The notes: a model not told the origin generated them from the letters alone. A stretch of 48,934 nucleotides of DNA from Candidatus Nanopelagicales bacterium (GCA_030700225.1 JAUYJT010000003.1:1-48934); one strand, 5' to 3'; shown: positions 1 through 48,934, counted from the first letter of the stretch. Numbers and translations: made by a program.

Positions 1-1
1 C

Positions 2-400
2 AAGTGGCGGTTGTGGGTTACCGATGCGGCGTCGTCGACGGTGACGGCGACTGGTTCTCGAACGTATACCCCGGGTGCGGCGTTGGCTCGGTTGGTTCGG
101 GCCCGCGAACCGTATTGCCGCCATCCTGGCTGCCGCCGCCACTCCCAGGCTTGCGATCTCGATCACGCCGTCCCATGGCCCAAGGGGGCAACCACCGCGC
201 AGAATCTGGGGCCGTTGTGTCGGAGGCATCACCGCCAGAAGACCCACCACGGATGGGCCCTAGACCCAGGCCTCGACCCAGGCCCCGACCCTGACTCCAA
301 GACAGGGCAAGACGGCAACGAGGCAGCGGCCGGGTGGACATGGCGCACACCAGCGGGCATCACCATCACCGACAAGCCCCCGCCGCTACTACTGGAGTAG
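2..400 (+). CDS. HNH endonuclease (DUF222-type), 3' part only
   Basis: The reading frame is open from the window edge to the TAG at 398-400, so only the C-terminal ~132 residues are present. It shows the HNH zinc-finger pattern of DUF222/13E12-type nucleases: paired Cys in CRHPGC, then the D-H of LDHAVPW, then a conserved N followed by LCRRHH. A short tail containing WTWRTPAG is typical of the end of this family. A DP/GP-rich stretch (DPGLDPGPDP) follows the HNH core. These genes are multicopy in actinobacteria and are often treated as mobile or repeat-associated; the cellular role is unknown. The start lies outside the window. Confidence 0.8.
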   Translation, partial: KWRLWVTDAASSTVTATGSRTYTPGAALARLVRAREPYCRHPGCRRHSQACDLDHAVPWPKGATTAQNLGPLCRRHHRQKTHHGWALDPGLDPGPDPDSKTGQDGNEAAAGWTWRTPAGITITDKPPPLLLE

Positions 401-441
401 CGCCACTACGGGAGTAGCCGGGGTGGGGGCCCGAAGCCGCG

Positions 442-480
442 CCCCTCCCCCTTCCCGCTTCGCGGGCGGGGGGACCCCCA
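442..480. repeat. 39-bp G/C-run palindromic repeat, copy 1 (intergenic)
   Basis: This is a C-run/G-run element centred on CCCGCTTCGCGGG, flanked by CCCCC and GGGGG arms that can pair. It lies between the HNH gene and the chitinase. A second copy, differing at one base, is at 938-976 inside the chitinase gene. The form resembles REP-like palindromes. Confidence 0.75.
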
Positions 481-628
481 CCCAAATCCGAAGAGCCGCT
501 ATGACACACATCACTGACCCCTCACCCGATCGGACCTCCAGCGGCAACCGGAAAGACCCGAAACACCGATGAAGCCTGGCTAGATGTCGGGTGCGACCGA
601 CTTGGGCACTGGCCCGGGGGAGGTGCGG

Positions 629-3600
629 ATGACTTCGGTAGCGCGCAAAGCACTGGTGATCGTGACCTCGCTGGGAACGTTCGCAGCGCTGGCGATCGGG
701 GTTCCCGCCGCGTCGGCATCCGTCCCGATGGCGGCGACACCGCAGGCAAGCTTGTCACAGGCCCAGGTCGATTCGGCAGCGTCCCGGACAGCCCCCTCGA
801 AACTCAAGAAACGCCACGCGAAGAAGCGCGCCAAGAAGCAGCGCGCGCTAAGCAAGCGCCAACGGGCTGAGCTTCGACGGGCCCGCGCCAAGAAGACCTC
901 GGCGCCCACTGCCTCCACATTCCCCCAGATGGGGGGACCCCTCCCCCTTCCCGCTTCGCGGGTGGGGGGACCCCCAGTGACCGGAGTGACGGTCTCATGG
1001 AAGGTGGACAACGAGTGGACATCGGGCTTCCAAGTCTCGGCGGAGATCGCCAACCACAGCGGCAAGCCGCTTGACCCGTGGACGGTCGACTTCGCTACAG
1101 CGAACACCATCTCGTCCATCTGGGACGCCACTTCATCCCAAATCACTGGAGGTTTCCGAGCCAAAGGGCCAAGCTGGGCTCCGAGTCTCCCTGACGGAGC
1201 CACGGCAAGATTCGGGCTAGTCGCCAACAAGGTCGAGGGAGCATCGCTGACGCCGAGCTCTTGCGCTGTCGCGGGAACGACCTGCACTGTCGTGGGCGCC
1301 ACGCCCACGCCGACACCGACGCCGACACCGACACCGACCCCGACACCGACCCCAACCCCGACGCCGACCCCAACCCCGACGCCGACCCCCTCTCCAGCGC
1401 CTACCCAGCCGCCCCTGCCGGACGGCTTCGCTGTGGCCCCCTACGTCGACATGACGCTTTGGCCAACCGCGAACCTCGTCGCCGCCAAGGACGGTTCCGG
1501 GGTCGCCACCTACAGCCTCGCTTTCGTGGTTGACGGTGGCGGCTGCACCCCGAAGTGGGGAGGCATGATCGCCCCAGGAAGCGCAGACGCGGCCGGTATC
1601 GAAGACGCGATGACCGCCCTGCGAGACGCGGGCGGTGACTACATCATCAGTTTCGGCGGAGCCAACGGGTCCGAGCTAGCGACCACATGCCCCAGCGTCG
1701 AGTCGCTCAAGGCTGCCTACAAGTCCGTCATAGACCGTTACGCCGTCACCCGCGTTGACTTCGACGTCGAGGGCGGCGCCGTAGCGAACACTGCGGCGAG
1801 CACAAGACGTGGCAAGGCGCTTGGACAGCTCCAGTCCGAGATGGCTGCTTCTGGCAAGAACCTCGACGTGTCCTTGACTCTGCCCGTGCTGCCAACAGGT
1901 CTGACCCCCGACGGCATCAACACCGTCAACGCGACGAAGTCCGCTGGAGCCCGCGTTGACCTCGTCAACGTCATGGCCATGGACTACGGATCCTGGGCGG
2001 CCCCTAATCCGTCCGGCAAGATGGGCCAGTACGCGATCGACTCAGTCAACAACACTTCAGCTCAGCTGTCCGACTTGTGGCCAGATCTGACCGACGGCCA
2101 GCGGCTGGGCCACATCGGAGTGACACCGATGATCGGCCAGAACGACGTGGCGGCTGAGTTCTTCACGACCGCGGATGCCACTCAGGTTGGCCAGTGGGGC
2201 CGCGACAACTCGATTGGCATGGTCAGCTGGTGGTCAGTTGGACGCGACAAGCCTTGCGCGACCCCTGGCGGGAGCGCCAGCCCAAGCTGCAGCAGCGACC
2301 CCGCTCCCGCGTGGGCCTTTGCCCTGAGCTTCACCGGCGGCGAAGTCCCAACGCCAACGCCCACGCCAACGCCAACGCCGAGCCCCACGCCGAGCCCGAC
2401 CCCCACGCCCACAGCAGACGCCAGCATCAATCTGAGCCTTGAAGCCACCTCGGACTGGGGCTCGGGGCGGACGATGCAGGGCACGGTCAGGAACGATGGC
2501 CCGGCCACGACATCCTGGTCAGTCACCTTCGAATGGCCCATGTCGGCCAGCACGTGGAACGGCGACGCTACCTATGCCAACGGGAATCTGACAGTCGCGA
2601 ATGCTTCATGGAACGGGAACGTGGCGCAGGGGAGTAGTACGACTTTCGGATTCAACGACGGCTCACCATCGTTGCCGACACCGTCCTCGTGCACCGCGAC
2701 AGCCAGCGGGAGCGAGGTTCCGTGTTCCCTGAACGGCGAGACCCCCACACCGACCCCGACCCCGACGCCGACACCGACCCCGACCCCGACGCCGACCCCC
2801 ACGCCGACGCCGACCCCCACCGAGTCCGGAAGCCCAGGCGAGCCAGCTCCTCCGGGCGGCATGAAGTCAGTGGCCTACTACACGGCTTGGTCCACCTACG
2901 GACGCGACTACCAGGTAGCTGACATCCCAGCCAAGCAGCTGACACACATCAACTACGCGTTCGCCAACATCGCCAATGGCGAGTGCGTCCTGGGCGACCC
3001 CTACGCCGATACCGACAAGGCCTTCCCCGGAGACTCCTGGGATACCGGCGCCAAACGAGGCAACTTCAATCAGTTGAACAAGCTGAAGGCGGCCAACCCC
3101 AACCTGCGCACTCTCATTTCTGTCGGCGGCTGGACTTGGTCCGGCAACTTCTCGGCGGCTGCGGCAACTGCCGCCTCACGGCACAAGTTCGCCACTTCGT
3201 GCGTCGCGTTCATGAAGCAGTGGGGATTCAACGGGATCGACATCGACTGGGAGTACCCCGTCGATGGAGGACTGACGCCGGGCATGGCAGCGGACAAGCA
3301 CAACTACACGCTGCTCCTTCAGGCGCTTCGCGAGAAGCTGGACGCACAGAGCGCCGCCGACGGCTCAGGACACTACTTGCTGACCGTCGCGGCACCTGCG
3401 GGCCCCAGCAACATCGCCAACCAGGAGGTTCCCGGCGTCTCGGAAACCGTTGACTGGATCAACGTGATGACCTACGACTTCCACGGCAGCTGGGACAAGA
3501 CAACCGGCCACAACGCACCACTGCACCCGGACGCGGCCGACCCAGGTCCGGCCGGGTTCGACGTCGCGAGCGCTGTGTCAGCTTGGCGTCAGGCCGGGGC

Positions 3601-3982
3601 TCCAGCCAGCAAGATTGTGGTCGGAGTGCCGTTCTACGGTCGCGGCTGGAGCGATGTGACCAGTGCCAACAACGGACTATTCCAGCCCGCTGCGGGTACG
3701 CCCACCGGAACCTGGGAGCCCGGCGTCTTCGACTACAAGGATCTGGCCGCGAACTACGTCGACAAGAACGGGTACGTGCGGTATTGGGACGAGACCGCCG
3801 ACGTGCCGTACCTGTGGAACCCGGGCACTCGCACATTCATCTCCTACGACGACCCGCAGTCGATCGCGAGGAAGGCGAAGTTCATCAAGGCGAATGGACT
3901 GGCGGGGGCGATGTTCTGGGAGATGTCATCAGACACCAGCGACGAGGCACTGCTGGACGCTCTGAACGAGAACATGGGCTGA
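629..3982 (+). CDS. Secreted bifunctional chitinase: two GH18 domains and two CBM2-like domains
   Basis: This is a secreted chitin-degrading enzyme of about 1117 aa. ATG 629 is preferred over ATG 584 because a GGGGGAGG ribosome site lies just upstream and the protein then begins with a signal peptide ending near ASA. In order: signal peptide; a very basic Lys/Arg segment; a segment encoded by a palindromic repeat (PLPLPASRVGGPP); a CBM2-like domain (about nt 977-1300); a long TP-repeat linker; a first GH18 domain (about nt 1411-2330) with D-x-D-x-E at D377, D379 and E381 (VDFDVEG); a TP/SP linker; a second CBM2-like domain (about nt 2420-2735); a third TP linker; and a ChiA-like GH18 domain with D871, D873 and catalytic E875 (IDIDWEYP). 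Both catalytic glutamates are intact. GH18 enzymes use substrate-assisted retaining catalysis. The two domains belong to different GH18 subgroups, so endo/exo synergy is plausible but inferred. Confidence 0.93.
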   Translation: MTSVARKALVIVTSLGTFAALAIGVPAASASVPMAATPQASLSQAQVDSAASRTAPSKLKKRHAKKRAKKQRALSKRQRAELRRARAKKTSAPTASTFPQMGGPLPLPASRVGGPPVTGVTVSWKVDNEWTSGFQVSAEIANHSGKPLDPWTVDFATANTISSIWDATSSQITGGFRAKGPSWAPSLPDGATARFGLVANKVEGASLTPSSCAVAGTTCTVVGATPTPTPTPTPTPTPTPTPTPTPTPTPTPTPSPAPTQPPLPDGFAVAPYVDMTLWPTANLVAAKDGSGVATYSLAFVVDGGGCTPKWGGMIAPGSADAAGIEDAMTALRDAGGDYIISFGGANGSELATTCPSVESLKAAYKSVIDRYAVTRVDFDVEGGAVANTAASTRRGKALGQLQSEMAASGKNLDVSLTLPVLPTGLTPDGINTVNATKSAGARVDLVNVMAMDYGSWAAPNPSGKMGQYAIDSVNNTSAQLSDLWPDLTDGQRLGHIGVTPMIGQNDVAAEFFTTADATQVGQWGRDNSIGMVSWWSVGRDKPCATPGGSASPSCSSDPAPAWAFALSFTGGEVPTPTPTPTPTPSPTPSPTPTPTADASINLSLEATSDWGSGRTMQGTVRNDGPATTSWSVTFEWPMSASTWNGDATYANGNLTVANASWNGNVAQGSSTTFGFNDGSPSLPTPSSCTATASGSEVPCSLNGETPTPTPTPTPTPTPTPTPTPTPTPTPTESGSPGEPAPPGGMKSVAYYTAWSTYGRDYQVADIPAKQLTHINYAFANIANGECVLGDPYADTDKAFPGDSWDTGAKRGNFNQLNKLKAANPNLRTLISVGGWTWSGNFSAAAATAASRHKFATSCVAFMKQWGFNGIDIDWEYPVDGGLTPGMAADKHNYTLLLQALREKLDAQSAADGSGHYLLTVAAPAGPSNIANQEVPGVSETVDWINVMTYDFHGSWDKTTGHNAPLHPDAADPGPAGFDVASAVSAWRQAGAPASKIVVGVPFYGRGWSDVTSANNGLFQPAAGTPTGTWEPGVFDYKDLAANYVDKNGYVRYWDETADVPYLWNPGTRTFISYDDPQSIARKAKFIKANGLAGAMFWEMSSDTSDEALLDALNENMG
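938..976. repeat. 39-bp palindromic repeat, copy 2 (inside the chitinase gene)
   Basis: This copy matches 442-480 except for one base (T instead of C after CGCGGG). It sits in frame between the basic segment and the first CBM2-like domain and is translated as a Pro/Gly-rich linker. An additional CCCCC-AGAT-GGGGG hairpin directly precedes it (921-936). Confidence 0.75.
1303..1410 (+). repeat. Thr-Pro linker repeat 1 of the chitinase
   Basis: Imperfect ACGCCGACC / ACCCCGACG units encode an almost pure (TP)n linker between the first CBM2-like domain and the first GH18 domain. Similar shorter tracts lie at about 2347-2412 and 2741-2825. Such tracts are prone to slippage. Confidence 0.8.
2741..2825 (+). 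repeat. Thr-Pro linker repeat 3 of the chitinase
   Basis: ACCCCGACC-type units encode (TP)n between the second CBM2-like domain and the C-terminal GH18 domain. Confidence 0.75.
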
Positions 3983-4065
3983 TCCTGGGGAAGACCGCAG
4001 GCAGGTCCTTGACACTGGCACCGGTCCAGTCGACCCGTAGACGTGATCCTCGAGATCGCGACGAG

Positions 4066-6009
4066 TCAGACAGTGTCACGCCTCGCAGGCTCATCGGCCG
4101 TCAGTCGCACAGCGCGACGCACCCTAACTACCTGCGCGATCACGATCGTGAACACAGCTAGAACCACCACGAACAAAGTGATCACCAGCGTGGTGCCCAC
4201 GGTCGCGAGCGGCTTTGGCGACGGCGGGACGTAGGACGAGACCGACTCCGGGATCTCGAGCGGAGTTTCCGCCGCAACCGCCTCCGCGTCGAGCGAGGCG
4301 TAGTACTCGGCGTAGATCGTCACTTGTCCAGACTCAGTCGCGACGTAGGTCACCTCGGCGCTGCCATCCGGACCTGTCGTGATCTCCCCGAGTGGAACTC
4401 GGTTGTCGCCCGGAGCGAACATGGGCGTGCTCTGGTAGAAGCTCACCGGCGCATCCACAACCGGCTTGCCGCCTGCGGTGAGGGTCACTTTCGCGGTCAC
4501 GTCTGCTCCGGAGGCAGTCGCCGTCAAAGACATGGTCGCGGGCCGAGAGTCAGCCTGGGCACGCGCCGGTTGAGCGGTACCGATTCCGATCGCACCGAGC
4601 GCTGCGACCACGAGGATCGCGGCGCCAACGCTGCCGACCACTTTCCCACGTGAGACCTTGCTCCGCGTCGGGCCGACGACAATCGGCGTGATCGGCTTCC
4701 CAGACACTTCGGCGATTTCGTCGATCGCGAGCAGGGGGAAGACACGGAAAAGCAACATCAGCAGGAGCGGGATCGCGGCGGCACCGGCGAGCGTGATGGC
4801 GATAGACACCCATGTGAAACTGAAGAAGTCGCCGAAGGAACCCGACAGGCGGTCGTACCCAGCTGTCTCAACAACCATGATCACTCGCTTTATCCACATG
4901 GCTATGACCACGAGGACGGCAGCTATCACGATTCCCCAGATGTTCCGGGTCCACGGCAGGGCCACGACAACGATCGGCACAATGACACCGGCGACCAAGA
5001 AGAGCCAGAACCACACGGCCACGTCTCCCGCGAGCATCGCGTAGATCACATCGGCCGGTCCGTTCTCGCCAACGTACGCACTTGGGAGCAGATCGCCGAA
5101 CGTCAGGTAGAGGTACACCGCGCCGAGGGCGGCCATGAGGAACCCGAGGCGGACGAAGTGCTTCTCCGTGATGAAGGCCTCGAGGTGGTAGCCGCGCCTG
5201 AAGCCGGCAATCACCAGAATCGCGAGGGCAACCCCCGAGTAGAGCGCAGCGACAACGAAATACGGCGCCCAGATGCTCTCGTGCCATCCCGCCCGGCTGA
5301 CGAGGGCGAACGCCCACCCTAGGACCGAGTGCACAGAGACGGCTAGGGGGATGATGATGATCGCAATCACGAGAGTGGCCGAGCGCAGCACGCTGCGCTG
5401 GTGCTCCGAGCCGCGCCAGTTGCCTGAAATGAGCCGGTACACGAATGTTCGCCCGCGCCCCAACTCATCAGGATGGGCCCCTCGCAGGATGGCGGTGTCG
5501 GGCACGAGAGGCAGCAGGAAGAACACGATCGTCGCGAATGTATAGGTGAAGATCGCGACCATGTCCCAGAAGACAGGCGAGGTGAAGTTCGGGTGAGTAA
5601 CCATTCCGAGGATCCGATCTGGCCGACCCAGGTGGGGAATGATGAACGCCGCGCCGATGAGCACGGTGATCAAGGCCATACCTTCGGACATTCTTGACAG
5701 CGGTGCGCGCCAGTTCGCGCCGGTCAGGAGCAAGATCGCCGACACCACGGCGCCGCCGTAGCTAACCCCTATGAAAGACACCACGTTGGCGATGTAGATG
5801 GCCCAGAACGAGCGGTCTGAGTACCCAGCGACCCCCATGCCCTGCTGGAGCTGAACGATCCACGCGAAAAGACCGAACGCCACGATCGCGGCCAGGATCG
5901 CGATGGCGATCCAGAACTTCCTACTCGCCTCGCGTATCGGCCGCATCGCGGCTTCGACGGTATCGGGATCCGAGACGGTCACCGGGGACGCGTCAGTTTG
6001 GCTGCTCAC
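4066..6009 (-). CDS. NrfD/PsrC-like quinone-interacting membrane subunit with Ig-like extension
   Basis: This 647-aa polytopic membrane protein is the presumed quinol/quinone-reacting subunit of a redox complex. Residues 1 to ~450 form about ten hydrophobic helices with an NrfD/PsrC/HybB-type pattern (for example PHLGRPDRI after the third helix). The protein then departs from the family. A hydrophobic segment ending in AQPARAQA looks like a signal peptide, followed by a ~95-residue Ig/Big-like domain (DGSAEVTYVATESGQVTIYAEY), a Pro-rich stretch, one more transmembrane helix and a basic cytoplasmic tail. The start is GTG 6009, overlapping the upstream Fe-S gene stop (GTGA) with GGAAGG before it. 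It is the last gene of the operon lipoprotein - Fe-S protein - NrfD. No catalytic molybdopterin subunit is adjacent. Confidence 0.85.
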   Translation of the reverse strand: MSSQTDASPVTVSDPDTVEAAMRPIREASRKFWIAIAILAAIVAFGLFAWIVQLQQGMGVAGYSDRSFWAIYIANVVSFIGVSYGGAVVSAILLLTGANWRAPLSRMSEGMALITVLIGAAFIIPHLGRPDRILGMVTHPNFTSPVFWDMVAIFTYTFATIVFFLLPLVPDTAILRGAHPDELGRGRTFVYRLISGNWRGSEHQRSVLRSATLVIAIIIIPLAVSVHSVLGWAFALVSRAGWHESIWAPYFVVAALYSGVALAILVIAGFRRGYHLEAFITEKHFVRLGFLMAALGAVYLYLTFGDLLPSAYVGENGPADVIYAMLAGDVAVWFWLFLVAGVIVPIVVVALPWTRNIWGIVIAAVLVVIAMWIKRVIMVVETAGYDRLSGSFGDFFSFTWVSIAITLAGAAAIPLLLMLLFRVFPLLAIDEIAEVSGKPITPIVVGPTRSKVSRGKVVGSVGAAILVVAALGAIGIGTAQPARAQADSRPATMSLTATASGADVTAKVTLTAGGKPVVDAPVSFYQSTPMFAPGDNRVPLGEITTGPDGSAEVTYVATESGQVTIYAEYYASLDAEAVAAETPLEIPESVSSYVPPSPKPLATVGTTLVITLFVVVLAVFTIVIAQVVRVRRAVRLTADEPARRDTV

Positions 6010-6863
6010 TTCACACCTTCCAGCGGTCCACCAAGCGGCTGGCCATTGCCGAGGATGTAGTAGGTCCTGGGACTGGTTCCTAGCTCCTCCTTGAAGCGCA
6101 CGGCATTGTTGTCATGTAGGAACGTCGACAGCCTTTCCGTCGAAGCGCCGTTGACGGCAGCATCCGTGATCAGGTCACCTATGTAGTGCACATGGTTGGG
6201 GCAAGCATCGACGCAGGCAGGCAGCTGCTTGCTGTAGGGGATTAGGTCCGCGCACAGGACGCACTTGCCGACGGTCCCTATCTGGTTCGCCGGGAACTCT
6301 GGCGTGTTGGGTGACGGGGTCGGCATCCGGTTGGTCGGCGCGGGGGCACTCCAGTTGAAGTAGCGGGCCTCGTAAGGGCAGGCGGCCATGCATGCCCGTG
6401 AGCCGATGCAGATTTCCTGATCCACCAGCACGACACCCTGTGGAGTGTGGAAGTTGGCGCCCACGGGACAGACATCGAGACAGGGAGGGTTCTCGCACAT
6501 CTGGCAGGGCACCGGCATGAAGAACTCCTCGCCGGCATCGTCCTTCCAAGAAAGGACTCGCATCCAAGTCTGATTCGGCGGCAGGCCGTGCCTCATCTGG
6601 CAGGAGCTGACGCACTTGCGTTCACCGGTGCACTTCCTCAGGTCGACCACTCGGCACCACTGATGCTCCTTGGCGGGATCCGCAATGACTTCGACCGCTT
6701 GCGCCTCATCTCTGTACGAGACCAGACCGAGGGAGCCACTCGCGGCCGCTACGCCCACGGCCCCGAGGGTCAGCAGCAAGTCGCGCCGGGCGACGGCGCC
6801 CACTTCTGCCGAGCTGCCATCCACCGGATTCGGCCTCGCATCGTGCTTCTTCCGCCTGAGCAT
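6006..6863 (-). CDS. Tat-exported NrfC/DmsB-type 4Fe-4S ferredoxin subunit
   Basis: This electron-transfer subunit of about 285 aa probably sits on the outer face of the membrane beside the NrfD protein. The N-terminus carries a twin-arginine signal (ARRDLLLTLGAV) followed by an Ala-rich hydrophobic stretch. ATG 6863 is chosen because GGAG lies 8 nt upstream; a GTG at 6872 lies too close to it. Four Cys motifs are visible. Motif II (C120, C123, C128, C132) and motif IV (C201, C204, C217, C221) are complete. Motif I (CTGERKCVSSC) has Glu81, and motif III (CIGSRACMAACP) has Ser155, where the second Cys of C-x2-C-x2-C-x3-C is expected. Clusters I and III may therefore be 3Fe, differently ligated or missing. 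The gene is translationally coupled to the NrfD gene. Confidence 0.88.
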   Translation of the reverse strand: MLRRKKHDARPNPVDGSSAEVGAVARRDLLLTLGAVGVAAASGSLGLVSYRDEAQAVEVIADPAKEHQWCRVVDLRKCTGERKCVSSCQMRHGLPPNQTWMRVLSWKDDAGEEFFMPVPCQMCENPPCLDVCPVGANFHTPQGVVLVDQEICIGSRACMAACPYEARYFNWSAPAPTNRMPTPSPNTPEFPANQIGTVGKCVLCADLIPYSKQLPACVDACPNHVHYIGDLITDAAVNGASTERLSTFLHDNNAVRFKEELGTSPRTYYILGNGQPLGGPLEGVK

Positions 6864-6909
6864 TGCGACCACTCCATCCCAACTTGACCGTTCCCGCGTT
6901 GCGGTACCC

Positions 6910-7923
6910 CTACTTGGTGACGGTGATCGTGGCCGACATCTTCTCCATGCCAGGTGCGGAGTCGGTCAGCGTGTACGTGCCCGCCACAGTCGGGATCAAG
7001 AAGAGGCTTGTCGTTACGCCAGCCTCGACGTCAGCGGGACGCGCCATCACACCAGTGTTGTAACCGTCGGCGGCTGCGACCTTCCACAGAGCCGCCGTCT
7101 TCAGGAAGTCCTCGCACTCATAGACGTGCATGACGCTGCCCTTGTTAGTGAACGTAAGCGTCACCGGCACGCCAACCTTGAGCACGGCGTTCTTTGGCTT
7201 GTAAATGCCAGTGCCGTCTTTGCCGTTCTGGTCGTCCATGGTGATGGTGACCGCTTTGGCCTTGGCATCCCAGGTCGGGATGGCTTTGGCGATCATGTCC
7301 GCAGCGCCCGCCGGCACTCCCACGGAGCTCAGCTTCTCAACGACTGGCGCAGGGGCGGTGGGAACCGATCCGGTGACCGTAACCTGCCCGGACAGGCCCT
7401 CAACCGGGATGCCCCCGGCTACCCCTTCAAGCGGGTACGTCCCGGGGAACACCGGAACCAAGTAGAGCGACACGGTCTTGCCCGCGTTCGCGTACACGTC
7501 CGTGAACTGATGCAGCTTGATCTCAGCTCCCGATTCCGTCTTCCGTACCGCGACGGACCGGAACCAGTCGGGTGCTGACACGCCCTGAGCGGCAGCGCCG
7601 TTGTTCGTTATCTCGATCACGTACGGCTCACCGGCCACGAGTTCTAGGGAACCCGGCGTCATCGCCGACGCGCCCAAGTCCAGGCTCACCGTTTGGGCGG
7701 TATCCCAGTTCGCGGCCTCCTTGTAGTCGCCAGCGTTTGTGACCCACTCATCGGCCGCCAGACCCGCTGCGGGTGCAGAACCGCCGCTGGTGCTTGGTGC
7801 GCTTGAGCCACCACTGCTGCTACAGGCGCCCAGTGCGAAGAGCGCCAAACTGGCGGCTGCGATCACCCCAACTCTGACGCGGCTTCGACTCCTGCCCTGC
7901 CTCGGGCCGATCAAACTAGTCAT
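6910..7923 (-). CDS. Lipoprotein with two degenerate cupredoxin-like domains
   Basis: This is a predicted lipoprotein of about 337 aa. ATG 7923 is preferred because GGAGG lies 5 nt upstream and the protein then begins with a basic n-region, a hydrophobic core and the lipobox LGAC. A Ser/Gly linker precedes two beta-rich repeats of cupredoxin character (about residues 75-190 and 210-337). Domain 1 has APDWFRSVAVRK...GTYPLEG and domain 2 has MHVYECEDF...GTYTLTD. The C-terminal Cys-x-x-His...Met copper loop of classical cupredoxins is not conserved in either, although domain 2 keeps a His, a Cys and several Met. It is the first gene of the operon with the Fe-S and NrfD genes, 46 nt upstream of the Fe-S start. 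A role as an electron carrier or assembly partner is inferred. Confidence 0.75.
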   Translation of the reverse strand: MTSLIGPRQGRSRSRVRVGVIAAASLALFALGACSSSGGSSAPSTSGGSAPAAGLAADEWVTNAGDYKEAANWDTAQTVSLDLGASAMTPGSLELVAGEPYVIEITNNGAAAQGVSAPDWFRSVAVRKTESGAEIKLHQFTDVYANAGKTVSLYLVPVFPGTYPLEGVAGGIPVEGLSGQVTVTGSVPTAPAPVVEKLSSVGVPAGAADMIAKAIPTWDAKAKAVTITMDDQNGKDGTGIYKPKNAVLKVGVPVTLTFTNKGSVMHVYECEDFLKTAALWKVAAADGYNTGVMARPADVEAGVTTSLFLIPTVAGTYTLTDSAPGMEKMSATITVTK

Positions 7924-8080
7924 GTCTTCCTCCATCGAGCTAAGCCCCCTCTTGGCTTCGCCGGCCTCATTGGTTCGTGCGACTCGATCAGTCGCCTCGC
8001 TGGTGCCGACACCGTCCAGGATCGACTGCCGGAGCCCGCGCGCGCATCGGTGCGGACCGCACGGCCCACCCGTGAAACCA

Positions 8081-8109
8081 CCTAGTCCATCTAGGCGGGA
8101 GCACCTAGG
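8081..8109. promoter_or_regulatory. CCTAG inverted repeats in the divergent promoter region
   Basis: CCTAG-(5 nt)-CTAGG lies at 8081-8095 and a further CCTAGG at 8104-8109. They sit between the divergent redox operon and the response-regulator gene. They are candidate binding sites for the adjacent LuxR-type regulator, by position only. Confidence 0.35.
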
Positions 8110-8158
8110 CCTCGGGGAGTCGCCGTTCAGGACGTAGGGGAAGCTGCAATTCCCGGCG

Positions 8159-8164
8159 TAGAGT
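8159..8164 (+). promoter_or_regulatory. Candidate -10 box of the response regulator/kinase operon
   Basis: TAGAGT lies 36 nt before ATG 8201, which has its own AGGGAGA ribosome site. No good -35 is seen. Confidence 0.35.
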
Positions 8165-8200
8165 TGACCAGTCGGAGTCACTGCCGCAGGGAGACCACTC

Positions 8201-8872
8201 ATGGATGAACCTGAGGATCAGAACGGTGGCATCCGAGTACTCATCGTCGATGACCATCCACTATTCCGCGCGGGCATCCGGGAACGCCTCCACACCGATG
8301 ACGACAGCATCGTGGTGGTAGGTGAAGCTCACGACGGCGCGCAGGCCCGCGAGCTGGTCAGCTCATTGACCCCGAACGTCGTGCTAATGGACATCGCGAT
8401 GCAGGGAATGAACGGGATCGAAGCGACTCGGCTCATCCACTCTGAATTCCCCGAGGTCGGGATCATCATCCTGTCCGTCTACGACGATACGCAGTATGTC
8501 CGCAAGGCCATTGAGGCCGGGGCCAGCGGCTACCTGCTCAAGACGGTCGAGCCGATCGAACTCAAGGAATCGATCAAGCGCGTAGCCCACGGCGAATCCG
8601 CCTTGTCCGGCTCGGTCGCGCGCGCGCTGCTCACTCGGCTTTCGGACCCCTCCGCCGAGTCTGGCCAGCTAAGCGTCCGCGAACTCCAGGTGCTCCAGCT
8701 CGCGGCGAATGGCGCGTCGAACAGGACCATCGGACAGGAGCTGTTCCTGAGCACCCGGACAGTCGAAGCGCACATGCGCAACATCTTCGACAAGCTCGGT
8801 GTCTCATCGCGCATGCAGGCAGTGACAGAGGCCGTGCGCCACCAATGGATCCGGCTGCCGGATGCAGACTGA
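8201..8872 (+). CDS. NarL/FixJ-family response regulator
   Basis: This is a DNA-binding response regulator of 223 aa, the usual family length. The receiver domain spans about residues 11-125 with the acidic pair in IVDDHPLF, phospho-acceptor D64 (VVLMDIAM) and K114 (YLLKTVE). A LuxR-type helix-turn-helix follows (about 155-217; SVRELQVLQLAANGASN, then TVEAHMRNIFDKL). The start is ATG 8201 with AGGGAGA upstream. It overlaps the histidine kinase gene by 11 nt, so the two are co-translated partners. It is transcribed divergently from the cupredoxin/Fe-S/NrfD operon, which makes that operon the first candidate target; this is inference. Confidence 0.93.
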   Translation: MDEPEDQNGGIRVLIVDDHPLFRAGIRERLHTDDDSIVVVGEAHDGAQARELVSSLTPNVVLMDIAMQGMNGIEATRLIHSEFPEVGIIILSVYDDTQYVRKAIEAGASGYLLKTVEPIELKESIKRVAHGESALSGSVARALLTRLSDPSAESGQLSVRELQVLQLAANGASNRTIGQELFLSTRTVEAHMRNIFDKLGVSSRMQAVTEAVRHQWIRLPDAD

Positions 8873-10448
8873 ACCTGATCCGGCCCAGGCTCCGGGATTC
8901 CTGTGGGCCGTGAGCGAGAGGGCCAATCGCGGAGGAGTTCCTGTCCGGGATCCGCGTTTCTGGGTCACGCAGGCACTCGTCCTGGCGATCGTCACCGGGC
9001 ACCTCTTTTTCGAGCGAGTGCAGGTGCTGGTCGGGGAATCCGAGTTGTACCTGCTATCCGTTTCAGTGATCCTGATCCCCGTCGTCTATGCGGCGCTGAG
9101 CTTCGGTCTGCGGGGTGCCCTGCCAACGACACTGTGGGCACTCGCTCTGTCCATGCCGGAGATCATCCTCCACCAATGGACAACGCGCGTGGGCATCCTG
9201 GCCGAATTCGGCATCGTGCTGGCGATCGCCGTCATCGTGGCCCAGCGCGTGGATCGGGAGAAAGCTGCCACGCGGGAGGCCGAGCAGGCGAACCGCCGGT
9301 TGGCACGACTGAATGCGTCGGCGGCTGCGGTGGCGGACTCCCTCGACTTGGACCGGGTCCTCAGCGGCACCTTGCGGGCGAAGCTCGATCCAGGGAAGCG
9401 GCAAGTCGCCTGGATCCGCGTCCTTCCTGGCCTGCACGGCCCCTGCCTGACGGTCATCGACGCCCGGAAGGTGACCCCACCCGCGGAGCTGACAACCTCG
9501 CAGGAATTCCTGACGACCGCAGCTTGCTCGGCCGGGAGCTTCCAGCGCGACGATCCTGGTGGAATCGCGCCTCACACGATCGTCGCCGCTCTGAAGTCCG
9601 AGGGTCAGACTGTGGGCGCCATCGGCGTCACTCAACCGGACGAGGCACTCTCTGAGGACGAGTGCCAAGTCCACATGACTATCGCGAACCAGCTGGGCGT
9701 GGCCCTGAACAACATCCGCAACCACGCCAGCACCCGTGAGGCACTAGCAGCTCTGTCCCGGGCCAAGGAGAACCTGGAGATCTACATCGCGCTCGCAACC
9801 GAGGCCCAGGAGGAAGAGCGCAGGCGACTGTCCCGCGAACTCCATGACGACATCCTCCAATCCCTTGTCGTGGCCAAATCCAATATCGCGTCGGTGACCA
9901 CCGACGATCTGCCCCAGGTTGAGCACGCCCGTCTGGTCGACGTCCAAGGAATCCTGTCGGGCGCCGTTGACAACCTCCGGCGCTACTGCAGGGGTCTACG
10001 CCCCTCTCTGCTCGACGATCTTGGGCTCGTCGACGCCGTTGACTGGCTAGTCGGCGACCTGATGACCCGAGCGAATCTCACCGTTGACCTGACGATCCAG
10101 GGCACGCCGCAGCGTTTGGGCAGCCGCGACGAACTGCTGATATTCCGGGTCATCCAGGAAGCCCTCCACAATGTGGAGCGTCATGCGCAGGCAACGCATG
10201 CCCACGTGGAGCTGTCCTTCTCAGATGGCACCCTCGTGGTCGTTGTTGAGGACGACGGTAGGGGGATGGCGACGAATGGCCAGTCAGGCGGGCAACCCTC
10301 CGACACGGGCCTGGGCCTGCGGGGAATGGAAGAGCGAGCCAAACTCCTCGACGCCTCACTCAGGGTCGAGAGCCATTTGGGCCAGGGCACGACGCTCACT
10401 CTCGACGTGCCCATCCCTCCGGCCCGCGAGCCAACCGACCAGAAATGA
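8862..10448 (+). CDS. Membrane histidine kinase (HisKA_3 type, GAF-like sensor)
   Basis: This 528-aa sensor kinase pairs with the upstream regulator. About three to four hydrophobic segments (residues 36-128) form an N-terminal membrane region. A short coiled-coil with many Ala/Arg/Glu leads to a GAF-like domain (about 155-285) containing Cys195, Cys222 and Cys268. The HisKA_3 dimerisation helix carries phospho-acceptor H328 in RELHDDILQ. The ATPase domain follows, with an N-box (ALHNVERHA), DDGRGM and GLGLRGMEERA. The NarL-family kinase/regulator type often senses redox or respiratory signals, but no ligand can be read from this sequence. Confidence 0.92.
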   Translation: MQTEPDPAQAPGFLWAVSERANRGGVPVRDPRFWVTQALVLAIVTGHLFFERVQVLVGESELYLLSVSVILIPVVYAALSFGLRGALPTTLWALALSMPEIILHQWTTRVGILAEFGIVLAIAVIVAQRVDREKAATREAEQANRRLARLNASAAAVADSLDLDRVLSGTLRAKLDPGKRQVAWIRVLPGLHGPCLTVIDARKVTPPAELTTSQEFLTTAACSAGSFQRDDPGGIAPHTIVAALKSEGQTVGAIGVTQPDEALSEDECQVHMTIANQLGVALNNIRNHASTREALAALSRAKENLEIYIALATEAQEEERRRLSRELHDDILQSLVVAKSNIASVTTDDLPQVEHARLVDVQGILSGAVDNLRRYCRGLRPSLLDDLGLVDAVDWLVGDLMTRANLTVDLTIQGTPQRLGSRDELLIFRVIQEALHNVERHAQATHAHVELSFSDGTLVVVVEDDGRGMATNGQSGGQPSDTGLGLRGMEERAKLLDASLRVESHLGQGTTLTLDVPIPPAREPTDQK

Positions 10449-10555
10449 ACGCGAACTGATGAGTCGGCCGTCCCGAGGCCGACGACATGCCACGAATGAC
10501 GCGACGGGGTCGATCACCGGGGACCGCGTACTCCACCAGCCGGCGGCAGCACTGC

Positions 10556-10561
10556 GATACT
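10556..10561 (+). promoter_or_regulatory. -10 box for leaderless SDR39U1 gene
   Basis: GATACT ends 6 nt before GTG 10568, and there is no Shine-Dalgarno sequence. The placement puts the transcript start at or next to the start codon. Confidence 0.45.
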
Positions 10562-10567
10562 CGCGAC

Positions 10568-11509
10568 GTGACTGCCATCAGCCTCGGACCGGGGACGACC
10601 ATCGCGATCACAGGCGCCAGCGGGTTGATCGGGTCGGCACTGTCTGCCTCCCTGGCCGACGATGGCGTCCGCGTGATCCGAATGGTGCGACGCGGACGCG
10701 AGTCACGCGAGTCGGCACTTGCGGACACGATCGCCTGGGATCCGGGGCGCGAGTGGGTTGACTGCGACGCCTTCGAAGCAGCCGAGGTCACTGGAGTCGT
10801 CCACCTGGCTGGCGCTGGCGTGGGCGATCGGCGGTGGACTGCGGCCTACCAGCGCACGATCCTCGACTCGCGAGTCCAGGGCACCCGCGCTATTGCGTCG
10901 GCGGTCGCCAAGATGGACCCGCAGCCAGCGCTGGTCTCTGGGTCAGCCATCGGCTACTACGGCGACACCGGCAACCGCTCGGTGGACGAGTCCGGCGCGT
11001 GCGGGACCACGTTCCTAGCCAACGTGGTGCGTCAATGGGAAGAGGCGACTGCTGCCGCCCGGCAAGCCGGCGCTCGCGTTGTGTGCGCGCGGACCGGCCT
11101 AGTTGTGAGCGCGCGCGGAGGGGCATTCGCACGCCTGATCAAGCTGACCCGCATGGGGCTCGGGGGCCGAGTCGGAAGTGGCAACCAGCTGTGGTCGTTC
11201 ATCGCCTTGGCGGACGAAGTCGCGGCGCTGCGCTGGAGCCTTGAACGTGACGTGGAAGGGCCGATCAACCTGGTCGCGCCGCACCCCGTTCCCAACCGGA
11301 AGATCATGCGCGAGATGGGCCGCGTCCTGCACCGGCCGAGCATCGTGCCTGCCCCCGCCGCAGCACTACGAATCGCAGTCGGCAAGTTCGCAGGCGAGAT
11401 CTTGGCCAGCCAGGGGGTGTTGCCAGGCCGATTGAGTCAGGGCGGGTTCACTTGGCAGGCGCCAACATTCGGCGCCGCCTTGGAGTTGGAGCTGGGAGTT
11501 GGCTCATAG
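10568..11509 (+). CDS. SDR39U1/TIGR01777-type NAD-dependent epimerase family protein
   Basis: This atypical short-chain dehydrogenase/reductase has about 313 aa. The Rossmann motif TGASGLIGSAL follows immediately after the start. VVHLAGAGVGDRRW, then SGSAIGYYG and the family's extended C-terminal part (GVLPGRLSQGGFTWQ) identify the SDR39U1 group, which is usually annotated as a nucleoside-diphosphate-sugar epimerase-like protein of uncertain substrate. GTG 10568 is preferred over ATG 10487: the extra N-terminal 27 residues are Arg-rich and unlike the family, and a -10 box fits leaderless expression from 10568. It stands alone, 120 nt after the kinase gene. Confidence 0.88.
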   Translation: MTAISLGPGTTIAITGASGLIGSALSASLADDGVRVIRMVRRGRESRESALADTIAWDPGREWVDCDAFEAAEVTGVVHLAGAGVGDRRWTAAYQRTILDSRVQGTRAIASAVAKMDPQPALVSGSAIGYYGDTGNRSVDESGACGTTFLANVVRQWEEATAAARQAGARVVCARTGLVVSARGGAFARLIKLTRMGLGGRVGSGNQLWSFIALADEVAALRWSLERDVEGPINLVAPHPVPNRKIMREMGRVLHRPSIVPAPAAALRIAVGKFAGEILASQGVLPGRLSQGGFTWQAPTFGAALELELGVGS

Positions 11510-11560
11510 GCCAACGTAGCCCCGTGCGCTTTCGCGTCGCGTCAGGCACCGCACCTGACC

Positions 11561-11566
11561 TAACCT
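11561..11566 (+). promoter_or_regulatory. -10 box for leaderless beta-glucosidase gene
   Basis: TAACCT ends 7 nt before ATG 11574, with no ribosome site between. Confidence 0.45.
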
Positions 11567-11573
11567 GAGCCCG

Positions 11574-12944
<1,371 letters not shown>

Positions 12945-13933
12945 TCCTTCTCCGCGATCCCCGCCGTCAACGCCGCCGATCCGTACAAGATGACCGATTG
13001 CAGGTAGAGGACAAGCAGTACAGCGACGGGAGCGGCGAATGCGCCATACTGGGGCTTGGATACCGAGTAAGCCACAACTCCGTCCATTACGTACTGCAGG
13101 ACCGCGATTCCGGCCCCGCCGACGGCCGCTCCGATCAGTCGAGGTTGGCGATCTGGCCGGATCCCACCCATGGTCCCGAGAATCACATACACGACGATCC
13201 CATCCAGGGCCACGGACACCAACGCCGTGAAAGCGACCACCGCACCGCGGGATACGGCACCATCGAACCCAATCGCGTTCATCACAGGTTGCGCGAACGA
13301 CATGATGGCGACCGATAACACAAGCGAGATCGCGATTAGCGGCGCGATCAGTAGCGACCACCCGACCAACCTCACGCGGGCCAACACCATGTTTCGCCCG
13401 TCCTTGGCCGCACCGTAGATCTGGTGCAACGAAGCGCTCACCGCCACCATCGCCCCGCCGCTGGCATACGCCAGCGCGACCAGACCCAGGATCGACGTCG
13501 TCTGTCCCACCTTGCGCAGCTGTTCGGCGTCGATCCCGCCGACTCCGAGCACCCCAGGAAATTCCTGGCGCAGCGCCTCTTCGATGAACTTGGCCGCCTG
13601 ATCGCTTCCTATAAGGGCCGTCAGCCCGAAGGCGAGCGCGGTCAACGCGAAGACAGCCAGGAACAGGTAGTACGCCGTACCCGCCGCCAGCAGAGACGCC
13701 CCCGACAAGGAGTAGCGCAGAAGGCCCCGATAGACGACCCCGGCTGTTCGGCTGCGATCTTCGACGACGCTCAGCGTCCGCACGACCGACTTGGGCGGAG
13801 GATCGATGGATTCCCCTGGGATTGGCGGCAGCGTCGTGACTGACATCTTCCAACCCTGGCGCACTTCCAAGGCCGCCGCTGCCCGACTCCTGCGACTTTC
13901 ACCACCAGATATTGACCAACAATGCTCTTCCGC

Positions 13934-13962
13934 TTGAGACCCGCGTCACATGTTGCGATGCT
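13934..13962 (+). promoter_or_regulatory. Sigma-70-type promoter of the hydrogenase operon
   Basis: -35 TTGAGA (13934-13939), a 17-nt spacer and -10 GATGCT (13957-13962). The expected transcript start falls on GTG 13969. This is the best-matched promoter in the window. Confidence 0.6.
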
Positions 13963-13968
13963 GTGCGG

Positions 13969-15129
13969 GTGAACCAAGCGACCGCCTCCCAGGCTCCCCC
14001 CTCAGTCGTCCCAAGAGCAGGGCTGGATGACCTGATGGGCAGCCTGCGCCAAGACGGATACCAGCTCATTGGGCCAACGGTCCAAGGCAACGCGATCTGT
14101 GTAGCACCCATTGACTGCTTGGTGGACTTGCCCCGGGGATTGGGCGACTCCCAGGACAACGGGCAGTACAGGGTCCTCGAGCGGGACGACGGGGCGTACT
14201 TCGCCTTCGCCAATCCTGCCGGCGGCTGGAAGAAGTACCTGTTCCCGCCGCGCAGCGTGCTGTTTCGTTCCCACGTTGACGGCGACTCGGTAACGGTCGA
14301 AGACGTCGCAGATGAAATTCCCAAGCGAGCCTTCTTCGGAATCCGCGGGTGCGACCTGGCGGCAATCGGCGTACAGGACGCGGTGTTCATGGCAGACAGG
14401 ACTACAGACCCCGCCTACGCGGCTAGACGCGAGGGCCTGTTCATAGTCGCCGCGAACTGCTCGGATCCCTCCGCGTCCTGCTTCTGCCCATCGATGGGAA
14501 CCGGACCCGCCGTGCGTAGCGGAGCAGATCTAGTCATCACCGAGCTGGACCCAGCGGACCCCGACAGCCACAGGTTCCTGATCGACGCCCACACCGTGCG
14601 CGGGCAGTCTGTCTTGGCGCAACTGGGTGCGGGCCCCGCCACCCCAGAAGACATCGCCGCGGCAGACAGGGTCAACACGTCAGCGAACGAACGCATCGAG
14701 CGGCACATGGACACCGAAGGTCTGCCGCAGCTGCTGCGCGACTCGGCCAACCATCCACAGTGGAAGGACGTCGCCAAGCGGTGTCTTTCCTGCGGCAACT
14801 GCACCATGTCGTGCCCGACTTGCTTCTGCTCCGACATCGACGACGTACCGAACGCCGCGGAAGGTGTCAATGAGCGCGTTCGGGTCTGGAGTTCCTGCTT
14901 CCAGCTGAGCCACTCTTACATCCACGGAGGTTCGATCCGCCTCTCGCCAAAGTCCCGATACCGCCAGTGGATGACGCACAAACTATCCACTTGGTGGGAC
15001 CAGTTCGACATGTCGGGCTGCGTGGGCTGCGGCAGATGTATCACGTGGTGCCCGGTCGGCATCGACATCACCGCGGAAGTGCGGGCGATTCGGGACGACC
15101 CTGCCGATCCGGTTGAGGAGAGAGCATAG
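13969..15129 (+). CDS. hyhB: Group 3b [NiFe] hydrogenase beta subunit (4Fe-4S electron-transfer)
   Basis: This cytoplasmic iron-sulfur subunit of about 386 aa carries electrons between the small subunit and the flavin subunit. The N-terminal and middle part matches HydB-type sulfhydrogenase beta subunits ([26 protein letters not shown]). Two C-terminal Cys clusters follow: [17 protein letters not shown] and [21 protein letters not shown] 13969 is chosen over ATG 13912 because a well-placed promoter makes it a leaderless start and the N-terminus then fits the family. It is the first gene of a tight six-gene operon (3-nt gap or overlaps throughout). Homologues in group 3b enzymes couple H2 to NAD(P). 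Confidence 0.9.
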
Positions 15130-15131
15130 AC

Positions 15132-15605
15132 ATGGAGTCGACACGAGAGCAGCTAGACCATCATCGCTTCTTCAAGAAGATGCCCGCGGAGCTTCTCGAT
15201 AGGCTCGCGGACTGCGCCGAGAGGGTCTCGTTCGATGAAGACGAGGAGATCCTGACCGAGGGTTCTCCTGCCAACAGCTTCTACGCGGTCCTGTCGGGAC
15301 GGGTCAGCGTTGGCCTACGCACTCCCAATCGGGGACTGGCGACGATCGAGACGCTCCACTCTGGCGACATCCTCGGCTGGTCATGGTTGATTCCCCCCTA
15401 CCGGTGGAACTTCGATGCGATTGCCCTGGAACCTGTGGACGCTATCGAGTTCCACGCCGACCGGCTACGACCGTTCATGGACAGCGACCCGCAAGCAGCG
15501 CATGCCCTGATTCTTGGCATCGCCGCCGTGATGGAAGAGAGGCTCCAATCAGCAGGCATACGTCTCCTCGATCTCTATGGCGGCAACCATGACGCATCTA
15601 GCTGA
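15132..15605 (+). CDS. Stand-alone cyclic-nucleotide-binding-like (Crp-N) protein in the hydrogenase operon
   Basis: This 157-aa protein consists of one cNMP-binding beta-barrel ([20 protein letters not shown], then [19 protein letters not shown] and [12 protein letters not shown]) plus a C-terminal helix. It has no DNA-binding domain. In the phosphate-binding cassette, the Glu that normally contacts the ribose is replaced in GDILGWSW, while an Arg is kept (PYRWNF), so ligand binding is doubtful. It lies 2 nt after the beta subunit and overlaps the gamma subunit gene. The position inside the operon suggests a regulatory or structural role in the enzyme; this is inference. Confidence 0.85.
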
Positions 15606-16443
15606 CACGCAGGAGCCCACGCGGGTGAAGCCGATGCAACCAGCGCTGTACCAACTGACGGAGCACGCGCGCGAGACCAAGAACTCCGTGACGATCACGC
15701 TGGCCCCGCTTGGTGACCCTGTGCCCCAAGGCATGCCCGGCCAGTTCAACATGCTGTGGGCGTGGGGGCTCGGTGAGATTCCAATCTCAATCAGCGCCGT
15801 ACCGTCGCCGGACGTCATTGTCCACACGATCCGGGAAGTCGGTGCGGTCAGCCACGCTCTGTGCGCGGCCAAGCCCGGAACCGCGATCGGAGTCCGGGGG
15901 CCCTTCGGAAACACATGGCCAGTGGATGACGCCCGCGGTCACGATGTCGTCATCGTGGCCGGCGGTATCGGCATGGCGCCGCTTCGTCCCGTGATCCACG
16001 CGATCCTCGCTGATCGCTCGGCTTTCGGCGACGTGACACTGGTAGTCGGAGCCCGACACGCCAAGGACCTGCTGTTCCGTGGGGAGCTGGACGGCTGGTG
16101 GCGGAGCCAGAGCATCCGTGTACGCACCATAGTCGACGAATCGACTCCTGACTGGCGCGGAAACGTCGGCATCGTCACCCAGGAGCTTCGACGCGTAACC
16201 GTCGACCCCGAACGCACAGTCGCGATGGTGTGCGGGCCCGAGATCATGATGCGGTTCGTGGCCAACCACTTGATCGACGAGGGTGTTGACCCCGAGAGGA
16301 TCGCGGTGTCGATGGAGCGCAACATGCAGTGCGGGATCGGGCAGTGCGGCCACTGTCAACTGGCGGGCGACTTCGTCTGCACGGACGGTCCTGTGTACAC
16401 CTGGCAGTCAGCTCTACCGTTGATGGAAGTGCGTGAGCTATGA
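15589..16443 (+). CDS. hyhG: Hydrogenase gamma subunit (FAD/NAD(P)-binding, 2Fe-2S)
   Basis: This is the diaphorase-like subunit that exchanges electrons with NAD(P)(H), about 284 aa. It belongs to the ferredoxin-NADP reductase/dihydroorotate dehydrogenase electron-transfer family. The FAD-binding barrel comes first ([19 protein letters not shown]), then the nucleotide-binding fold ([25 protein letters not shown]), and a C-terminal [2Fe-2S] motif [11 protein letters not shown] with a further Cys in [11 protein letters not shown] 15589 has GGCGG five nt upstream; ATG 15577 is also possible. The start overlaps the preceding gene and the stop overlaps the small-subunit start (ATGA). Confidence 0.9.
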
Positions 16444-17222
16444 GCGCAAGGAAACCCAGAGTCGCCATTTGGAAGTTCGCGTCCTGTGACGGATGTCAGC
16501 TGACACTGCTGGACTGTGAGGACGAGTTGCTGGCCGTCGCCGGCGCGGTGGAGTTCGCCTACTTCCTCGAAGCGACTAGCACCGTTTCGGGCGGACCGTA
16601 CGATCTGTCGATCGTTGAAGGGTCCGTGACAACGGAGTCCGACGCCGAGCGGATCCAGGGAATCAGGGAACAGTCGGCGGCCCTGATTTCGATCGGTGCT
16701 TGCGCGACCAGCGGCGGCATCCAGGCCCTGCGGAATTTCGCGGACGTCAAAGAGTACATCCCGATGGTCTACGCCCACCCGGAGTACATCAGCACCCTGG
16801 ACACTTCGACGCCGATCTCAGATCACGTGAAGGTGGATTTCGAACTGCGCGGCTGCCCCATCAGCAAAGCACAGCTGCTCCAAGTCATCTCCCAGTTCCT
16901 GTTGGGCGGAGTCCCCGAGCTCGAGTCAGCGGCCGTCTGCCTCGAGTGCAAGCGGCGCGGAACGACCTGCCTCGTCGTCGCGGACGGCACACCATGCCTT
17001 GGGCCCGTGACTCACGCGGGCTGCGGGGCCCTGTGTCCGGCGTTCGATCGTGGCTGCTTCGGATGCTTCGGCCCATCGGACACGACTAACGTCCCAGCTC
17101 TCGCGGACCGTCTGCGCGAGCTCAACATGACCGACGGCGCGATCGAACGGCTGGTCCACACATTCGCCGCCGCCGCACCCGAATTCCGAGACTTCGGGCT
17201 CACCGAGGAGGCCAAGCCGTGA
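16440..17222 (+). CDS. hyhS: Group 3b [NiFe] hydrogenase small (delta) subunit
   Basis: This iron-sulfur subunit of 260 aa wires the NiFe site to the beta/gamma module. The proximal cluster motif CDGCQL (C16, C19) is followed by [17 protein letters not shown] and C-terminal Cys motifs ([32 protein letters not shown]). There is no Tat signal, as expected for a cytoplasmic group 3 enzyme. It overlaps its neighbours by 4 nt on both sides (ATGA, GTGA). Confidence 0.93.
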
Positions 17223-18520
17223 CTCACCGAACAGGTGGCCGCATTCTTCGTGTCAAAGCCCTGGCACGAGTCGAAGGCGAAGGCGCCCTGAAGGTCACCA
17301 TTCGAGGTGACGAGGTCGTACAGGCAGAGCTCACCATCTACGAGCCGCCACGGTTCTTCGAGGCCTTCCTGCGGGGACGCAGCTACGAGGAGCCCCCGGA
17401 CATCACAGCGCGCATCTGCGGGATCTGCCCCGTGGCCTACCAGATGAGCGCGTGCCGGGCGATTGAGGATGCCTGCGGCGTGAAGGTCGAAGGCCAGATC
17501 GCTGATCTGCGTCGGCTTCTGTACTGCGGTGAGTGGATCGAGAGCCACGCTCTGCACATCTACCTGCTCCACGCTCCGGACTTCCTGGGAGTGAGCAGTG
17601 CGATAGACCTGGCTGTCACCCACCGCGAGATCGTCGAGCAAGCACTCCGGCTGAAGAAACTCGGCAACAGTATCCTCGAGATCGTCGGCGGCCGGGCGAT
17701 CCACCCGATCAACGTCAAAGTCGGCGGCTTCCATCAGGCCCCAAACGCCGACGAGTTGCGCGCGCTGATCCCCGAGCTGGACTGGGCGCGGCAGTGCTCC
17801 CTAGAAACAGTGCGTCTGGTCTCGACGTTCAACTTCCCCGAACTCGAAGGGGAGTGGGATCTGATCGCGCTGCTTGGCACCGACAAGTACCCAATCATCG
17901 GCGACCGGATCGCATCGGTCAGCGGACGCCTGGATATCCCGATTTCCGAGTTCCGCGACCACATCACTGAAGAGCATGTCGAACACAGCAACGCGCTGCA
18001 CGGGCACTGGGACTTGGGCGAGTACGCCGTGGGCCCGCTCGCCCGGTACAGCCTCAACTATGACCTGCTTCCCCAGGTCGCCCGCGACGCTGCCGCTGAG
18101 GTTGGACTCGGACCCGACTGCAGGAACCCGTTCAAGAGCATCATCGTCCGCGCCGTCGAGCTCCTCGCCGCCTGCGACGAGGCCCAACGTCTCATCAACG
18201 AGTACGTCACGCCAGAACAACCGTTCGTGGAGGTGACTCCAAGGGCAGGCGTCGGGCATGGGATGTCCGAAGCACCCCGCGGCTTGTTGTATCACCGCTA
18301 TGAGCTGGACGACGAGGGGATCGTGCAGTCCGCGACGATCGTGCCGCCAACGGCACAGAACCAGCCCGCCATCGAGCACGATCTGCTGCACGTGGTCCAG
18401 GACAACCTCGACCTCGGAGACGCTGACCTGACAGGGCTATGCGAACAGACCATCCGCAACTACGACCCCTGCATCTCCTGCGCGACGCACTTCCTCGATC
18501 TTCAGATCGACCGAGACTAG
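17219..18520 (+). CDS. hyhL: Group 3b [NiFe] hydrogenase large (alpha) catalytic subunit
   Basis: This catalytic subunit (433 aa) carries the NiFe(CN)2CO centre. Both nickel-binding motifs are complete: L1 RICGICP (C67, C70) and L2 DPCISCATH (C418, C421, H424). A nine-residue tail, FLDLQIDRD, follows H424 and is the expected piece removed by the maturation protease encoded next. Its length and L1/L2 form fit group 3 bidirectional NAD(P)-linked enzymes. The start GTG 17219 overlaps the small-subunit stop. No hyp maturation genes other than the protease are in the window. Confidence 0.94.
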
Positions 18521-18996
18521 TGGTGAGGCCGGTCCTTGTGATCGGTGTGGGTAACCCATACCGACGCGACGACGGTGTCGGGTTGGCGATTCTTGATCGG
18601 CTGCGATCCCAACCGCTCGAGGAAGTCGAGATCGTCGAGGAAACTGGCGAGTCTGCTGGGCTGATCGCACGCTGGGCCGGGTACAGCTTCGTGATCATGA
18701 TCGACGCCGTCTCCTCCGGGGCCGCACCAGGAACCGTCCACCGCATCGAATGCAGCGACGGGAACTGGGCAGTTCCCGCCCGCAACAGCAAGGCCAGCAC
18801 GCACGGGCTCGGCGTAGCTGAGGCTGTGCAGTTAGGCCTGGCCCTGGACCGGATTCCCGACCGGCTGACAATCCTCGGCGTTGAGACCAAGGACGTCGCG
18901 AACGGCGAGGGGCTGTCACTCGAAGTCGCGGCCGCCGTTGACGCTGTCGTAGCCGCCGTGATCGCGGAAGTTGAGGCAGTGCTCACACTCAGCTGA
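18520..18996 (+). CDS. Hydrogenase maturation endopeptidase (HycI/HyaD family)
   Basis: This protease of about 158 aa clips the C-terminal tail of the large subunit after nickel insertion. Signatures are VLVIGVGNPYRRDDGVG at the N-terminus, the conserved Asp in MIDAVSSG and the His in STHGLG; these Glu/Asp/His-type positions bind Ni in the family. GTG 18520 shares its first base with the large-subunit TAG, and GTG 18523 is equally possible. A longer reading frame from 18439 would overlap the large subunit and adds no family sequence. It is the last gene of the operon. Confidence 0.9.
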   Translation: MVRPVLVIGVGNPYRRDDGVGLAILDRLRSQPLEEVEIVEETGESAGLIARWAGYSFVIMIDAVSSGAAPGTVHRIECSDGNWAVPARNSKASTHGLGVAEAVQLGLALDRIPDRLTILGVETKDVANGEGLSLEVAAAVDAVVAAVIAEVEAVLTLS

Positions 18997-19030
18997 TGCG
19001 AATCCTCTACTGACCCGCGATCCCCCGTTG

Positions 19031-19057
19031 CCCTGCGGAGCCTCGGGCCCGGCAGGG
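19031..19057. terminator. Possible terminator between convergent genes
   Basis: CCCTGC (19031-19036) can pair with GCAGGG (19052-19057) around a GC-rich loop. It lies between the hydrogenase operon and the convergent gene at 19068. There is no T-run. Confidence 0.35.
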
Positions 19058-19067
19058 ACCCGTCCCC

Positions 19068-19871
19068 CTACAGCCGATCCGCCGCCTTCGACGCCATCCT
19101 CAGGGTGAACGCCTTTGACGCGGTGCCTAGCTCGCCGAAGACCACCGCTGTCGCGAAGCGACCCTTGCGAATCGCCACCGCGTAGGCTTCGCCGTTCGCG
19201 AACAGATGCGTCGCCTTCAGCTTGTACGCGATCGTCTGGTGCCCGTACTTGGGCGAAGACGTCCGCTGGACTGTGACGTTGACCGGACCGTATTCCGTTG
19301 TGACCACTACTGACCCGCATGCCGCTGCTTGGGTCTTGAGCTGGGCCATCGACGCCTTCGCGGCCTTCTTGGTCCTGAACCTTCCGACCGTTTGCCCAAG
19401 CCCAGCGCTCACGTTCGACTCACCCTCCGTGAACGCCCTGTCCTTGGACTTCTTGGCCCCCGGCAGGCTTGAATCCGTAGGAAGGCATTTGGCTGGCGAC
19501 ACCGACACCGAGCCCAGGGCCTCGGATCGCTGACTATCCGACACCGTTCGCGTCACCCAGCCAGACCCAAGATCCGACGCGCTCAGAAGCTTCGTCTTCA
19601 GCGGAATGCGGTTCTCGGCGCGCCTTTTCTTCGCGAGCTTGGCGCGGCGGCACTTCTTCCCCTTCTTGCCCTTCTTGCACTTCGTCTTCGTCGCGGCCTT
19701 GGACGGGCTTCCAGCAACCGTGCTGACAGACACGCCGCTGACTGTTGAGCTGGCTGCCTGCGCTGGCGCGACGAACATCGTCACTGGCAGCGCAACACTT
19801 GCGGCCACGAGACCACAGGCCGCTTTCACTCTTGCTGACGATCTGAACGAACTGCTCTGCGTGAACGACAC
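19068..19871 (-). CDS. Secreted Lys-rich protein with PknH-like extracellular domain
   Basis: This 267-aa exported protein is not assigned to a pathway. GTG 19871 has GGAGG five nt upstream. The signal peptide ends near APAQA. A strongly basic segment (KCKKGKKGKKCRRAKLAKKR) follows, like the one behind the signal peptide of the chitinase. The C-terminal ~170 residues (KLLSASDLGSGWVTRTVSD..., with three Cys) resemble the sensor/PknH-C-type extracellular domains of actinobacteria, in which a conserved L-x-x-x-D-L-x-x-G-W opens the domain. Ligand and role are unknown. Confidence 0.65.
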   Translation of the reverse strand: MSFTQSSSFRSSARVKAACGLVAASVALPVTMFVAPAQAASSTVSGVSVSTVAGSPSKAATKTKCKKGKKGKKCRRAKLAKKRRAENRIPLKTKLLSASDLGSGWVTRTVSDSQRSEALGSVSVSPAKCLPTDSSLPGAKKSKDRAFTEGESNVSAGLGQTVGRFRTKKAAKASMAQLKTQAAACGSVVVTTEYGPVNVTVQRTSSPKYGHQTIAYKLKATHLFANGEAYAVAIRKGRFATAVVFGELGTASKAFTLRMASKAADRL

Positions 19872-19973
19872 AGTGACCTCCGTTTGACTATTGAACGAGC
19901 ATCACCTTGTTATGCGCGCAAAGTCAACGACTCAAACACTCTGTGACCATTTCGTCACACTAGACACGCGCAG

Positions 19974-20002
19974 GCCGGGTTCAAGACCGCCTCGAACCCG
20001 GC
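19974..20002. terminator. Hairpin downstream of the duplicated module
   Basis: A perfect 9-bp stem: GCCGGGTTC (19974-19982) pairs with GAACCCGGC (19994-20002) over an 11-nt loop. It lies 20 nt after the last stop of the module (minus strand). No clear T-run follows, which is common for actinobacterial terminators. Confidence 0.5.
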
Positions 20003-20022
20003 TTCCGCTCCATGATGCCCCG

Positions 20023-22599
20023 CTACTCCGGCTTGGCCCTTACGTACAGCCACGTACCCAAGCCGGCGCCGAGCAGCAGCAGAATGATGCTGAACACTAG
20101 CTTCGTCGACGCGGGGGCGTCGGTCCCACCGGGCGCGGCCACTTTGAACGTGTACATCGCCTGCGTCGAGGCGTCGCCTCCCTCAGCCGATCCGTACGGG
20201 AAGCCCTCGCCGGAGTGGAACCGGATGTCCATCTGCTTGTTGATGGCGGTGCCCTCGGCGGACGCGTTGACCAGCTTCTGCGAGAAGCCGTCGATGTCCT
20301 CGATGTCCTTCACGAAGCCACCGATCGTGCCATACGCGAGCTGCGAGATCAGGGCTGGCAACTGGTCAGCCGTCGACTTTATGTGCGGAGCCGCCTTGAA
20401 CACGCCATTGGCGATACCGAACACCTCATTCACCGCTGGCTCAATCTTCTCCACGATCTCCAGAACACCCTCATTGACCTGAGCGACAGCTGCCGTGTTG
20501 GCATTCGAAATGATGTCGAGCGCCTGCATCAGGCCACAGGACGAGAGGTCATCAAACACAGTCTTGTTCGGACACGGCCGATCCATCGCCTTGCGCACCG
20601 CTGGCATGCTGTTCCTCAATTGGACCAGAGCCTTCTGAATGTCAGGCAGAGTCTTCGAAAGTGTCGTAACCAACGGCACCAAGTCTTCAATGTCCTCGCT
20701 GATGCCGCCTACATTGTCCAGAATGTCGTCCAGCTGCTTTTCCATTCGCTTACCAGCCGCCGCGCAGGCTCCCGCGTTCCACACGGCGTCGCCCTGCTTG
20801 TTCAGCAGGCCCTGCAGCTTGGTCATGTTGGCCTTCGAATCACCAGAGAGTGCGTCGATACCGGACTGGAACGATGCCTTCATCGTCCCCTCGTTCCAGG
20901 CCTTCCTAGTGGCGTTGCCAGTCGTACAGGTCGAGTCCAGATGGTCGATCAGCAACGAGTCGATGATCTGTCCAACTGTCTGCGCTCCGAAGCACTTCGC
21001 CCCTGGCACACCACCGTCGCAGAGAAGCGTGTATCCATCCGGAGCATCAGGCGTTTTCGTCTGCTGCGCGAACAACGGGTCAAGCGCCGGAAGCATCTCC
21101 TGCACGAACTCCAGGCACTCGGCAGCTGTTTGCCCATCGCAAAACCCTCCCGGCTTCATCAAGAAGTCCACGGCCAGGCCTTCAGCGAGTTCTACGAAGT
21201 CCTTCTTCCCCAACGCCTGGGCGATCTCATCAGGCGTGAAGCCCAGGAACACTCCGAAGACGTCCAGGTATCCGGTGACCTGCTCCACCAGCGGGAGGTA
21301 CTGCTTGAGAAGTTTCTCAACAGTGTCCAGTTTCGCGATTACCTTGGTCAGCGTCGCCTGGGTCTTCTTGGACGTCGCCTGAGCTAGGTACTTCGCTACC
21401 AACTCCTCGCCTTTTTCCCCAGCGGCGTTCACGCCAAGCAGCAAGCCCCCGATAGAGGAGACTTCCTTACCTGTCTTCTCCAGGAACTCGTCCGCCTTCT
21501 TCGGGTCGAGGTACATCTTGCCCAACATGTCCAGAATGGGGTCAACCTTGTCCTTCAGGACCTTGCCGACGACGCCAGATGCCTTGCCGACGTCGTTTTG
21601 AACCTTCAACAGCATCGGGAGAGCCTTACCCTCGAGCAAGTCCTCAATCGTGGGACCGAACTTGTCGATCACGCCCTCTACCGAGGCGATCGCATCGCCG
21701 CTCGTCGACTTCGGAGTCGCGGTGAGCGTCACCGCTGGCAAAGAGGCATTCTCGGCCCGACCCTTGATCGTAAGAGTGCCGTTCGGGTCCTCCTTGTTCA
21801 GCACAGTCGGAATGAGCAGCTTGCCGCCGGTAATGTCCTGGCCAGTCGAGAACCCGCTGTTCGCCCACGGTGCCGTTAGGGCCGCCCAGCCTTTTCCGAA
21901 TACGCCGTCGAAATGCACGTAGAAGGGCACGGGGATCGGCGCGGTCTTCCTCTGGACCTTCCTCTGAGCGTTCATGAATTTCACGGTCTCGGTCTTCGTC
22001 GTGTTGTTGACGAAGTTGTAGTTCAGTTCGACATCACCGGTTAGCGAGGTCGCGTCATTCGCGTCGACCGTCTCGCCATTCACCTTGACCTCTACGTTGA
22101 ACGTGACCCCAGGCTGACCCTTGAACTGGCCAGCCGAAGCGATCATCTGCTGAACCTGACCGCCAGAGTTCTGCACGTCGTAGACGATCGAATTCCCGTC
22201 GGTCTTGAGCTTCGAGATCGAGTTCACGTCAACCGGGTTGTCCGTGCCAACCGGGACCTTCACAGTCGCGGAGCCGTTGCCGGACACGTTCGTGGCCACG
22301 TACAGACCCTGGCCCTGGGACTCACCCCCCGCAGACGTCGACGCGGCAACGACCTTCCCAACCGCCACATTCAGCGGCCCATCAACGGAGGCGGCGCCTT
22401 GCCCAGCTCCCCAGTCCGCGAACATCTCCCGCACGCCAGCAGCGCCAGCTCCAGCCGGATCAGCCGCAGCCCCAGCCCCGCCACCGACCGCAGCCACAAC
22501 CAGCGACACAGCGCACACGGACGCGGCCAGTCGAGCCGCTGTCCCGGTCGGAGAGCCGGAGCCCCTGATCCTTCGCTTGATGCCCGGAAAACGCTTCAC
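20023..22599 (-). CDS. Large secreted, C-terminally anchored protein, module copy B (unknown family)
   Basis: This 858-aa protein is not recognised. GTG 22599 overlaps the upstream stop (GTGA). The signal peptide is Arg-rich with a long Ala/Val/Gly core. About residues 60-300 are beta-rich, with EVKVNGETVDANDA, LTGDVELNYNFVNNT, PVPFYVHFDGVFGKGW and KGRAENASLP; the same landmarks occur in the paralogue at 23227. Residues ~300-800 are largely amphipathic helix (long stretches of Val/Leu/Lys/Asp with Gly), with about ten scattered Cys that could form disulfides. A single helix (LVFSIILLLLGAGLGTWLYV) and a four-residue tail close the protein. There is no LPXTG. The likely topology is an outside domain with one C-terminal anchor. 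Confidence 0.75.
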   Translation of the reverse strand: MKRFPGIKRRIRGSGSPTGTAARLAASVCAVSLVVAAVGGGAGAAADPAGAGAAGVREMFADWGAGQGAASVDGPLNVAVGKVVAASTSAGGESQGQGLYVATNVSGNGSATVKVPVGTDNPVDVNSISKLKTDGNSIVYDVQNSGGQVQQMIASAGQFKGQPGVTFNVEVKVNGETVDANDATSLTGDVELNYNFVNNTTKTETVKFMNAQRKVQRKTAPIPVPFYVHFDGVFGKGWAALTAPWANSGFSTGQDITGGKLLIPTVLNKEDPNGTLTIKGRAENASLPAVTLTATPKSTSGDAIASVEGVIDKFGPTIEDLLEGKALPMLLKVQNDVGKASGVVGKVLKDKVDPILDMLGKMYLDPKKADEFLEKTGKEVSSIGGLLLGVNAAGEKGEELVAKYLAQATSKKTQATLTKVIAKLDTVEKLLKQYLPLVEQVTGYLDVFGVFLGFTPDEIAQALGKKDFVELAEGLAVDFLMKPGGFCDGQTAAECLEFVQEMLPALDPLFAQQTKTPDAPDGYTLLCDGGVPGAKCFGAQTVGQIIDSLLIDHLDSTCTTGNATRKAWNEGTMKASFQSGIDALSGDSKANMTKLQGLLNKQGDAVWNAGACAAAGKRMEKQLDDILDNVGGISEDIEDLVPLVTTLSKTLPDIQKALVQLRNSMPAVRKAMDRPCPNKTVFDDLSSCGLMQALDIISNANTAAVAQVNEGVLEIVEKIEPAVNEVFGIANGVFKAAPHIKSTADQLPALISQLAYGTIGGFVKDIEDIDGFSQKLVNASAEGTAINKQMDIRFHSGEGFPYGSAEGGDASTQAMYTFKVAAPGGTDAPASTKLVFSIILLLLGAGLGTWLYVRAKPE

Positions 22600-23192
22600 T
22601 TCGCACCACCTATGATCCCGTCCACACTTGTGATTTGCGCTGCTGGTTCTCTGGGGGCCACATCATCGCCTTGACCGCCGCTGTCGGCAGGACGCCCAGA
22701 CTTCTCTGGGAACAGCTCCACCGCGATGATGACCAGGAATCCGATCGCCGACATCGCCAGAATCGACAGGAACTCGCCTGGCAACTGCTCCGCAGCGGTC
22801 CACGGCTTCGTTTCCATCAGGGAAGTGACACTCGCGACGTACACCAACATCCCCAGAAGCAACGTCCACGCCTGAATCCTGTTCGCCGTGAGACCCGACA
22901 CGACAGCCACGACCAACAGCACCAGGCCTAGCGCGATGGCTCCCCCCCAAGCTGACTCTCCGCCGGGAAACACGCCCAGCCGCAGTGCCGCGAATCCCAC
23001 TCCAAGGACCAACCCGAGCAAGTAGCCGATTAGCCGCTCCAGCGGCGCGCCGACTCGAACCACAGCGATAATCAGGCCGCCACCAGCTCCGAGGATCGTG
23101 TTGTTGAGATCCATCCCGAGTGCGCCCCCAATCATGAGGCCGATCCCACCAATCACAGCGGCTGCGAGGCCGATCAGAAACGTTCTCGCCAT
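22596..23192 (-). CDS. Small polytopic membrane protein ending in IGGAK, module copy B
   Basis: This ~198-aa membrane protein is not recognised. ATG 23192 has AAGGAG six nt upstream and gives MARTFLIG, the same start as its paralogue at 26249. About six Gly/Val/Leu-rich helices fill residues 4-165 and a polar acidic tail ends SVDGIIGGAK. The last codons overlap the GTG of the large gene, so the two are translationally coupled. Its pairing with the large anchored protein in both module copies suggests a shared complex in the membrane. Confidence 0.75.
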   Translation of the reverse strand: MARTFLIGLAAAVIGGIGLMIGGALGMDLNNTILGAGGGLIIAVVRVGAPLERLIGYLLGLVLGVGFAALRLGVFPGGESAWGGAIALGLVLLVVAVVSGLTANRIQAWTLLLGMLVYVASVTSLMETKPWTAAEQLPGEFLSILAMSAIGFLVIIAVELFPEKSGRPADSGGQGDDVAPREPAAQITSVDGIIGGAK

Positions 23193-23226
23193 TGCGGGCT
23201 CCTTACTAGCTCCGTGGAATCCTTGG

Positions 23227-25707
23227 TCAACTCGAGCGACGACGCCGGTACAGGTACGTGCCCACACCAACGGCTACAGCCAGGAACACCAGCGCCAGCA
23301 CGACACCGGTAGCCCAGTTGCGCGCGTAGGGCGAGGCCTCCTGCTGGGTGATTTGGTAGGCGGTCATCGTGTTCGTGTCAGGTCCGACCGCCTTACCGTA
23401 GGGGTCCCCGTCGCCCGCCTTGGCCCGCGCGTTCATGGCCTGCAACGTCGCGCCCGTTTCCTCCACGAAGTTGCTGACCTTGGCGATCGCGTCCTGACCC
23501 TCGACGCCGTAGCCCGACGCTGTGTCCGCTATCACGTCCAGGATTTCGTTGGCAGCGCCAGGAATCGTGTCGGCGATGTCGTCCACCTGCTTCACGACGG
23601 CCTTGACGCTGTTGATCGCATTGACGATCGTCGGCACGTCGCCCCTCGCGCCATCCACGATCTTCCCGAACCCGATCAGGGCTTCTCCGATCAGGCCGTC
23701 CACGGAGCCGAAGAACTCCAGAACCTGAGCCACGCCACAGTTCTTGAATACCGACAGCAGGACGGGCAGGATGTGGTCCTTTATTCCGCTCATCCCGTAC
23801 TTCTGTAACGCGGCCAGAATCGGATCGATTATGTCCGACGAAGTGCATTTGTCGTTGCTCAGCAGATTCGCGAGGATCTTCACGTCCTTCATGATCTCGT
23901 TGAAGATCTTGTCCATTACTGGGCTGTCCCCGTATTCCGCCAGCAGGTCGAGTACGAGGACGGCTGTGTCAATCCAGGGATGGACTTCTTCATCCCAAAG
24001 GCCCGCTCCTACGATTACCAGCGGGATGAGGGTTTCATTAATGGACTCGCAGGCCGACTCGGTCAGTATCTGCTGAATGAGCTTCTTGTAGGGGATCGTG
24101 TCCGGCAGCAGACCCCCCACTAGGACCAGCAGGCTCGGCATCATAGCGCCAACGCTCTGGTTGTCCAGAGTCGTCTGGAGGTCCTCCAGGTCGCCTTGCC
24201 AAGGCTTCTTCTTCCCCGCCTTGATGGCTGCCGCCAGCGCGTTGTAGCCATCGGAGCCCTTGGTGATCGGTATGATTACCTCGACCGGTCCGTAGCCGTA
24301 GTAGTCGCTGGTCTTCCCGACGGTTGGACACGCCTGGTCGAGAGTGGCGGAGTCATTCTCGAGTTGGGTGAGGTCGAGCGACGTAATGGCCTTGTCCAGC
24401 TTCTTCAGGCCCTTCGCGGCCTGCCCCGACTGGGGCGCGGCGGTCTTGATCAGGGCCTTCAGCCACTTCAGGATGGCTGGCGCGTCCTTCCGGACGACGT
24501 TTGAGACTGACTTCGCGAGGTTGGCGACACGTCCTTGGGCTGTCTTATTCGCGCCCATCAACTCGCCCAGCTTTGTCAGCCCGACGCCCAAGCTGCCAAG
24601 GTCCCGGTCCAGGTTCTCGGGGTTGACGTTGATTCGCTCAATCTTCTTGAAGACTGGCTTGAGGTACTCCTTGTCCAGCTTCTGAAGAGCTCCCACGTAT
24701 CCGCTGACGAGCCGGACTGCGGAAAGAACTTGACCGATGACACCACCGATGGCCGCGTCAGCCGGCGCGAGGGCATCCTTCTCGATCATCGGGACAACGG
24801 TTGTGAGCAGTCCACCCATGTAGGTGTCCATGTCCAGCACGATCGACGTCGTCTTCGTAGACGGCAGGGACGCGTTGTCCGCCCTGGCCTTGACCGTTAG
24901 CTTCTGCGTCGTCCCGCCGTACAGCCCCTGGACGACCGGGAACAGTACGACTGTGCCCGACAGATGTGTCTGGTTCGGCTCGACCGCAGACGTCAGACCA
25001 GGGGCGTCCTGGACATACCACCCCGAGCCGAACGGGACATCGAAGGTCGCTCCGAACGGAACGGGAACTTCAACCTCTTTCTTCGTGGTTTTGCCCGTGA
25101 TGTCCTTGTAGGAGATCTCCTGCTTGCGGGCCGTGTGGTTTGTGAATGTGTACGTGATCTCCGCGTCACCGGTCAGCCCATAGGCTTCGTCTGGGTTGAT
25201 GGACTCCCCGTTGACCTTCACCTCTGTCTTCACGCTGACCGGCAGATCGCCCTTGTAGAACCCGCCGAAGTCGAAGAAGTTGCTGACCTGGCCGGAGGCG
25301 CTGTTGATATCGACGGTCTTCTCAGAGTCCGGACCCATCGGGATCTTGACTTCTCCAGTGCCCTGGCCAGAAACCTGGCCGTTGACCAACATGATGTTGA
25401 AGGGAGTCACTCCCCCGCTCTGATCCGTAGTGACCGCGACGGTCTTGCCGACCGTGACCTTGAGTTTGTCGTCGCTGGCGGCAAGCGGAGACTGCTCGCC
25501 TGCCAGGGATTGGGAGAACAGGATCTCGTTCAGGGCCGAGGTCGGCGCCACAGGCGCCGCGCTCGCCCCGACGCTCGCGCTTCCCGCAACCACGGCGATG
25601 CACACTGTCGCGGCGACTAGCCTGCGGCGGGTCGATCGCCGGAGGGCCTTCGGCGGAGAATTCAGCGAGCTGATTAGTCTCGCCCTGACGCTGTTCAGCA
25701 GTTTCAC
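23227..25707 (-). CDS. Large secreted, C-terminally anchored protein, module copy A (unknown family)
   Basis: This 826-aa paralogue of the protein at 20023 is not recognised. GTG 25707 overlaps the upstream stop (GTGA). A long basic n-region and hydrophobic core end near ASAAPVAP. The beta-rich N-terminal third carries EVKVNGESINPDEA, LTGDAEITYTFTNHT, EVPVPFGATFDVPFGSGW and KARADNASLPS, matching copy B at the same order and spacing. A ~450-residue helical region follows (repeated amphipathic segments, only about five Cys). The C-terminus is a single membrane helix (VVLALVFLAVAVGVGTYLY) with RRRRSS. The identity outside the landmarks is low, so the duplication is old. Confidence 0.75.
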   Translation of the reverse strand: MKLLNSVRARLISSLNSPPKALRRSTRRRLVAATVCIAVVAGSASVGASAAPVAPTSALNEILFSQSLAGEQSPLAASDDKLKVTVGKTVAVTTDQSGGVTPFNIMLVNGQVSGQGTGEVKIPMGPDSEKTVDINSASGQVSNFFDFGGFYKGDLPVSVKTEVKVNGESINPDEAYGLTGDAEITYTFTNHTARKQEISYKDITGKTTKKEVEVPVPFGATFDVPFGSGWYVQDAPGLTSAVEPNQTHLSGTVVLFPVVQGLYGGTTQKLTVKARADNASLPSTKTTSIVLDMDTYMGGLLTTVVPMIEKDALAPADAAIGGVIGQVLSAVRLVSGYVGALQKLDKEYLKPVFKKIERINVNPENLDRDLGSLGVGLTKLGELMGANKTAQGRVANLAKSVSNVVRKDAPAILKWLKALIKTAAPQSGQAAKGLKKLDKAITSLDLTQLENDSATLDQACPTVGKTSDYYGYGPVEVIIPITKGSDGYNALAAAIKAGKKKPWQGDLEDLQTTLDNQSVGAMMPSLLVLVGGLLPDTIPYKKLIQQILTESACESINETLIPLVIVGAGLWDEEVHPWIDTAVLVLDLLAEYGDSPVMDKIFNEIMKDVKILANLLSNDKCTSSDIIDPILAALQKYGMSGIKDHILPVLLSVFKNCGVAQVLEFFGSVDGLIGEALIGFGKIVDGARGDVPTIVNAINSVKAVVKQVDDIADTIPGAANEILDVIADTASGYGVEGQDAIAKVSNFVEETGATLQAMNARAKAGDGDPYGKAVGPDTNTMTAYQITQQEASPYARNWATGVVLALVFLAVAVGVGTYLYRRRRSS

Positions 25708-26249
25708 TTTGCCCCGCCAATCACTGTGTCGATCCCGGATGCTTCAGCTTCTTCGGCCTCTTCCTTCGCTTCATCCGCTGCCTCTTCCTTGTCACGGAGA
25801 AGCTCCACGAACACGGCGATGACGAATCCGCCAGAGGAAGTCGCGAGAGCGACGAAGAACGCCGTCGGGTACTGGGTGAGGAAGAACCAACCTGTGCTCA
25901 GCAGCTGCTCGGTGTACATCGCGGCGAATACCCCGGCGCCGAGCACCATTGCCCACATCGGGAGCCGCCCGCCGGTCAGCCCCGAGATAACCGTCAGCAG
26001 CAGAATCACGATCACGAACCCGACCCATCCAACGAGCCCGGCGCCCAGGGCAATCAGTCCCAGGACAAGTCCGATCAGGAACGCGGCATACCGCGCCAGC
26101 GGCGAGTCTTCTTGCACGAGGCCCAGCACCAACCCGGCACCTACGCCCAGCAAGCCATTCTCGACTCCCAGGTTCAGTACTGACACGAGCAGCAAGACGC
26201 CCACGCCGAGAACCGCAGCGACTACGCCGAGCAAGAACGTCCTAGCCAT
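25704..26249 (-). CDS. Small polytopic membrane protein ending in IGGAK, module copy A
   Basis: This ~181-aa membrane protein is the paralogue of the one at 22596. ATG 26249 has GGAG five nt upstream and starts MARTFLLG. About six hydrophobic helices occupy residues 4-150. The cytoplasmic tail is very acidic (KEEAADEAKEEAEEAEAS) and ends GIDTVIGGAK. The stop overlaps the GTG of the large partner gene. It is the first gene of the four-gene run 26249 to 20023, with only 34 nt between the two modules. Confidence 0.75.
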   Translation of the reverse strand: MARTFLLGVVAAVLGVGVLLLVSVLNLGVENGLLGVGAGLVLGLVQEDSPLARYAAFLIGLVLGLIALGAGLVGWVGFVIVILLLTVISGLTGGRLPMWAMVLGAGVFAAMYTEQLLSTGWFFLTQYPTAFFVALATSSGGFVIAVFVELLRDKEEAADEAKEEAEEAEASGIDTVIGGAK

Positions 26250-26549
26250 GCCAGCTCCATTCCGTTGCTGTGAATGAGCACATGCGAGGAACACTGCCAC
26301 CGAGCAAGGCGGCGCGCCGGGTGTTTTCCAAACTACTGGCGGAATAATTCGGACAATTGCCGCAGGCGCCTCTTCGCGCCTCCTCGCATTGGCGAGTCGC
26401 AGGACCGCACGAGCTCGATCTATGTCTCAGCCGTGCCACTCGATAGTCGGGCGCACACCCGAATCGGCGTCACCCGAGGTCGGCGTGCTCCTCCCGTCCA
26501 GACTGGTGCACGGGTTCCCCATCAACGTGGCGGGCAGTAACTGGCGTGC
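26250..26549. other. Gene-free stretch upstream of the duplicated module
   Basis: I see no gene here. On the minus strand a weak promoter-like pair is present: TTGTCC (complement of 26351-26356) and TAGTTT (complement of 26330-26335), with a short 15-nt spacer. It would drive the module from about 26322. The ROK gene ends at 26550. Confidence 0.35.
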
Positions 26550-27464
26550 TCACAATGCGGTTTGGGCCAGAGCAAGCGCGCCGACTACGCCACTGTCGTT
26601 GCCCAAGCCGGGGCCCACGACATACTCCAGCGTTCGTTCAGTGATCATCGGGCTTGCGATGTACCCCGCCAGGGAATCCACCAGCCGTGGCCGGACACGT
26701 CGCAACAGGTGCGGCACCGACCCGACACCGCCGCCGAGGATGATCCGTTCCGGCGACAGCACACAAACGAGTGCGTGCAATCCCGACGCGATGTACTCGG
26801 CCTCAAGATCCCAGGCTGGGTGATCGGGCCGCAGATCCTCCGCGGACTGGCCCCATCGCGCCGCCATCGCTGGCCCGGAGGCGACTCCCTCCCAGCAGTC
26901 GCCGTGAAACGGGCAGACGCCCGCGAATCTGGCGAGCTCCTGCGCGGGACGCGGAATCCTGATGTGCCCCATTTCCGGGTGGATCAGACCATGAGCCAAA
27001 CGCCCGTCGATCATCGCGCCACCGCCGATGCCGGTGCCGACAGTCAGGTAGACCAGCGAGGAAACACCACGTCCGGCCCCGAACCGCTGCTCACCCAGCG
27101 CCGCGGCGTTGACGTCGGTGTCGAACACGACGGGCACTTCACCAATGCCACGCTCCCTCATCTGCGCCGCTAGGACGCCCGAGACATCGGTGTTCGTCCA
27201 TCCAGGCTTAGGCGTGGACGTCACGTAGCCATAAGTCGGGGACGTCGGATTCGGATCGCAGGGCCCGAAGCTACCGATTCCGATGGCTGCCAACGGCCCC
27301 GCTGCCGCGCACTGAGCCGCGAAGAATTCCGCGACTTCACCCAATGTCTCTACTGGGTCCGACGTCGTTGGAATGCGTGTGCGGGAGGTAATGGTCTCCG
27401 GATCCGTCCCCACGACGCAGACAGTCTTCGTGCCTCCGGATTCGACTCCACCGATCATGCGCAT
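26550..27464 (-). CDS. ROK-family sugar kinase (fructokinase-like)
   Basis: This ~304-aa sugar kinase phosphorylates a hexose with ATP in the cytoplasm. The N-terminal phosphate-binding motif GGVESGGTKTVCVVG, then the ROK pattern GTGIGGGAMIDGRL and the zinc-type motif with CPFHGDCWEGVASGPA, resemble the GmuE/YdhR fructokinase branch. A regulatory HTH domain is absent, so it is an enzyme and not a repressor. ATG 27464 has GGAAGG six nt upstream. It lies 35 nt downstream of the deacetylase gene on the same strand and may be co-transcribed. Confidence 0.9.
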   Translation of the reverse strand: MRMIGGVESGGTKTVCVVGTDPETITSRTRIPTTSDPVETLGEVAEFFAAQCAAAGPLAAIGIGSFGPCDPNPTSPTYGYVTSTPKPGWTNTDVSGVLAAQMRERGIGEVPVVFDTDVNAAALGEQRFGAGRGVSSLVYLTVGTGIGGGAMIDGRLAHGLIHPEMGHIRIPRPAQELARFAGVCPFHGDCWEGVASGPAMAARWGQSAEDLRPDHPAWDLEAEYIASGLHALVCVLSPERIILGGGVGSVPHLLRRVRPRLVDSLAGYIASPMITERTLEYVVGPGLGNDSGVVGALALAQTAL

Positions 27465-27499
27465 CGTGAGCCTTCCCTTCCAACGACCCACTGAGATAG

Positions 27500-28339
27500 C
27501 TATCCCTGGGGGCGCAGCAGCGTGGAGAGAGTAACCGGCTCCAGCTGCCTGTCATCGAGCGTCCGTACGAGCTGGCGCAGGATTGGCGCGGTCGCCGGAG
27601 CGTTGGGGGCACCGTTGAGGTGCAGGATCACGATCGAGCCTGGGCGGATCTCGGACTCGATCGCACTGGCGGCCCGACCCGCGTCTTGTGCGAACGCGTC
27701 GCTCGCTGTCAGGTCGAAGTCGACTGTCCATAGGCTCTCTTCCGCGACAATCTCCACGTCGCGCTGGTCGTGGCACAGCCCGGGGAATCGAAAGAACGTT
27801 GGCTGCCTCCCGGTGGCGGCTCGCAGTATCGCGCTCGTCCGGCGAACTTCAGACCTCTTCTGCCGGTCCCCGGCAACGAACGGCAGGTCATAACAACTGC
27901 TCGTCCAAGCATCGTGATTCCACGTGTGATTGCCCAGCTCGATGAGCGGATTGGCCGCGAGCCGCGCGAGCACTTCGGGGTACTGCTTGGCCCACATCCC
28001 CGTGATGAAGATCGTCGCCGGCACTTCGCGCCGCTCAAGGAACCGGATCACCGCGTAGTTGACCTGGGGGCCGTACTCTCCAGAGCGCACTCGCTGAAGC
28101 GCGTACGGCGTCATGTCGGCATCGAGGGTGATCGCGACCTGGTTGCTCCTCCGGCTGCCGTTCGTGATCGCAGTCGCCGTGGGCTTCACCGTCTCGGCGG
28201 GAGTCGGGGTTGGCGTCGGAGCGGGGGCGGTCGTAGCCGGTGTCGAAGGCGAGGGCGAACCGCTGGGCCCGGCGACTGAGGCGCATCCAGCCAGAGTCAC
28301 CCCGGCGAGCGCGAACGCCAACACGCTGCTAGTCCTCAC
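27500..28339 (-). CDS. Polysaccharide deacetylase (NodB-type) lipoprotein
   Basis: This 279-aa lipoprotein removes acetyl groups from cell-surface polysaccharide (carbohydrate esterase 4 fold). The lipobox LAGC is followed by a Pro/Thr/Ser-rich spacer. The NodB motifs are TLDADM (a variant of TFDDG), GNHTWNH (metal-binding H-x-x-x-H), RFPGLCHD, and a C-terminal VILHLN. GTG 28339 has no ribosome site, but a -10 box (TAGGCT) lies 6 nt upstream, so it is probably leaderless. Substrate could be peptidoglycan or a wall glycan. Confidence 0.88.
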   Translation of the reverse strand: MRTSSVLAFALAGVTLAGCASVAGPSGSPSPSTPATTAPAPTPTPTPAETVKPTATAITNGSRRSNQVAITLDADMTPYALQRVRSGEYGPQVNYAVIRFLERREVPATIFITGMWAKQYPEVLARLAANPLIELGNHTWNHDAWTSSCYDLPFVAGDRQKRSEVRRTSAILRAATGRQPTFFRFPGLCHDQRDVEIVAEESLWTVDFDLTASDAFAQDAGRAASAIESEIRPGSIVILHLNGAPNAPATAPILRQLVRTLDDRQLEPVTLSTLLRPQG

Positions 28340-28679
28340 CCGTGGAGCCTATGCGCTGGCGTTGCACACCAGACGCCTCGGCTCGCGACGGACATGGCGT
28401 GGCGAGATGATGGCGCCCCGGGTTCCGGTACGTCGCTTGGATCTATGGAACCGAGCCCCTCCTCAGTTAGCGGCCGTTCCCGACAAACGCGAATGTTTGG
28501 GTACAGACGCGCCCGTTGCAACGGGAGTTTCTTTCGGCAACGAGTGCCTTTGTTGGGAGCGGCCGTTTCTGCGCTGGTGGCAGGGCGAGCGCTGGTGAGC
28601 AGGGCGCGTCCGACAGGGCGTCGGCCAAGTGCGTTCAGCGTTCACGCTTCACGTCAACGGGATGGGGGCGACTCGGGTA
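28340..28679. other. Gene-free stretch with a 14-bp palindrome
   Basis: No gene is supported here. It contains CCCGTTGCAACGGG (28512-28525) followed by AGTTTCTTT, which could be an operator or a weak terminator. Confidence 0.4.
28346..28351 (-). promoter_or_regulatory. -10 box for leaderless deacetylase gene
   Basis: On the minus strand TAGGCT ends 6 nt before GTG 28339, and no ribosome site is present. Confidence 0.45.
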
Positions 28680-29918
28680 TCAGCGCAAGCTGTGCAGGAA
28701 CAGCCCCGACCGCAGCTTCGGCTCAAACCAGGTTGACTTCGGCGGCATTACTTGACCCTCGTCCGCCAGGGCCATCAGGTCGTCTACCGACGTCGGATGA
28801 AGAGCGAAAGCGACTCCGGCTCCAGCCCTGACTAGGCGCTCCAGCTCGCCGGTACCTCTGATGCCACCTACGAATCCGAGCCGCGCGTCGAGCCTTGGGT
28901 CACCGATGCCCAGCAGGGGCGCCAGCACGAAATCCTGAAGCACCGACACATCCAGCCGCGCCACAGGGTTTGCCTCGTCGACCTGCCCATCCCGGAGTTC
29001 GAGCCGGTACCACCCCTGCGGCAGGTACATGCCGATGACGTGTCTTCCGGAAGGACTCGGGGGGCCGTCAGACGGTGATACTGAGAAACGGCGCTCCAAC
29101 TGCGCTTGAAGTTCGCCCCCAGTGAGTCCGCCGAGATCAGCCACAACCCTGTGGTACGGCAGGATCGCGAGTTGGTCTGCCGCGAACACGACCACCAGGA
29201 ACCCGTCGTGGCCTTGCCAACCATCCCCAGTCAAGCCCCGTTGCCCGCGCAGATCCCGCACGCGTGCAGCCGCGGCGCTGCGGTGGTGACCATCGGCCAC
29301 GTATAGCCTCGGCATCTGCGCGAAGGCCCGGCTCACGCGGGCCAAGTCGTCGTCACCGGTGACGATCCACAGGGTGTGTCCGATCCCGTCGTCTGTGACT
29401 ATGTCGATGTCTGGCACTCCCGCGGTCACCTGGGCGATCACGGCCTCGATCTCGTCGTGACGGGGGCACAGCAAGAACACCGGCTCGTCCTGCGCCTCAA
29501 GGGCATCGATGTGTCTGACGCGATCCAGTTCCTTGTCGGGACGTGTCAGCTCATGACGTGCGATTACGCCAGATTCGTAGTCGTCAACGGCCGCCAAACC
29601 GACTATCCCAGTTTGAACGTGGTCCCCCATCCGTTGGCGGTAGATCGTGAACGTTGGAGTCGCATCGGTCACGAGCGCACCTCGTTCGATGAACGAATCA
29701 AGGTTGGCCCGGCCCCGCGTGTACACCGCGTCGTTGTAGGGGTCGACATCATTCGGCAAGTCGATCTCAGGGCGAGAAACATGCAGGAACGACACGTCGT
29801 TGCCGACCGCCATCGCTCTGGCCTCAGCGGCGTCCATGACGTCGTATGGCAGTGCGGCGACACGGGCTGCCAGGTCGGGGCGAGGACGCAGTGCGCGGAA
29901 TGGAAGGACGACGGCCAT
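28680..29918 (-). CDS. DUF1015-family protein
   Basis: This 412-aa cytoplasmic protein is of unknown function. It matches DUF1015 throughout: the N-terminal FRALRPRPDLAARVAALPYDV, then FLHVSRPEIDLP, IARHELTRPDKE, YVADGHHRSAAA and the C-terminal PPKSTWFEPKLRSGL. The family is often called HTH-like or serine-kinase-related, but no activity is established. ATG 29918 has a leaderless -10 box and no Shine-Dalgarno sequence. Confidence 0.92.
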   Translation of the reverse strand: MAVVLPFRALRPRPDLAARVAALPYDVMDAAEARAMAVGNDVSFLHVSRPEIDLPNDVDPYNDAVYTRGRANLDSFIERGALVTDATPTFTIYRQRMGDHVQTGIVGLAAVDDYESGVIARHELTRPDKELDRVRHIDALEAQDEPVFLLCPRHDEIEAVIAQVTAGVPDIDIVTDDGIGHTLWIVTGDDDLARVSRAFAQMPRLYVADGHHRSAAAARVRDLRGQRGLTGDGWQGHDGFLVVVFAADQLAILPYHRVVADLGGLTGGELQAQLERRFSVSPSDGPPSPSGRHVIGMYLPQGWYRLELRDGQVDEANPVARLDVSVLQDFVLAPLLGIGDPRLDARLGFVGGIRGTGELERLVRAGAGVAFALHPTSVDDLMALADEGQVMPPKSTWFEPKLRSGLFLHSLR

Positions 29919-29924
29919 TCGCCG

Positions 29925-29930
29925 AATCTA
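29925..29930 (-). promoter_or_regulatory. -10 box for leaderless DUF1015 gene
   Basis: On the minus strand TAGATT ends 6 nt before ATG 29918. Confidence 0.45.
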
Positions 29931-29977
29931 TCCCGTCAGCCAGAGCGGACCCCGAGGGCACTGAAGGCCTTCAACGA

Positions 29978-30697
29978 CTACCGCGTGTCCAGGACCTTGA
30001 AGGCTTCAGCGATCCTGCCGGGCGCGAGCCCAGCATCGGCGGCGGTGCGCTCGCCCCAAGACCTGATTCGCTCCTCCAGATCATCAAGGTGACCAGTCTG
30101 GCTTCGATGCGCGCGCAACGCGGCGAGCTTCAGCGGAAAGTCGCCAGTGATGTCCACCCAGTGGTCGGGGAACTCAAATCCCATGAGCCAAACTTCTGGC
30201 ACCGGCCAAGGCTCCAGGGCCTCATCAGTCAGGAGTGTCGGATGCGCGAACGGATTGCGCGCGTCAGGGTAGACCGCTTGCATCGCCGCCTCCCCGGCAG
30301 CTAGATGGTCGGGGTGACTGGCGTACATACGCTCGAGATTCCGAACTGGGGACTGGATCAGCACCAACGACGGCCGGACCTTGCGGATGACGCGGGCGAT
30401 GTCACGCCTCAATCCATGCGTGACGGTGAGTTCGCCATCGTGATACCCCAGGAAATGGATGTCTGTGACACCAAGCTCACGACCCGCGGCGCGCTGCTCA
30501 CTCCGACGGATCCCTGGGATCTCAGCACGCGGAATCCCGGGATCGAACCCACCTGCGTCGCCATCGGTAACAACGCAGTAGGACACGGGCACGCCCTCCG
30601 CGGTCCATCCCGCGACCGTCCCGCCAGCTCCGAAATCGACGTCATCCGGGTGCGCCGTGACCGTGAGTACACGTTCTGGGAGCGCGGTCGGATCCAT
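29978..30697 (-). CDS. PIG-L/LmbE-family deacetylase
   Basis: This ~239-aa zinc-dependent N-deacetylase belongs to the MshB/Mca/LmbE family, which acts on GlcNAc-type or mycothiol-like substrates. The metal motif AHPDDVDFGAGGT opens the protein, and the second metal site is seen in YASHPDHLA. VVTDGDAGG and FLGYHDGEL are family-typical. ATG 30697 has AAGGAGG four nt upstream. It may be mycothiol-related or unrelated; the sequence does not decide. Confidence 0.9.
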   Translation of the reverse strand: MDPTALPERVLTVTAHPDDVDFGAGGTVAGWTAEGVPVSYCVVTDGDAGGFDPGIPRAEIPGIRRSEQRAAGRELGVTDIHFLGYHDGELTVTHGLRRDIARVIRKVRPSLVLIQSPVRNLERMYASHPDHLAAGEAAMQAVYPDARNPFAHPTLLTDEALEPWPVPEVWLMGFEFPDHWVDITGDFPLKLAALRAHRSQTGHLDDLEERIRSWGERTAADAGLAPGRIAEAFKVLDTR

Positions 30698-30844
30698 CAA
30701 GCCTCCTTCGCTCGGCCCCTGGGACCAAGACCTCGCACCTGACAGATAGAGGAAATAGTCGTCAGCCGTCCGCTATGCAGACATCTTGCCCAATTCTCGC
30801 GTGGCTCAATTGCGAATGGCTCTCGATCCTGTCACGGTGACGCC

Positions 30845-32512
30845 GTGGTCAAGATCGTTGCAGGCGGTACCGATGATGACACGGTGAGTAGTGCGGCTCG
30901 CCGCGGCGGAGCGTTTCGACGCGGCCCGCTACGCATCGCGACCGCGATAGTCGCCGCCTGTGCGGTCGTCGCAGCCCCGGCTGCCATCGCGGCAACCGTC
31001 ATCAGCTTCAAAGTTCCGGCCCCAACTGTCCAGCTCCCGGCCCAGGTCGATTGGCAAGCCGAATACCAGGGGCAAACGTTATGCACACCAACCGCCAAGC
31101 CGGGAACTCTACGGCTCGGCAAGCTCCTAGATGACACCTACGGCACGTTCACCCAGTACATCGCACGGTCGTGCGCCACTCCTGGCACGAGCGAACACGA
31201 GGAGGGCCGAGCTCTCGACTGGATGGTGAACTCCAAGATCGACAAGCAGAGGAAGAAGGCGTTCCGATTCCTCAACTGGGCGATCGCCCCTGGGCCCAAC
31301 GGCGAGCCAGGCGCGATGGCGCGGCGATTGGGGATCATGTATCTGATCTACGAGAACAAGATCTGGGGCGTATACAGCCCGCAAGCTGGGTGGCGCGAGT
31401 ACCAGAACTGCTCCTCATCGGGCAAGTCGTCCAGCTCCTACGACACGGTCTGCCACCGCGATCACATCCACATCTCGCTGACTTGGGACGGCGCCTACGG
31501 CACGACATCCTTCTGGACTGGAGTGGCCGAGACGCGGGGACCGTGCTCTTCGTCGACAGCGAGCCGGACCAACGGCACGTCGGACAAGCCGACGACACTG
31601 CTCAACACGCACAGCGGAATCGGACTTACGTCCTCCCGGTGTCGACTGGCAGCCGGGACGAGCTACACGAGCCGGACCTACAAGGTGAAAGTTCCGGTGC
31701 CAACGGTGGCCGCGGGGTATACCCCTGTCCAACGCATCAAGATCACGAAGATGAATCTGAACGCGCCGTCCTCGGTGTGGGTTTCCAGCGCAGCGTCGAA
31801 GTCAGTCCCGCGAGGCGCCAAGCTGCCCATATCCATGGACATTCCGCTGAACTCCAAGGGCCTGATCACCTTCTCTGTCGGAGCCGGCTACTCGCGGTTC
31901 AAGGTCCGAGGCCTCGGCACAGGAGCTCCGCTCCCACCCCCATCCCCGACTGTGGCTCTCAGTCCCCCCTCGGGCCAAGTCCACGTTGGTGACGCGGTGT
32001 CCTTGGTCGGCTCGGTGGCGAACATCGCGTCGGGCACGTCACTGACGATCCGGCGCAAGCTCGTCGGAGGCGCCTTCGCGGACCTGGCTACCCAGTCCGC
32101 GACGACGGGGGCTTACTCCATTGCGAGCGCAGCACCCACGACGCCAGGAACGTACGTGTACAGGGCATTGATCACCAAGAACGGTCAGAAGCTGGACAGG
32201 TCGGCCAAGCGCCGCGTAGAGGTGCTCCCGCCGGCCGTAGTCGTGACGTCAGCGAAATCACCCATCGCGGCCGGGAAGAAAACCCGCGTCCGAGGCACGG
32301 TGGCTGGGGCCCCAGCCGGCAGCCGGATCGTGTTGCGTCGCAAACTCGCGGGGTACAAGTGGCGCAAGGCCGGCCATCGGCCCGCCGCGAACGGTTCCTT
32401 CGCCGCCAAGGCATTGCTGCCGATTCCTGGGAAGTACAAGGTCCGCGCGATCGTGAAATCTGGTTCGACACGCGTCGCCAGATCCGGGAAGCTAAGAGTC
32501 AGAGCACGCTGA
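30845..32512 (+). CDS. Secreted M15-like/ARB_07466-type peptidase-fold protein with C-terminal Ig-like repeats
   Basis: This secreted protein has up to 555 aa. After a signal peptide ending near AIAATV comes a ~200-residue domain with SEHEEGRALDWMV and CHRDHIHISL, the zinc ligands H-x6-D and H-x-H of M15/VanY-like hydrolases of the ARB_07466 type. A middle beta-domain follows, then a Pro-rich hinge (PLPPPSPTV) and two related ~85-residue Ig-like repeats (LTIRRKLVGG... and IVLRRKLAGY...). GTG 30845 and GTG 30884 are both possible; the second has GATGAT six nt upstream and gives a shorter n-region. It is likely involved in cell-wall turnover. Confidence 0.8.
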   Translation: MVKIVAGGTDDDTVSSAARRGGAFRRGPLRIATAIVAACAVVAAPAAIAATVISFKVPAPTVQLPAQVDWQAEYQGQTLCTPTAKPGTLRLGKLLDDTYGTFTQYIARSCATPGTSEHEEGRALDWMVNSKIDKQRKKAFRFLNWAIAPGPNGEPGAMARRLGIMYLIYENKIWGVYSPQAGWREYQNCSSSGKSSSSYDTVCHRDHIHISLTWDGAYGTTSFWTGVAETRGPCSSSTASRTNGTSDKPTTLLNTHSGIGLTSSRCRLAAGTSYTSRTYKVKVPVPTVAAGYTPVQRIKITKMNLNAPSSVWVSSAASKSVPRGAKLPISMDIPLNSKGLITFSVGAGYSRFKVRGLGTGAPLPPPSPTVALSPPSGQVHVGDAVSLVGSVANIASGTSLTIRRKLVGGAFADLATQSATTGAYSIASAAPTTPGTYVYRALITKNGQKLDRSAKRRVEVLPPAVVVTSAKSPIAAGKKTRVRGTVAGAPAGSRIVLRRKLAGYKWRKAGHRPAANGSFAAKALLPIPGKYKVRAIVKSGSTRVARSGKLRVRAR

Positions 32513-32547
32513 CCGCGACGCTTCTCAAGCCGTCCGACACCCGGCCA

Positions 32548-32553
32548 TAGACT
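32548..32553 (+). promoter_or_regulatory. -10 box for leaderless pcrA gene
   Basis: TAGACT ends 6 nt before GTG 32560, with no ribosome site. Confidence 0.5.
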
Positions 32554-32559
32554 TCCCGG

Positions 32560-34785
32560 GTGGGGACCCTCTTCAATCCGGATGACCTTCTAACGGACCT
32601 GAACGCTGAACAGCGCAGGGCCGTGGTTCATCGCGGCTCCCCCTTGCTCGTTGTCGCTGGTGCTGGGTCCGGCAAGACCCGCGTGCTCACCCGGCGCATC
32701 GGCCACCTGCTCGCTACCAGGGATGCCAGCCCGGGCCAGATTCTCGCCATCACGTTCACAAACAAGGCGGCCAGCGAGATGCGCGACCGGGTCTCGGTCT
32801 TGGTTGGCACGGCTGCCCGCTGGATGTGGGTATCGACGTTCCACGCAGCGTGCGTTCGAATCCTGCGTGCGGAATCCCGGCGGCTGGGCATCAAGAGCAG
32901 CTTCTCGATCTACGACTCCGCCGATTCGCAGAGGTTGCTGACTATGGTCCTGCGGGATCTTGATCTGGACCCCAAGCGCCACAGGCCCCGAGTGCTCGCT
33001 GGCAGGATCAGCGCGGCCAAGAGTGAACTGATCGACCCCGGCGCCTATTCCAGCCAGGCCACCGGCGCGGATCAAGAGACCACAGCAGCCGTCTACGCCG
33101 AATACCAGCGACGCTTGGCGAGAGCCGACGCGTTCGACTTCGATGACCTGATCGGATCGACCGTAGCTGTCCTGCGGACGTTCCCGGAAGTGTCCGCGCA
33201 CTACCGAGAGCGATTCCGGCACGTGCTGGTAGATGAGTACCAGGACACCAACCATGCCCAGTACGTGCTGGTGCGCGAGCTCGTCGGGGCGCCTGGGTCC
33301 GAGCCGCCACCGGGGGAACTTTGCGTCGTCGGTGACGCGGATCAGTCCATCTACGCCTTCCGTGGTGCGACGATCCGCAATATCGAGGAGTTTGAGACAG
33401 ATTTCCCAAACACCGTGACCGTGATGCTCGAGCAGAACTACCGGTCGACGCAAGTTATCCTCAGCGCGGCCAATGCCGTCATCTCAAACAACCCCGGGCG
33501 CAAACCCAAGCGGCTGTGGACTGACGGCCCGGCGGGACAGAAGATCATCGGGTACGTCGCCGACGATGAACATGACGAAGCCAGGTTCGTAGCAGATGAG
33601 ATCCTCCGGCTGGCTGACGACTTCGCGGTCAAGCCACAGGACGTGGCCGTCTTCTACCGCACCAACGCTCAGTCGCGGGCGCTTGAGGAAGTCATGATCC
33701 GCGAGGGCCTCCCGTACCGGGTCGTCGGCGCCGTCCGCTTCTACGAGCGCCGGGAGGTGCGTGACGCGTTGGCTTACCTTCGCGCGGTAGCCAATCCGGG
33801 TGATGAGACCAGCCTGCGCCGGATCCTGAACACGCCACGCCGTGGCATCGGCGATCGAGCCGAAGCGGCGCTGGCTCAGTTCGCCGCGAGCAACCAGATC
33901 GCCTTCGACGAAGCCTGCGCACGCTCCAAGGAGACACCAGGGCTGGCCGCACGATCTGCCCAAGCTGTCGCGGCATTCCACGCCATGTTGACCGGGCTTC
34001 GTGAGCTGGCCGAAGGCGGTGCCGGCCCCGCGGGCTTGCTGAACGAGGCGCTACACCGGTCCGGGTACTTGGCGGCATTGAAGCAATCCCAGGATCCTCA
34101 GGACGTCACCCGCCTGGAGAACATCGGAGAGCTGGAGTCAGTGGCCAGCGACTACGAGCGCACAGAGCCAGAAGGGGACCTGATCACTTTTCTGGAGCGG
34201 GTCTCTCTCGTCTCAGACTCCGATGAGATACCCGACGCCGATGGGGGTCAAGTGACTCTCATGACGCTGCACACGGCGAAGGGACTGGAGTTCCCTGTCG
34301 TGTTCTTGACTGGTATGGAGGAGGGAATCTTCCCCCACGCCAGGACCTTGGACTCCGGCGAGCTACCCGAGGAGCGGCGTCTGGCCTACGTCGGCATCAC
34401 CAGGGCCGAGCAGAGGTTGTTCGTCACCCGAGCTTTGTCCCGCGCTTCCTGGGGGGCGCCCGAGTACCACGCCGGATCCAGGTTCGTCGAAGAGATCCCG
34501 CCGGCACTGTTGGACTGGAGGCGCTTGCCGGAGGCGGCGACGACCGCATCAACAGCATGGGAGCCAAGCGGCCGCACCTCAGAACGCTTTGTCAAGCCCG
34601 CCCGACAAGGGCGAGCTTCCCCGACAGATCTAGCCGCCGGGGACCGCGTGACCCATGACAAGTTCGGGATGGGCACGGTGGTGACCATAGCGGGCGACGG
34701 TGACCACGCGGAGGCGACCGTCGACTTCGCATCACAGGGTGTCAAACGATTGCTGCTGCGCTACGCGCCCCTGGAGCGGTTGTAG
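32560..34785 (+). CDS. pcrA: ATP-dependent DNA helicase PcrA/UvrD
   Basis: This superfamily 1A 3'-5' helicase (741 aa) acts in nucleotide excision repair and the clearing of recombination intermediates. LNAEQRRAVVHRGSPLLVVAGAGSGKT gives the Q and Walker A motifs. ITFTNKAASEMRDRV is motif Ia, LVDEYQDTN motif II, VGDADQSIYAFRGA motif III, QNYRS motif IV, TLHTAKGLEFPVVFLTGMEEG motif V and VGITRAE motif VI. The C-terminal Tudor-like end (GDRVTHDKFGMGTVV) is typical of Gram-positive PcrA. Confidence 0.96.
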   Translation: MGTLFNPDDLLTDLNAEQRRAVVHRGSPLLVVAGAGSGKTRVLTRRIGHLLATRDASPGQILAITFTNKAASEMRDRVSVLVGTAARWMWVSTFHAACVRILRAESRRLGIKSSFSIYDSADSQRLLTMVLRDLDLDPKRHRPRVLAGRISAAKSELIDPGAYSSQATGADQETTAAVYAEYQRRLARADAFDFDDLIGSTVAVLRTFPEVSAHYRERFRHVLVDEYQDTNHAQYVLVRELVGAPGSEPPPGELCVVGDADQSIYAFRGATIRNIEEFETDFPNTVTVMLEQNYRSTQVILSAANAVISNNPGRKPKRLWTDGPAGQKIIGYVADDEHDEARFVADEILRLADDFAVKPQDVAVFYRTNAQSRALEEVMIREGLPYRVVGAVRFYERREVRDALAYLRAVANPGDETSLRRILNTPRRGIGDRAEAALAQFAASNQIAFDEACARSKETPGLAARSAQAVAAFHAMLTGLRELAEGGAGPAGLLNEALHRSGYLAALKQSQDPQDVTRLENIGELESVASDYERTEPEGDLITFLERVSLVSDSDEIPDADGGQVTLMTLHTAKGLEFPVVFLTGMEEGIFPHARTLDSGELPEERRLAYVGITRAEQRLFVTRALSRASWGAPEYHAGSRFVEEIPPALLDWRRLPEAATTASTAWEPSGRTSERFVKPARQGRASPTDLAAGDRVTHDKFGMGTVVTIAGDGDHAEATVDFASQGVKRLLLRYAPLERL

Positions 34786-34830
34786 CACGACAGCCAGGTG
34801 TGAGAAGTGCATGCGTTGGCCCTCAGCGAG

Positions 34831-35883
34831 CTAGCCAGCGGGTCGCGCGTCACGCACGACCGCTGCTGGCGCTGACCGCGGTTGCGGCACAACAGCGACA
34901 CGTCCGTTCGAGCGAGCTATCGAAGTGACGCCGTCAACCACGATCCGGCCGTCGTGGTCCAGATGGGCCAGGGTCGTGCAGATCTCGTGGACAACTCTTC
35001 CGTCGACTGGCAACGACATGTGACCGACTCCGCGCACGAACACGTTGCGAGCGTTCAGGTCAGGGTGAACAACACGAGCGTTTCGCTTGGGGACCATCAA
35101 CTGATCCAAGTCTGACCAAACAGCCAAGAAGCGGGTCCGGCATTCCGGCGCGGGGCTATCGAAGTCTGCTACGACCTTCGAGTCGGGCCGGATCTGCCGG
35201 GCCAACGGATGGGGTACGAACTTGGCCGGCGCAGTGCCCAGGTGCGGGGTGCCAAGCGTGACCAGGGTATGGACACGCTCATCACCGTTCATGCGTTGCA
35301 CGTAGTACCTGCCGATCATCCCGCCCATCGAGTGGCCAACTACGTGAACACGCTCGTACCCAGTCTCCTTGACTACGGTCTCAACCAGCCGAGACAGCCG
35401 TTCCGCGACTAGCCGGATGTCCGCTGTCAGGGGGCTGTAGTTCAGAGAAACAACTCGGCCGAACCCGCGCTTGCGCAGACCCCTGCGCAGCAGCGCGAAG
35501 ATACTTCGGTTGTCGACCATCCCGTGGATGAGGATGATCGGAGTCCCGGCAGCTTCCACGTCACCGATCAGCAGACCCCTGCGAACAGGATCCAGCCCGT
35601 CCAAGTTGTGGCGGACTACCTCCTCGCGCGCCTTCTCCTCGACTAGACCCAGCGGGTACATAGCGATGTGGGCCGATACCCAGGCGACTTCGACAGCGGC
35701 GCCGCGCAGCCCTCGCGCGCTCAGCAGCGTCCGGGCTCCTTTCCGCGTGGCGCGGCGGGTCCGCTGAGCACGATCACGAGCGACCGCCCGAAGGCCCTTA
35801 GGGCCGCAGTCCTCGCCGTCCCAGATGTCTGCCCAAGGTGCGGATTCAACCGCGGGCTCGTCTGGCAACGCCGATGGGGTCAC
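34831..35883 (-). CDS. Lipase/esterase-like alpha/beta hydrolase
   Basis: This alpha/beta hydrolase of about 350 aa resembles the EstA/LipA-type triacylglycerol lipases. IILIHGMVDNRSIF carries the oxyanion-hole region; the nucleophile lies in GHSMGG; LVTLGTPHLGT follows; the catalytic Asp is probably in WSDLDQLMVP and the His in VGHMSL. The open frame continues to 36195 across the sucC start, but that N-terminus is Arg/Pro-rich shadow sequence. GTG 35883 is preferred because TAACGT lies 8 nt upstream; GTG 35910 is possible. No signal peptide is evident. Confidence 0.82.
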   Translation of the reverse strand: MTPSALPDEPAVESAPWADIWDGEDCGPKGLRAVARDRAQRTRRATRKGARTLLSARGLRGAAVEVAWVSAHIAMYPLGLVEEKAREEVVRHNLDGLDPVRRGLLIGDVEAAGTPIILIHGMVDNRSIFALLRRGLRKRGFGRVVSLNYSPLTADIRLVAERLSRLVETVVKETGYERVHVVGHSMGGMIGRYYVQRMNGDERVHTLVTLGTPHLGTAPAKFVPHPLARQIRPDSKVVADFDSPAPECRTRFLAVWSDLDQLMVPKRNARVVHPDLNARNVFVRGVGHMSLPVDGRVVHEICTTLAHLDHDGRIVVDGVTSIARSNGRVAVVPQPRSAPAAVVRDARPAG

Positions 35884-36032
35884 GGATGCCGACGTTAGCC
35901 CACGACTCACGCGGACGGAAGCGCCAAACAAAGACTCAATGTCGCAGTTTCCTCCCAGGCCGACCCGCCTACACGTCGTAGTGCGGTCGATTGGCCGGGC
36001 AACCCGGCGAAGATCGACATATGGACTTTGGG

Positions 36033-36038
36033 TAGTCT
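36033..36038 (+). promoter_or_regulatory. Candidate -10 box upstream of sucC
   Basis: TAGTCT lies 36 nt before ATG 36075. AGAGG (36061-36065) serves as the ribosome site. Confidence 0.35.
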
Positions 36039-36074
36039 CAGCCCGGTTGCGCACCGGCTGAGAGGTCTTCCCGA

Positions 36075-37247
36075 ATGGATCTTTTCGAGTATCAGGCCAA
36101 GCATCTGTTCGACAAGAACGGTGTACCGGTCGTTCCCGGAGAGGTGTGCACGTCGTCCTACACGGCCGCCGAGGCGGCTCGCAAGATCGGCACAACGGTC
36201 GTCGTCAAGGCCCAGGTGAAGACAGGCGGCCGGGGCAAGGCGGGCGGCGTCAAACTGGCCGCTACGCCTGAAGAAGCTGCGGATTGGGCCGAGAAGATCA
36301 TTGGGATGGTCATCAAGGACCACAAGGTCAAGCGGGTGCTGGTCGCTGAAGCGGCAGAGATCGCGGACGAGTACTACGTGTCCTTCCTGCTCGACCGCGC
36401 CGAAAGGTCTTTCCTCGCTATGGCGAGTGTCGAGGGTGGCGTCGAGATCGAAGTGGTGGCCGCCACTAACCCCGGTGCTCTCGCGAAGATCCGCGTTGAT
36501 GCCCTTGTGGGCGTGGACCGCGCCAAGGCGGAGGAAATCGTGACCGCGGCCGGGTTCCCCGAGCAGCACCGGGACGCACTCGTAGATGTGATCCAGAGTC
36601 TGTGGTCAGTGATGACTCGCGAGGACGCCACGCTGGTGGAGGTGAATCCGCTGGTGCTGACGGCGGCGGGCTCGATCGTCGCACTGGACGGCAAGGCGAC
36701 CCTGGATGACAACGCCGACTTCCGGCACGCTTCCCACGCTGACCTGGCGCTGGCGGACGATATCGATCCCATCGAGAAGCGCGCGAAGGACCTGGACCTG
36801 AACTACGTCAAGCTCGACGGCCACGTCGGAATCGTCGGAAACGGCGCCGGACTGGTGATGTCCACGCTCGACGTCGTGGCCTACGCGGGCGAGCAGTTCG
36901 GCGGTATCCGGCCCGCGAACTTCCTCGACATCGGAGGAGGCGCCAGCGCGGAAGTCATGGCCAACGGTCTGGACATCGTGCTCAATGACCCGGATGTCCG
37001 GGCGGTATTCGTCAATGTCTTCGGCGGGATCACATCATGCGACGAAGTCGCCAACGGGATCGTCGGAGCACTCGACATGCTCGCAGCCAAGGGCGAGACC
37101 GTCACCAAGCCGATCGTGTGCCGCATTGATGGCAACAGCGCGGTCGAGGGGCGGCGGATCCTCAACGCTGCCGAACACGACGTAATCGAGTTGGTCGAAA
37201 CGATGGACGATGCGGCGCGGCGCGTAGCCGAGCTGGCCGCGTCCTGA
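36075..37247 (+). CDS. sucC: Succinyl-CoA synthetase (ADP-forming) beta subunit
   Basis: This beta subunit (390 aa) of succinate-CoA ligase catalyses the substrate-level phosphorylation step of the TCA cycle. It begins [19 protein letters not shown] and has the ATP-grasp pattern [24 protein letters not shown] and [13 protein letters not shown], and the C-terminal CoA ligase part NFLDIGGGA and [12 protein letters not shown]. It is 12 nt upstream of sucD. Confidence 0.97.
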
Positions 37248-37259
37248 TCAGGAGCAGGT

Positions 37260-38135
37260 ATGGCAATCTTCTTGAACTCCGATAGCCGGATCGTGGTGCA
37301 GGGCATGACCGGATCCGAGGGCACCAAGCACACTCGCAGGATGGTCGCCAGCGGCACATCCATCGTGGCTGGAGTCACCCCCGGCAAGGGCGGACTTGAA
37401 GTCGACGGGATTCCAGTCTTCGACTCAGTTTCCGAGGCCGTCGCGGCCACCGGAGCCAACGTCAGCGTCGTGTTCGTCCCGCCGAAGTTCGCCAAGGCAG
37501 CGGTTGAGGAAACCGTGGACGCCGGTGTCGCCCTGGCCGTTGTGATCACCGAGGGGATCCCGGTACACGACACTGCCCAGTTCTTCCAGTACGCCCAGAA
37601 CTCCGGCACTACGCGGATAATCGGTCCGAACTGTCCAGGGATCATTTCACCTGGCCAGAGCAACGCGGGAATTATCCCCGCCGACATCACAACGCCCGGG
37701 CGCCTCGGGCTCGTGAGCAAATCAGGGACGCTCACCTACCAGATGATGTACGAACTGCGTGACATCGGCTTCTCGACCTGTGTCGGCATCGGAGGAGACC
37801 CGATCATCGGCACGACGCATGTTGACTGCCTACAGGCCTTCGAGGATGACCCAGAGACCGATGCGATCGTCATGATCGGCGAGATCGGTGGTGACGCCGA
37901 GGAGCGCGCAGCCGCCTTCATCTCCAGCAACGTGAGCAAGCCGGTGGTCGGCTACGTGGCTGGCTTCACCGCACCCGTCGGCAAGACGATGGGGCACGCG
38001 GGCGCCATTGTGTCTGAGTCTTCGGGTACGGCCCAAGCGAAGCAAGACGCGTTGGAATTAGTAGGAGTCAGGGTTGGCCGGACACCGAGCGGTGCCGCTC
38101 AGATCGTTCGAGACCTAATGTCCGCGCGCGTTTGA
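37260..38135 (+). CDS. sucD: Succinyl-CoA synthetase alpha subunit
   Basis: This alpha subunit (291 aa) binds CoA and carries the transient phosphohistidine (GHAGAIV near residue 245). [15 protein letters not shown] is the N-terminal CoA-binding signature, followed by [12 protein letters not shown] and GDPIIGT. AGGAGCAGG precedes ATG 37260. It forms an operon with sucC. Confidence 0.97.
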
Positions 38136-38165
38136 GCGTGCCTGCCGGGTTGAAGGCACCTCACG

Positions 38166-39476
38166 GTGCATCATCGTGAGATGTCCGTGAGTCAGCAGAG
38201 GTCCTCGTCAAGAGGGGCTCGCGCACGATCCACGATGGGGGCTGCGCTCCGGATAGCGGCGATGACCCGGGCAGGGCCGGATGTGCCCCGGCTGTTGGTC
38301 CCTGTCCTGGCCGCGGCTTGGGCGGCTGTGGTCGGAGTTCTCGCGACGGCGCTGCTGCTGCTGGCAGGGGGAGCGGCGGCGGGAGATCTCGTCGGCCCCG
38401 CTGGTCTTGCGTGGCTCGCATCTCACCACTCGCGGATCTTGACCCCGGACGGCGGAATCACCCTGCTTCCGCTTGGCATGATGGTCATTCCCTTGCTCGC
38501 GGTCCGACGAGCCACTCGATGGCTCATCTGCCGCTCCACCGGTTCGCGGACTCGCCTGTGCGCACCCGCGTTAGGTCTATACGTCGCGGCCGCGGTGATG
38601 GTCGCGGCGGTTGTCGACGTGTCGGGATTCCGGGCGTCAGCCGTGTCCGCTCTCGTGATGTCAACCGCGGTGGCGGCAGTAGCTGGATTCTGGGGCTTCC
38701 GCAAGCAGTCGAACACTCCCCTGGCTCTTCCGGGAGCGGTGGCAGGAGTCGCAGTGGCGTTCGCGTTCGCGGTGGCGGTCGGCGCTGTGTTGGTTGCCGG
38801 GTCGCTAGCCGCTAGTACTCCGGCGATCGTTGACGCGCGACAGTCGGCACAGATGGGGGCCGCGCAGTCGATAGGTCTGATGATCCTGCAGGTCGCGTAC
38901 CTGCCGAATGCTGTCCTCTGGGGGGCCGCCTACGCAGCGGGTCCGGGGATCGCAGTCGGTGGCAGCAACGTTCTATCGCCCTATGTCGGCGTCACCGCCA
39001 GCGCGCCGAACCTACCGTTGCTTGAGTCGCTTCCACCGACCTCTCCGGCATGGACCGCACTCCTGCCGATACTCATAGCTGTCGGCGGAGCGCTCGCGGG
39101 AATGACCGCGCACCGCCGATGTGGCTGCGCCAGCCTGACCCACCGCCTAGGGCGGGCCGCGATCCTTGGCGGCGGGACGGCAGCGGTCTGGTTCGCCGCG
39201 GGATCGTTGGCCGGGGGAACCCTGGGCGGCGGGCGCCTGGAATGGATCGGACCGGCCCCAGGTACTGCCCTAGCGTCCGGGGCGCTAGTTGGCCTCGGTG
39301 CGGTTGTTTGGGCACTACTGCCGACTTTGGTATCGGATGCGCGGCCCATGGCACAGGACGTCGGCACACGGATCGGCGCTGGATTGACGAAGAGGCAGGC
39401 GCGACGCAGGCCGGAGCCGACGTCAGCTGAGCCGCCCGCTCGTACCCGGGCCGGGCTGCCCGTGCGGACCCCATAG
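38166..39476 (+). CDS. DUF6350-family polytopic membrane protein
   Basis: This membrane protein of up to 436 aa has about ten Ala/Val/Gly-rich helices (for example VPVLAAAWAAVVGVLATALLLL). DUF6350 genes lie between sucCD and purN in many actinobacteria, and this position supports the call. GTG 38166 has TGAAGG nine nt upstream; ATG 38181 is an alternative. The basic C-terminus (KRQARRRPEPT) is probably cytoplasmic. Its function is unknown. Confidence 0.85.
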   Translation: MHHREMSVSQQRSSSRGARARSTMGAALRIAAMTRAGPDVPRLLVPVLAAAWAAVVGVLATALLLLAGGAAAGDLVGPAGLAWLASHHSRILTPDGGITLLPLGMMVIPLLAVRRATRWLICRSTGSRTRLCAPALGLYVAAAVMVAAVVDVSGFRASAVSALVMSTAVAAVAGFWGFRKQSNTPLALPGAVAGVAVAFAFAVAVGAVLVAGSLAASTPAIVDARQSAQMGAAQSIGLMILQVAYLPNAVLWGAAYAAGPGIAVGGSNVLSPYVGVTASAPNLPLLESLPPTSPAWTALLPILIAVGGALAGMTAHRRCGCASLTHRLGRAAILGGGTAAVWFAAGSLAGGTLGGGRLEWIGPAPGTALASGALVGLGAVVWALLPTLVSDARPMAQDVGTRIGAGLTKRQARRRPEPTSAEPPARTRAGLPVRTP

Positions 39477-39479
39477 CAT
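39474..39479 (+). promoter_or_regulatory. -10 box for leaderless purN
   Basis: TAGCAT ends 6 nt before GTG 39486 and overlaps the end of the DUF6350 gene. This gives purN-purH its own promoter. Confidence 0.5.
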
Positions 39480-39485
39480 TGGCTC

Positions 39486-40094
39486 GTGGATCGAGTTCCG
39501 GTCGTAGCACTCGCGTCAGGTTCCGGAACAGTTCTCCAGTCGCTCATCGATGCCTGCCGGGACTCGTCGTTCCCTGCCATGATCGCGGCAGTCGTCGCCG
39601 ACCGGTCGGGCACAGGAGCCGTCACTCGCGCGATTGGGGCGAGAATACCGGTTGCGCAGGTTTCGCCAGGGGACTTCCCGGACCGCTTGGCGTGGGATGA
39701 GGCGCTGACAGAAGTCGTGTCCGCGTTCGCGCCAACGTGGATCGTCAGCGTCGGCTTCATGCGCATCCTCGGCCCGGCGTTCCTGACCAGGTTCCCTAGC
39801 CGGATCGTCAACACCCACCCGGCGCTACTGCCGTCGTTCCCGGGCGCTCACGCGGTCCGAGACGCCCTGACCTACGGTGTCCAAGTGAGTGGATGCACCG
39901 TGCATCTGGTGGATTCGGGAATCGACACAGGACCGGTTCTCGGGCAACGAGCGATCGACCTAGAGCCGGGGGACGATGAAGCGGCCCTGCACGAGCGCAT
40001 CAAGGCAGTCGAACGAGTGCTACTCGTGGACATCGTCGCGCGGCTGGCGCGGTTCGGCTGCACCGTGGATGGAAGGAAGGTGACGATTCCATGA
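39486..40094 (+). CDS. purN: Phosphoribosylglycinamide formyltransferase
   Basis: This 202-aa enzyme transfers a formyl group from 10-formyl-THF to GAR in purine biosynthesis. [15 protein letters not shown] is the phosphate loop, [16 protein letters not shown] the catalytic and folate region, and [10 protein letters not shown] the conserved Asp motif. It overlaps purH by 4 nt (ATGA). Confidence 0.96.
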
Positions 40095-41647
40095 GCGACC
40101 GCACACCCGTGCGACGGGCGTTGGTTTCGGTGTACGACAAGTCGGGCCTGCCCGACCTCGCGCGCGCCCTGGACGAAGCCGGGGTCGAGATCGTGTCTAC
40201 GGGCAGCACCGCCGGACACATCACAGCCGCTGGCATCCCCGTCACGCAAGTGTCGAGCGTCACCGGTTTTCCCGAATGCCTTGGCGGGCGGGTGAAGACA
40301 CTGCATCCGGGAGTGCACGCGGGCCTTCTCGCAGACGTTTCGGCTCCAGAACACGTCAGCGCTCTGGCCGATCTTGGAATCGCGCCGTTCGAGCTACTGA
40401 TCGTCAACCTGTATCCGTTCACGGAGACCGTCGCCAGCGGAGCCGACGCCGCTGAATGCATCGAGCAAATCGACATCGGCGGACCAGCGATGATCCGTGC
40501 GGCCGCCAAGAACCATCGTTGTGTGGCGGTGGCGGTCGAGCCCTTCGACTACGACGCGGTCGTCCAGGCAGTTGCCGACGGCGGATTCACCCTCGACCAA
40601 CGGCGGGACCTGGCCGCGAAGGCATTCGCGCACACCGCCACCTACGACATCGCGGTGGCGTCCTGGCTCGGCAATGTCGTGGCGCCTGACGCGAGCGGGT
40701 TCCCACAGTGGCTCGGCGGATCCTGGGAACGCTCCGAGTTACTGCGATATGGCGAGAACCCGCACCAGAACGCTGCCCTGTACGTCGGCGGTGGTGGAGG
40801 CGGTCTGGCTGCCGCCGAGCAGCATCAGGGCAAGCAGATGTCCTACAACAACTACGTCGATTCCGACGCCGCGCTTCGGGCCGCGTTCGACCAGACAGAG
40901 CCGTGCGTAGCGATCATCAAGCACGCGAACCCCTGCGGTATCGCGATCGCCAACGATGTGGCAGAGGCCTACGGGCTAGCCCTGGAGACGGATCCCCTGT
41001 CGGCGTTCGGCAGCGTCGTTGCCACCAACGGCACGGTGACGCGCGAGATGGCCGTCGCTATGGCAGATGTGTTCACCGAAGTCCTCGTAGCGCCGGACAT
41101 TGATCCCGCGGCGCTGGAAGTGCTCGCCGAGAAGAAGAACCTTCGGGTGCTCACGGTCGCTCACGACTTCACCGAACCGCGGGCCGAGTACCGACCGATC
41201 ACGGGTGGAGTGTTGTTGCAGCAGGCTGATCTGGTGAACGCGCCAGGCGACGACGCCGACTCATGGCGGCTCGTTTCCGGTGAGCAGGCCGACTCGGCCG
41301 TGCTGCGGGATCTACTTTTCGCCTGGCGGGCGTGCCGTTCTGTGAAGAGCAACGCGATAATGCTGGCCAGGGACGGCGCCGCTGTCGGCGTTGGGATGGG
41401 GCAGGTCAATCGCGTGGATTCCGCGCGGCTGGCCGTGGCTCGAGCGGGCGCTGACCGGGCCAACGGGGCCGTGGCGGCTTCTGACGCGTTCTTCCCGTTC
41501 CCCGATGGTCTGCAGATTCTCATCGACGCAGGGGTGCGGGCAGTCGTTCAGCCGGGCGGATCGGTGCGTGATGACGACGTCACCGCAGCTGCCCGCGCTG
41601 CGGGTATCACTATGTACCTGACCGGGACCCGTCACTTCTGGCACTAG
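40091..41647 (+). CDS. purH: Bifunctional AICAR formyltransferase/IMP cyclohydrolase
   Basis: This 518-aa enzyme catalyses the last two steps of IMP synthesis. The N-terminal MGS-like cyclohydrolase domain has [22 protein letters not shown] and IVNLYPF. The formyltransferase domain has [27 protein letters not shown], and the [10 protein letters not shown] near the end. GGAAGG precedes ATG 40091. Confidence 0.97.
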
Positions 41648-41728
41648 GCTCCAGCGCGGCCGACAACATGCAGCCTCACTGAGCCTCAGGGCCAAGGCGC
41701 TCAGCGAGCATGGCGCGGCCGACGCCGA

Positions 41729-41734
41729 TACCGT
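41729..41734 (+). promoter_or_regulatory. -10 box for leaderless Pr6Pr gene
   Basis: TACCGT ends 6 nt before ATG 41741, with no ribosome site. Confidence 0.45.
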
Positions 41735-41740
41735 CTAACC

Positions 41741-42442
41741 ATGCGGGACGTAATCGCACGGGTGTGGTTCGGGGTAGTCGCGGCAATCGCTATCTGGGGA
41801 GTGACGCTCAGCGCCAGCATCTGGGTCATGACCGATCCAGCCGCCCTGGTGGCGCACGGCGGCGGACACGGGAACCCCGCCGACTTCGATAACTGGTTCG
41901 TGCGCCTAACCATCACGTTCTTCTACTTCACGATCCTGTCGAACGTCGTCGTGGGGGTGACGTCTCTGCTACTGGCGATCCGCCTTGATCGCACGTCGAC
42001 GGTATTCCGGGTGTTCAGGCTCTTCGGATTGTTCTCGATCATCATCACCGGCCTGGTCGTCAACTTCTACCTCGGGAAGTTCGTCCACCTTGAGGGCATC
42101 GACCTGATCAACAACGACATGGTTCACGTCGTCGTACCGATCTTGGCCACATTGGGCTGGCTGATATTCGGCCCGAGGACTCCGTTTCGGTTCAAGTACC
42201 TGTTCTACGCGATGGGTATCGGTCTCGTCTGGCTCCTGGTCACGTTCATCCACGGGGCGCTCCTGCATTGGTACCCGTACCCGTTCCTGGACGTGGACAA
42301 CATCGGCTACCCGAAGGCCCTCACCATCTCGTTCGCGATTCTGGCGTTCGCGTTCCTGCTTGGCATGGCGATTCTCGGACTGGACAAGGTCCTGCCTGGG
42401 CACGACAAGCTCCTCGAAGAAACCGAACAGCCAACCGCCTGA
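41741..42442 (+). CDS. Pr6Pr-family membrane protein
   Basis: This 233-aa protein has six to seven hydrophobic helices and is of unknown function. The family (FAR-17a/AIG1-like, Pr6Pr) is marked by the conserved Trp/Tyr/Pro cluster HWYPYPFLDV near the C-terminus and by NDMVHVVVPILATLGW in the middle. It stands alone after purH. Confidence 0.82.
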   Translation: MRDVIARVWFGVVAAIAIWGVTLSASIWVMTDPAALVAHGGGHGNPADFDNWFVRLTITFFYFTILSNVVVGVTSLLLAIRLDRTSTVFRVFRLFGLFSIIITGLVVNFYLGKFVHLEGIDLINNDMVHVVVPILATLGWLIFGPRTPFRFKYLFYAMGIGLVWLLVTFIHGALLHWYPYPFLDVDNIGYPKALTISFAILAFAFLLGMAILGLDKVLPGHDKLLEETEQPTA

Positions 42443-42532
42443 AAACGCGCCTCATCGGGGCCGGAGTGGGACAATTTCCGCCAAGTGACACGGCGACCGC
42501 CAGCGGGGTCCCCGTCGATGTTGGGAGTTGAA

Positions 42533-44125
42533 ATGGCACCGATTCCGAGATGCACGCGCGACGGCGTCGCTCGAAGGGAGAGCAAGCATCCGCTCCGCTC
42601 CGCCGCCATCACAATCTTCGGCGTCGCGATAGCCGCAGCCGCACTCGCCCTGCCGGGCGCGGCCGCTTCCGCGCAGCTGCCTTCGGATTCCGCGCCGCCC
42701 TCGACACCACTAGAACAAGTACAGGCGCTCGTGCAACCCGCCGTTGTCTACGAGCAGATCACCTGGACTGGCTGGGTGTACGACATCACCAACGGCGGGT
42801 ACTTCTCCGAGACAGAACCGTTCACCGCGACCTTCCAGTGCACGGGATTTGTCGTCAACCCCGACGGATACGTTGCCACGGCCGGACACTGCGTCAACTA
42901 CGAGAATGCGGTCCGGGACGCCATCTTCACCAAGGTCGTCAACTACGCCTTTGAGAACAACTACTACGAAGCACGACCGTCGAAGGAGACGATCGCGACC
43001 TTCTCCCGCAACTGGCGCGTCGACGGCAAGTCCACAAAGGGTCAACCGGATGAGGCCGTGTCGGTCGCATATGGCGTGAGCGTGTCGGGGGAGCCCTCCG
43101 GTAAGGCGCTCCCTGCGCGGATCATCAAATCGCTTGCCTTCGACAAGGGGGACGTGGCCTTGCTGAAGATCAAGGCACAGGATCTGACAGTTGTCCCGCT
43201 GTCCAACAACGCCAACACGGGCGTTGGCACCGAGGTCGTGTCAATCGGGTATCCGATCTCCGTGGACCTCGTGACCGACGCGAACTTCAACCCCAGCTTC
43301 AAGGAGGGTTCGATCAGCGCCGAGAAGACGACTTCGGGCGGGCTTCTCCCCGTGTACGAGATAAGCGCGGCAGTGTCCGGCGGCATGAGCGGCGGGCCAA
43401 CCGTTAGCAAGGTCGGTGACGTGATCGGCGTCAACAGTTTCGGGATCACCGGCGAGCCTCAGTCGTTCAACTTCGTACAGCCATCCGGAACCCTGCAGGA
43501 GCTGCTACGAGGCGAAGGCGTGGAGAACTCACTCGGGAAGGTCACCGACCTGTATCGGACCGGTCTGACCGCCTACTTCGCAGGGGACCGAGACGCGGCG
43601 ATCCAGGCCTTCGACCAAGTCATCGCGATAGTGCCGAACCACCAGTTCGCCCAGCAGTACAAGCGCAAGGCCCAGGAGTTGCCGGCGTCGGGGCTCAGCC
43701 TCGGCTCACCCGCTGTCAAGATCGGCCTTGTAGTCGTAGTCGTTCTCGTGATCATCGTGGTCGTGGTGATCATCGTGGTGGCCAGACGGCGCCGCAAGGG
43801 CGGAACCGGATCCGCCGCATCCGACGCCTCGGGTCCAGCGGAGTGGGCACCTCCTCCCGCTCCACAGCCGTCGCCCGGCGGAACTGCGGGTCCGGTCACT
43901 GAGGGGCTCCCGCCCGCTGTTGCCGAGACGGCCCCAGAAGCCCCCGGAGCCCCGGCACCCGTAGCCCCGCCGGAGTCCCAGACGCCCCTGCCCGCTGAGG
44001 CAGAGGTGCCGCCCGCGCCCCAGGCCGTCGCCGATGACGACTCGGAGAGCTTCTGCCCGAACTGCGGCAAGCAGCACGCCCCCGATGCGCACTTCTGCCC
44101 ACACTGCGGGCAGGACCTCACCTAG
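42533..44125 (+). CDS. Membrane-anchored trypsin-like serine protease with zinc-ribbon tail
   Basis: This protein has about 530 aa. GGGAG lies five nt before ATG 42533. A signal/anchor segment ends near ASAQLP. The protease domain carries the triad H119 (ATAGHCV), D207 (KGDVALLKI) and S286 (GGMSGGP), so it should be active outside the membrane. A ~35-residue TPR-like repeat (YFAGDRDAAIQAFDQVI) follows, then a single strong membrane helix of Val/Ile, a basic stop-transfer (RRRRK), a long Pro/Ala-rich segment and a C-terminal double zinc ribbon (FCPNCGKQ...FCPHCGQDL). The zinc ribbon would be cytoplasmic, which suggests signalling across the membrane. Confidence 0.88.
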   Translation: MAPIPRCTRDGVARRESKHPLRSAAITIFGVAIAAAALALPGAAASAQLPSDSAPPSTPLEQVQALVQPAVVYEQITWTGWVYDITNGGYFSETEPFTATFQCTGFVVNPDGYVATAGHCVNYENAVRDAIFTKVVNYAFENNYYEARPSKETIATFSRNWRVDGKSTKGQPDEAVSVAYGVSVSGEPSGKALPARIIKSLAFDKGDVALLKIKAQDLTVVPLSNNANTGVGTEVVSIGYPISVDLVTDANFNPSFKEGSISAEKTTSGGLLPVYEISAAVSGGMSGGPTVSKVGDVIGVNSFGITGEPQSFNFVQPSGTLQELLRGEGVENSLGKVTDLYRTGLTAYFAGDRDAAIQAFDQVIAIVPNHQFAQQYKRKAQELPASGLSLGSPAVKIGLVVVVVLVIIVVVVIIVVARRRRKGGTGSAASDASGPAEWAPPPAPQPSPGGTAGPVTEGLPPAVAETAPEAPGAPAPVAPPESQTPLPAEAEVPPAPQAVADDDSESFCPNCGKQHAPDAHFCPHCGQDLT

Positions 44126-44236
44126 CCGCGGCCGCGCCCAGCCCTCGACAGCCCCCTCGGGCCTCGCCGACGGCTCTTGTCGTGGGCTGACTGATGCAAA
44201 CCCCCTCATGATCATGCTCGTCCGCGATCTTCCCTT

Positions 44237-44267
44237 CCCCTAAAGGGGATACCCCTACCTGAGGGGT
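44237..44267. promoter_or_regulatory. Tandem inverted repeats, possible operator
   Basis: CCCCT-AA-AGGGG (44237-44248) is followed by ACCCCT-(5 nt)-AGGGGT (44251-44267). The symmetric C-run/G-run form is reminiscent of CsoR- or NarL-type sites, but no matching target gene is adjacent. Confidence 0.35.
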
Positions 44268-44357
44268 GGCGGATGTCCTTGATCGGTAGAGGATTTGCAC
44301 CACCTGGGTCATCGGCCTGGGCCCTTCGCGCGCCGAGCCGGGGCTGGTACCTTGACA

Positions 44358-44420
44358 AGCCGCTAATCACGCTCAGGGCCGACGCCCCTCGTTCACGAAT
44401 GGCCTGAGCCGGCGGCGGGA
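44358..44420 (+). promoter_or_regulatory. Structured 5' leader, riboswitch-like but incomplete
   Basis: GCCGC (44359-44363) can pair with GCGGC near 44412, and inside that GCTCAGG (44371-44377) pairs with CCTGAGC (44403-44409). CCGCTAATC before a long hairpin recalls the 5' part of actinobacterial ydaO (c-di-AMP) riboswitches, which precede wall-hydrolase genes. The conserved GGGGGACC and GGGGTGAATC core is not seen. Confidence 0.3.
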
Positions 44421-44438
44421 CGGATTGGAGGCTCGCGC

Positions 44439-45113
44439 ATTTCGAGACTCCCCTTGTCTGCTACCGCAGTGGTGGCGAGCATCGCGCTGGCGATACCGGC
44501 GAGCGGGTCGGTCACCACTGACGCACTGAAGACCGAAGCCGATCCGCCCCCATTCGCGAGCGTCACGCGGTTAACGCAGGCAGAGCGACGCGCGATGACG
44601 CCCAGCGCTTGGCGCCGTGGCTGCCCCGTGCCTCTCCGGGCGCTCCGCGTCGTGCGTGTCCGCCACTGGACCTTCTCCGGGCGGACTCGCGTAGGTCGAC
44701 TGGTCGTGCACCGGAGGGTGGCGAGGCAGGTTGCTCGCATCATGAAGGACCTGTCCTCCGCGAAGTTCCCAATCCGCCGGATGCGCCCGATCCAGCGGTT
44801 CGGCGGCAGCGACTACGCCTCCATCGAGGCAGACAACACGAGCGCCTTCAACTGCCGCTACGTCGACGGAACCCAGCGCTGGTCCATGCACGCGTACGGC
44901 CGTGCCATTGATGTCAACCCGATAGAGAACCCCTACGTCTCGCGTGGCCGCACATCGCACCCGGCCAGCGACGAGTACGTGGCCCGCAGACCCGAGCGGC
45001 TAGGAATGCTGCTACCGGGAAGTGCGGCGCTCCGGGCCTTTGATGCCGCCGGGTGGACTTGGGGCGGACGATGGCGCGGAGCCAAGGACTATCAGCACGT
45101 GTCTGCCCCGTGA
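44439..45113 (+). CDS. Secreted M15-family D,D/L,D-peptidase-like protein, possible ATT start
   Basis: This exported protein has 220-225 aa. The hydrolase core has SMHAYGRAIDVNP (His and Asp zinc ligands) and the end HVSAP preceded by KDYQH (third ligand), as in M15 VanY/endolysin-type peptidases, so it probably cuts wall peptides. TTG 44454 is the first usual start but has no ribosome site and gives an uncharged n-region. ATT 44439, in frame, has GGAGG seven nt upstream and adds an Arg (SRLPLSATA), making a better signal peptide. I therefore use the ATT with reserve. Confidence 0.78.
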   Translation: MSRLPLSATAVVASIALAIPASGSVTTDALKTEADPPPFASVTRLTQAERRAMTPSAWRRGCPVPLRALRVVRVRHWTFSGRTRVGRLVVHRRVARQVARIMKDLSSAKFPIRRMRPIQRFGGSDYASIEADNTSAFNCRYVDGTQRWSMHAYGRAIDVNPIENPYVSRGRTSHPASDEYVARRPERLGMLLPGSAALRAFDAAGWTWGGRWRGAKDYQHVSAP

Positions 45114-45277
45114 CCTGATGCCGGGGGTCGCGACGACTTCCTAGCGCCGGCACTCCTACGCCAGTAACACAATGATCCGGGGCGAGCAGGACGTTGACTC
45201 GTTGCGCGGGGCTGGGGAGTGTGGAACGCTCGCACGATGGCGACCGCCTCGACCGACGTTCGCATCTGGATCTGAAG

Positions 45278-46336
45278 TTGAGGCTCGCGACCTGGCTGCG
45301 GCAGCACTTCCGCAAGCGCGCACAGTTGGCGACGTTGCTGCTCGTCGCACTGAGCTTGGTTACAGTCGCCTGCTCGGGGACGCAAGCCAATGACCCGTCA
45401 GCTGGCCCGCAGGCCGTGCTGTTCATCACCGCCCACCCAGATGACGAGACCCTCTTCGGTCTTGGTCGTTTCGCGGAACGGGGCTGGACCGTCGACATCG
45501 CATTGGTTACCAACGGCGAATCTGGCCAGGTCGTTGAGGCAATCCGCAAGAACCCGAAGTCCGACGGGGAGGTGCTCCTCGAGCGGCCACCGGGACCGGG
45601 GGTCAGGGTGGTCCCGAACCCCCCGACCGGCGCCAACGGCTCGACCATCGAATCTCCGGTCGATCTGGCGAACGAACGTCAGCGGGAGTTCACCGATTCG
45701 ATGGGCAAGCAAGGGGTCAGCCGGATCTTCTTCCTGTCCGATCCGGCTCATCCGCAGTTCGAGGATTCCTGGGACAACGGGACCCGCAACTGGGACACGG
45801 CACTCCTGCAGTCCGAGTTGATGAAGATCGTTGAGCAGGTGAAGCCGGACGTGATTATCACGCTTAACCCGGATGAGCTGTGGGCTCACCCGCAGCACCA
45901 GGGCTTGGGCACAGTCGTGCAGTCGATGTGGCAAGACGACGAACTGAACTCCCGGCCAGGGACCCGCCCGGCGCTCTATGGTCTGCGCGAAATCGGCTGG
46001 TACGAGAAATCCCAGCAGCCGCAACCTGGTGACGAACAGTTCGACCGATCCGCATACTCGCCGGTACTGGGCAAGACCTATGCCGACTACTGGACGTGGG
46101 CAACGTCGTCTTACGTGTCCCAGAGTTCGCACCCGACGTGGTTCGCTGCCCGGGCGTCTGCCGGATTCCTGCCTGGCTACGGCACCGTCGACGTGATTCG
46201 TCGACTTGGCGACGTCCCGCCGGCACAGACCCTGACGTCCTTGCTGGACCGGTACCCCCCCGACTCGGCCATGAGCGACGAACCCACCACCCCGGAAATC
46301 GGGCAGGTATGGAAGCGCACGCCAACGTCTGAGTGA
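45278..46336 (+). CDS. PIG-L/LmbE-family deacetylase lipoprotein
   Basis: This exported member of the PIG-L family has about 352 aa. TTG 45278 gives a basic n-region, a hydrophobic core and the lipobox VTVAC. A longer frame starts at TTG 45194 but its N-terminus has no sense as a signal. The metal motif is AHPDDETLFGLGRF, and LNPDELWAHPQHQGLG holds the second site. SDPAHPQF may add a ligand. It is unlike the cytoplasmic member at 29978 in being outside the membrane, so its substrate is likely a surface glycan. The exact start is uncertain. Confidence 0.8.
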   Translation: MRLATWLRQHFRKRAQLATLLLVALSLVTVACSGTQANDPSAGPQAVLFITAHPDDETLFGLGRFAERGWTVDIALVTNGESGQVVEAIRKNPKSDGEVLLERPPGPGVRVVPNPPTGANGSTIESPVDLANERQREFTDSMGKQGVSRIFFLSDPAHPQFEDSWDNGTRNWDTALLQSELMKIVEQVKPDVIITLNPDELWAHPQHQGLGTVVQSMWQDDELNSRPGTRPALYGLREIGWYEKSQQPQPGDEQFDRSAYSPVLGKTYADYWTWATSSYVSQSSHPTWFAARASAGFLPGYGTVDVIRRLGDVPPAQTLTSLLDRYPPDSAMSDEPTTPEIGQVWKRTPTSE

Positions 46337-46402
46337 TGGTCGCGCGGCCACCGCTAGCGGTGAGTTCTGCGAACACGCCAACAGGCCCGAGTCTCAAGAG
46401 CC

Positions 46403-46648
46403 CTAACTTCCCTCAAGATCTTCCGGCAGTGCATCCAGTTTGGCGTCGTCAATGACGTAGTTTGCGTAGATCAGCGGGCCCGCTTGGATCACGTCCCCGA
46501 AACTGGCGTCGATGACCTTGGCCCTCGCTGCAACCCAGCCATGTTTGAACATCGTGTGCTCCCAGTCCTCGGCGAACTTCAACGCAACAGTGTGCCCCAA
46601 CTCGCCGCGGATTCCTGAAAGACCCTTTCCTATGTCACGCGACTTCAC
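46403..46648 (-). CDS. Small hypothetical protein beside a tRNA-like sequence, possibly truncated
   Basis: I do not recognise this protein of about 81 aa. The sequence (GHTVALKFAEDWEHTMFKHGW, then DVIQAGPLIYANYVIDD) looks like real coding sequence. GTG 46648 begins just after the tRNA-like sequence; the frame continues to 46720 only by reading that sequence. It may be a gene cut at its 5' end by integration. Confidence 0.45.
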   Translation of the reverse strand: MKSRDIGKGLSGIRGELGHTVALKFAEDWEHTMFKHGWVAARAKVIDASFGDVIQAGPLIYANYVIDDAKLDALPEDLEGS

Positions 46649-46710
46649 GAGGCGCCCCCGACAGGATTCGAACCTCTCGCGGCCTAAGCACGTCTCCCCT
46701 ATTGACAAGG
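46649..46710 (-). other. tRNA 3'-half-like sequence, candidate attachment site
   Basis: On the minus strand the T-loop GGTTCGAATCC lies in a 5-bp stem with one mismatch and is followed by an acceptor-like CGGGGGCGCC. Upstream, AGACGTGCTTAGG resembles the D-arm/anticodon part of a Leu-type tRNA. No complete cloverleaf can be built, so it is likely a core site or a remnant. Confidence 0.45.
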
Positions 46711-46783
46711 CGTGGTGCACCCCCTTTGGAGGGGGCCGCGCTGGACTCAGACCAACCCCGCCGGGAGGATGACTCCAGGTCTG

Positions 46784-46820
46784 ACGCCCCCGCTGTCTTC
46801 GGTCAACGGGGGCGTTTCTT
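46784..46820 (+). terminator. Rho-independent terminator
   Basis: A 9-bp stem, ACGCCCCCG with CGGGGGCGT, over a 14-nt loop, then TTTCTT. It lies on the plus strand, with no recognised gene directly before it. Confidence 0.7.
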
Positions 46821-46926
46821 CGCGCCTGGGGTGACCTAACGGCATCCTGGGACTTCTATCCTGATCCACCAGGTTATGTCGTGCCCCTCTGCTCTACTCT
46901 GATAGGAGACAAGCGAAGGGGTCGCC

Positions 46927-47136
46927 ATGGCTGTCCTCAGCAGACCGCCAACCGTGGAAACTGAAGAACTCACGGTCAAGCAAGCACATGAGTTGTTCGA
47001 CAGAGAAGCTCGTCGACTCCTGGGACTGCCGGGCCAGGAGTTCCTCGACGGCTACCACTCGGGCGCCATCCAAGAGGACCCGGCGAGCCCCGGCGTGACA
47101 GAGCTAGTGATGCTTCTGCCCTTCGGCGAAGCCTGA
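46927..47136 (+). CDS. Small acidic protein, possible antitoxin
   Basis: This 69-aa protein has GAAGGGG before ATG 46927 and a -10-like TACTCT at 46895-46900. The middle (AHELFDREARRLLGLPGQEFLDGYHSG) is helical; the end GVTELVMLLPFGEA is hydrophobic. I recall similar small proteins paired with a larger partner in actinobacteria, but no family name is secure. It lies 5 nt before the next gene, as in toxin-antitoxin pairs; that role is inference. Confidence 0.6.
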   Translation: MAVLSRPPTVETEELTVKQAHELFDREARRLLGLPGQEFLDGYHSGAIQEDPASPGVTELVMLLPFGEA

Positions 47137-47141
47137 TCCTC

Positions 47142-47714
47142 TTGCCCGGACGAACTCCAAGCGCGGCCTACAAAGCATTCGCGAAGCCCATTCAGGAGTC
47201 CATTGCCTGCCTCAAGGGCCAAGGCAAGGTCACATGCAGCCCTGGGGGCCGGAGCGACAAGGATCAGACGCAGATCCATTCCTGGATGCTCAACGGCGAC
47301 AACGGACTCCAGAACGGGCGACTCCACTTCCGCGCCTTGATGCTCTACTCGTTCACGGAGCGACCCGACGAGTTGCCCGGTGAACGCTGGAAGATCAGCA
47401 CTCGCGGCTACAAGTACCAGATCGCAGTGGACGCAGAGGCGCTCATCGAATGGCACTGGCACCCGGACTCGACTCTCGGGGTGGTCTTCCCCCATCTGCA
47501 TCTCCAGAAAGCCGCGCTCACTAACAAGGGCGTGATCACGCCACGAAGTCACATACCTGCCGGGCGGACATCTCTCGAATCAGTCATCCGAGCGCTTATC
47601 GCGGAGTTCAAGTGGCCGCCTACGTCCGGCGATTGGAGCGAACGGCTCGCGCTGAATGAAAGCGTCTTCCGCCTTTACGCCACGTGGAGCCAGGGGCAGC
47701 AGCCGCAACCCTGA
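47142..47714 (+). CDS. Unknown protein, possible toxin partner
   Basis: This protein of 190 aa starts at TTG 47142, 5 nt after the upstream stop. I do not recognise a family with confidence. It has GYKYQIAVDAEALIEWHWHPDS, PHLHLQKA and HIPAGRTSLESVIRALIAEF, a His-rich core followed by helices. The two-gene layout in a tract with integrase remains suggests a toxin-antitoxin or defence pair. Confidence 0.55.
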   Translation: MPGRTPSAAYKAFAKPIQESIACLKGQGKVTCSPGGRSDKDQTQIHSWMLNGDNGLQNGRLHFRALMLYSFTERPDELPGERWKISTRGYKYQIAVDAEALIEWHWHPDSTLGVVFPHLHLQKAALTNKGVITPRSHIPAGRTSLESVIRALIAEFKWPPTSGDWSERLALNESVFRLYATWSQGQQPQP

Positions 47715-47793
47715 CTAGAACGCCAACGCGACGCGCGTGGGCCGCGACCAAGACAACCCCCGGCCCTGTCCAGCGAAACCCCCGGTTCAGGCG

Positions 47794-47799
47794 TAGCTT
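47794..47799 (+). promoter_or_regulatory. -10 box for leaderless gene at 47807
   Basis: TAGCTT ends 7 nt before ATG 47807. Confidence 0.4.
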
Positions 47800-47806
47800 C
47801 GGCTAC

Positions 47807-48142
47807 ATGACCGCCCAGTTCGCCGGAGCGGTGACAGTCGCCGTCGCGACCATCGCCGCCGGTATCAGCGACTGGATCCAGGAGGAGCTCCTCCTCTCCC
47901 CGTCAGGAGCGTGGATCATCCGCGCTCGTGGCGGTGCGGCCACGACCTACGCTGTGTGGGTCGGTGGCGGCGCGTGGAGCGCCGGGGGACGCGTGTGGGA
48001 GATCGACGGCGCGGCCGCCCAAGCGTGGCTGGCGCGACACTCACCCGAACTTCTGCAAACGTTCTTCCCCGGCGCGCTCACGCCGCCGCCGCTACCGCCG
48101 CCCACAATGCCTCATCCGCCACCGCCACATACGCCGCCGTAG
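47807..48142 (+). CDS. Hypothetical short protein with Pro-rich tail
   Basis: This 111-aa protein is not recognised. The N-terminus is a short hydrophobic stretch (AVTVAVATIAAGI), the middle has WIIRARGGAATTYAVWVGG, and the C-terminus turns to PPPLPPPTMPHPPPP. The Pro-rich part is the antisense of the Ala-rich end of the recombinase remnant at 48078, so the real C-terminus may have been replaced at a junction. A longer frame from 47684 lacks support. Confidence 0.45.
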   Translation: MTAQFAGAVTVAVATIAAGISDWIQEELLLSPSGAWIIRARGGAATTYAVWVGGGAWSAGGRVWEIDGAAAQAWLARHSPELLQTFFPGALTPPPLPPPTMPHPPPPHTPP

Positions 48143-48308
48143 CCGAATGCCTGGGCAAATCCTGGGTCAACCGCAAGTCCTGGCCCGACTCCCGATAGAC
48201 CTGGGTGGCGAAAGCGCGGCGGAGGCTGCGCGCGGTCCAGGCGCCCGGGAGCGCGCGGCAAGATCGCACGAGGCCATCAGCCGGAAACCGTGCGATGCTG
48301 GGCCACAT
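48078..48308 (-). pseudogene. C-terminal remnant of a tyrosine recombinase/integrase
   Basis: Only about 75 residues remain. GAWTARSLRRAFATQVYRES matches the box II region (H-x-L-R-R-x-F-A-T), with Ser in place of the His; LTQDLPRHSATAAYVAV matches the L-L-G-H-S...Y region, with the catalytic Tyr still present but LGH changed to PRH; ADEALWAAVAAA is the typical end. A stop lies in frame just upstream, so the catalytic N-terminal part is lost. Overlaps with both flanking plus-strand genes also argue against a working gene. Confidence 0.65.
48294..48299 (+). promoter_or_regulatory. Possible -10 box for leaderless gene at 48307
   Basis: GATGCT ends 7 nt before ATG 48307; the same hexamer is the hydrogenase -10. 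Confidence 0.3.
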
Positions 48309-48735
48309 GTCCGCCCCGGACCCGCGCTACACACCGCCAGGTGACGCTGGCGAGACCGCCGACACGCTAGTCGGCACAGTCACCTACTCAGTTGCAGCGG
48401 CCGTACCCGTAGGCTCCACGGTCGCGCTCGTCTCCAGCTACTACTACCTTGGCGCGGCCACAAACGGCGCCTGGCTGGCCCGCTGGGATGCGCGCGACGC
48501 CACACTCGTCCGCGAGCAGCGTGAGATCCAAGAGACGTACCACCCAGCCTGGGCGGTACTCACCGGCATCATCATCATCGTGCTGTTCGTCTGGATACTT
48601 GTGGGCCTCGTCGGATTCGCCCTCTTCTTCGTCAAGCAAACCCGGCTCGTCCCCGTGTACACCGCCACGATCGTTGTCCAGGGATCTCAGCAGATCACGG
48701 TCACCCAGCGGTACCCGTGGCAACGGGCCGCCTAG
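48307..48735 (+). CDS. Hypothetical membrane protein
   Basis: This ~142-aa protein is not recognised. It has one strong central membrane helix (AVLTGIIIIVLFVWILVGLV) followed by FALFFVKQTRL, and a beta-like C-terminus (YTATIVVQGSQQITVTQRY). The N-terminus is hydrophilic with a Val/Ala stretch that could be a weak helix. ATG 48307 is chosen over the frame start at 48205, which runs through the recombinase remnant. Confidence 0.5.
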   Translation: MSAPDPRYTPPGDAGETADTLVGTVTYSVAAAVPVGSTVALVSSYYYLGAATNGAWLARWDARDATLVREQREIQETYHPAWAVLTGIIIIVLFVWILVGLVGFALFFVKQTRLVPVYTATIVVQGSQQITVTQRYPWQRAA

Positions 48736-48859
48736 CTTCCACGGCAACCGGGGCGAACGAGGGTGATCGTGCAGATGCACCACTTCCTTCTCGGTGTTAG
48801 CCGCCACGCTGGATGAGGATGTCGGCGTCATCGTGGGTGCGGTTGAGGCGGTATGACGT

Positions 48860-48890
48860 AGGCCCCGTCCCGGTGTTCGGGGTGGGGCCT
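48860..48890. terminator. Strong GC hairpin, terminator of a minus-strand gene
   Basis: AGGCCCC (48860-48866) pairs with GGGGCCT (48884-48890), and an inner CCCG pairs with CGGG over GTGTT. On the minus strand it starts 6 nt after a stop codon at 48897-48899. Confidence 0.6.
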
Positions 48891-48896
48891 TGATGG

Positions 48897-48934
48897 TCAG
48901 GCTGACGGTTCGGTGATCGGGGTGTCGCCGGTGT
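48897..48934 (-). CDS. 3' end of a gene running off the right edge
   Basis: Eleven codons ending in TPITEPSA and a TGA (complement of 48897-48899), directly followed by the hairpin at 48860-48890. Too short to identify. Confidence 0.3.
   Translation of the reverse strand, partial: TGDTPITEPSA

Follow-up and report, generated by a model that had tools for sequence, protein, structure and literature searches.

Four genes occupy positions 20023-26249 of the window, that is, of the whole 48,934-nucleotide stretch of DNA analysed here (GCA_030700225.1 JAUYJT010000003.1:1-48934), which comes from a Nanopelagicales MAG of 2.6 Mb in 85 contigs. On the minus strand they run in the order small B, large B, small A and large A (Table 1), making up two modules, A and B, each encoding a small polytopic protein (S) and a large secreted, anchored one (L). 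A preliminary description of this DNA had proposed two such side-by-side small-then-large copies, and the proposal was borne out with exact coordinates; every motif it had quoted was also found, namely MARTFL(I/L)G and the ending IGGAK in the small proteins, and EVKVNGE, LTGD(V/A)E, PVPF..F..FG(K/S)GW and K(G/A)RA(E/D)NASLP in the large ones. The two modules are paralogous, with a similarity far above chance: small A and small B share 38% identity over 160 aa (E 6e-18), and large A and large B 30% identity over 447 aa (E 6e-39); the large proteins also match in a C-terminal block (E 7e-10), and their identity is poor in the helical part.

Table 1. Genes and features of the duplicated S-L locus (positions counted from the first nucleotide of the window)
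Feature	Position	Strand	Description
Small B (S)	25704..26249	-	181 aa, 6-TM, MARTFLLG...IGGAK; stop overlaps large B start (GTGA); S-family HMM E 3e-59
Large B (L)	23227..25707	-	826 aa, secreted; single C-terminal TM anchor, residues ~798-824
N-terminal beta domain of large B	24820..25461	-	Mu-homology-like fold in AlphaFold2 model; last strand (residues 778-788) after helical insertion
Small A (S)	22596..23192	-	198 aa, 6-TM, MARTFLIG...IGGAK; stop overlaps large A start (GTGA); homologue of contig C14 MmpL C-terminal 6-TM domain
Large A (L)	20023..22599	-	858 aa, secreted; single C-terminal TM anchor
N-terminal beta domain of large A	21694..22371	-	Homologue of large B beta domain; assigned by sequence
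Non-coding gap 5′ of small B	26250..26549	-	Candidate promoter place for a putative four-gene operon

The GTGA overlaps within both pairs, together with the gap of ~34 nt between large B and small A, make it likely that the four genes are carried on one transcript. The shared IGGAK ending may also belong to this arrangement, as its codons cover the downstream gene's ribosome-binding region (AGGTGG / GGCGGGG, 6-7 nt 5′ of the overlapping GTGA start). Given this position, and since the ending is absent from most S orthologues, IGGAK may partly be a translational-coupling signal rather than an element of protein function.

The protein architectures agree with the earlier expectation of about six helices in the small proteins and of secretion and anchoring in the large ones: the AlphaFold2 model of small A (10 sequences, pLDDT 76) consists of six long helices, and the large proteins combine a signal-peptide-like N-terminus with one C-terminal TM segment. 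The long helical region ascribed to the large proteins is likewise present, but they are not all-helical, because residues ~83-290 of large B form a confident beta domain. This N-terminal domain had been missed before, as had the kinship with MmpL and DUF1097.

None of the four window proteins has a credible match in Pfam or NCBIfam, and the earlier statement that no named family has this layout therefore holds for both collections. Specifically, the four proteins do not match the MMPL family of Pfam (the RND core) or the YhgE/Pip N-terminal domain TIGR03061, the S proteins give no hit to PF06496 (DUF1097), and the large proteins match neither the TIGR03057 model of X-X-X-Leu-X-X-Gly heptads nor, at E 1, the NCBIfam family models of EsaA/YueB (T7SSb). 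Weak Pfam matches of the large proteins (Prominin, PE, Vip3A_N etc., E 0.01-0.3) were discarded as helical-composition noise. Profile searches of the PDB returned nothing for S and coiled-coil noise alone for L, including designed coiled coils, and L had no significant match in a viral structure library. EsaA was also not among the structure matches for L, an observation that we do not count against kinship with EsaA. A literature search for a bacterial mu-homology domain, a function of DUF1097 or a comparable MmpL partner found none, which is no proof of absence.

The AlphaFold2 model of large B (9 sequences) has an overall pLDDT of 51 and is confident at residues 83-290 and about 750-790. 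It arranges the protein as a bilobed beta domain, ~480 mostly helical residues, a strand that rejoins the beta domain, and the TM anchor. Conservation in L is concentrated in the beta domain and the C-terminus, and the model packs these two against each other close to the membrane anchor; the helical region carries conserved cysteines, and, as its pLDDT is below 50, describing it as a tube or a stalk is only a guess. With this one model, on which the fold match rests, Foldseek returned at E < 1e-3 only mu-homology domains (AP, COPI, FCHo/SGIP1; best E 1e-5), and VIA-align superposed the beta domain, the strand after the insertion included, on mu-homology with Z 11.6 over 191 residues at 3.2 Å, all 50 listed matches being mu-homology domains. 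A PDB sequence search with a 48-row L beta-domain profile gave no mu-homology chain at E 10, mu-homology was not among the 25 listed of the 36 Pfam families matching L domains, and Mycobact_memb (MmpS) of Pfam matched one of the 48 L domains, at E 0.08. As modelled, then, the L beta domain has a bilobed fold and an order of strands like those of the mu-homology domain of eukaryotes (AP mu subunits, COPI delta, FCHo/SGIP1); this likeness is one of fold only and implies neither function nor descent. The L beta domain differs from the mu-homology domain in being predicted to lie outside the cytoplasm and in its ~480-residue helical insertion before the last strand.

By profile comparison, the S proteins are homologous to the C-terminal 6-TM extension of the MmpL of the source genome, an extension that is a trait of one MmpL subgroup and not defining for MmpL generally. 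An hhalign comparison of 31 S sequences with 15 MmpL extensions gave a probability of 96.8% (P 3e-10) for an alignment of 140 columns that spans the helices; the corresponding values were 12% and 7% with one profile reversed, 2.2% for FUSC_2, 0.3% for Pip and, true relatives excepted, about 1% or less for 35 membrane proteins of the same loci compared as single sequences. When run over 8299 six-frame segments, an HMM of the MmpL extension had no matches at E < 1e-3 other than four MmpLs and eight S proteins, the latter including small A (best S E 5.7e-9). Moreover, distant S proteins that are paired with L match DUF1097 (PF06496) above the curated gathering cut-off (E 7e-12) and are related to S at an hhalign probability of 95.9%, which places S in a DUF1097-like superfamily. 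DUF1097 proteins are 6-TM proteins like S, their function is unassigned, and those outside the module have no L neighbour. The best structural matches of the small A model were the TM domains of plant ALMT channels (Z 9.0, Foldseek E > 1), a score that, for this model, lies within the helix-bundle background, and FUSC/ALMT is unsupported as a sequence family of S.

The MmpL in question is encoded on contig C14, where a third L gene of the source genome overlaps the end of the upstream gene for this MmpL-type RND transporter. The third L matches large A and large B at E about 1e-9 and the beta-domain HMM at 2e-23. Its partner, a protein of 947 aa (Pfam MMPL E 2e-76), has an MmpL3-like core up to residue ~727, followed by ~200 extra residues with 5-6 TM helices; no other full-length MMPL protein was found in the source genome. 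The C14 locus resembles the window modules in that a polytopic gene precedes L, the gene ends overlap, and both L and the S-type domain are homologous; unlike them, it possesses an RND core, and its L has the X-X-X-Leu-X-X-Gly heptads that the large proteins of the window lack. These TIGR03057 heptads are present in MmpL-linked L and in some S-linked relatives. Within the order, 15 of the 166 genomes encode an MmpL with the C-terminal 6-TM extension, and 13 of these have an L match just downstream. Thus, the transport role suggested in the preliminary description gains support of an indirect kind, through a third L that is coupled to an MmpL with a C-terminal domain homologous to the small proteins.

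Confinement of the pair to the source genome was rejected, as S and L occur in many actinobacterial genomes: L was present in 21 of 60 close relatives and in 37 of 296 genomes sampled across the phylum; for S, the order gave 17 of 166 genomes and the class 29 of 395. A pattern search with a narrower small-protein alignment yielded eight Nanopelagicales/actinobacterial MAG loci, and large B used as a single-protein query over named genomes found nothing. The preliminary description had proposed a survey of genomic neighbourhoods across actinobacteria, and repeated co-occurrence is what this survey revealed: of the 58 uncut L genes from Actinomycetota, 57 immediately follow the gene of a polytopic partner, which is a 6-TM S protein or else an MmpL-type RND transporter. 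This count is biased by the fetching of some loci via S (36 of 37 for loci fetched via L alone). As judged by profile, the gene directly upstream of L in the fetched loci encodes S in 47 of 59 cases and an RND protein in 7 of 59; among the remaining five, one is cut by a contig end, two follow a protein ending in ~five TM helices and one an 11-TM MMPL protein, L164 being the sole uncut L gene without a polytopic gene upstream. Overall, the L loci seen comprise 49 S-L pairs versus 8 RND-L pairs. In distant families, L follows an RND core of ~700 residues (704 aa) that has no S-like extension. Because L is found behind an RND protein, behind an RND-S fusion and behind S, it is the partner common to all three arrangements, and the large proteins of the window share all features of the family, namely a beta domain, a C-terminal TM and an immediately preceding polytopic gene. 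The recurring neighbours in relatives are housekeeping genes (DNA polymerase I, S1-domain/rpsA-like, tyrosyl-tRNA synthetase and haem genes), and this conserved surrounding offers no functional hint for S-L.

Trees of S and L are alike, with the A genes of the window clustering with the A genes of other genomes and its B genes with B genes. The tandem of A and B is found in four genomes of two families, two of the four being cut by contig ends, and the distances of S and L correlate with a mirror-tree r of 0.84, compared with 0.27 for the best of 2000 permutations. The grouping of A and B in both trees, together with the tandem in both families, indicates that the pairing has been kept since before the two families split, which upholds the earlier proposal of an ancient tandem duplication that retained its partners. 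Such agreement amounts to co-inheritance, and it implies neither physical contact nor A-B hetero-oligomers.

Building on the paralogy and pairing of these genes, the homology of S to the MmpL C-terminal domain, the occurrence of L with either partner and the conserved duplication, we favour a model in which the A and B modules are pump-less complexes of the MmpL-L type, with S docking L, that serve as accessory or structural units for hydrophobe or lipid export or for envelope assembly; we give this model about as much credence as doubt. Given that S is homologous to the MmpL extension and that this MmpL has a coupled L of its own, A and B can be viewed as paralogues of the MmpL-L complex minus the RND engine. 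S, made from a gene translationally coupled to that of L, would provide a 6-TM platform in the membrane, and L, held by its single C-terminal TM segment, would place its bilobed beta domain and long helical region outside the membrane while being docked by S at the membrane. The resulting S-L complexes might act beside MmpL (in trans) or as pump-independent structural or conduit units. In mycobacterial MmpS5L5, a beta-domain protein is combined with a long coiled-coil tube that is thought to carry the substrate outward, and the tube of MmpL5 is essential for efflux (PMC12501195); the helical part of L could fill the role of this tube in MmpL4/5. The likeness of S-L to MmpS5-MmpL5 (and MmpL4) would be one of working principle only, with a membrane protein, an extracytoplasmic beta domain and a disulfide-bearing long coiled coil in envelope export (PMC12501195). 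However, in MmpS5-MmpL5 the coiled coil is part of the transporter itself and a one-TM protein of its own supplies the beta domain, whereas S-L unites beta domain and helices in L and has no pump. The conclusions on evolution and architecture are well supported. As no RND gene lies beside the window modules, their link to transport rests on homology of the parts, and a function in export or assembly is suggested by the company these parts keep.

That S-L is instead autonomous and unrelated to RND transport, with S a small channel or structural protein of ALMT-like six-helix fold, L its gate, receptor or adhesin, and the MmpL fusion secondary, seems to us rather unlikely. The preponderance of S-L over RND-L pairs might mean that S-L is the older form, and the absence of an S extension from the distant 704-aa RND partners, as well as the ALMT matches of the S model, would fit such a history. 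However, these matches do not rise above the helical-bundle background, the FUSC profile fares no better, and the module is tied to RND systems by L itself, which it shares with the RND transporters of several distant families. The latter point also bears on the improbable reading of L as a surface adhesin or phage-receptor-like stalk, with S merely aiding its insertion or secretion and A and B diversified as surface variants. Such a role would suit the signal peptide, the long helical region with its conserved cysteines, the low identity of the helical part between the copies and the giant BspA-type LRR surface protein encoded after the operon in one relative (L034), yet conservation sits in the beta domain and C-terminus, which lie packed close to the anchor in the model, L has been retained alongside RND transporters, and Pfam detects no known adhesin repeat domains in L.

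We see very little likelihood that the pair is an envelope protein of the YhgE/Pip - YueB/EsaA type divided over two genes. The general layout is indeed comparable, with an N-terminal TM segment, a long ectodomain (beta/helical) and a C-terminal TM bundle, and L paralogues in the same order carry TIGR03057 heptads, a repeat also known from Pip/YhgE. However, no Pip, YhgE or EsaA model matches the window proteins, and neither S nor L is related to Pip in sequence, since the L beta domain reaches 1.1% against the Pip N-terminal profile and S, as given above, even less. Furthermore, the source genome encodes a separate, true Pip/YhgE elsewhere (TIGR03061 E 4e-48), the polytopic gene comes first in the operon, and L has a C-terminal anchor of its own. 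Membership of YhgE/Pip is thus rejected by profiles, and the idea of a divided Pip/EsaA protein is already largely refuted.

The S-L family is unnamed yet not isolated, being the pump-less branch of an Actinomycetota MmpL-partner system, and what had been an orphan pair now belongs to a system that is widespread in actinobacteria and encoded by genomes of many families throughout the phylum. In the favoured model of pump-less MmpL-L-type complexes, S-L would exchange the pump of the MmpL complex for a small 6-TM platform and keep the same outer partner. A bolder proposal, which we advance tentatively and hold to be doubtful, is that bacterial envelopes hold extracytoplasmic adaptors with a genuine mu-homology-type fold and a large helical insertion, mounted interchangeably on an RND pump or on a pump-less 6-TM platform, and that these represent a new class of envelope complex, not a broken exporter. 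Should the predicted mu-homology-like fold prove correct, bacteria would also employ, on the outer side of the membrane, a complex fold that is chiefly familiar from the vesicle coats of eukaryotes. L-type proteins are candidate extra-membrane partners for the passage of hydrophobes across the thick actinobacterial envelope after MmpL, and S-L pairs would permit testing what the L partner does without a pump, so that export or envelope building becomes a role for the orphan pair that can be put to the test.

The S-L modules pair a small six-helix protein (S) with a large, C-terminally anchored secreted protein (L). Among the 58 uncut L genes in the fetched loci, a single one (L164:7665-11411, + strand) had no polytopic gene detected directly upstream. 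DUF1097-like genes encoding five transmembrane helices stand without an L neighbour at five loci (L229, L230, L231, L233 and L235), all from one actinobacterial family.

The tandem S-L modules of the window end with the large protein gene of module A, and the 267-aa protein encoded next to it (see table) may be either the next member of the S-L operon or the product of a separate gene; its PknH_C-like Pfam match is weak (E 0.006) and under the cut-off. In one relative, the gene after large A (L034:3-6989, - strand) codes for a giant surface protein with leucine-rich repeats of the BspA type, >2300 aa long. The adjoining hydrogenase-like set encodes beta, gamma and alpha subunits together with what is probably a maturation protease.

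Genes around the tandem S-L modules and elsewhere in the window
Feature	Position	Strand	Remark
Protein of 1132 aa	584-3982	+	one part chitinase-like
GH1 beta-glucosidase	11574-12944	+	NCBIfam match above cut-off
NiFe hydrogenase/sulfhydrogenase-like gene set	13912-18996	+	adjoins the tandem S-L modules, facing them
Secreted 267-aa protein with lysine-rich stretch	19068-19871	-	directly downstream of large A

Another tandem S-L duplication was identified in a distant actinobacterial family (L167:4871-11050, - strand). Because both of its pairs are placed within one distant clade in the S and L trees, this duplication looks independent of the one that gave rise to modules A and B in the window.
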